Counted from the first letter of the stretch, positions 1-35,965 are shown. The stretch is DNA of 35,965 nt from Candidatus Fermentibacterota bacterium (GCA_016928395.1 JAFGKV010000297.1:1-35965); one strand, 5' to 3'. The notes: generated by a model not told the origin, from the letters alone. Numbers and translations: made by a program.

Positions 1-524
1 GCGGCCATATCGATATCGATGCCATTGGGGATGTAGGTGACCCGGCGCCCCGTGCCCAGACGACGGCACAACGAGTGCGAGACACCGATCCACCGATCCG
101 TGAGAAAGTCGGTACCGCGCACCACGGATCCATAGAGAAGACGCTTGGGCACCGACATCTCCTTGGCGTCGCTCATGAGCCCGTGCAGGGTACTCACCAC
201 CGGCACCCCCGCCATACGCCCGGCCAACCGGCCCAGAACATGACTCTTGTGGTCATGGGTGTGGACAATCTGCGCCCCATGTCTACGTAGCATCCCCGCC
301 AGCCTGAACACGGCCCGCCCGTCAAAGGGAAATGACATGGGCAACAGGTCCACCTCGAGACCATGAGCGCGGTACATACGCGCCACCAGGCCATTGCGGA
401 AACATACTACCACTGGCTTGGTCAATCGCCTTTGCTGCAGCTTCACCAGAAGCCACAAGAGTACGCGGTCCTTACCGCCGAACAGCCCCGTGTCGGCGGT
501 GACATGCACCACTACCGGTGTCAC
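1..524 (-). CDS. Glycosyltransferase family 4, N-terminal part (cut by window edge)
   Basis: The reading frame enters the window as the last gene of the minus-strand operon and runs off base 1, so only about 174 N-terminal residues are visible. I read it from the reverse complement. It starts at a GTG that overlaps the TGA of the upstream glycosyltransferase in a 4-base GTGA, with a GGGGAAG element upstream. The visible part looks like the donor-independent N-terminal Rossmann half of a GT-B (GT4) enzyme: a first strand PVVVHVTADTGLFGG, then IVHTHDHKSHVLGR, GVPVVSTLHG, WIGVSHSL and YIPNGIDI in order. GT4 enzymes transfer a sugar from a nucleotide sugar to a glycan or lipid acceptor at the cytoplasmic face. 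The acceptor cannot be told, and the C-terminal nucleotide-sugar site lies outside the window. Confidence 0.85.
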   Translation of the reverse strand, partial: MTPVVVHVTADTGLFGGKDRVLLWLLVKLQQRRLTKPVVVCFRNGLVARMYRAHGLEVDLLPMSFPFDGRAVFRLAGMLRRHGAQIVHTHDHKSHVLGRLAGRMAGVPVVSTLHGLMSDAKEMSVPKRLLYGSVVRGTDFLTDRWIGVSHSLCRRLGTGRRVTYIPNGIDIDMA

Positions 525-1642
525 GCCAACTTCCCCGCCAGGACTGCGCACATCGTCTCGAACCCACGCTGAAGGGAGAACGGCGCCGCCGCCTGCCGAC
601 GAAGCCGGCGGACCTCCTCGCTCATTCCTTCGGCCAGGGCATGCTGCACTTCCGCCACGAACTCCTCGGGAGATGATGCCTGACGGATGATGGGCAGGTG
701 ATCCAGTTCTGGCATCCGGGTCGATACCACGGGAATGCCTGCGGCGAGGTACTCATAGGCCTTGAGAGGATTGACGGTCCTCGTCAGGGGAGTAGCGGCG
801 AACGGCACCATGCCGACATCGAATCCCGTCATGTAGGCCGGCACATCATTCCGGGCGCAGGGCCCCAGCCAGTGGATATTGGGAGCCTCCGGAAGCAGGC
901 CTTTGACCTCGGCTATCGGCCCCACCAGCACGAACGACCAGGATGGCCGCGCCCTCGCCGCTGCTTCCAGGAGATCGCCATCCAGCCAATGGGCCAGACC
1001 ACCGATGAACCCCACCCGAGGTCTGGGAATGACCCGCAGCCGGGGTGGCTCAGCTTTGGGCGCCGCAAACAAATCCTCGTCAAATCCATTGCTCACATAG
1101 TGCACCTCTACAGCCCCACGGCAGTGTGACACGAGCCCTTGGGCGGTGACGAACACTACATCCGCCCGCTCCAGCAACGTCGCCTCCATCCCATCCATGA
1201 GTCTCCGGCGGCCGCCATAGGCTGCGTGCCGGTCCACGCAATCATATACGAGGAGTCGTGAAGGGTAATGGCGTGTGACGGAAGCGGCAATGGGGTCGTA
1301 CACCCACCATATGTCGGGAGGCATGAACTCCCCGGCACGCGAGAGCTGAAGTCGAAGCATCAGGGTGTTGATGGCCTGGGCGGCCCGTCGGTCCTGCCCG
1401 AAAGGCAATGCGGGCCATGGCGAGAGCACCGTCAGACCAGCCGGAACAGGAGCCATCGGCACGGAACGCCGTTGTCGACGGCCACGCCACCTGAAAGTAC
1501 ACGACTCTTGTGGGTCAACGTAGAGCACTCTGTTGTGACGGGACAAAGCGCGCATAGTCCATTGCTTGCGCGTCCACAATCCCCGCCAAATCGAGGTCGA
1601 AAGACATGCGATGCGCAGGCCCGTCACCGCCGGGGTGGGCAT
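521..1642 (-). CDS. Glycosyltransferase, GT-B fold (family 1/4)
   Basis: A 373-residue GT-B type glycosyltransferase. The N-terminal half begins with a strand LRIACLSTSIWRG and carries the segment VYDCVDRHAAYGG, resembling TuaH-like polysaccharide glycosyltransferases. The C-terminal half shows PRVGFIGGLAHWLD, FVLVGP, IHWLGP and then NPLKAYEYLAAGIPVVST, whose KAYEYLA glutamate region is the usual nucleotide-sugar contact of Glycos_transf_1 enzymes. There is no signal peptide or membrane helix, so it acts in the cytoplasm. It starts 2 bases after the sppA stop with no good Shine-Dalgarno, and its own stop overlaps the next glycosyltransferase, so the three genes look translationally coupled. 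Role in surface-polysaccharide synthesis is inferred; the exact sugar is unknown. Confidence 0.85.
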   Translation of the reverse strand: MPTPAVTGLRIACLSTSIWRGLWTRKQWTMRALSRHNRVLYVDPQESCTFRWRGRRQRRSVPMAPVPAGLTVLSPWPALPFGQDRRAAQAINTLMLRLQLSRAGEFMPPDIWWVYDPIAASVTRHYPSRLLVYDCVDRHAAYGGRRRLMDGMEATLLERADVVFVTAQGLVSHCRGAVEVHYVSNGFDEDLFAAPKAEPPRLRVIPRPRVGFIGGLAHWLDGDLLEAAARARPSWSFVLVGPIAEVKGLLPEAPNIHWLGPCARNDVPAYMTGFDVGMVPFAATPLTRTVNPLKAYEYLAAGIPVVSTRMPELDHLPIIRQASSPEEFVAEVQHALAEGMSEEVRRLRRQAAAPFSLQRGFETMCAVLAGKLA

Positions 1643-1644
1643 CT

Positions 1645-3330
1645 CTACTCGATGATGAGGCGGCAGGGCAGGCGCAGCAGCAGCCCCGGCTCGGTGGGAA
1701 TGCCCGCGGGCTCAGCGATGCGGGCGAGCCACCGTACCCCACCATCGGCCTGGAACAGCATCTCGGCGATCCTGGTCAGCAGGGGCTTGGGTTTGGGCAC
1801 GGGCACCAGCGCCATGTCGGCGTCGGCGGGCAAACCCAGGAGGGTGGCCATTTCCATCTGAGCCTCCCAGATACCGCCAAGGGTGTCAACAAGGCCCACG
1901 GAATGGGCACGAAGCCCGCTCCAGACTCGGCCTCGGCCTACGATGTCCACCTGTTCCGGGGACATTCCCCGTCCCTGGGCTGCCTTCGTGATGAAGGCGT
2001 TCCAGTAGAAGTCCCACAGCATGTCCTGCAAGGCGACCCGTTCGTCATCGGTGAACGGCCTGGTCTCGCTGAACAGGTCGGCATGCATACCCCTGGTGAG
2101 CACTTCTACATGATACCCGGCCTTCTCGTACAGCTCCTGTGCCACAACCTTGCCGGCATACACGCCGATGGACCCGGTGATGGTGGTCGCTTCGGCAACG
2201 ATGCGAGAGGCGGGCATGGCCACATAGTAGCCGCCGCTGGCGGCCACGTCGCCCATGGATACCACCACAGGCTTCACCTCTACCGTTCGCCGCATCTCAT
2301 CCCAGATCACGTCTGAAGCCATGGCGCTGCCCCCGGGGCTATTCACCCGCAGGAGCACGCCCTTGAGCGAGTCGTCTTCCCGAGCTTCCCGCAAGGCAAG
2401 GGCGATGCTCTCGCATCCTGCGGTTGGCTCGCTGAACGGCAGGTCGGTTGATCGCCCCGGCATTATCCCCCCCTCCACCACCACATAGGCGACGCGGGTG
2501 CCCCGGGGCTTTCCCCGCTCCTTCAGGTAGCGCCCGAGCTCGACAGCCTCATCCTCCCCAACACCCATGTGCTCCAAGATCTGCGCCCTATACCGAAGCC
2601 CATCTATCAGCGATTCCTGCAGCGCGGCATCGGCGCCATACGGTCCTTCGTCTATGCGGGAACGGGTCTGGGCCTCCGTGGCGTCTCGACCTCGGGCAAT
2701 ATCCCCGACATAGGTCGCAAACACATCGTCCAACAGGGCATCAAAGCTCTCGCGAAACTCCTGGCTCATGCCGGTTCTGGTATAGGTCTCCGGCGCGCTC
2801 TTGTAGGCCCCAACCCGTATCATGTCAGCCTCAAGACCGACCTTATCCATGGTGCCTTTCCAGAATCCAACGCTGGCTGCAATTCCGTCCACCAGAAGAT
2901 GCCCCGCCGGCACGAGAAACACCGAATCGGCTGCAGATGCTACAACATACTCCTTGTCCCCGCCCGCCTCTAGAAGGGCCATGACCGGTATGCCATGCCG
3001 GCGTATCTCCTCCAGTGCCCGCCCAATCTCCCTTGCCGCAGCCCATCCCGTCTGCAGAGATGAAGCACGCACCAGGACGCCTCGAACCCGTTTATCCCCG
3101 ATGGTCGCCCTCAGTCCGCTGGCGATCTCCACAACTGACAGCCTCTGGGCCTCTAAGAAGCCCAGAGATAATGCCCCCGGCGTTTCCCGGATGGACCCGG
3201 CCAGCGAGAGCTCGACCACGAACTGCTTTGGCAGACGCGGCCTGGAAAGCCACGAAAGCACCCCGCTCACCAGAAGGCTGATGGCAGCGATTACCACGAG
3301 AGTGCCGAAGGCACGCCGAAGACGAGCCAC
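1645..3330 (-). CDS. sppA: Signal peptide peptidase SppA, long (67K) type
   Basis: A 561-residue membrane-anchored serine protease with two tandem SppA/S49 domains, the length of the long form such as E. coli SppA. One N-terminal membrane helix spans about residues 8-27. The first domain supplies the general-base lysine in RVGAYKSAPETY (Lys177). The second supplies the nucleophile in GDVAASGGYYVAM (Ser365), preceded by the characteristic LRVNSPGGSAMAS segment. Long SppA enzymes form a bowl-shaped tetramer on the periplasmic face and degrade signal peptides after cleavage. The start is GTG, chosen because GAGGAGG lies 5 bases upstream. It follows the Nudix-like gene by about 50 bases and precedes the glycosyltransferases by 2 bases. 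Confidence 0.95.
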   Translation of the reverse strand: MARLRRAFGTLVVIAAISLLVSGVLSWLSRPRLPKQFVVELSLAGSIRETPGALSLGFLEAQRLSVVEIASGLRATIGDKRVRGVLVRASSLQTGWAAAREIGRALEEIRRHGIPVMALLEAGGDKEYVVASAADSVFLVPAGHLLVDGIAASVGFWKGTMDKVGLEADMIRVGAYKSAPETYTRTGMSQEFRESFDALLDDVFATYVGDIARGRDATEAQTRSRIDEGPYGADAALQESLIDGLRYRAQILEHMGVGEDEAVELGRYLKERGKPRGTRVAYVVVEGGIMPGRSTDLPFSEPTAGCESIALALREAREDDSLKGVLLRVNSPGGSAMASDVIWDEMRRTVEVKPVVVSMGDVAASGGYYVAMPASRIVAEATTITGSIGVYAGKVVAQELYEKAGYHVEVLTRGMHADLFSETRPFTDDERVALQDMLWDFYWNAFITKAAQGRGMSPEQVDIVGRGRVWSGLRAHSVGLVDTLGGIWEAQMEMATLLGLPADADMALVPVPKPKPLLTRIAEMLFQADGGVRWLARIAEPAGIPTEPGLLLRLPCRLIIE

Positions 3331-3381
3331 AGTATCCTCCTCTAACCGGCGGGACGGCGCCCCACCACTCGCGTGCGAAGA

Positions 3382-4026
3382 TCAGGGCACTGGCATTGCC
3401 AGGACGGGTGTAACCCGCACCAGACGATCCCAGGCCGAAAGAACCAAGCTCGACCATGTCTCAAATGCCCCGGGATCCGCGACGAAGCGAGACAGCACGT
3501 CCTGTAGCGGATGCATCCTGGCATCCAACTGGCTGGGTTCGCGGGAAACCGGGGACGCACCCCCGACGTCCACCCTGAACACCACGCCGAAGTGCACGGA
3601 TCCTACGGGATTCGTGTCATCGTTCACGAACCCGACAATGCCCATGTTGCCATGGTCTATTGAGACTTCTTCCAGGAGTTCCCTCCGCGCCCCGGCCATG
3701 AGACGATCCTCTCCCTGCCCTTCGTCGCCGGAGTTGATATGCCCGCCGACACCGACCGAAAGCATGCGGTGCAGACGGCGCTCTCCGCCGCCGGAAAGCC
3801 GCTGAAACAGCAGCATTTCGTCTCCTCTAAGCAGCACCGCGTAAGGGATAATCTGCTTGTACCCAGGGTCGGTCTCCACCTCAGCCCTCGAGGCGAAATG
3901 GGCATGGAGTCGGATGGAGTCCAACCAGGTCGCGCCGCGACCGGGCGCCTCATCCAGAGGGATGAACCCGTGGAAATCGTTGCCCTGGAACAGCAAGCCC
4001 CTCGAGACCACCAGCACTTTCTCCAT
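3382..4026 (-). CDS. Nudix-like (MutT family) predicted phosphoesterase
   Basis: A 214-residue protein with the fold signature of a Nudix hydrolase, but with a stretched Nudix box. GVGGHINSGDE (about 92-102) supplies the first half and ARRELLEEV (about 113-121) the catalytic R-E-x-x-E-E helix. The stretch between them is longer than in the canonical GX5EX7REUXEEXGU box. It resembles the COG4112 group of MutT-like predicted phosphoesterases, whose substrate is not known. The ATG has GGAGGAG inside the end of the preceding phosphatase gene, only 3 bases away, so the two are probably translated together. No signal peptide is seen, so it is cytoplasmic. The family call is good; the substrate is open. 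Confidence 0.75.
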   Translation of the reverse strand: MEKVLVVSRGLLFQGNDFHGFIPLDEAPGRGATWLDSIRLHAHFASRAEVETDPGYKQIIPYAVLLRGDEMLLFQRLSGGGERRLHRMLSVGVGGHINSGDEGQGEDRLMAGARRELLEEVSIDHGNMGIVGFVNDDTNPVGSVHFGVVFRVDVGGASPVSREPSQLDARMHPLQDVLSRFVADPGAFETWSSLVLSAWDRLVRVTPVLAMPVP

Positions 4027-4029
4027 GGC

Positions 4030-4659
4030 TTAGAACTCCTCCAGTGGAGAAACCGTTGCACCGGGCGTCACATTGACCTGATAGATGCAGAACCCGCGTT
4101 CCTCCTCGTGCATGAGCACTGTGTAGGATGCAGGATCAAGATAGAACTTCCAGAAATAGTCGTGTTCAAGGCCGACCACGGCGGCTAGGAGCGTTTTGAT
4201 CACCGTTCTATGGGTCACGATCGCGATCCGCTTCCCCGCGAACTCCTGAGGCACCATTCGCAGGCGATGCCACGCACGCTCGCGGACTTCGCCGATGGAT
4301 TCCCCCCCGGGCACGAGGAGTTGTTCCGGGCTGCTTACCCAGAGAGCCCACTCCTGCGGGTACTCCTTGGCCACCTGAGCCTTCAGCCTGCCTTGCCATT
4401 CGCCCAGGTGAATGTTGGTGAAGCTTCTGTCGATTCGTACTTCGAGCCCGTAGGGCAACGCAACGGCATGTGCGGTGTCCAAGGCGCGAGCCAGCGGACT
4501 GGACACCACGGCATCGAGGCCTACTCTGGAAAGAGCCTTCCCCAGGGCTTCTGCCTGCAGCCTGCCGTGCTCGTTCAACGGGGCGTCTACGGTACCCCGG
4601 AACATTCCCCCGCGGTTGAGTTCCGACTCCCCATGGCGGACAAGATAGACAAATGTCAT
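4030..4659 (-). CDS. Histidine phosphatase (phosphoglycerate mutase-like)
   Basis: A 209-residue member of the histidine phosphatase superfamily. The start MTFVYLVRHGES was chosen over an upstream ATG because AAGGAGG sits 5 bases before it. Catalytic residues are visible: the RHG triad Arg8-His9, Arg58 in SSPLARA, Glu87 in HLGEWQG, and the second histidine His150 in IVTHRT. GlpM-like and CobC/phosphoserine-phosphatase-like enzymes share this layout; the sequence does not say whether it is a mutase or a phosphatase. Phosphatase is more likely for this short GEWQG-containing type (inference). It lies between nth and the Nudix-like gene, so this part of the operon holds two small phosphate-ester enzymes side by side. 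Confidence 0.85.
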   Translation of the reverse strand: MTFVYLVRHGESELNRGGMFRGTVDAPLNEHGRLQAEALGKALSRVGLDAVVSSPLARALDTAHAVALPYGLEVRIDRSFTNIHLGEWQGRLKAQVAKEYPQEWALWVSSPEQLLVPGGESIGEVRERAWHRLRMVPQEFAGKRIAIVTHRTVIKTLLAAVVGLEHDYFWKFYLDPASYTVLMHEEERGFCIYQVNVTPGATVSPLEEF

Positions 4660-4779
4660 CTGGCCTCCTTGCGTGAGAGAATTCCTCCACAGACGACGCG
4701 GATGGAGGCACACCCGCCCCATCGCGTCAACGGTTCCCCGCGGTATCCTCTATTCTTCGAGCGCGAGCCACACCTCGGT

Positions 4780-5403
4780 CTAGGCTGAGACGCAGACGTC
4801 TACCAGAGGGCAGGTGGAACATCCAGGCGAACGACTCGTGCACACTTCCCGGCCGAAGAGAATCATCCCGTTGCTGAACGCCGTCCACCGGTTTTCAGGC
4901 AGCAGGTCGCATAGCTGACGTTCGATATCACCGGCTTCATCACCCTCAGTCAAGCCGAGACGCCCGGCCACCCTCTTCACGTGGGTGTCAACTGCGAGCC
5001 CCGGGATACCGTAGGCATTGCCGAGCACCATGTTGGCAGTCTTGCGGCCCACACCGGGAAGTGAAACTAGATCGTGTAGCGATCGGGGAACATCACCAGC
5101 GAACCGTGCGACCAAATCAGCGCAACAGGCTCGGATAGTCTTCGCCTTGTTCCGGTAGAATCCGGTCGAATGTACCAACTCCTCCAACTCGTCCAACGGG
5201 GCGCGAGCCAGATCCGTCACCCGGGGAAACCGGGCGAACAACGATGGTGTGACTGCATTAACCCGTGCATCCGTACACTGGGCCGAAAGGATCACGGCCA
5301 CCAAGAGCTGCAGCGGCGACGAAAACTGCAGCGCCAGAGATGCCTCACTGTATCGGTGCGCCAATCGCCGCTCCACCTCGAGAGCTCGTTCCACCCGGTT
5401 CAT
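4780..5403 (-). CDS. nth: Endonuclease III (DNA glycosylase/AP lyase)
   Basis: A 207-residue base-excision repair enzyme that removes oxidised pyrimidines and nicks abasic sites. The helix-hairpin-helix LPGVGRKTANMVL carries the catalytic lysine (Lys121) and VDTHVKRV the catalytic aspartate (Asp139). A [4Fe-4S] cluster motif C-x6-C-x2-C-x5-C is complete at Cys188, 195, 198 and 204. Length matches the family. Its ATG overlaps the stop of a 33-codon ORF in an ATGA arrangement, and its own ribosome site (GGTGGGAG) is very close to the start, which fits translation by re-initiation. About 120 bases separate it from the downstream phosphatase. Confidence 0.97.
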   Translation of the reverse strand: MNRVERALEVERRLAHRYSEASLALQFSSPLQLLVAVILSAQCTDARVNAVTPSLFARFPRVTDLARAPLDELEELVHSTGFYRNKAKTIRACCADLVARFAGDVPRSLHDLVSLPGVGRKTANMVLGNAYGIPGLAVDTHVKRVAGRLGLTEGDEAGDIERQLCDLLPENRWTAFSNGMILFGREVCTSRSPGCSTCPLVDVCVSA

Positions 5404-5501
5404 TCTCCCACCATGCGCCCGCTGTCTTCTTGGTTCTTGATTCGCAGGTGGTCCGCCCCCGCATCCCGCTCGTTCATCATCCCGTCATGCCAGTCTTCCA
5501 T
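5400..5501 (-). CDS. Small 33-aa acidic protein, candidate unannotated gene
   Basis: An open frame of 33 codons starts with ATG 2 bases after the stop of the upstream membrane-protein gene. It ends at a TGA that overlaps the nth ATG (ATGA), so it fills the gap exactly with both junctions typical of translational coupling. The product (MEDWHDGMMNERDAG at its start) is rich in Asp, Glu, His and Arg, with no hydrophobic stretch. No Shine-Dalgarno precedes it, so initiation would depend on ribosomes arriving from the upstream gene. It may be a real small protein, or only a leader cistron that carries ribosomes to nth. I recognise no family. Confidence 0.45.
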   Translation of the reverse strand: MEDWHDGMMNERDAGADHLRIKNQEDSGRMVGE

Positions 5502-5503
5502 AC

Positions 5504-6199
5504 TCAGTAGCCGTACGCAGTGGCAACGCAGACCATCACCCAGCAGCTCAGTGTAAGGACTGCCGACGCGGCGTACACAAGCCCGGACTTTTCTGCCCGA
5601 ATGGCCTCCGCACCTTCGGCCACCCGTTGCCCCCACCGGTAGCCGACAGGCATGGCCAGGCCCGACATAGCTGCCCACAGCAGACCCTCCCTACCTAGGA
5701 AGGCGGGAAATCCCCCAGGACGACCGAACGACATCAGGTAGGCACATGGAGCGACACGGAGTCCGATAACCCAGAATGCACCCGCCGCGGAAAGGGCGGC
5801 CGTGGCTGCAGCAATGCCGCGTATCAGACTCCTCTCGTGCATCCTCTGGCCGAACACCGAGGCCACTCCCACCAAGGCGCAAGCCTGGAGCATCACCGCC
5901 AGCGATGCATTTGCCTTGCACAGAATGGACGCGCCCAGCATGGGTACCGCCAGCTGACGACAGGCAACGGCGATCGAAGCCGCCGCCAGCAGAAGCATCG
6001 GACGAACGCCCAATCCCGTTACCACGCCCATGAGCAGCATCCCGACTCCCACCAACACACCAGCGCGCACCTGCGGCAGGAAGGCCCGGAGGGCGGCGTC
6101 CAGAACAACCTCCGAAAGCCCCCACAGCGAGCCCGCGACCACCAGAACCCATACGGCATCACGCCTTGACAAGAAGCGATTGCCCCAGTGAACGACCAT
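5504..6199 (-). CDS. Polytopic inner-membrane protein of unknown function
   Basis: A 231-residue hydrophobic protein with about six or seven predicted membrane segments: around AVWVLVVAGSLWGLSEVVL, AGVLVGVGMLLMGVVTGLG, MLLLAAASIAVAC, LAVMLQACALVGVASVFG, GIAAATAALSAAGAFWVIG, LLWAAMSGLAMPVG and a final LVYAASAVLTLSCWVMVCVA. The start MVVHWGNRF was chosen over an upstream ATG because AGGAGG lies 5 bases before it. The short, mostly uncharged loops suggest a membrane-embedded function such as transport, but I recognise no family. It heads the minus-strand operon and is divergent from the discoidin-like gene at 6525. Confidence 0.7.
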   Translation of the reverse strand: MVVHWGNRFLSRRDAVWVLVVAGSLWGLSEVVLDAALRAFLPQVRAGVLVGVGMLLMGVVTGLGVRPMLLLAAASIAVACRQLAVPMLGASILCKANASLAVMLQACALVGVASVFGQRMHERSLIRGIAAATAALSAAGAFWVIGLRVAPCAYLMSFGRPGGFPAFLGREGLLWAAMSGLAMPVGYRWGQRVAEGAEAIRAEKSGLVYAASAVLTLSCWVMVCVATAYGY

Positions 6200-6261
6200 A
6201 GCGACCTCCTGTTGTCGAAAGGGAACGGCCACAAGATGGGGCATACGTGACGAGGTTTCCA

Positions 6262-6284
6262 GTCTCCCGCTCCCCGCGGGAGAC
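6262..6284. repeat. Perfect 9-bp hairpin in the divergent intergenic region
   Basis: The 325-base region 6200-6524 between divergent genes holds no gene. Its clearest structure is a perfect inverted repeat, GTCTCCCGC then TCCCC then GCGGGAGAC. No T-run follows on either strand and neither gene ends here, so it is not a simple terminator. It would lie in the 5' leader or promoter zone of one or both neighbours and could be an operator or an RNA leader element. Its left arm plus loop matches 12 bases at the 3' end of tRNA-Gly at 28844-28855. Confidence 0.5.
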
Positions 6285-6524
6285 ATTGTCACTCGACGAA
6301 GATGGTGTACGCTCCGTAAAAGCACCGCTGCAGGTGCCACATTCCGATGGGATGCCCGGTGGCAGTCTCATCAAACTCAACCAGAAATGATCAGCCGAGT
6401 CAACCCGCAACCCGGCGATGCACCCGGTACACCGCGCCCGCTGAGCCCGGACTTTCGAGGACCGAGGCTTCGGCGTAGGTTCCCCCGCATCATTCGGAAT
6501 CTCAATCTCGATCGGAGGGTTCTG

Positions 6525-7088
6525 ATGCATTCCCCACGGCTCATCTCATTCATCCTGGCGTCGAGTGTTCTTGCCCTTTTGCCCGCTGGCGCTTTGCTGG
6601 CCCAAGAGCATGGTTCCGAGCGGCCATTCCCGCATGTCTCTGCCGCCGGCGAATACGCCGGGGATCTTCGATATATGGTGGACGGAATCCTCCCGGATGA
6701 AGAGGCTGCGTGGGATTGTCTACTTAACATAGCGTGGGAGGATACCGCCACATCTTTCGTGGTTGACCTGGGGTCAGTTCAGCGGGTCGAGCACGTACTT
6801 GTCTGCGTGGACAACAACGACACATACTGCATCGATGCATCCATCGACGGAGCCGAGTTTGCTCATGTCTTGACCATCGAGGCTGATGACGGCGAGGTGG
6901 AGTTTGGCATTGACTGCTTCGCTTCGGAGGAGAGCCATCCTGAGTATGAGACAGCCATCGCGTTCGCTCCTGTTGGGGCGCGTTACATCAGAATGCGGGC
7001 CATTGACGGAGATGGTGCATATGCCGTGGGTGAACTCCAGATCCAGACTGCCTTGCGCCAGAGTCCCCACGAGATCTCCGGGCCATGA
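6525..7088 (+). CDS. Exported discoidin-like (F5/8 type C) domain protein
   Basis: A 187-residue protein starting at an ATG with GGAGGG 5 bases upstream. A signal peptide covers about residues 1-27 and ends in GALLAQ. The rest is a single beta-sandwich domain of galactose-binding/discoidin type: a YMVDG segment followed by WDC, then the diagnostic strands FVVDLGSVQRVEHVLVC, YCIDASIDG and a closing GARYIRMRAIDGDGAYAVGELQI. Such domains bind glycans or membrane surfaces and are usually parts of bigger proteins; here one stands alone in the exported fraction. Four cysteines are scattered through the mature part. No enzyme motif is present. The role is unknown; glycan binding is inferred from the fold. 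Confidence 0.75.
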   Translation: MHSPRLISFILASSVLALLPAGALLAQEHGSERPFPHVSAAGEYAGDLRYMVDGILPDEEAAWDCLLNIAWEDTATSFVVDLGSVQRVEHVLVCVDNNDTYCIDASIDGAEFAHVLTIEADDGEVEFGIDCFASEESHPEYETAIAFAPVGARYIRMRAIDGDGAYAVGELQIQTALRQSPHEISGP

Positions 7089-7113
7089 CGCGGTCCACTC
7101 GGTTGACCCCGGG

Positions 7114-7355
7114 GTGCCGCCTCACCATCACCGCTTCGCGCAAGGGGAACTGGCCGCGCTGTACACCATAGACCGATTCGCTATGGCCATGATTGGATGC
7201 GCTTCCTCTTCGCTGAGGGCGACGTGCGCCGACTAGTTCGACTGGCAGAATGGATCCGCACCCGGTCTCGACGGTTATCTCGGTGTGCCGTGGAGAAGAA
7301 CAGTCTTGTGTACCGCGTGTCCAGCAATGGCACGCGCGGTGTCGAAGGAGCTTGA
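7114..7355 (+). pseudogene. Short gene apparently broken by a one-base frameshift
   Basis: Two overlapping frames look like the halves of one small protein. From the GTG at 7114, one frame reads HHHRFAQGELAALYTIDRF before its coding character fades near 7185; it stops at 7234-7236. From about 7185 a second frame continues as DWMRFLFAEGDVRRLVRLAE and further to a stop at 7353-7355. Joining them by one missing base would give about 80 residues. Codon third positions are GC-rich in both parts. No slippery heptamer is visible, so programmed frameshifting is unlikely; a pseudogene or a sequence error fits better. Alternatively only the second part, ATG 7197 to 7355 (52 aa), is real: it ends 2 bases before the next gene's start. 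No family recognised. Confidence 0.35.
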
Positions 7356-7357
7356 AC

Positions 7358-9388
7358 GTGGCAACAACCCTGCCTGAACTCGAGCGCCTTCTTTCGGCGC
7401 TGGCCACCGCATCGCGAGTAACGAAGTACTACCCTGCCGGCCATCCCCAAATCGAAGATACCTTGGGCCGAGTCCTGGATCAAATCGCCTCGCTGGTCGC
7501 CAAGGGAAGCCCCCTCGCACTCTCAGTGCTGCCTGATGGCCTCTACGTGGGCCCTGCCCGAGTATTCTGTTTCTCCCCGGCAGACGCCTTGTTCCGTAAC
7601 TTGATGGAACTTGGCGTGCGGGAATTGGTGCTCAGTCCAGGCATTGACTCAAGCGAGTTGCTTCATCTGGTCGAGAGTCTGACTGAGGATCCCAAGAAGA
7701 TCTGGGAGAAGGGAGGGCTTGCGCGAACTCTCAAGCTGCGCAAAGCGCTGCACATCGGTGTTACCTCCAGCGATCTCACCGCGGCAGAACGTCAGGCGAC
7801 GCTGGACAGCCTGCGCGCAGTGACCGTTCAGGAAAGAGAGAGGACGGTCGCCGTCGCTCGAGATTGGCTTGATGAACGCGGGCCTTTGCCCTCCGAAGAT
7901 GAGATTCTCCGCATCATCGCTCTCGTACGCGATACGGGTTCCCTCGGAGAACTCATCGATGCCCGTAGTCCCGAAGGTCATGACCGTCGTCAGATCGGTG
8001 TATTGATGCGATTGTGGGCAATGGTGGCCAAGTCGGGTCTCGACGTCCCTTCCGTCGAAGCGACAATAGCTGCCGAGATCTTCGCGACGGAAGCACGGAC
8101 TCTGATGGACGCCGCCTCAGGGCCCGTCGGCGGTCCCTCTCTCCCGAAGCTGATGGAGAGGCTCGGCCCTGAAGACCTCGGCGACATGATCGCCTCCCGG
8201 GTCGATGCCGACTTTGGTGATGCGACGGTGTGGCTCACTGTAACCGAGAGCCTCTTCCGCCGTCCTGGCACCCGTAGAGCCATCCTGTATCGTATCCTGC
8301 AGAAGATACGCGATCGCCCCAATGCCGCAGATACGGTGGCCCTCCTGCACGATGAACTGGTCGACGGTACAAAGGAAGAGAGTGCTTTCCTCGCACTCAT
8401 GCGCGGCACCAACTCACAGATCGGCTCTTCACCGGCTTCGTGGGGCACTCGGTGGGACAGCGGGATCCTGGTTCGACGTGCCTCAGGCCTCCTGGAACGA
8501 GTGGGTCTGTCAGAGGGGCAACGTGTCCGATGGCTTTCCTCGGAACTGGACCGGCTCATAGAGCACAAGGACATTGCTGGTGTGCTTGAGGTCTTGGAAG
8601 CCACGCGCGACCGTCAATTGCCCCAGGGCGATTCCGGCGCCCCGGGTCTCGTCTCTCGAGCCGCCCACCGCAGGCTGCCCCCCTTCCTAAAGACGGTGAG
8701 CCCCCCTGAGCGCATCAGAACCATCAAGGCGCTCACCTCGGTGGATCCCACATGGCGCGAACTGGTCGGAAGGCTCTTGGATCTGGCCGAGGCAGAGGAG
8801 ATGGCAGAACTCACGGCAGAACTCGAGAGCGTGGGCATAGATGCGAAGGAACTCGCCTGGGAGATCATGCGCAACGAGAACCCCGAAGACATTGCCCGGG
8901 GCATTCGAATCGCCGGCGTCTTGGCCTGCGACGATGATCTTCCTATCCTCCTCGGGTTTCTGCAACATGGAAACCCTGCCATCCGCATGGAGACGATTGG
9001 AGCTTTGGCGCGTGTCGCACCGGAAGACCTGATGACCCATGTGCCAATGCTGCTCAGGGACATGAATCCGCTGGTGAGCATGAGGACCTTGGATGCAGTG
9101 CAACGAGTGCCCACCGCCTCGGCCCATCTGGTGGCTGCCGCTCAGAAGGGGTTGCTCCGCGCCGTGCCCGAGGAGATCGGTTGTGCCGTGATTCAGTTCG
9201 TGGCGGCTCGCGGAACCCCTGAACAGAAGATGAAACTGGCTGAATGCGTGCTCTCACCGCGGTTCGTCGGTAAAACGACTCCACACCCCGTGCGCGAGGC
9301 GGCGACATCCCTGCTGGGGACCTACCGTCCGCGCGGCATCTTGGGGCGTCTCACGGACCGCTCGCATAGGGAGGACGCCGATGCCTGA
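7358..9388 (+). CDS. HEAT-repeat protein with YPxxHP N-terminal domain
   Basis: A 676-residue cytoplasmic protein. The start is a GTG with AAGGAG 7 bases upstream; a longer frame upstream lacks a ribosome site. The N-terminal 140 or so residues begin with a helix ELERLLSALATASRVTKYY followed by PAGHP, then a small beta region LALSVLPDGLYVG and helices ending in a LHIGV strand. The next gene has the same layout, so this domain is shared. The middle is helical and unrecognised. The last third carries HEAT-type helical pairs, clearest in DLPILLGFLQHGNPAIRMET and the repeat after it. No enzyme motif is seen; a scaffold or partner-binding role is inferred. It overlaps the next gene by 8 bases. Confidence 0.7.
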   Translation: MATTLPELERLLSALATASRVTKYYPAGHPQIEDTLGRVLDQIASLVAKGSPLALSVLPDGLYVGPARVFCFSPADALFRNLMELGVRELVLSPGIDSSELLHLVESLTEDPKKIWEKGGLARTLKLRKALHIGVTSSDLTAAERQATLDSLRAVTVQERERTVAVARDWLDERGPLPSEDEILRIIALVRDTGSLGELIDARSPEGHDRRQIGVLMRLWAMVAKSGLDVPSVEATIAAEIFATEARTLMDAASGPVGGPSLPKLMERLGPEDLGDMIASRVDADFGDATVWLTVTESLFRRPGTRRAILYRILQKIRDRPNAADTVALLHDELVDGTKEESAFLALMRGTNSQIGSSPASWGTRWDSGILVRRASGLLERVGLSEGQRVRWLSSELDRLIEHKDIAGVLEVLEATRDRQLPQGDSGAPGLVSRAAHRRLPPFLKTVSPPERIRTIKALTSVDPTWRELVGRLLDLAEAEEMAELTAELESVGIDAKELAWEIMRNENPEDIARGIRIAGVLACDDDLPILLGFLQHGNPAIRMETIGALARVAPEDLMTHVPMLLRDMNPLVSMRTLDAVQRVPTASAHLVAAAQKGLLRAVPEEIGCAVIQFVAARGTPEQKMKLAECVLSPRFVGKTTPHPVREAATSLLGTYRPRGILGRLTDRSHREDADA

Positions 9389-10619
9389 GCGAGTGATCGA
9401 CCTACTGGCTCGACTGAACGTCGCATACAAGAAGCTGCGGCTCTATCCCCCGGAACACACCATGTGCGCCACCGCCATCGATTCCGCCATGGCGGAACTT
9501 CACTCCGTGATCGCGGATGAGTCGGCAATCACCATTGGACTCACCGGCACCACCGCAGTACACAAAGGGGTTCCGCTGGTGGATCTCGGTGCGAAGGCGC
9601 AGGTCTTGCTCGATGCGCTGGCAGCCATTAAGGCCCAGTGGGTTCGCTTTGATCGAGCACTCACAAGGGATGAGCTCATCAGGTTTCTCATCTTCCTGGC
9701 AGACCACAACGACCTCGTCCATAGGGAGACCACACCTTCAAGGTGGCAGGGGGAGGGAATCCGTCTCGGCTTTGCCGAGGGTCTAGACTCGCCATCCGAC
9801 CTCTACACCGGGGCAGGCGAAGCGCTTCAGGCGATCGCGCTATCGTTCAGAGCCGGCGGAAGCTCTCTGCCCCTTCTGGAGTTGGGGGATTTCGTCCAAA
9901 GAATCGGCAAGGAGGTAGCTGAGGGATCTCCTCCTTTGGGTGTCTTGGAGCTTGCCATGACCCAAAGAGAGTACATCATACGTCGTTCGCTCCTGACATC
10001 CACGCTGGGCATGGGGATAGGTCGAAGGCTGGGCCTGCCGTCCCGACTTCTGCCCGAGCTTGGCCTCGCGGGCATGCTGGCGGATCTGGCGTTGTTCAGG
10101 GTTGATGAGCCCATACTGAATAGCCGCCACGGCGGAACCCAGATGATTCCACGCTGGGCGGAGCATCCTTCCGAGGCCGCGCGCATTCTCTCCGCCGCCG
10201 GGGCGCCCTCACTGGTCATAGTCGTGGCGGCGGAACACCACTGGGGCCTGAAGTATGCCTCCCCCGCCCGCCATCCAGCGTCTTCCCTGGTAGGGTTGGC
10301 TGACACACTGGTGGGGTACTTTCTGGGAGGATACGGCTCCGCATCCCACCGATTGGATCTTGCGCTCATAGAAGTGGCTTCGGAACACACCCACTACCCC
10401 GCCGAGCTTGTGCGGGCCGTTCTGCAGATGAGTGGGCTGTTCGTCAAGGGCGCACGCGTCCGTCTATCCAACCGCGCGAAAGGAGAAATAGTAACGCCAA
10501 ATCCCGTCGACCCGCTGAGGCCCGAAGTGCTGATAGATGGTGAGGGCGATGGCATGAGGCTCATCGATCTGAACTCTCAGGGCGAACGGCTTGCCCTGGC
10601 TGCGGTACTGGGAGACTGA
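9381..10619 (+). CDS. Degenerate HD-GYP-like protein with the same N-terminal domain
   Basis: A 412-residue protein. Residues 1-135 repeat the layout of the upstream gene: helix LARLNVAYKKLRLYPPEHTM, a beta region with AVHKGVPLV, a helical stretch and a closing IRLGF strand. Residues about 200-400 follow the HD-GYP order: LGLPSRLLPELGLAGMLADL, then HPSEAARIL (His262), then AEHHWG (285-287), then a C-terminal VRLSNRAKGEIV and NPVDPLRPEVLI typical of HD-GYP tails. The expected HDIGK is ADLAL and no GYP motif follows the HH. It has therefore probably lost metal-dependent c-di-GMP phosphodiesterase activity and may act as a sensor or scaffold (inference). No membrane segment. Confidence 0.7.
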   Translation: MPERVIDLLARLNVAYKKLRLYPPEHTMCATAIDSAMAELHSVIADESAITIGLTGTTAVHKGVPLVDLGAKAQVLLDALAAIKAQWVRFDRALTRDELIRFLIFLADHNDLVHRETTPSRWQGEGIRLGFAEGLDSPSDLYTGAGEALQAIALSFRAGGSSLPLLELGDFVQRIGKEVAEGSPPLGVLELAMTQREYIIRRSLLTSTLGMGIGRRLGLPSRLLPELGLAGMLADLALFRVDEPILNSRHGGTQMIPRWAEHPSEAARILSAAGAPSLVIVVAAEHHWGLKYASPARHPASSLVGLADTLVGYFLGGYGSASHRLDLALIEVASEHTHYPAELVRAVLQMSGLFVKGARVRLSNRAKGEIVTPNPVDPLRPEVLIDGEGDGMRLIDLNSQGERLALAAVLGD

Positions 10620-10624
10620 CGCTC

Positions 10625-12085
10625 GTGCCCCACGTACATCTCCTCGGTATAGGAGGAAGCGGGATGAGCGGCCTGGCAGGGCTCTTCGTTCAGGCGGGAT
10701 GGGAGGTATCCGGCTGTGACTCGGCGCACGTCCGACCTCCCGCCGCCGACACCCTGGCCGGGTTAGGAATCACCCCTTCAGTCGGTTACTCGGCGGATCA
10801 CCTCCGCCCGGCGCCGGATCTGGTGATCGTGGGCAATGTGATTCGGGAGTCGAACCCCGAAGATCACGCGGCCCGGGCCTTGGGACTTCCCCGTACACAC
10901 ATGGCAGCGGCTCTGAGAGACTTCTTCATCCGAGAGCGGACCAGCATCGTGGTTGCCGGCACCCATGGCAAGACTACATCGACTTCCATGCTGGCATTCC
11001 TGCTGTGTGACTGCGGCATGAATCCAGGGTTTTTCATCGGCGGCGTGGCACGAGACCTCGGCACCAGCTTCCGCAGGGGGCAAGAACCGTATTTCGTGAC
11101 CGAGGGCGATGAATACGATTGCGCGTGGTTTGACAAGAGCCCCAAGTTTCTCCACTACGGGCCCCGCTATCTCCTCATAACCAACGTGGAGTTCGACCAT
11201 GCGGATATCTACGCCGACCTTGACGCCGTTCGCGCGGCCTTTCGTCGGCTCGTCCAGTCGATGCCCTCGGACGGTCGACTCGTGTACTGCGCAGAATCAC
11301 CCGCCCTGGTCGACGTAGCCCGTGACGCGCCGTGTGAAGCACACTCGTACTCGGTGGAACCCTCTGTCCCGGCCACATGGATCGCCCGCGGAATACGACG
11401 CGAGGGAACGCGTACAAGGTTTAATCTTTCCTTCGATGGCATACCCATGGGCGAATTCTCGCTCCGGCTCGCCGGCCGCCACAATGTCCAGAACGCTACC
11501 GGGGTAATCGCCCTATGGCACGCCATGGGGCTCCCTCTCGAAGACCTCGCCAGACGTTTGCCTCGGTTCCGAGGAGCGGCCCGGCGTATGCAGGTGCTCA
11601 CCTGTGGCGATCTGGTGCTGGTGGACGATTTCGCCCATCACCCCACAGAGGTGCGGGCCACCCTCGCTGCGGCCAGGCAGTGGTGGCCTTCGCGTAGGCT
11701 GTGGGCGGTATTCGAGCCGAAGACTCAAACCAGTAGACGAGCAGTGCTTCAGGATGATCTGGCCAGCGCCCTGGCCTTGTCTGACGAGGTTGTGATCATC
11801 CGGCCCCATGACCTTGATACCATACCCCTACGCGAGCGCATCGATGCAGGCAGACTGGCCGATGCAATCAGGGCTCAGGGCATCCAGGTTCGGATTGCAT
11901 CCACCCACGATCAGTGCGCATCCATTGTTCAGCAGGGAGTGGGTCGTGAGACCCTAGTTGTGCTGATGAGCGCGGGGAGTCTCGCCGATGTTGCCCACAC
12001 ACTAACTTCCTATGCCACGGCCCAGGGCCTGGCGACCACCCTGGAGCCTGATGCACCCCTTTGTGCGGACCAGGATCACCGCTAA
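10625..12085 (+). CDS. mpl: UDP-MurNAc:L-Ala-gamma-D-Glu-mDAP ligase (Mpl), MurC-like
   Basis: A 486-residue Mur ligase that attaches the recycled tripeptide to UDP-N-acetylmuramate in peptidoglycan recycling. The N-terminal nucleotide-sugar domain begins HVHLLGIGGSGMSGLAGL. The P-loop is GTHGKTT at 112-118. Two features favour Mpl over MurC: NVIRESNPEDHA near residue 71 and EGDEYDCAWFDKSPKFLHY near 160-178. The last domain shows DDFAHHPTEVRATL and ends in VVLMSAGSL. The start is GTG, 5 bases after the previous stop, with GGAG 10 bases upstream. Because no other mur gene is in view, MurC function cannot be excluded from sequence alone, but the motifs argue for Mpl. Confidence 0.88.
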   Translation: MPHVHLLGIGGSGMSGLAGLFVQAGWEVSGCDSAHVRPPAADTLAGLGITPSVGYSADHLRPAPDLVIVGNVIRESNPEDHAARALGLPRTHMAAALRDFFIRERTSIVVAGTHGKTTSTSMLAFLLCDCGMNPGFFIGGVARDLGTSFRRGQEPYFVTEGDEYDCAWFDKSPKFLHYGPRYLLITNVEFDHADIYADLDAVRAAFRRLVQSMPSDGRLVYCAESPALVDVARDAPCEAHSYSVEPSVPATWIARGIRREGTRTRFNLSFDGIPMGEFSLRLAGRHNVQNATGVIALWHAMGLPLEDLARRLPRFRGAARRMQVLTCGDLVLVDDFAHHPTEVRATLAAARQWWPSRRLWAVFEPKTQTSRRAVLQDDLASALALSDEVVIIRPHDLDTIPLRERIDAGRLADAIRAQGIQVRIASTHDQCASIVQQGVGRETLVVLMSAGSLADVAHTLTSYATAQGLATTLEPDAPLCADQDHR

Positions 12086-13919
12086 CCTCGGGTGCCTGGC
12101 GTTCACGCTGGCGTTGGTGTTCGCCGTCGAGATGGTCCTGCGGTCAGCCGGCATTCCTCGGAGGGGAGCCCTTTTCCTGACAGAAGGGAACGAGACACGG
12201 CTATCGCCCGGTGCCGCCGCCCGCTACTTCGCCGCTCGATCGCCTCTGGTACCCGAGACCCGCTCTGAACCGTTCCAAATGCCAAAACCGGCGCGGCTTG
12301 TTCGCATCATGTGTCTTGGCGGATCGACCATGGCAGGCTACCCTTTCACCTACAACGGCACCCTGCCGTCGCTCCTGGCTGATGGGTTGCAGCACATCTT
12401 TCCTGACACCGCCATTGAGGTGCTCAACCTTGCCGTCTCCGCGGTCGGGTCATACACCGTCCTCGATCTGTGCCGTCACGCTTTAGCCTATGAGCCCGAT
12501 CTCATGGTGGTCTATACAGGCCACAACGAGTTCTACGGGGCGCTGGGCGCGGCAAGCACCCAGCGCCTTTCAACTCCCCGGTGGCTCACCCTCCTGCATC
12601 TGCGAATGCAGGATGTCGCGTTGTACCGTCTGTGGTGGGATACCATCGGGAAAGTCCGCCGGCCCAGGCAAGCCATGGACTCAGACGTGACTCTGATGGC
12701 TAGGATGGTCGGGCAACCGTGTGTCCCGTCGGACAGCCCCAGTTACCGTAAGGCAGTAGCGGTGTTCTCTGCAAATGTTGCAGACCTCTGCCGACTGTGC
12801 GCAAAGCGCGGCGTGCCGGTGGTGGTATGTGAGCTGGTGTCGAACCTGCGGGATCAACCTCCGTTTCCCGTGTGTCCGCTGGACCAGGCCCCGGGATGGA
12901 ACAACAGTCCGGATTCCAGTGCCGCAACGCTGTTTGCCCAGGCCCGTTCAGCCGAACAATCCACGGATCCGGTGAGTGCCTGTGCCCTGTACATCCGAGC
13001 GAGAGACGCCGACTGGTGTCGCTTCCGAGCCCCAGGGGAGTTCAATGATTCGCTACGGGCTATTGTCCCAAGGAAGGGCGGCGTACTTGTGGCTTTGAAA
13101 TCGCGATTCTTGGCCGCGTCGCCCTTTCCGGCACCGGGATATGACCTCTTTCTTGACCACCTTCATCCCAATCTGGATGGCTACGTCTTGGTGGCGGGCA
13201 GTATCATCCACACCATGCGGGAACAGGGCATTCTGGATCCCCCTCTGTCATGGGACGGGGCGCGGAAACTGACCCCTGGTGTGCACCGTCAGGGCGCACT
13301 GGTCACTGAGCTTGAGCACGCCATTGCCATGGACAAGGTACGTCGACTCATGAGTCACTGGCCGTTTTCTCCTGATCAGCCCTTGCCGGTGTACGTGTTC
13401 GACGACACTATCGCCACACTGGCCCGACGCTACCACGATGAGCGTTTGGCCTGGAGCGACGTTCACTTCATGGCGGCAGACTACTTGGTGCGACAGGCCC
13501 GATACGGCGAGGCATTGCGGGAAACGAAGGCGGTGTTGAAGCAGGCCGCGGGTTTCTGGCCGGCGTGGATGAAGGCAGGCGACGTGTACCTGGCCCAGCG
13601 ACGGCCACTGGATGCCGCTACGGCCTATCAGGTTGCGTCACGACTGGATGGGGGGCGAGGTCACAGCCTGGCAAAACTGGGCAGTGCCTTGCTGGCCGGG
13701 GGGAACACAGAGGAGGCCGTTTCAGTGCTGGAGGCTGCCAGGCGCCCGGAGGCCGGCCTCTCCGAGCTGGACTGGGCCCGAGCCAGCTACCTTCTGGGGA
13801 AGGCCTATGCACATCTCGGTCTTCTTGATGACGCAATGAGCATCGCGGCAGAACTGTCACGGCATCGCGAGGGGGGCAGGTTTGCCGACAAACTCAGGAT
13901 GGAGATGCCTGGTGGATAG
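12051..13919 (+). CDS. Membrane-anchored SGNH/GDSL hydrolase with C-terminal TPR repeats
   Basis: A 622-residue protein. The ATG at 12051 has GGAG 4 bases upstream and overlaps the end of mpl by 35 bases. A signal anchor spans about residues 11-30. The SGNH hydrolase blocks are in order: CLGGSTMAG with nucleophile Ser92, NLAVSAVGSYT with Gly133, YTGHNEF with Asn159, and LDHLHPN with Asp369 and His372. The C-terminal part, from about residue 470, is helical with TPR-like pairs such as ALRETKAVLKQAAGFWPAW and AVSVLEAARR. SGNH enzymes remove or add acyl groups on glycans or lipids. With mpl next to it, a periplasmic esterase acting on cell-wall or surface glycan is a reasonable guess. Confidence 0.8.
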   Translation: MHPFVRTRITANLGCLAFTLALVFAVEMVLRSAGIPRRGALFLTEGNETRLSPGAAARYFAARSPLVPETRSEPFQMPKPARLVRIMCLGGSTMAGYPFTYNGTLPSLLADGLQHIFPDTAIEVLNLAVSAVGSYTVLDLCRHALAYEPDLMVVYTGHNEFYGALGAASTQRLSTPRWLTLLHLRMQDVALYRLWWDTIGKVRRPRQAMDSDVTLMARMVGQPCVPSDSPSYRKAVAVFSANVADLCRLCAKRGVPVVVCELVSNLRDQPPFPVCPLDQAPGWNNSPDSSAATLFAQARSAEQSTDPVSACALYIRARDADWCRFRAPGEFNDSLRAIVPRKGGVLVALKSRFLAASPFPAPGYDLFLDHLHPNLDGYVLVAGSIIHTMREQGILDPPLSWDGARKLTPGVHRQGALVTELEHAIAMDKVRRLMSHWPFSPDQPLPVYVFDDTIATLARRYHDERLAWSDVHFMAADYLVRQARYGEALRETKAVLKQAAGFWPAWMKAGDVYLAQRRPLDAATAYQVASRLDGGRGHSLAKLGSALLAGGNTEEAVSVLEAARRPEAGLSELDWARASYLLGKAYAHLGLLDDAMSIAAELSRHREGGRFADKLRMEMPGG

Positions 13920-14226
13920 TCCGATCGACGCCTATGCATCTGAGACAGGATAAGAGCCGCAGGAGCATCGGCCGACGGAAACCGCATGGGCCTAGGGGCG
14001 GCAGCGGCCCCGCACCATCAGCGAATGGATTTCGAACGTACCGAACCCCGAACATGCCGAAGGCCTTACTCCGCCAGAAGGCGCGCTCCACCCTGGAGCC
14101 GTGAACTCTCAAGGTCGAGCGCGGTGAGCCCCTTCCCAGCCATACTCCGGTCTTGACAATGGTATGCCTCTTGTGCGACCATGAAGACATGATGCAGTCA
14201 CGTGTCAGCCTGGAGAAGTGAGCTAC
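13920..14226. other. Intergenic region with no supported gene
   Basis: About 300 bases separate the SGNH-TPR gene from the STAS gene. A long minus-strand frame crosses it but has no recognisable content and continues through the STAS gene, so it is an antisense shadow. A weak hairpin (GGGGC at 13995, GCCCC at 14007) has no T-run. The only regulatory signal I can support is the promoter-like pair at 14153-14182. Confidence 0.5.
14153..14182 (+). promoter_or_regulatory. Possible sigma70-type promoter for the STAS gene
   Basis: A perfect TTGACA lies at 14153-14158. With an 18-base spacer, GACCAT at 14177-14182 matches three of six -10 positions. It sits about 45 bases before the STAS start, after a 230-base gene-free stretch. 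The -35 is good, the -10 is weak. Confidence 0.35.
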
Positions 14227-14601
14227 ATGAACGAAATTGCCTGCCGTTCCCTGGGGACTCCTCGCGCCGTCTTGATCGAGGCACATGGACGAATTCAAGG
14301 GCTTGTTTCCCAGGAGCTTCGAGATGTAGTATGGCATCAGGGATACCATGGGACGCAGTGGATGGTCTTCGATCTTCGCCACGCCACGGCATTGGATTCG
14401 ATGGCGCTGGGCGCGCTTCTTCTTGCCCGGTCTCTGTGCGCGAGACACCAGGGACAGGCGGTGCTCCTTGGGCTTTCCCCGCCGCTCATCACCTTGCTTG
14501 AGGCTTTGGGCCTGCGGGATCTCTTCATGCTGGCCGAGGACATGCGTCACGGATTGGACGCGCTGCATCGCCTCGGCGTGTCGGCGGAAGCGGATGCATG
14601 A
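14227..14601 (+). CDS. STAS-domain protein (anti-sigma factor antagonist type)
   Basis: A protein of about 124 residues made of a single STAS domain: strands AVLIEAHGRI and WMVFDLRHATALDS, then MALGALLLARSLCARHQG, AVLLGL and the helix LITLLEALGLRDLF. The serine in the LDSMALG loop is where the regulatory phosphorylation site of SpoIIAA/RsbV-type proteins lies. Such proteins release a sigma factor by binding an anti-sigma kinase when unphosphorylated. No kinase or sigma factor gene is in the window. An upstream in-frame GTG at 14218 is possible, but GGAG at 14212 sits only 2 bases from it, so I prefer ATG 14227. Confidence 0.8.
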   Translation: MNEIACRSLGTPRAVLIEAHGRIQGLVSQELRDVVWHQGYHGTQWMVFDLRHATALDSMALGALLLARSLCARHQGQAVLLGLSPPLITLLEALGLRDLFMLAEDMRHGLDALHRLGVSAEADA

Positions 14602-14776
14602 GGTGTTCACGCTGCATCGCTTCAGCGGGGTGAGTGCTGCGAATCCAAGGCGATGGCGCAGCCCTGCGGTTTCCGCCCTGCGGAGGCGGCAAGGAAGACC
14701 ACACGGGTTACGGCGTGCTCACGCTCAAATCCTGTGGCTTCTTGCCCTGGTCGCAGGATGCCGAGGGGAGAGTCAG

Positions 14777-15421
14777 ATGCACCATATCGACTGGCTGAGT
14801 GCCAGACAACGCATGGTAGAGAGGCAGATCGCCGCCCGAGGGGTACGCGATCCACGGGTTCTTGAGGCGATGATGACCGTTGAACGGCATCGGTTTGTGC
14901 CCGAGGATGTCGTCGAGTTCGCTTACTCCGATCAGCCCCTACCCATCGGGCACGGCCAGACCATCAGCCAGCCATACATCGTCGCCCTGATGACCGAACT
15001 TCTCAACCCTCAGCCTGGCGATACGGTGTTGGAAATCGGCACGGGCTCTGGCTACCAGGCCGCCGTGCTGGCGGGTTTGGTTTCACAGGTGTACACCATC
15101 GAGATTGTTGAGCCCCTGGCCGAAGAGTCACACACACGGCTTCTGGATCTCGGGTTCGACAATGTCACCGTCCGGTGCGGTGACGGCTACGCAGGATGGC
15201 CGGAGCATGCTCCATTCCGGCGGATCATCGTGACTGCCGCTCCTCCCTCGGTTCCTAAGCCGCTGCTGGAGCAGCTGACAGTGGGTGGACGCCTGGTGGT
15301 GCCGGTGGGTGATGCATTCCAGGAACTCCAGGTCATCGTACGAGAGGAGTCCGGATACCGGGTGCAGCGCAGCATTGCCGTGCGATTCGTCCCCATGGTG
15401 GGTGAGGCGCAGCGCCACTAG
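14777..15421 (+). CDS. pcm: Protein-L-isoaspartate O-methyltransferase
   Basis: A 214-residue repair enzyme that methylates isoaspartyl residues from damaged Asp/Asn using S-adenosylmethionine. The N-terminal helix [20 protein letters not shown], the substrate-site [18 protein letters not shown] (55-72), SAM motif [17 protein letters not shown] (84-99), and the C-terminal [13 protein letters not shown] are all typical. The ATG at 14777 has GGGGAG 6 bases upstream. The frame stays open upstream to ATG 14594, overlapping the STAS stop, and encodes LWLLALVAG before a cysteine, a lipoprotein-like signal. Some bacterial Pcm proteins do carry such leaders, so an exported form from an earlier start is possible. 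Confidence 0.92.
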
Positions 15422-15494
15422 CCCGGCATGCCCCGGTGGCCAATGGGTACCCCGCGATGACACGCCGGTCGATGCGGCAATCCACCATCCATGG

Positions 15495-15519
15495 TTCGAC
15501 GGAAGCACTCTCCGTCGAA
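15495..15519. repeat. Perfect 9-bp hairpin between pcm and the lipoprotein gene
   Basis: TTCGACGGA, a 7-base loop and TCCGTCGAA form a perfect stem in the 142-base gap after pcm. No T-run follows, so it is not a canonical intrinsic terminator. It may act as a weak terminator, an RNA stabiliser or a protein site that separates pcm from the lipoprotein-protease pair. Confidence 0.5.
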
Positions 15520-15563
15520 TCCCGGGTAGGTATGCCCCGTGATCCGGGAGAAGCTCGAATCCG

Positions 15564-16295
15564 ATGAAACGACCATTCATGGCGGTGGGGCTGGCCATTG
15601 CGGTGATCTCCTGCGGGCACGGAGCACGGTTTCGCCCCGGTCCGTGGGTTTCCCCTCGGCCGGACAGCTTAGCGACGGCGGACACTCTGCTGGCCTCGGG
15701 ACGCGTGCTGGCCACAGAGGGAACCATCAGATTCCGTGCCCGGTGGGCAGCGGCGGCGTGCAAGGAGAACCTTCGGGTGCAGGTGTTCGGCACGGACGGC
15801 AGTTTCATCGCCGACATTTCCTTCAGCGCAGACAGCCTCAGCGCCTTCCTGCCCGGCCTTATGGAATGCCACCAAGGCGCGATCGTCGACGTGCCGTTGG
15901 ATTCACTGCTGGGTATCACCGTTCCGTGGAAAACCGGGTTGACAGTCTTGTGGGCCACGCTCTGGCCCGGCCGAATCACCGCACCTTGGGTGTCTGGCAG
16001 CCTGGGGCATCGACAGGGGTGGTATGCTCCCAGTCACGGCGCGTTCGTCCAGATCCACCCGCGTTGGCGTCTGCCGCAGTATCTGTCGTTCACCGACGGA
16101 AGTTCTTGCCTGAGCATGGAAGTGCGCTCGTGGAAATCGACCACCGCGGGGATGCTGCCATCTGCGCTCAGGTTCTCGTGGCCGGCGCGGGATGTTGAGA
16201 TGTGGATAGATCTATCGATTCGAGAGACGGAGGCCATCGAAAGTGCGGCGTTGCAGTCCATCTGTCCGCCGGGCGCGCATGCGCACGCTTGGTAA
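15564..16295 (+). CDS. Lipoprotein, possibly LolB/DUF4292-like
   Basis: A 243-residue lipoprotein. The first residues MKRPFMAVGLAIAVISC form a short lipoprotein signal with the lipidated cysteine at 17. The mature part shows a beta-rich half-barrel pattern: LASGRVLATEGTIRFRARW, LRVQVFGTDGSFIADISFS, then a LDSLLGI helix, and later strands ALRFSWPARDVEMWIDLSI. This order resembles lipoprotein-binding LolB or DUF4292 folds that hold acyl chains; the similarity is structural judgement, not a strong motif. The 3' end overlaps the start of the protease-propeller-barrel gene, so the two are very likely made together. A GGGAG lies a rather long 13 bases before the ATG. Confidence 0.65.
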   Translation: MKRPFMAVGLAIAVISCGHGARFRPGPWVSPRPDSLATADTLLASGRVLATEGTIRFRARWAAAACKENLRVQVFGTDGSFIADISFSADSLSAFLPGLMECHQGAIVDVPLDSLLGITVPWKTGLTVLWATLWPGRITAPWVSGSLGHRQGWYAPSHGAFVQIHPRWRLPQYLSFTDGSSCLSMEVRSWKSTTAGMLPSALRFSWPARDVEMWIDLSIRETEAIESAALQSICPPGAHAHAW

Positions 16296-19023
16296 GGCGC
16301 TCGGTCTCCTCCTATGCGCGGGCGCTGCATCCGCTGACTACGGATTCGGCAAGAACAAGATCACCTACGGCCACCACGGCTGGTGGGAGATCGATGTAGG
16401 AAGCTACCGCATCCACTACCCCCAGGGGTTCGAGAAAATCGGCCAGTTCTCCGCCAGGTATGTCGATCAGCTGGCACCCGCGGTGGAGGATCTCATTGGC
16501 ATCCAAAGCAATCGAACTGTCCCCATCGTGGTCTATGGCTCTCACATGGCGTTCTTGGAGACAAGGATCCTTCCCCAGATCCTACCTGAAGGTGTCGGCG
16601 GCTTCACGGAGTTCATCCAGGGCCGGGTGGTCGTTCCCAATACCGGTGCCAGCGGTGAACTACGTCACGTCTTGATTCACGAATTGACCCACGCATTGAT
16701 GCTGGAGAAGCTTGCCCATGTCTCCAGACTCCACCGGCGCATGAGGCTCCCGTCGGTGCCCCTGTGGTTCACCGAGGGCTTGGCCGAATACGCCAGCACG
16801 GCCTGGACCGCGCAGGAAGAGATGATACTGGGGGACGCATTCCTTGACGGGAAGGTCCCCCCGTTGAGAGACATGTGGCAACTCAACGGGACGTACCTCT
16901 TGTACTGCGCAGGACACTCGCTGCTTACGTTCATGAGCGAGACATACGGCGAAGGATGGATTCGCCAGGTCCTCCAAACCCTGGGCTCAGCCGCCTCCTT
17001 CGATGAGGCCCTGGAACGAGCCACAGGCCTGAGTCAGGACGCCCTCGGCACTCGGTGGCGTCAGTGGCTGGGCGTGCACTTCGCCTACCTCCTGAGCCGT
17101 GATGAGGCCGCTGTTCGCTACGCCCGCGCCTTGCCCTCTACCGATGCGTTCTTCAGCCCCGTCGTGTGGGGCCAGACCTCCGACACCGTGGCGGTGCTCT
17201 CCTATGGCGACGGGTATGCGTCGGTGTTCACGTCGTGCACCGTTACACCCGAACGGCGACCTCGGCGCATCGTCAAGGCCGGCGGCAGGGAGGGTGTCGA
17301 GTCGTTGCACCTGTTCCGCTCGCGCTTGGGATCCAGCGGCACGGGCAACCTCGCGTTCATCGCCAAATCCGACGACCGTGACGCCTTGTACGTCGCCGAC
17401 GGACGAAGCGGCAGAATCCTGAGCAAGTGGAGACTTCCGGGCATTCGCTCCATGTCAAGCCCTTCCTTTTCACCGTCGGAATCGCTCCTGGCATTCTCTG
17501 GCATGGACACGCTGGGCATGGTTGACCTCTTCCTGCTCGACACCGCCACGGGCGCCGTGTCTCGGCTCACCCACGACGTGTTCGATGACGGTTCACCCGC
17601 ATTCAGTCCCGACGGCGCTCACCTGGTTTTCCACTCCGATAGGATGCCCGGTGGTCCGGCCCGATGCTCCAATCTCTACCTGCTGGAGTTGGCCAGCGGT
17701 GGCGTCTCTCAACTGACATGCGGACCGTATCAGGATCGGGATCCCGTGTGGTCGCCAGTGAGCGGCGACATCGCCTTCGTGTCGGATCGAGGCACGGGGA
17801 TCGGATTGTGGGCCACGGACGGACAACGCCTGCGACCGCTGGTGCACGTACAAGGTGGCGCCTTTGACCCGGCGTGGAGCCGTGACGGCAGTCGGCTCTA
17901 CTTCGCGACGTACCGGCATGGAACCTACCACGTGCATGTGGCGCGAGCGTCCGAGTTCGATGCACCCTGGACCGCGCAGGCCAGTGCCGACTGCGGAGGA
18001 TTCTGGGAGGAACCCGGGGACTCCGTGCTTCCGGTCGCCCGCCGGTATTCTCCCCGGTACAACCTCGACATCGCGAGCGGCATGCTGACCTATGACCCGG
18101 CCCAGACCGGAGGCGGGGGTGCCAATGTAGTGCTCAGCGATGTATTGGGCGAGAAGCGGGTCTATCTTCATGTCAGCAATGGCGCCGAGACGACTGACGA
18201 CTTTCTCTCCAGCTTCAATCTGGCCGTGGCCTATGCCAATCTGAGACCGCGGCTTGCCTACTCCATCGGCGTATTCAGGCTGTCCGTCACGGATCAGACA
18301 TCGATTGACAATCTCGGTTGGGAACGGCGACACAATGGCGCGGCCCTATTCCTGAGCTACCCCTTGAGTCGCTACCACCGCATGGAAGCGGGCGGCAGCG
18401 TACGGATGGTGGAGGATCTCGTCGATGGAACCCAACAAACGGAAGTGTTCGGCGAGGTGGGCTATGCTCGGGACACGGCGGTGTGGGGCTTTGAGGGCCC
18501 GTGGGATGGCACGAGACTCGGCGCCAAGCTGGAAGCCGCGGTGGACGCGGGTTCAGGAGCCTTCATCCGATGTGAGTTCTTCGCGGATGGGAGGTGGTAC
18601 CTTCGCCTCTCTCGAATGTGTACTCTAGCGAACCGTCTGCAGTGGTGGCAGAGCAGCGGCGCGGATCCCCGGCGCTTCGGCCTGGGAGGGGCTTTCAGCC
18701 TCCGCGGATGGGCCGACCACCGGATGCTGGGCAGGAAACGTCTTCTGGCCAACATCGAGCTTCGATTCCCCCTGCTCATGGGTATTCGGTTGCTGACGCC
18801 CGCGGGGGAGATGGCGCTCGGTCCTCTCAGAGGAGCGCTCTTCTTTGACGCAGGCAGAGCGTGGGACGACGACTTCCCGGGGCTGGTGGGGAGCGTGGGT
18901 GGCGGACTCCGGCTGAACGTCGGCGGATATCTTGTGCTACGCCTTGACAGGGCTGCGCGAACAGACTTCCACGCCATGCCGGGAAAGACCAGAACCCAGT
19001 TCTTCTTCGGCTGGAGCTACTGA
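16243..19023 (+). CDS. HExxH protease / TolB-like propeller / outer-membrane barrel fusion
   Basis: A 926-residue exported protein with three modules. After a signal peptide (through about residue 31), residues 50-300 form a gluzincin-like peptidase: IHELTHALMLE places the zinc histidines at 146 and 150 and the catalytic Glu147, and FTEGLAEYAS supplies the third ligand Glu178. Residues about 300-620 are TolB/WD40-like propeller blades, for example SPSFSPSESLLAFSG, SPAFSPDGAHLVFHSDR and DPAWSRDGSRLYFATYRHG. Residues about 640-926 are an amphipathic beta-barrel of bacterial surface antigen (Omp85-like) type with GLGGAFSLRGWADHRMLGRK, GALFFDAGRAWDD and a terminal aromatic FFFGWSY. I take GTG 16243 because GGAGG lies 9 bases upstream; ATG 16279 is the alternative. 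It overlaps the lipoprotein gene. Confidence 0.85.
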   Translation: MRRCSPSVRRARMRTLGKALGLLLCAGAASADYGFGKNKITYGHHGWWEIDVGSYRIHYPQGFEKIGQFSARYVDQLAPAVEDLIGIQSNRTVPIVVYGSHMAFLETRILPQILPEGVGGFTEFIQGRVVVPNTGASGELRHVLIHELTHALMLEKLAHVSRLHRRMRLPSVPLWFTEGLAEYASTAWTAQEEMILGDAFLDGKVPPLRDMWQLNGTYLLYCAGHSLLTFMSETYGEGWIRQVLQTLGSAASFDEALERATGLSQDALGTRWRQWLGVHFAYLLSRDEAAVRYARALPSTDAFFSPVVWGQTSDTVAVLSYGDGYASVFTSCTVTPERRPRRIVKAGGREGVESLHLFRSRLGSSGTGNLAFIAKSDDRDALYVADGRSGRILSKWRLPGIRSMSSPSFSPSESLLAFSGMDTLGMVDLFLLDTATGAVSRLTHDVFDDGSPAFSPDGAHLVFHSDRMPGGPARCSNLYLLELASGGVSQLTCGPYQDRDPVWSPVSGDIAFVSDRGTGIGLWATDGQRLRPLVHVQGGAFDPAWSRDGSRLYFATYRHGTYHVHVARASEFDAPWTAQASADCGGFWEEPGDSVLPVARRYSPRYNLDIASGMLTYDPAQTGGGGANVVLSDVLGEKRVYLHVSNGAETTDDFLSSFNLAVAYANLRPRLAYSIGVFRLSVTDQTSIDNLGWERRHNGAALFLSYPLSRYHRMEAGGSVRMVEDLVDGTQQTEVFGEVGYARDTAVWGFEGPWDGTRLGAKLEAAVDAGSGAFIRCEFFADGRWYLRLSRMCTLANRLQWWQSSGADPRRFGLGGAFSLRGWADHRMLGRKRLLANIELRFPLLMGIRLLTPAGEMALGPLRGALFFDAGRAWDDDFPGLVGSVGGGLRLNVGGYLVLRLDRAARTDFHAMPGKTRTQFFFGWSY

Positions 19024-19035
19024 GAAACGCCGGCT

Positions 19036-21060
19036 GTGGGCCCGCTGGATACGCCCGTGAGACTGCTCCGCGGTGTCGGACCCTCAACGGAGAAGCTGCT
19101 TCAGCGCCTTGGCCTGCATAGCATCCGTGATCTCCTGCTTCATCTGCCCATTCGACACATCGATCGCTCCCACATCGTACCCATTTCGACCGTGCGTCCC
19201 GGCCAGGAATGCGTCCTGTCCGGCACGCTGGGGCCCCCCACTGCGATGTATATCCGCGGACGCCGGCGGGGAGCTTCCGCGTCGCTGACTGACGAGTCGG
19301 GATCAATTCGCTGCGTGTGGTTCACGGCGGCCCCATGGGTCTCCCGCTGGTCCGACATCGGAAGGGTGATTGTCTCCGGGCGCGCGTCCCGTCACAGCCC
19401 GCTGTCTCTGCTTCATCCGCAGATCGAAGAGCTGGGAGATGAACGGGATCCCTACGTGCCAGTATACGGCGTGACGGAAGGCCTGAGCCAGCGGCGGATA
19501 CGTTCAATCATCCGAACCGCACTTGATGGCCTTGCGGCCTCGGTGCCGAGCCTGGTGCCGACCGACTACGACGATGGAACCAAACTCCCGTCATTGACCA
19601 CCGCCCTTCGTGCCGCTCACTACCCATCGTCGCCGGAGGAGGGTCGAAGGAGCGCCGAACGAGTTCGCCTGGAAGCCCTCATACCACTTCAGGTAGTGGT
19701 GCTACGGCGCAAAGCGCTCCTCAATGAACGTTCCGCTCCCGCAATGACCCTGCCTGCCGACTCACTGGCTGCCTTTCTGCGGAACCTGCCCTTCACCCTC
19801 ACCAGGTCACAAGCGGATGCACTGGTTCAGATACGAAAGGATCTGGCTTCATCCCGCCCCATGCATCGGCTGCTCCAGGGTGACGTGGGCTCGGGCAAGA
19901 CCGTAGTTGCGGTGGGTGCCTGCATAGTGGCACTGACCCACGGCTACCAAGCGGCCTTGATGGCCCCCACCGAAGTGCTGGCCGACCAGCACGCCCGCGT
20001 GATCACGCCGTGGATCCGGGGCATAGGCCACCAAATCGGCGTGCTCACCGGTGCATCGTCGGCAAAGCAGCGTCGAGAGCTACACGAATCCGTGGGCACG
20101 GGTGACCCCCTCCTCATGATCGGCACCCATGCACTGCTCCAGGAATCCGTTCACTTCCGCCGACTTGGTGTGGTAATCGTTGATGAACAGCACCGGTTCG
20201 GCATCGCGCAGCGGGCCTGCCTGGCCGGCAAGGGCCAATCGCCACACATGCTGGTCATGACAGCAACTCCCATTCCCCGAAGCCTGGCCATGACCGTCTA
20301 CGGTCATCTGGATGTCTCAGTGCTCTCCGACAAGCCTACGGGGCGCAAACCAATACGAACCGCATGGTATGATAGTGCCCGGCGCACCGAGGCACTCAAG
20401 GTGTTTCGCGACCACCTGGATCAGGGAACACAGGGCTTCGTGGTGGCGCCCCTGGTGGAGGAAGCCCCGAACCGAGAGATACGAGGCGCAATCGAGCTTC
20501 ACCGCGAGCTATCCTTTGGCATCCTGAAGGGCGTCCCCACCGGGCTGGTCCACGGAAGAATGCCCGCCGCCGAGAAGGACCGCATCATCGAAGCCTTCCG
20601 CGCCGGGGAGTTTCAGGTTCTTGTCTGCACCACCGTGGTCGAAGTCGGCCTTGACGCTCCGGGGGCGGGTGTCCTCTTGGTAGACGGCGCAGAGCGCTTC
20701 GGGCTCTCGCAGCTCCACCAGTTGCGGGGACGAATCGGCCGGGGAGGGCAGGAGGGGCTGTGCCTGCTGCTTACCGGTCAGGAGATTACGGTGGAGGCGG
20801 AGCGCCGCATCAACGCCATGCTCGAAACCGCGGATGGATTTTGCCTGGCGGAACTGGATTTGGCGCAGCGCGGCCCCGGCGCTCTTCTGGGTCCGGCGCA
20901 GCACGGCATGATCGCCGGAGCTCTTACCGCCGATCCGCGGCTCGTCGCCATGGCCCGAGCCTGCGCCCTGCGCATTATGGAGCAGGGGGCGCCGCCAGAA
21001 GCCAATATTGAGGCGCTGCTTACGGAGTTTGAGGATGCCTCTGGACTGGGGGCCGGTTGA
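19036..21060 (+). CDS. recG: ATP-dependent DNA helicase RecG
   Basis: A 674-residue helicase that remodels stalled replication forks and branched recombination intermediates. The N-terminal LDTPVRLLRGVGPSTEKLL begins the RecG wedge/OB domain. The helicase core shows Walker A GDVGSGKT (282-289), Walker B DEQH (383-386), TATPIPR, and motif VI inside LSQLHQLRGRIGRGG. Length is normal. The start is GTG, 12 bases after the fusion gene; no strong ribosome site is seen. Its last 41 bases overlap the 3' end of the opposite-strand glycosyltransferase. Confidence 0.96.
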   Translation: MGPLDTPVRLLRGVGPSTEKLLQRLGLHSIRDLLLHLPIRHIDRSHIVPISTVRPGQECVLSGTLGPPTAMYIRGRRRGASASLTDESGSIRCVWFTAAPWVSRWSDIGRVIVSGRASRHSPLSLLHPQIEELGDERDPYVPVYGVTEGLSQRRIRSIIRTALDGLAASVPSLVPTDYDDGTKLPSLTTALRAAHYPSSPEEGRRSAERVRLEALIPLQVVVLRRKALLNERSAPAMTLPADSLAAFLRNLPFTLTRSQADALVQIRKDLASSRPMHRLLQGDVGSGKTVVAVGACIVALTHGYQAALMAPTEVLADQHARVITPWIRGIGHQIGVLTGASSAKQRRELHESVGTGDPLLMIGTHALLQESVHFRRLGVVIVDEQHRFGIAQRACLAGKGQSPHMLVMTATPIPRSLAMTVYGHLDVSVLSDKPTGRKPIRTAWYDSARRTEALKVFRDHLDQGTQGFVVAPLVEEAPNREIRGAIELHRELSFGILKGVPTGLVHGRMPAAEKDRIIEAFRAGEFQVLVCTTVVEVGLDAPGAGVLLVDGAERFGLSQLHQLRGRIGRGGQEGLCLLLTGQEITVEAERRINAMLETADGFCLAELDLAQRGPGALLGPAQHGMIAGALTADPRLVAMARACALRIMEQGAPPEANIEALLTEFEDASGLGAG

Positions 21061-23029
21061 CATTGGCTTTGCGGTGCGGGCGCTTACTGGTTTCCAATGC
21101 TCCCGACGGAAGGCGTCCTTGCTGCCTTAGTTGACGCTCCGTCTCCTGACGCGACGCCTCTTCGGGAAAGTAGGTTTCCGTCTGCCTCGCGAACACTACG
21201 ACATAGTCCAATGCAACCGCCTTCATGCGCAACGGCGTGCCGTCCGGTGCGCGATCCGGACGATGGGTCGAGAAACGTAGGTCCACCCGACCCACGTGCC
21301 CGGGGAGGAATTCCGGCGGCTCGAACATCAGCAGGTAGTGCCGCCATCCACCCCCCATCTCGACCTGCGTCTTGCGCCGCTTGTTGAGGTCAACGCTTAC
21401 CTTCTGAGGGAGTTTGTAGGGCTCAGCCCGAAAAATCACGACGGATGCGGGCCGGTTGTTCTCGAGCGGGAAGTTCAACCGGGCGTGAGCGCCCAGGGCC
21501 CACGAAAACGTGAATGGCCCACCCGGACCATCCGACCGTTCCAGCCTCGAATCGATGTTGTCAACGTAGTGCCCTGCAGCTTCCGCAGTGCCGATGTCCA
21601 GCCCGCCGACCTTGACGAGGCGAGTCACCTTCACCCGTGGCTTAGATTGCCCCCCCGAAGGCGTACCCTCGCATAGCCAGATGGTCGAAACTCGATCAAG
21701 GTTGGGCCCGGCGTCATACCTGGCAAGCCAGTTTTCCCCACGCACCAGATGTGCCCACTGCATCCGTGACGCAGCCCACACCATGTAGACCTTCATGTCA
21801 TCCGGCGAGACCAGCACCATATCGCCGGCTCGGACTTCTGTCTCGATGAACGAAGCCGCCTCCTCCCAGATGGATGCCTGAACCCGGGCGGACCCCGGTG
21901 GAGAACGCCACCCGAGGCCCCCGAGCACGGCCCCACAGAGCCCAAGCAGGGCGAACTCCCGGGCGTTGGGTCCTCCAGCTGAATACGGGATCAGCCGGGA
22001 GACGCCTATGCCGACAAGAAGGAGAAAGAGTGGCAAGATGGCCGCAGTCCCTCCCGTGGAGACGGCGGTGGCCGTGGTTCGGTGGAACGCAAACAGACAG
22101 GGTACGTAGAGCAAAACCAGCACAAGAAGATAGAAGGTCGGCATCACGCTCTTGGTACTGAGGAGCACTCTTCCTGTGGCCAGGGAAACGCGCTCGGTAC
22201 GAAGGCCCAACACCGCCCCGAAGACCGCCGCCAGCAACAACGGAACAAACCCCCAGACGCTGCCGGAGCCGTAGCCTCGAACGATGGCATCGTAGAATGA
22301 AGATGCCGTGATGCGCACAGGCGATGGCGGCAACTGGACGAGCCGGCCCAAGAACACGAACCATGGTGCAAAGAGCACACCCGCAAGCGCGGTGGCCACG
22401 ACCGCCTCGCCGACCGGGGGCCGACCGGGGTCTCGAGCCCGGTTCAGCTTGCTGTACCATAGAATGCTGGCGCCCAGAGCACACCAGACCAATGCGTACA
22501 GGAGCAGGCCATAGACATGCCAGTAGAGCATGAAGACCGTTGCCAGCAGGAACACCACCCACGCCCGGGAACCCTGGCGCTTCCATCCCGAAAGAAAGGC
22601 ATTGACCGCCAGAAGAAGGGCGAGAAGAAGCCCGCTGTCCGGTCCAAAGGTTCTTGCCATTCCTGCGGCCGCAGGGGAACACGCATAGACTACACCGGCG
22701 GTCATCCCCGCCATCCGCGAGACATGCCGTATGCCGAGACGGACAACCAGCACGATGGTCAGTAGACTGGCGACGATGGAAGGCAAGCGGAGCAGCCATG
22801 GATCTCTCGTGATCCTCGCCCAGATTCCCACCCCCACCCAGAAAGGCGTCGGGTGCGGCATGACCGACCCGGTTCTCATGGATGCGGCCAACTCGTCGGC
22901 GCCCAGCAAACCACCGGTCAGAGACATGATCTCCCCGTCGGATAGGCTTCCCCCGCCGGGAAGCGTGACAATCACCAGCACATGGAGTGCCAGCATCACT
23001 GCCATGAAGACCCTATCAGTCCGTTTCAT
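21020..23029 (-). CDS. GT-C membrane glycosyltransferase (GT39/ArnT-like) with C-terminal sandwich domain
   Basis: A 669-residue membrane protein starting at ATG 23029, chosen because AGGAGG lies 5 bases upstream; a longer frame has no ribosome site. The first helix FMAVMLALHVLVIVTLPG is followed by the short loop GGSLSDGEIMS, where the acidic residues stand in the place of the GT-C metal/donor motif. About ten further helices follow, for example VFLLATVFMLYWHVYGLLLY and FYLLVLVLLYVPCLFAF. GT-C enzymes use lipid-linked sugars outside the inner membrane. The C-terminal 200 residues are soluble, with a jelly-roll-like pattern (FSWALGAHARLNFPL, VDLRFSTHRPDRAPDGTPLR). Acceptor unknown. It stands alone on this strand between two plus-strand blocks. 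Confidence 0.8.
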   Translation of the reverse strand: MKRTDRVFMAVMLALHVLVIVTLPGGGSLSDGEIMSLTGGLLGADELAASMRTGSVMPHPTPFWVGVGIWARITRDPWLLRLPSIVASLLTIVLVVRLGIRHVSRMAGMTAGVVYACSPAAAGMARTFGPDSGLLLALLLAVNAFLSGWKRQGSRAWVVFLLATVFMLYWHVYGLLLYALVWCALGASILWYSKLNRARDPGRPPVGEAVVATALAGVLFAPWFVFLGRLVQLPPSPVRITASSFYDAIVRGYGSGSVWGFVPLLLAAVFGAVLGLRTERVSLATGRVLLSTKSVMPTFYLLVLVLLYVPCLFAFHRTTATAVSTGGTAAILPLFLLLVGIGVSRLIPYSAGGPNAREFALLGLCGAVLGGLGWRSPPGSARVQASIWEEAASFIETEVRAGDMVLVSPDDMKVYMVWAASRMQWAHLVRGENWLARYDAGPNLDRVSTIWLCEGTPSGGQSKPRVKVTRLVKVGGLDIGTAEAAGHYVDNIDSRLERSDGPGGPFTFSWALGAHARLNFPLENNRPASVVIFRAEPYKLPQKVSVDLNKRRKTQVEMGGGWRHYLLMFEPPEFLPGHVGRVDLRFSTHRPDRAPDGTPLRMKAVALDYVVVFARQTETYFPEEASRQETERQLRQQGRLPSGALETSKRPHRKANVNRPPVQRHPQTP

Positions 23030-23131
23030 CCCGTCCTCCTGATGTCGCGATGGGGGTGCGGTGTGCTGCGAGTACCGCAGGTCATTGCGGGCAACACGGG
23101 GGCAGAGGCCGCAAACGCATGGGCAGGAACC

Positions 23132-23160
23132 ATCTTCGGTGGTTGACCGGTAACTGTCAA
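23132..23160 (-). promoter_or_regulatory. Possible promoter for the GT-C glycosyltransferase
   Basis: On the minus strand a perfect TTGACA (23160-23155) is followed after 17 bases by GAAGAT (23137-23132), which matches -10 positions 2, 5 and 6. It lies about 100 bases before the ATG in the 331-base divergent gap 23030-23360, which holds no gene. Confidence 0.4.
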
Positions 23161-23286
23161 GCCGGAATGAGCTCACCACCGGAGGTGAACACCCCACCTG
23201 TGGCCCAAGCGCGAACTCCAAAACGCCGCGGTCTTCTCGCAGAGGCACGACGATGCACCGTGAACTGCCATAAGTCACCGTCTCGC

Positions 23287-23315
23287 TTGTCAATCGGCGT
23301 CTCGTCATCTATCCT
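23287..23315 (+). promoter_or_regulatory. Probable promoter for the FG-GAP repeat gene
   Basis: TTGTCA at 23287 and TATCCT at 23310 are separated by exactly 17 bases, matching five and four of six consensus positions. Transcription would begin near 23322, leaving a leader of about 40 bases before the ATG at 23361. Confidence 0.5.
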
Positions 23316-23360
23316 ACGCCGCGTCGCATCGGAAGGACGCCATGGAGACAAGGAGGTACT

Positions 23361-25043
23361 ATGCAAACCGCATTCGTCTTCGTCGGTCTTCTCGTTCTGG
23401 CAGCCTCGTCCACAGATCTGGACCACGTTGCCATTCAATACCAAGCGTCCGCTGAGTTCGGTACTCCGCCCGCTGCCGATCGAAACGCACTATGGATCTT
23501 CAATGCGGCTGCGGACAACGGCGATGTGAACTGCCTTCGCCCGGTAGGCGATGTGGATGGAGACGGTCTCGTCGACCTCGTGATGACCGTGTACGACGCG
23601 GGGTATTCCTTCGACGATCTGCTGTGCATCTCGGGCGCGAGCCAGGGTTCACCCACCGTGCTGTGGTCAGTGGATTCCCAGGATGGCCTCTCCGGGGGCG
23701 GTGGCTATGGCCCGGAATGCCTTGCCGCCTCGCCTGATATGAACGGCGACTCTGTTCCGGAGGTGTTGTACGGTACCGCGTGGGGCGGCCGAACCTTCTA
23801 CTCCCGTTCCGGCTCATCGGGCGATTCCCTGTGGTTTCTCGACACCTATGATGTCCCGCCGTCCGGCTGGGTGTATCAGGTCGCTCCTTTCATCGACATC
23901 ACCGGTGACGGAACCCCCGAGGCGTTGGGTGCGGTCGGCAAAGACGCCAACTCGGTCTTCTGCGTCGACGGCGCCTCATCCGGCCCCGCCACGGTCGTGT
24001 GGTCGTTCCAGGCGCCGGATGGCTTCATGAGCGTTGCTGTGCTGGGCGATGTAACCGGCGATGGCGTCCCTGAGGTGGTGGCCGGCAACGGCACAAACTA
24101 CGAGGATGACCGTGTGTTCTGCATCGCCGGGGCTGCATCCTGGCCCGGTTCCCGCCAGATCTGGGCCGTCTCGACCGGAGGCGTGGTGCGCAGCGTTGCC
24201 GCCATGCCGGATCTGAATGGCGACGGCATACCCGAGGCGCTGGCCGGCTCGTCCAACAGCATGGTCCGCTGCCTCTCCGGGGCGGATGGTTCTGCGCTAT
24301 GGACCCGTCATGTCGGGTATTCCGTCATGAAGGTCGCCCTCCTGGAAGATCAGACCGATGACTCGGTGCCGGAAGTGCTAGTGGGCTGGTGGGAAAATGC
24401 GATCCTCTGCCTCGACGGCGCCACAGGCGCGACCCTGTGGTCGACCCCGACGGAAACGACAAACGGCGGTGATGTGTGGACCGTGGCGGCCATCGGCGAT
24501 CTCGACGGTGATTGCCGCCAGGATGTCATCGCAGGATCCTTTGACACAAAGGTCTACGCCGTTCGAGGCGCAGACGGAGGTATTCTGGGCACATTCTCCA
24601 CCGGACGAAGGCTGTACTTCGTCGGCCCCATGCCCGATGTTGACGGTGACGGCCTCGACGAAATCCTCGCCGGTACCCAAGGGCTGTACGGTAGCATCGC
24701 CTCGGGGTACTGCCTTGCCGGGGCCGGATTCGCGCCGCTTCGCATCACCGCCTCGATCCAGGACGGGACGGTGGTCCTGAACTGGTCTCCCCATCCCGCT
24801 GCCGGCGCATACTGGGTGTATGGCGCCTCAGATGTCCCACACTTCGAGCCCGGGCCGGCACCTGAATTCGAGCACCGCCTGGCGGTGTTGCGCCCGAACC
24901 ACCACACATGGGCCACCACCAACGGCGTGCTTGACGTGGAGGAAAATTGGTCGTTTCTGGTAATGGCAGTGACAAGCACTGGAGTCGAGCTGATGCGCTC
25001 GCGCCGGGTGGCGGAGTTCGACTACTCCACTGATATTCCTTGA
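23361..25043 (+). CDS. Exported FG-GAP/VCBS repeat beta-propeller protein
   Basis: A 560-residue exported protein with AAGGAGG 5 bases before its ATG. The signal peptide is FVFVGLLVLAASS. Eight calcium-loop motifs of the D-x-D/N-G-D-x-x-x-D/E kind recur about every 50 residues: DVDGDGLVD (64), DMNGDSVPE (126), DITGDGTPE (179), DVTGDGVPE (230), DLNGDGIPE (284), a weakened DQTDDSVPE (330), DLDGDCRQD (380) and DVDGDGLDE (426). Between them recur CxxGAxG...LWS strands, so each blade mixes FG-GAP and quinoprotein-like features. The C-terminal 100 residues resemble an FnIII domain (GTVVLNWSPHPAAGAYWVYG). No sorting signal or enzyme motif is seen. A surface or secreted binding role is likely; ligand unknown. 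Confidence 0.85.
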   Translation: MQTAFVFVGLLVLAASSTDLDHVAIQYQASAEFGTPPAADRNALWIFNAAADNGDVNCLRPVGDVDGDGLVDLVMTVYDAGYSFDDLLCISGASQGSPTVLWSVDSQDGLSGGGGYGPECLAASPDMNGDSVPEVLYGTAWGGRTFYSRSGSSGDSLWFLDTYDVPPSGWVYQVAPFIDITGDGTPEALGAVGKDANSVFCVDGASSGPATVVWSFQAPDGFMSVAVLGDVTGDGVPEVVAGNGTNYEDDRVFCIAGAASWPGSRQIWAVSTGGVVRSVAAMPDLNGDGIPEALAGSSNSMVRCLSGADGSALWTRHVGYSVMKVALLEDQTDDSVPEVLVGWWENAILCLDGATGATLWSTPTETTNGGDVWTVAAIGDLDGDCRQDVIAGSFDTKVYAVRGADGGILGTFSTGRRLYFVGPMPDVDGDGLDEILAGTQGLYGSIASGYCLAGAGFAPLRITASIQDGTVVLNWSPHPAAGAYWVYGASDVPHFEPGPAPEFEHRLAVLRPNHHTWATTNGVLDVEENWSFLVMAVTSTGVELMRSRRVAEFDYSTDIP

Positions 25044-25083
25044 AAGAGCACGCCGTCCACATCGCGACAAGAGAGGATGGGGT

Positions 25084-25956
25084 ATGCCGTTTTCCATGAT
25101 CGTGCTGGCCAAGCAGGTTCCCGACACCGCGAATATCACGGGCGAGGCGATGAAACCTGATGGAACCGTCAACCGGGGTGCACTCCCCGCCATTTTCAAC
25201 CCAGAGGATCTCAACGCACTGGAAATGGCTCTGGCCATACGTGACCGTCACGGGGGCCATGTGACCGTGATGAGCATGGGACCACCGGCAGCGGCGGAAG
25301 TGTTGCGCGAGGCCCTGTTCCGCGGGGCAGACCGAGTGCTCCTACTGACGCATCGCCTCTTTGCCGGAGCAGATACGCTAGCCACCTCATACGCCCTGGC
25401 GCGTGCCGTCGCCACCGCGGGCGTCCCCGATATCATCCTCTGCGGCAGGCAGGCCATAGACGGGGATACCGCCCAGGTAGGGCCGCAGGTTGCCGAGAAG
25501 CTAGGCATACCCCAGGCTACGTATGTGGACGACGTCGTGGATCTGGAGGAAGGCGGCATCGTGGTGTCGCGATCCACCGATCGAGGTGTGCACATCCTCC
25601 GCATGCCCCTTCCGGCATTGTTGACCGTGGTCTCCACCGCGAACAATCCCCGGCCTCCCAGTGCGCGGCGAGTCATGGCCTTCAAGAAGGCCAGAACCAG
25701 AAACGAGCTGATGGGTTCCACCCAGGATTACCTGGAAATCGATCAGTTGGAGAGCCAGGGCCTCCTCATCGAGGAGTGGGGTGTCGATATCATTGGGGCA
25801 GAACCGGGACGATGTGGGATAGGAGGCTCCCCCACAAAGGTGAAGAAGGTGGCCAGTGTCGTGATCTCTCCGCGGGAGGTAAAGCGGGTTGAGCCGACTC
25901 AGCAGGGTATCTCGTCTCTGGTCGACGAACTCATCGCTGAGCACATTCTGAGCTGA
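25084..25956 (+). CDS. etfB: Electron transfer flavoprotein, beta subunit
   Basis: A 290-residue EtfB that carries electrons between an acyl-CoA dehydrogenase and a membrane or soluble acceptor. The N-terminus MIVLAKQVPDTA and the NPEDLNALEMAL segment (39-50) are typical, as is DGDTAQVGP (126-134), which contacts the nucleotide. It is some 30 residues longer than the usual 250-260 because of a C-terminal arm (VEPTQQGISSLVDELI) that wraps the alpha subunit. The start has GAGAGGA upstream. It leads the etfB-etfA-dehydrogenase module; etfA follows after 18 bases. Confidence 0.93.
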   Translation: MPFSMIVLAKQVPDTANITGEAMKPDGTVNRGALPAIFNPEDLNALEMALAIRDRHGGHVTVMSMGPPAAAEVLREALFRGADRVLLLTHRLFAGADTLATSYALARAVATAGVPDIILCGRQAIDGDTAQVGPQVAEKLGIPQATYVDDVVDLEEGGIVVSRSTDRGVHILRMPLPALLTVVSTANNPRPPSARRVMAFKKARTRNELMGSTQDYLEIDQLESQGLLIEEWGVDIIGAEPGRCGIGGSPTKVKKVASVVISPREVKRVEPTQQGISSLVDELIAEHILS

Positions 25957-25974
25957 GGCGCCCGAGGAGGATAC

Positions 25975-26985
25975 ATGAACACCGATAATGTATGGGTATT
26001 CGCCGAACATGACGGCGACCGCATCGAGGAGTGCAGCCTGGAGCTCTTGGGCAGAGGCCGGGTACTGGCGGACAGGCTCGGAGTCGGGCTTGAGGCCCTC
26101 TTGCTGGGCCATGAGGCACGTCAGTCGGCCCAGACCTTGATCGAGTTTGGTGCCGACACTGTGTTGTGGGCGGATCACGAGTCCCTCGCCGACTACAGAA
26201 CCCTGCCCTATGCCAGGATACTCATTGACCTGGTACGAGAGCGCCGGCCACAGATCCTGCTCTTCGGTGCCACACCCACGGGCCGCGACCTGGCGCCCCG
26301 GATCGCCTCGGCCTTGTGCGTGGGCCTGACCGCCGACTGCACTGATCTGATCATCGGCTCCCATGAGGAAAAGGGAACGCGGTACGACAATCTCCTTCTC
26401 CAGATTCGCCCCGCCTTCGGAGGGAATATTATCGCCACCATCGTAAACCCTGAGACCAGACCGCAGATGGCCACGGTCCGCGAGGGAGTGATGCCCTTGG
26501 GAACGCCTGATCCGCGGCGTGTCGGCACGGTGGAGGCCGTCGCGGTGAGCATTCCCCCTGAGGATCTGGTGGTCGAGATGCTGCGCAAGGAGACCAAGCC
26601 GCGGACAGTCAACCTCAAGGGGGCGCCGGTCATCGTGGCCGGAGGGATGGGTGTCGGCTCCCGGGAAGGATTTGCGGCGCTGTTCGAACTGGCGCACCTC
26701 CTGGGCGGCGAAGTCGGAGCATCCCGGGCAGCGGTGGATGCCGGTTTCGTTGACCGACCACACCAGGTGGGTCAGACGGGAACCACCGTGCGCCCCAAGC
26801 TGTATGTAGCCTGCGGCATTTCGGGCAGCATCCAACACCGTGCAGGGATGGACGCCTCTGGGCGAATCGTCGCCATCAATACCGACCCTGGGGCACCCAT
26901 ATTCGACATTGCCCACTATGCCATCGTCGGCGATGTTCGGGATGTGCTTACCAAGATCACGAAGGCACTCAGGAGCAGGATGTAG
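25975..26985 (+). CDS. etfA: Electron transfer flavoprotein, alpha subunit
   Basis: A 336-residue EtfA with GAGGAGG 5 bases before its ATG. The N-terminal domain holds VWVFAEHDGD and ILLFGATPTGRDLAPRIA. The C-terminal FAD-binding domain is complete: VIVAGGMGVGSREGF (219-233), then HQVGQTGTTVRPKLY and ACGISGSIQHRAGM (263-292), followed by INTDPGAPIF. This domain binds the FAD that swings to the dehydrogenase. The dehydrogenase gene begins 2 bases after its stop. Whether the pair bifurcates electrons cannot be settled from these motifs alone. Confidence 0.95.
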   Translation: MNTDNVWVFAEHDGDRIEECSLELLGRGRVLADRLGVGLEALLLGHEARQSAQTLIEFGADTVLWADHESLADYRTLPYARILIDLVRERRPQILLFGATPTGRDLAPRIASALCVGLTADCTDLIIGSHEEKGTRYDNLLLQIRPAFGGNIIATIVNPETRPQMATVREGVMPLGTPDPRRVGTVEAVAVSIPPEDLVVEMLRKETKPRTVNLKGAPVIVAGGMGVGSREGFAALFELAHLLGGEVGASRAAVDAGFVDRPHQVGQTGTTVRPKLYVACGISGSIQHRAGMDASGRIVAINTDPGAPIFDIAHYAIVGDVRDVLTKITKALRSRM

Positions 26986-26987
26986 CC

Positions 26988-28730
26988 ATGGGCAACTTCT
27001 TTCACGACAATCCGGATATCCAGTTCCAGCTTCGGCGGCCGGAGTTGGACGAGGTGATCCTCCTCACCGAGAGCAATTTCCGCGATGCTGAGCAGTTCTC
27101 CCACGCACCGTCCAGCGTGGAGGATGCCCGGGATAGCTACGGCCGTGTGCTGGAGATCGTCGGCGCCATCGCCGCGGATGACATCGCACCCTATGCCGCC
27201 GAAGTGGATGAGGCAGGTTGTGTCCTGGACCGCGGGGCCAACAGAGTTCACTATGCCCAGCCGACGTCCCACGCCCTTCGCCGCCTTTCCCAGGCGGATC
27301 TTATGGGATTCACCATGCCCCGCCGGTACGGAGGGCTGAACCTCCCCTGCACCGTGTATTCCATGGCCATCGAGATAGTCTCCCGAGCTGACGCGGCTTT
27401 GATGAACCTGTTCGGCCTTCAGGAAATCTCCAGTACTATCAATGACTTCGCCGATGAAGAGATCAAGGCCTCGTACCTTCCAAGACTCTGCAGCGGCGAA
27501 CTCACCGCCGCTATGGTGTTGACCGAACCGGACGCCGGCTCGGATCTCCAGGCCATACGTCTGGCCGCCTCCCAGGATCCCTCCACGGGAGGATGGTATC
27601 TGGACGGAGTCAAGCGGTTCATCACCAACGGTTGCGGCGAAGTGCTGCTGGTGTTGGCTCGATCGGAACCCGGCACCAGCGACGGGCGTGGCCTGTCTCT
27701 GTTTCTCTGCGACGGCGGCGACAAGGTTCGCGTCCGCAGGATCGAGGAGAAACTGGGAATCCACGGCTCCCCCACGTGTGAACTGGAGTTCCACCATGTT
27801 CCCGCGGTGCTCATCGGCAAGCGGAGACTGGGGCTGATCAGATACGTCATGGCCCTTATGAACGGGGCCCGCCTGGGAGTGGCGTGCCAGGCGCTGGGTA
27901 TTGCAGAGGCCGCGTACCGGGTGGCTCGCCGCTACGCCGAGGAACGCGTTCAGTTTAAACGGCCGGTCATTCGCTTCCCCGCCGTGGCCGAGATGCTGGC
28001 CACCATGCGCCTCGGCCTCATGGTGTCGCGGGCACTCATCACCGAGACTAGCATCACCGTCGATCTTGACCGCCAAATCAGAGCCCGCGTCGAGGCGGGT
28101 GACATGACGCTTCGGCCGCGATCCAAGAAGCTGGCACGGCAGTCCGATTTCTTTACACCCTTGGCAAAACTGGTGGCCACCGAGACTGCCAACAAGGTCG
28201 CCTATGATGCCATGCAAGTGCTGGGCGGCGCAGGGTATATGCGGGATTTCGCAGTGGAACGGCACTACCGGGATGCGCGGATCACGAACATCTACGAGGG
28301 CACCTCGCAACTGCAGGTAGTCGCGGCGGTGGGAGGGATTACCTCAGGAGTGCTGAGCGATTGGGCGGCTGATTTCCGGGCAAAGCACGACTTGGACGAT
28401 TCGGCAGCGGGCCAATCTCTTCGAGAGGCAGGCGATCTTCTCAACCGGGCCATAGCCTCGGTGCGCGACCACACCGACCCTCGCTTCGCCGACCTTCACG
28501 CGGGGAGGCTGGTGACGATGGCCGCCGATCTGGTGGGCATGTATCTGTTGGCCCGTGACGCGCACCGCGACCCAGGGCGTAGCAGGCTGGCCGAACTCCA
28601 CACCCAGCTCGCATTGCCCCGCATGGAACAATGCCTGCGAATCGTGTGCGACGGCTTGCCCGGGCTTTTGGGGTATCCGGAAGAGATGGTCGGACCGTTA
28701 CCTCGGGAGAATGGGCCCAAGGGTGCTTGA
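26988..28730 (+). CDS. Acyl-CoA dehydrogenase, long form (~580 aa)
   Basis: A 580-residue flavin dehydrogenase that introduces a double bond into an acyl-CoA and passes electrons to Etf. AMVLTEPDAGSDL (about 175-187) and WYLDGVKRFITNG (203-215) line the FAD/substrate site, EKLGIHGSPTCEL follows, and the catalytic base is Glu437 in NIYEGTSQLQ, preceded by LGGAGYMRDF. The family is usually about 380 residues; here about 60 N-terminal residues and a C-terminal helical domain of about 130 are added, as in VLCAD-like or AcdA-like forms. Being adjacent to etfB and etfA, it is almost certainly their partner. Chain length specificity and direction (oxidation or enoyl-CoA reduction) are not decided by the sequence. 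Confidence 0.92.
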   Translation: MGNFFHDNPDIQFQLRRPELDEVILLTESNFRDAEQFSHAPSSVEDARDSYGRVLEIVGAIAADDIAPYAAEVDEAGCVLDRGANRVHYAQPTSHALRRLSQADLMGFTMPRRYGGLNLPCTVYSMAIEIVSRADAALMNLFGLQEISSTINDFADEEIKASYLPRLCSGELTAAMVLTEPDAGSDLQAIRLAASQDPSTGGWYLDGVKRFITNGCGEVLLVLARSEPGTSDGRGLSLFLCDGGDKVRVRRIEEKLGIHGSPTCELEFHHVPAVLIGKRRLGLIRYVMALMNGARLGVACQALGIAEAAYRVARRYAEERVQFKRPVIRFPAVAEMLATMRLGLMVSRALITETSITVDLDRQIRARVEAGDMTLRPRSKKLARQSDFFTPLAKLVATETANKVAYDAMQVLGGAGYMRDFAVERHYRDARITNIYEGTSQLQVVAAVGGITSGVLSDWAADFRAKHDLDDSAAGQSLREAGDLLNRAIASVRDHTDPRFADLHAGRLVTMAADLVGMYLLARDAHRDPGRSRLAELHTQLALPRMEQCLRIVCDGLPGLLGYPEEMVGPLPRENGPKGA

Positions 28731-28780
28731 CAGCCGTGGCGCAGGCGGCTTGCTTGCATCCTGCACATGCGTGCTCTCAT

Positions 28781-28856
28781 GCGGGAGTAACTCAGTTGGT
28801 AGAGTGACAGCTTCCCAAGCTGTAAGTCGCGGGTTCGAATCCCGTCTCCCGCTCCA
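28781..28856 (+). tRNA. tRNA-Gly (anticodon CCC)
   Basis: A complete 76-base cloverleaf: acceptor GCGGGAG pairs with CTCCCGC, D-stem ACTC/GAGT, anticodon stem ACAGC/GCTGT around loop TTCCCAA (anticodon CCC, reading GGG), T-arm with TTCGAAT, then T and an encoded CCA. It lies 50 bases after the acyl-CoA dehydrogenase and 57 before der. Confidence 0.97.
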
Positions 28857-28913
28857 ATGGCGGGGCGCGCCGTGGCCTCCATTCCTCGCCCCCGCCCATG
28901 CGCGGAGCGTCTT

Positions 28914-30251
28914 GTGAAATCGATGGGAAGCCGCATCATCGCAATCATCGGCCGGCCCAATGTCGGCAAATCAACCCTGTTCAATGCCCTCGTCGGGCGA
29001 AGGGTAGCCATTGTCGACGACCAGCCGGGCGTGACCAGAGATCGGGTCTATCATCACCTCCACATTGCCGGAGGCCCGGCGCTCCTGGTCGACACCGGCG
29101 GCCTGCTCATGGATCCCCGGGACCGCATCGAGCTGGGCGTGAGGGATCAGGCGTTGCTGGCATGCGAGGAAGCCGATGTCGTGCTGTTCGTGGTGGACGG
29201 TCGCGTTCCGCCCACCAGCGATGACGATGCCATCGCCAAACTGCTGCGAGAGAGATCCGCTCCGGCCATTCTTGTCGCCAACAAGATCGACAGTGAAGAC
29301 GCGGAAACTGAAGGCCTGGCATACGCCTCCATGGGCTTGGGCGACGTAGTCTTGGTTTCCGCCCTCGGGCGGAGGGGGCTGGGCACACTGAGGGAGAAGA
29401 TTGACCAAAGTCTCCCCGCGCCACAACCGTCGGGCGACACGGCAGGCGTGATCGCCGTGGCCATCATCGGGAAGCCCAATGTGGGCAAGTCTTCCCTCCT
29501 CAACAAGCTAGTTCAGGCACCTCGGGCGGTGGTGGATGACCGCCCTGGCACGACGAGGGACGCCACGGACACCGTGATCACGCTGGGTGGGCACGGGCTG
29601 CGGATTATCGACACGGCAGGCATCCGGCGACGCAGCCGTCACGACGACGGAATCGGATACTACGCGTACTTGCGCGCCTTGGGCGCCCTCGATCGATGCG
29701 ACGTCGCGCTGCTGCTGCTGGATGCCACGGTACAGGATCTGGAGATCGTTGAAGTCAAGCTGGCCCAACAGGTCCTCTTGGCTGGCAAGGCGATAGCGGT
29801 GGTGGTGAACAAGTGGGACCTCATCCACCACGGCACCTCAGAGAGTGCCCGGTGGCGTCAATTGGTTGCCCATCGCCTCGGCTTCGCGCAACGCGCCCCG
29901 GTGCGGTATGTCTCGGCCCACACGGGACGGGGCGTCAGGGCTCTTCCCACGACCATCGCGGATCTGGCGGCGCGACGCTCGCAACGGGTGTCGCCGGAAC
30001 GACTTGCCTCGTTCGTCCGTCATGTGCGGGCAAGCAACCCGCCTCCATCCAACCGGGGTCGCCTCAACCGGCTCCATCGAATCATGCAGGACGGCGGCGC
30101 CTTTCCGCGGTTCACGATTACTTTCGACGACCCGGATGCGCTTCCCGACTCCTATGTCCGCTACCTTCGAAACACCCTTGGGCAGCAGTTGAGCTTGGAC
30201 GGCATCGGGTGCGACATCACCCTCAAGGCGGAGCGCCGGCGTGCCCGATAG
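28914..30251 (+). CDS. der: Ribosome biogenesis GTPase Der (EngA)
   Basis: A 445-residue GTPase with two G domains in tandem, needed for 50S subunit assembly. The first P-loop GRPNVGKS is at 13-20 with DTGG and NKID following; the second, GKPNVGKS, is near residue 185 with DTAG and NKWD. A C-terminal KH-like domain ends the protein (FTITFDDPDALPDSYVRYL). I chose GTG 28914 because GCGGAG lies 6 bases upstream; ATG 28857, directly next to the tRNA CCA end, would add 19 unusual residues, and ATG 28923 is also possible. The last 11 bases overlap gpsA. Confidence 0.95.
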   Translation: MKSMGSRIIAIIGRPNVGKSTLFNALVGRRVAIVDDQPGVTRDRVYHHLHIAGGPALLVDTGGLLMDPRDRIELGVRDQALLACEEADVVLFVVDGRVPPTSDDDAIAKLLRERSAPAILVANKIDSEDAETEGLAYASMGLGDVVLVSALGRRGLGTLREKIDQSLPAPQPSGDTAGVIAVAIIGKPNVGKSSLLNKLVQAPRAVVDDRPGTTRDATDTVITLGGHGLRIIDTAGIRRRSRHDDGIGYYAYLRALGALDRCDVALLLLDATVQDLEIVEVKLAQQVLLAGKAIAVVVNKWDLIHHGTSESARWRQLVAHRLGFAQRAPVRYVSAHTGRGVRALPTTIADLAARRSQRVSPERLASFVRHVRASNPPPSNRGRLNRLHRIMQDGGAFPRFTITFDDPDALPDSYVRYLRNTLGQQLSLDGIGCDITLKAERRRAR

Positions 30252-31335
30252 AGTCACCGTAATCGGTTCGGGCAGTTGGGGCATGGCCTTGGCGAATCTT
30301 CTGGTCCAAGGGCCGTGCGAGGTCGCGGTATGGCCTCCGCGACCAGAGGAATACGAGTTGCTGTCGCGGACTCGATCCAATCCTGCCCTGCTGCCCGGAA
30401 TCACCCTCGATCCTCGCATATCCCTCATTCCCAAGCCGGCACTTGCGCGGGAGGATCACGTGCTGGTAGTGGTCCCGTCCCATGCTGTCAGGACGGTGAT
30501 GACCCAGGTGCGTGTGCCTGCCGAACCCGGCCCAAACTCCACGGTGATCTGCGCCACCAAGGGGCTGGAAGAGGGCAGTCTGCTTCGGATGAGCGAGGTG
30601 CTGGGCGAGGTGCTCCCCGGCCCTTGGCGGGGCCGAATCGTGACCCTTTCCGGGCCCAGCCATGCGGAAGAGGTCGCCCGAGGCATACCCACCGCCGTGG
30701 TGGCCGCCAGTCCCGATGAGGCAGCCGCAGCCCATGCCCAGTCTATTTTGGCCCGGGAGAGATTCCGGGTCTACGTATCCAATGATCGTGTGGGCGTGGA
30801 GCTGGGCGGGGCCCTGAAGAACATCATCGCCCTGGCGGCAGGCATCTCCGACGGTCTGGGCTACGGTGACAACAGCAAGGGAGCACTCTTGACCCGAGGC
30901 ATGGTCGAAATCGCCCGATTAGGAGTGATCATGGGGGCCCGGGAGAAGACCTTTGCCGGCCTCACCGGCATGGGTGATCTCATTACTACATGCATAAGCA
31001 GGCACAGCAGGAACCGCTATGTGGGTGAACAGATAGGCCGGGGCAGAAGCCTGGCGGAGATTCTGGCCGGCATGAACATGGTGGCCGAGGGAGTTCGCAC
31101 CACTCGGGCAGCGTACGAACTGGCCCACCGCCATGGCGTGGTCATGCCCATCACCGCCCAAGTGTTCAGGATTCTCTTCGAAGGTCTCGCTCCAGAGCGT
31201 GCAATGATTGAACTGATGCTCCGGGATCCGAAGACTGAAGACGGCCGTTCCCTCGCCGAAATCAGACACCGTGGCGACCAGCAGCAGAACGGCTTGGGTG
31301 GGGGCGGGGTTGGAGCGTGTGATGGCAACCCGTGA
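30241..31335 (+). CDS. gpsA: Glycerol-3-phosphate dehydrogenase [NAD(P)+]
   Basis: A 364-residue enzyme that makes sn-glycerol 3-phosphate from dihydroxyacetone phosphate for phospholipid synthesis. The Rossmann motif VIGSGSWGMALA opens the protein, NPALLPGI and ATKGLE (Lys107) follow, and the catalytic lysine is Lys193 in GGALKNIIALAAG. The GDNSKGALLTRG and TGMGDLI segments complete the active site. The start is GTG, overlapping der by 11 bases. The last 25 residues are a glycine- and glutamine-rich tail not usual for the family, produced where the frame runs into the merR gene. Confidence 0.95.
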   Translation: MPDRVTVIGSGSWGMALANLLVQGPCEVAVWPPRPEEYELLSRTRSNPALLPGITLDPRISLIPKPALAREDHVLVVVPSHAVRTVMTQVRVPAEPGPNSTVICATKGLEEGSLLRMSEVLGEVLPGPWRGRIVTLSGPSHAEEVARGIPTAVVAASPDEAAAAHAQSILARERFRVYVSNDRVGVELGGALKNIIALAAGISDGLGYGDNSKGALLTRGMVEIARLGVIMGAREKTFAGLTGMGDLITTCISRHSRNRYVGEQIGRGRSLAEILAGMNMVAEGVRTTRAAYELAHRHGVVMPITAQVFRILFEGLAPERAMIELMLRDPKTEDGRSLAEIRHRGDQQQNGLGGGGVGACDGNP

Positions 31336-31735
31336 ACGCCCTTCCCGGAAGCTGTACTACTCCATCGGCGAAGTATGCGAGATGCTCGATCTGGAGCCGC
31401 ATGTCCTCCGCTACTGGGAGAGCGTCTTCCGGAATCTCCACCCGTCCAAGAACCGTTCTGGCAATCGAGCCTATCGAGAGAAGGACCTTCGCATCATCCG
31501 GCTCATCAAGTACCTCCTCCACGAGGAAGGGTATACAATTGAGGGGGCGGACAGGAAGCTCCAGCGGCTCCTGCGAGTCGGTCACACGAACAATCAGACG
31601 GAGCTCTTTGATCCGCCCGCGGTTGATTCCGTACTCCACGAGGTACGAGCCGGCCTCCTGGAAATCAGGAGCCTTCTGGGCGCCGCGCCGGAATCGGTAG
31701 AGCCTCAATCCTCACGGGATACTTCAGGCAGTTGA
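31322..31735 (+). CDS. MerR-family transcriptional regulator
   Basis: A 137-residue DNA-binding protein. The winged helix-turn-helix of MerR type covers about residues 12-77: YYSIGEVCEMLDLEPHVLRY, then WESVFRNLHPSKNRSGNRAY and a helix RIIRLIKYLLHEEGYTIEGA. A C-terminal helical part (VDSVLHEVRAGLLEIRSLLG) should form the dimer coil. It lacks the effector domain or conserved cysteines of metal sensors, so the signal is unknown. The ATG at 31322 has GGAG about 6 bases upstream and overlaps gpsA by 14 bases; the upstream in-frame ATG lacks a ribosome site. It may be a global regulator or control the nucleoside transporter that follows. Confidence 0.88.
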   Translation: MATRERPSRKLYYSIGEVCEMLDLEPHVLRYWESVFRNLHPSKNRSGNRAYREKDLRIIRLIKYLLHEEGYTIEGADRKLQRLLRVGHTNNQTELFDPPAVDSVLHEVRAGLLEIRSLLGAAPESVEPQSSRDTSGS

Positions 31736-31738
31736 CCA

Positions 31739-31753
31739 CACCTGCTCCAGGTG
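31739..31753. terminator. Weak hairpin just after merR
   Basis: CACCTG, loop CTC and CAGGTG form a 6-bp stem starting 3 bases after the merR stop. There is no T-run, so termination would be inefficient. A promoter-like pair begins 7 bases later. Confidence 0.3.
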
Positions 31754-31760
31754 CACGAGC

Positions 31761-31788
31761 TTGACACTATTGCGCCCCGCGGGATATT
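31761..31788 (+). promoter_or_regulatory. Probable promoter for the nucleoside transporter gene
   Basis: A perfect TTGACA at 31761-31766 is followed after 16 bases by GATATT (31783-31788), which matches four of six -10 positions including A2 and T6. It is preceded by a small hairpin after merR. A 12-base self-complementary CCCCCGCGGGGG at 31811-31822 follows in the leader and could be a regulator site. Confidence 0.45.
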
Positions 31789-31864
31789 CCACCGGCATCA
31801 TCGATCCCCTCCCCCGCGGGGGTATCAGACCCCTGAGGCCCAGCCCGATACTCCGGAGGAACCT

Positions 31865-33394
31865 ATGCCTCGAGTGAATGTGGTGCGCGCGCTCATTGTC
31901 CTCGGCGCGGCATGTCTCTGCCCCCTCATCGCCCAGGCTCAGCCAGACACCGATGAAGTCCAAATGCGGGAGTTCGCGACGCCGGCGGTCGAACCAGCCG
32001 ACCCCACGGCAACGCCGTCACGAGCCGACGCCATTCGCGATCACATGGACATACTCCGTGCCGAGAGCCCCCAACGGCTGTGGTTCGAGCGACTCATCAG
32101 CCTTCTGGGCACCGCAGGCATGATTGGCATAGGCTGGCTCTTCTCGCAACACAAGAGGCATGTGTATTGGCGCACGATCATCTGGGGCGCCGCCCTGCAG
32201 ATCATCTTCGCGGTCATCGTGCTCAAGACCGGGCCGGGCCGGGCATTCTTCGCCGCCATGAATGGCGCGGTGGTGACGTTCCTGGGGTTCACTGAGGAGG
32301 GCGCGCGATTCGTGTTCGGGAACCTGGTGCGCAACAATGTTCCCGTGGGCGTTCCGCTGGGGGGAGGAATCGACAGCGTGATACTCCCCGAATCGCAGAC
32401 CGCATGGGCCAATACGGGCGCCTACTTCGCGTTCAATGTGCTGCCCACCATCATCTTCTTCTCCTCCTTTATGACGATTCTCTACCATATCGGAGTCATG
32501 CAATGGCTGGTCAAGCTGATGGCCACCGTCATGCAGAAATCCATGAAGACCTCCGGCGCCGAGTCGCTGGCGGCTGCCGCCAACATCTTCGTGGGGCAGA
32601 CTGAAGCGCCTCTCGTGGTCCGTCCCTATGTGCCGACCATGACGGAGAGCGAGCTCATGGCCATCATGACCGGCGGGTTTGCCACGGTGGCCGGTGGCGT
32701 CATGGCAGCATATGTGGGAATGCTCTCCAGCAGCTTTCCCGACATCGCCGGCCACCTTATCGCCGCCAGCGTCATGAGCGCACCGGCATCCTTGCTCATT
32801 GCCAAGGTGATGCTGCCGGAGCGGGGCACTCCGGAGACCGCGGGCAAGGTTCGTATGACCATAGAGAGACCGGACATAAATGTGATTGATGCGGCCGCCC
32901 GCGGCGCCGGTGACGGCCTCAAACTGGCCCTCAATGTCGCAGCTATGCTCCTGGCCTTCGTGGCGCTGCTGGCGGCACTGAACTACGCCTTGGGCGGTGT
33001 GGGCCGGGTGGTCGGGATCGACGGTCTCTCGCTGCAGCAGATTCTTGCAGTGATCTTTTGGCCTGTCGCATGGATGATGGGGACTCCGGTATCCGACTGC
33101 AGTACGGTGGCCATGTTGATGGGCGAGAAGATAGTGCTCACTGAATTCGTCGCCTATCTCCACCTGGCTGACCTTCTGGCTTCGGGCACTCAGATGTCGT
33201 ACAGAGGCGTGGTCATCGCCACCTACGCGCTGTGCGGATTCGCTAACTTCGGCTCCATCGCCATACAGATCGGCGGCATAAGCGGCATGGCGCCCAACCG
33301 CAGGCATGACCTTGCCAGGCTTGGGCTGCGGGCCATGATTGCCGGTACGCTGGCCGCCAATATGACCGCCACGGTTGCCGGCATGCTGGTCTGA
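31865..33394 (+). CDS. Concentrative nucleoside transporter (CNT/NupC family)
   Basis: A 509-residue sodium- or proton-coupled nucleoside importer. The start MPRVNVVRALIV has GGAGG 5 bases upstream. The core carries CNT hallmarks: GVPLGGGIDSVILPESQTAW, ANIFVGQTEAPLVVRPY with the nucleoside-binding GQTEAP, GGFATVAGGVMAAYVGML, and near the end STVAMLMGEKIVLTEFVAYL and CGFANFGSIAIQIGG. Unusually, before the first core helix lies a cleavable-looking signal peptide (residues 1-23, ending AQAQ) plus an Asp- and Pro-rich periplasmic stretch and an amphipathic region, some 75 extra residues. A merR gene and a good promoter precede it. Confidence 0.93.
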   Translation: MPRVNVVRALIVLGAACLCPLIAQAQPDTDEVQMREFATPAVEPADPTATPSRADAIRDHMDILRAESPQRLWFERLISLLGTAGMIGIGWLFSQHKRHVYWRTIIWGAALQIIFAVIVLKTGPGRAFFAAMNGAVVTFLGFTEEGARFVFGNLVRNNVPVGVPLGGGIDSVILPESQTAWANTGAYFAFNVLPTIIFFSSFMTILYHIGVMQWLVKLMATVMQKSMKTSGAESLAAAANIFVGQTEAPLVVRPYVPTMTESELMAIMTGGFATVAGGVMAAYVGMLSSSFPDIAGHLIAASVMSAPASLLIAKVMLPERGTPETAGKVRMTIERPDINVIDAAARGAGDGLKLALNVAAMLLAFVALLAALNYALGGVGRVVGIDGLSLQQILAVIFWPVAWMMGTPVSDCSTVAMLMGEKIVLTEFVAYLHLADLLASGTQMSYRGVVIATYALCGFANFGSIAIQIGGISGMAPNRRHDLARLGLRAMIAGTLAANMTATVAGMLV

Positions 33395-33406
33395 GTTCTC
33401 GTTTTC

Positions 33407-34081
33407 ATGAAGCCACCGGCCGTGCGGCTGGATCGCGTGAATGTCGCAGTCAGTCCGACGGATCACCAAATTCTCTCTGATGTCTCGCTGGAGATCATGC
33501 CTGGTGAAGTCGTGGCGCTGGTTGGGCCGTCCGGGAGCGGCAAGACGACGATCCTCAACGTGATCGCCGGTCTTCTCCCGCCGAGATCGGGATCGGTCTC
33601 GGTACTAGGTGTGGACATGGTCCGCGCCGGCGACAGCGAGAGAGCAAGGCTTCGAGCCGGAGAAATCGGCATCGTATTCCAGGGCTTTCACCTCGTTCCC
33701 GATGCGTCGGCCTTGGAGAACGTGGTGCTGCCTGCATACTTCGGCGCCACGCTGGCGACGGAGTCCAGGCAGCGTGCTCGGGATCTTCTCCAGCGGGTCG
33801 GTCTTGCCGAATGGGCGGATTCGGCCGCGGTGGATCTCTCCGAGGGGCAGCGTCAGCGTGTTGCCATCGCCCGGGCCCTGCTGGCGCATCCCTCCCTGGT
33901 GTTGGCCGACGAACCGACCGGGAACCTCGATGATCGTTCCGCCGAGACCATTCTATCGCTTCTGGTGGAAATCGTCCGCGATGGAGATGCCACCCTCATT
34001 CTGGCGACTCACGACAGCCGATGCCTGGGGAGAGTCCAGCGGACGATTCGCATCGACCAGGGAAGGATTGCGGCCCTGTGA
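33407..34081 (+). CDS. ABC transporter ATPase, LolD/MacB type
   Basis: A 224-residue ATPase. Walker A is GPSGSGKT (40-47), the Q-loop glutamine is Gln92 in IVFQGFHLVPDAS, the signature is LSEGQRQR (144-151), Walker B is LVLADEP followed by TGNLDD, and the switch histidine is in ILATHDSR. The VFQGFHLVPDASALENV stretch is typical of the MacB/LolD/FtsE group, which powers mechanical transmission rather than transport through a channel. It follows the nucleoside transporter by 12 bases with no strong ribosome site, and its TGA overlaps the permease GTG by 4 bases, so the pair is coupled. Confidence 0.93.
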   Translation: MKPPAVRLDRVNVAVSPTDHQILSDVSLEIMPGEVVALVGPSGSGKTTILNVIAGLLPPRSGSVSVLGVDMVRAGDSERARLRAGEIGIVFQGFHLVPDASALENVVLPAYFGATLATESRQRARDLLQRVGLAEWADSAAVDLSEGQRQRVAIARALLAHPSLVLADEPTGNLDDRSAETILSLLVEIVRDGDATLILATHDSRCLGRVQRTIRIDQGRIAAL

Positions 34082-35361
34082 TCACCCGCAACACACTCTC
34101 TCTGGCGATCCGCTCCTTCACCCGGCGGAAGGCAAGCAGCGTGGCGCCACTACTGTCGGTGGCGATGGCCACCGGCACAACGTTCATCGTGTTGTCCGTC
34201 GCAACCGGTGTGCACAAAGCGGGCGTCAGCGGCATGCTCTCCACACTGCCCATCACGCGTCTCGTGGCGACAGCGCGACAGGTTGATATCTTGTTCCTCC
34301 GTCTGGGCACTTCCTCGTCGCTGAGTGAAGAAACGGTGCGTTCGATCAGCCGGCTTAAGGGTGTCGTCTCGGTGTGGCCTGAACAGGTGCTGACAATGCC
34401 CGCCAGCCTCATCGGTGATCTTCTCGGCACGACTTTCTCCACCGACTGTGCAGTCTACGGGGTATCGCATGAGTTTTTCCCTCTGCGGGAAAGGCCTTCG
34501 GAGTTCGTCCCACGCCCTGCGGGGGAGCCCGTGCCGGCGGTGCTCAGCTCTCAACTGATAGACCTCTACAATAGCGGCTTCGCGGGCTCTCAGCACCTCC
34601 CCGGCCTCTCACCCAAGGCCCTCATCGGCCGGCATTTCACCCTCCTCTTGGGAACATCGAGTTTCCTTCCCGCCGAACGGTACGATCGCACCACCAGCGT
34701 ACGTTGTGAGATCGTGGGTCTGTCGGATGTGGTCTCACTCACCGGCGTCACGGTTCCCGACAGCTACGCTCTGGACTGGCATCGTCTGTATCACGGGCCA
34801 TCCTCGCCGCCGGCGTTTGCCAGTGTTCACCTCGAGGTCGCATCCAGCGATATTGTGGCCCAGGTCCGACGCGACATCGAAAGCCTCGGGCTCCACGTAC
34901 AGAGCCCCCGGGAGCTGGCGGAGAAGATCGCATTAGTCTCGCGGTACATCAGCGTGGCCGCAGGCGCCATTATTGCGCTCTTCCTCGCGCTGGCAGGCAT
35001 TGGTACGGCAACCACGCTGGGGCTTGAGGTCGCCCTTCAGGCCGAGCGCATCGGGGTGTACCGATCGCTGGGCGCATCCCGGCACGATATCCTGCGCCTC
35101 TACGTGCTACGGGCTTTCCTGCTGGGTCTGGCCGGCGCATCGGCAGGGCTTGCCGCAGGGTTGTTCTTGGTAGCAGCGGCGAGGCAGGCGCTGTCGACGC
35201 TGCAGCTTGGCCTTCCGGCGTCGTGGCTGACGCTTAACCCTTGGCATGCGCTGCTGGCCCTTGTGTTGGGAGTCATCGCCAGCGTAGGCGCAGGGCTGGT
35301 GCCGGCGCTGCGGGCATCGCGGCTCGATCCCGCGGACGCCTTGCGAAGCACCTCCGCATAG
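34078..35361 (+). CDS. ABC permease, MacB/FtsX type
   Basis: A 427-residue membrane protein. The N-terminal helix APLLSVAMATGTTFIVLSVA is followed by a periplasmic domain of about 250 residues and three C-terminal helices (around AAGAIIALFLALAGIGTATT, VLRAFLLGLAGASAGLAAGL and HALLALVLGVIASVGAGLVP), the MacB/LolC/FtsX topology. The GVYRSLGASRHDILRLYVLR loop is the coupling segment that contacts the ATPase, and the ALRASRLDPADALR ending is the usual C-terminus of such permeases. The GTG start overlaps the ATPase stop (GTGA) with GGAAGG 9 bases upstream. No MacA adaptor or outer-membrane partner is in view. Function could be lipoprotein release, export or a stress response. Confidence 0.9.
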   Translation: MITRNTLSLAIRSFTRRKASSVAPLLSVAMATGTTFIVLSVATGVHKAGVSGMLSTLPITRLVATARQVDILFLRLGTSSSLSEETVRSISRLKGVVSVWPEQVLTMPASLIGDLLGTTFSTDCAVYGVSHEFFPLRERPSEFVPRPAGEPVPAVLSSQLIDLYNSGFAGSQHLPGLSPKALIGRHFTLLLGTSSFLPAERYDRTTSVRCEIVGLSDVVSLTGVTVPDSYALDWHRLYHGPSSPPAFASVHLEVASSDIVAQVRRDIESLGLHVQSPRELAEKIALVSRYISVAAGAIIALFLALAGIGTATTLGLEVALQAERIGVYRSLGASRHDILRLYVLRAFLLGLAGASAGLAAGLFLVAAARQALSTLQLGLPASWLTLNPWHALLALVLGVIASVGAGLVPALRASRLDPADALRSTSA

Positions 35362-35684
35362 AGCCTGAACTCACGCATCGGGGCTCAGATACAGTCCTCG
35401 GAGTGCTTTGGATCGCGCAGGACTGCCTGCCTCGTGGAGTACGGGAGCAGGCTCCCGCCGGTGAAGGCCCCCGCAATCAGTAATGCTGGACCCCGCCCGC
35501 ACTCGGAGGTGTTCACGGCGGACGCCGATACGCGCCGCTGCGTGGCGTTCTCTCAACATCGAGAAGCCTGAATGCGCCGCGCACTCGGAGGCCCGACTAA
35601 CCTGTAACTTCATCAGAATAGCCTCGTGCGAAACGCTACGGACGATGCAGAGGTCGTCCCTCCATTCGGGAAAGATACCCTGTC

Positions 35685-35734
35685 CCTGGTCGCTCTGGAG
35701 GGTCGGGCTTCGTCCCGACCGCGACGCCACCAGG
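35685..35734. repeat. 50-bp nested palindrome (REP/MITE-like)
   Basis: Nested arms are visible: CCTGGT (35685) with ACCAGG (35729), CGC with GCG, and a central GGTCGGG (35701-35707) with CCCGACC (35714-35720) around a CTTCGT loop. The central stem has a TTCG-type loop and would be very stable. No T-run follows. Whether it is repeated elsewhere in the genome cannot be seen in this window. Confidence 0.55.
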
Positions 35735-35893
35735 GTCTCGTACGAGGCTCAGAAGTTTCCCTATGTATGAGCAGGGCAACGCCCGGGGCCGGGTCTCGTG
35801 TGAGAGTACATCCACGCACTCGTACTCAAAGGTACGCCTCTCGAGAGCGATACCGATACCGACCCTGAGTGAGGAGTGAGGAGATAGGGGTAC

Positions 35894-35942
35894 AGGTTCA
35901 ATACATAGGTAACGGGAATAGGTCAATACATGGGTAACGGAA
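35894..35942 (+). repeat. Tandem 26-base direct repeat followed by a strong ribosome site
   Basis: Two near-identical copies with the shared core TCAATACAT-A/G-GGTAACGG begin at 35894 and 35920. They are directly followed by AAGGAGG (35941-35947), a perfect Shine-Dalgarno, 18 bases before the window ends. This layout fits the terminal repeats of an insertion sequence in front of its transposase gene, but no coding sequence is visible to prove it. Confidence 0.45.
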
Positions 35943-35965
35943 GGAGGTAGACTGAGCCGGTCGAA

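Follow-up and report, generated by a model that had tools for sequence, protein, structure and literature searches.

The closest described relatives of the protein examined here are the WD40-Omp85 proteins, a subfamily defined in 2014 by Heinz and Lithgow (PMC4104836). According to the text of that paper, these proteins, like the present fusion, join an Omp85 barrel to an N-terminal TolB-like propeller and have no POTRA domain; in contrast to the fusion, neither an MA-clan peptidase nor a coupled lipoprotein, BamB-like or of the LolB fold, is mentioned there. The paper also describes a "Metallo" (metalloprotease) group of Omp85 proteins, which is defined by the profile PF00149. WD40-like and metalloprotease Omp85 proteins were both listed as not well characterised by the authors who studied PlpD (PMC11116518). 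PlpD, a patatin-Omp85 protein (type Vd), resembles the fusion in that an enzyme domain precedes an Omp85 barrel, but it carries a patatin lipase and one POTRA domain where the fusion carries a metallopeptidase and a propeller and no POTRA domain. The enzyme domain of PlpD was assumed to be secreted and proved to be periplasmic (PMC11116518). BamA and BamB pair an Omp85 barrel with a PQQ-type propeller lipoprotein, as is seen in relatives of the fusion, whereas BamA consists of POTRA domains and a barrel and the fusion has a peptidase and a TolB propeller in place of the POTRA domains. BepA (M48) is also a zinc metallopeptidase and acts on LptD stalled on BAM (PMC8423444), and the fusion would likewise be expected to act at the periplasmic side of an Omp85 barrel. 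However, BepA comes to BAM as a separate protein with protease and TPR parts, while the fusion has a different MA-clan domain joined to its own barrel. Our literature search found no earlier description of peptidase, propeller and Omp85 barrel in combination, and no experiments on any member of the family. Since WD40-Omp85 proteins have been known since 2014 and the text that defines them mentions neither the peptidase nor the lipoprotein pair, the fusion is of a known barrel-and-propeller type with an apparently undescribed partner gene.

The window, a stretch of 35,965 nucleotides from a Candidatus Fermentibacterota bacterium, contains the fusion gene between a lipoprotein gene and recG (Table 1). 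The first-pass annotation had described a protein of 926 aa. The open reading frame (16243-19023) has this length if GTG 16243 is taken as the start, but ATG 16279 is the likelier start judging from the sequence, the GTG probably lying 12 codons too early. A clean Sec signal peptide starts at this ATG, and the overlap with the lipoprotein gene, which had also been noted in the first pass, is therefore 17 nt. Residue numbers counted from the ATG (ATG numbering) equal those counted from the GTG (GTG numbering) minus 12. The relatives have an N-terminal hydrophobic segment ahead of an FGxNK motif.

Table 1. Features of the fusion locus, in window coordinates
Feature	Position	Strand	Basis or remark
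Lipoprotein gene, 243 aa, LolA/LolB-fold	15564..16295	+	ORF; lipobox VISC, Cys17 codon 15612-15614
Fusion gene	16279..19023	+	914 aa from likely ATG; signal peptide begins at ATG
Sec signal peptide MRTLGKALGLLLCAGAASA	16279..16335	+	Sequence reading; predicted cleavage between MRTLGKALGLLLCAGAASA and DYG
MA-clan (gluzincin-like) zinc peptidase domain	16366..17103	+	PF13485, E 2e-12; helical in model
HELTH, putative zinc-binding/catalytic motif (H146/E147/H150, GTG numbering)	16678..16692	+	Invariant, 77/77
Glu, proposed third zinc ligand (E178, GTG numbering), within PLWFTEGLAE	16774..16776	+	Invariant, 77/77
TolB-like propeller	17107..17964	+	PD40 x2 (E 7e-13); phmmer to TolB; VIA Z 27
16-stranded Omp85 beta-barrel without preceding POTRA	18061..19020	+	PF01103; VIA Z ~22
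L6 motif R-G-W, counterpart of Omp85 VRGF/Y motif	18703..18711	+	Arg 77/77, Gly 71/77
C-terminal aromatic beta-signal FFFGWSY	19000..19020	+	Conserved in 77-sequence alignment
recG helicase	19036..21060	+	Pfam RecG_wedge and helicase domains; directly 3' of fusion, likewise in L021 and L022

Peptidase_MA_2, PD40 and Omp85 all scored above the curated Pfam cut-offs in the fusion, and among eight family members the peptidase profile was found in eight and the propeller and Omp85 profiles in seven each. Similarity to the TolB, Omp85-family and HExxH-protease models of NCBIfam stayed below the equivalog cut-offs, as expected of a different domain combination. Full-length relatives with identical domain order occur in many phyla, so that a chance reading frame or a mis-joining of modules was rejected. 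An AlphaFold2 model built with 77 relatives had a pLDDT of 86.1 and a pTM of 0.84.

The first-pass annotation had read the N-terminal part as a gluzincin-type HExxH peptidase with H146, E147, H150 and E178 (GTG numbering). These residues are as named, and residues 82-276 match PF13485 (Peptidase_MA_2) with 47.8 bits against a cut-off of 32.4 (E 2e-12). Pfam assigned this profile in place of PF01433 (M1 peptidase), to which the annotation had pointed, and PF01433 was rejected as the family of the domain. PF00149, the profile behind the "Metallo" group, is one that we take to be the calcineurin-like phosphoesterase family and not a protease family. In the model, H134, E135 and H138 (ATG numbering) lie in helix 125-151 and E166 lies in helix 162-173; the HExxH helix is therefore present in the region around 140-180 (GTG numbering) where a metalloprotease had been proposed, and the peptidase fold is backed by both the PF13485 profile and this helix pattern. 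Among the structure matches listed for the full model (Foldseek, VIA), propellers and barrels take up all the places, so that no solved metallopeptidase appears. The profile of the peptidase domain gave only a weak collagenase match in the PDB (E 0.02), aligned across the W-x-x-E-G-x-A-E stretch.

Conservation was assessed in an alignment of 77 full-length sequences with a mean pairwise identity of 43%. The four residues are unchanged in all 77, and the HExxH and E-G motifs are retained in 11 of the 12 distant or paralogous loci examined. Invariance of the zinc ligands at this level of identity makes selection for catalysis likely; from the sequences, catalysis is presumably under selection, and chance cannot account for the conservation. 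Altogether 57 of 914 positions are invariant. The barrel accounts for 26 of them, the propeller for 5 and the protease region (30-275) for 20, among the latter H134, E135, H138, E166, E170 and Y209 in ATG numbering.

The propeller and the barrel that had been described in the first pass were both recovered. A phmmer search of the PDB with the fusion gave TolB chains (E ~6e-16), and residues 277-562 of the model (ATG numbering) superposed on TolB with a VIA Z score of 27 over 241-249 residues at 2.3-2.7 A, in agreement with the PD40 matches. The Omp85 profile PF01103 matched residues 684-923 (E 3.6e-8), and model residues 596-914 (ATG numbering) superposed on BamA barrels with a VIA Z score of about 22 at 3.6-3.9 A. 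Foldseek likewise gave TolB and BamA matches. Sixteen strands can be counted from residue 595 onward in the model (ATG numbering), and a BamA-like barrel is thus present where a closed barrel had been expected after residue 640. No POTRA domain was matched in the fusion by Pfam at E<=10, and in the model the propeller is followed by the barrel after only about 30 residues, leaving no POTRA domain there. R809-G-W (ATG numbering) lies between strands 11 and 12, at the position of the VRGF/Y motif in L6 of BamA. In the terminal beta-signal, F is conserved in 75 of the 77 sequences, G in all, W in 74, and the final residue is F or Y in every one.

The genome scan gave at least 528 related loci, mostly from the FCB group, and the best 80 of these at least 528 were used. 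The relatives are listed in Zixibacteriota, Calditrichota, KSB1, Ignavibacteria/Bacteroidota, Kryptonia, Gemmatimonadota, Latescibacterota, Neomarinimicrobiota, Eisenbacteria and others. The first pass had suspected that such fusions may occur in related phyla, and this proved right; the WD40-Omp85 subfamily had been published in 2014 (PMC4104836). The NCBI taxonomy places Fermentibacteria as a class within the FCB group. The closest among the loci listed are L021 (Eisenbacteria, 70% identity) and L022 (Fermentibacteria, 52%). The window's genome holds a more distant copy (G000 C199, 31% identity), at which no lipoprotein neighbour was found. It also encodes separate POTRA-bearing Omp85 proteins of the BamA type (G000 C299), and the fusion is therefore additional to these. 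The one with four POTRA matches is presumably, from its sequence, the BamA of this genome.

In most relatives, the fusion has a lipoprotein gene beside it. In 69 of the 75 readable loci, the gene immediately 3' of the fusion has the same orientation and encodes a BamB-like lipoprotein of about 380-400 residues with a PQQ-type propeller; directly upstream, such a gene occurs in none of the 75. Stop-start overlaps (TGATG or TAATG) join the two genes in 30 of these 69 loci. All 50 aligned downstream lipoproteins matched PQQ_2 (PF13360, called BamB by Pfam), and all 50 matched the NCBIfam BamB model (TIGR03300) at E<=0.001, but the one member with a listed score reached 169 bits and so differs from BamB in falling under the equivalog cut-off of 285 bits. 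A recognisable lipobox was present in 58 of 63. The six loci without an adjacent BamB-like gene are L021 and L022, which belong to the window's lineage, and L039, L045, L059 and L094; in L094 a BamB-like gene lies about 860 nt from the fusion. In the window's genome, the best match to the BamB-like profile was a 618-residue frame on a different contig. This widely conserved BamB-like gene next to the fusion is apparently undescribed and new here. The first-pass annotation had suggested a self-contained device for quality control or secretion at the outer membrane; that it is self-contained is doubtful, since an unrelated BamB-like lipoprotein adjoins the fusion elsewhere and the recurrent pattern is a fusion with a lipoprotein partner. 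Most simply read, the fusion would work with a lipoprotein, and the partner would have been switched in the lineage of the window. The lipoprotein link is one of gene adjacency, which is no proof of interaction, and for the LolB-fold lipoprotein it comes from three related genomes.

The lipoprotein gene in the window is instead found upstream of the fusion. In L021 and L022 its orthologues adjoin the fusion, and the lipobox Cys is invariant; in 3/3 genomes of the window's family this upstream gene overlaps the fusion gene and recG follows downstream. The gene recG sits where most relatives have the BamB-like lipoprotein gene. The coupling of fusion and lipoprotein claimed in the first pass thus stands for the window's family, but elsewhere the neighbour is the unrelated BamB-like lipoprotein on the opposite side. 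A profile search gave no clear match to the LolB-fold lipoprotein outside the three family genomes, and a general linkage of this lipoprotein to the fusion was rejected. The lipoprotein had also been called LolB/DUF4292-like. Its AlphaFold2 model (pLDDT 78, from three sequences) supports this as to fold, with a Foldseek E value of 2.5e-9 and a VIA Z score of 16.9 against Porphyromonas gingivalis LolB, and hhalign aligned it to DUF4292 over 190 columns (probability 76.6), which is suggestive only. Profile searches did not support the assignment: no Pfam or NCBIfam profile, LolB and DUF4292 included, matched the lipoprotein at E<=10. Its identification as DUF4292 by profile was accordingly dropped, hhalign and the fold being all that favours it.

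The protein shares with LolB/DUF4292 lipoproteins the lipobox and the LolA/LolB fold, but LolB has a hydrophobic protruding loop where the window's lipoprotein has a polar beta3-beta4 turn. A hydrophobic residue at the tip of this loop, Leu68 in E. coli, is needed for LolB function (PMC11885536). In the three orthologues the turn reads GTDGS, TTDGS and ATEGT (strand limits from the predicted model), and the window's lipoprotein may therefore not be a working LolB. This bears on the possibility that the overlap with the fusion gene is incidental and that the lipoprotein is just this phylum's LolB, placed upstream by chance. The predicted LolB fold agrees with such an explanation, as does the lack of any DUF4292 match (E<=0.1) in the three family genomes while LolA is present. 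However, the overlapping order is held in all three at 52-70% fusion identity, and the replacement of the hydrophobic loop tip by a polar turn also argues against it. We regard an incidental overlap as somewhat short of an even chance.

We propose that the fusion is an outer-membrane-anchored periplasmic zinc metallopeptidase that has a lipoprotein partner and is somewhat like BepA at BAM, and we give this a probability of roughly 0.45. The N-terminal domains would hang in the periplasm beneath the barrel as in other Omp85 proteins; the periplasmic enzyme domain of PlpD suggests this placement by analogy. Capture or positioning of client polypeptides, which may be nascent outer-membrane proteins or lipoproteins, might fall to the TolB-like propeller together with the lipoprotein partner. 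By analogy with BepA at BAM, the peptidase might clip stalled or misfolded clients, or mature them, near the membrane, the protease here being built into an Omp85 barrel. It is unlikely, on balance, that the protein serves mainly in assembly or translocation, as another BAM-like machine. In that case the barrel would insert or export clients, the propeller and BamB-like lipoprotein would stand in for POTRA domains and BamB, and the peptidase would do no more than trim or mature its own clients. The barrel does retain the Omp85 signatures (RG motif and terminal beta-signal) and has more invariant positions (26) than the protease (20) or the propeller (5), and the BamB-like partner gene is conserved; Heinz and Lithgow likened WD40-Omp85 proteins to a fusion of BamA and BamB (PMC4104836). 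The fully conserved zinc site, however, argues for a central role of proteolysis, and POTRA-bearing BamA-type proteins are also present in the genome. POTRA domains bind clients in BamA and TamA, and the fusion has none.

The MA clan includes other secreted proteases, and the barrel might export protease and propeller to the cell surface for nutrient digestion or competition, in the manner long assumed for PlpD with its N-terminal enzyme and Omp85 barrel (PMC11116518). We consider this improbable. The enzyme domain of PlpD was periplasmic in direct tests (PMC11116518), the lipoprotein partner gene and the homology to TolB suggest the periplasm, and export would require threading out a folded propeller of about 285 residues. 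TolB is the partner of Pal, and the propeller is closest in likeness to TolB; the peptidase might therefore cut peptidoglycan or lipoprotein-peptidoglycan links while the propeller binds a Pal-like protein, in a role in envelope tethering or remodelling. Such a role is very improbable, as Pfam found no peptidoglycan-binding domain in the fusion, no Pal neighbour was seen and the window's genome has shorter TolB-like propeller proteins (e.g. G000 C259, 475 aa).

The fusion and its BamB-like lipoprotein might form a second, protease-equipped machine of the BAM type across many FCB phyla, in which client assembly and degradation are combined in one chain and for which the window's lineage has exchanged the BamB-like partner for a LolB-fold one; this is tentative and rather doubtful. 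The building and policing of the outer membrane outside Proteobacteria are only now being worked out, and structures of the Bacteroidota BAM were published in 2025 (PMC12611786). A widespread barrel with its own invariant protease site and a BamB-like partner provides a testable candidate for outer-membrane quality control in some ten phyla that have been little studied, and the apparent exchange of partner is a natural experiment on the role of the lipoprotein.

The gene upstream of the fusion gene is conserved within phyla (loci L029, L036, L043, L047, L049 and others; L053, L060, L071 and L088). Assigned by eye, its product in Ignavibacteria resembles a SIS-type sugar-phosphate isomerase; in Zixibacteria it is a radical-SAM-like protein with an LCPxxC motif. 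On the other side, the BamB-like gene is often followed by a third gene (L029, L066, L075, L078 and L080), the product of which looks like a PEGA-domain exported protein, a likeness of GxTPL/xPxG motifs spotted by eye only.

Besides the fusion in the window, the genome encodes a distant one with the same architecture on another contig (C199; L118:5170-8079), at 31% identity and without an adjacent lipoprotein gene. A full-length fusion was also observed on a contig titled SAR202 (Chloroflexota; L093:6019-8811). This bin label may be in error, because such an outer-membrane protein is not expected in the SAR202 lineage.

Other genes in the window
Feature	Position	Strand	Remark
GDSL-lipase domain joined to TPR repeats	12012-13919	+	
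Protein-L-isoaspartate methyltransferase gene (pcm)	14594-15421	+	upstream of lipoprotein gene
FG-GAP repeat protein	23361-25043	+	560 aa

The FG-GAP protein also weakly matched PQQ-type propellers. The GDSL-lipase/TPR gene has an orthologue on L153, a contig carrying the Fermentibacteria pcm orthologue, and there it likewise lies close to pcm. The methyltransferase of the window seems to open with a lipoprotein signal (LLALVAGC), and such a signal (LCMLGIAC) is also present in the L153 orthologue (minus strand from 2143). Export of this SAM-dependent repair enzyme would be odd, since the periplasm is not expected to contain SAM.
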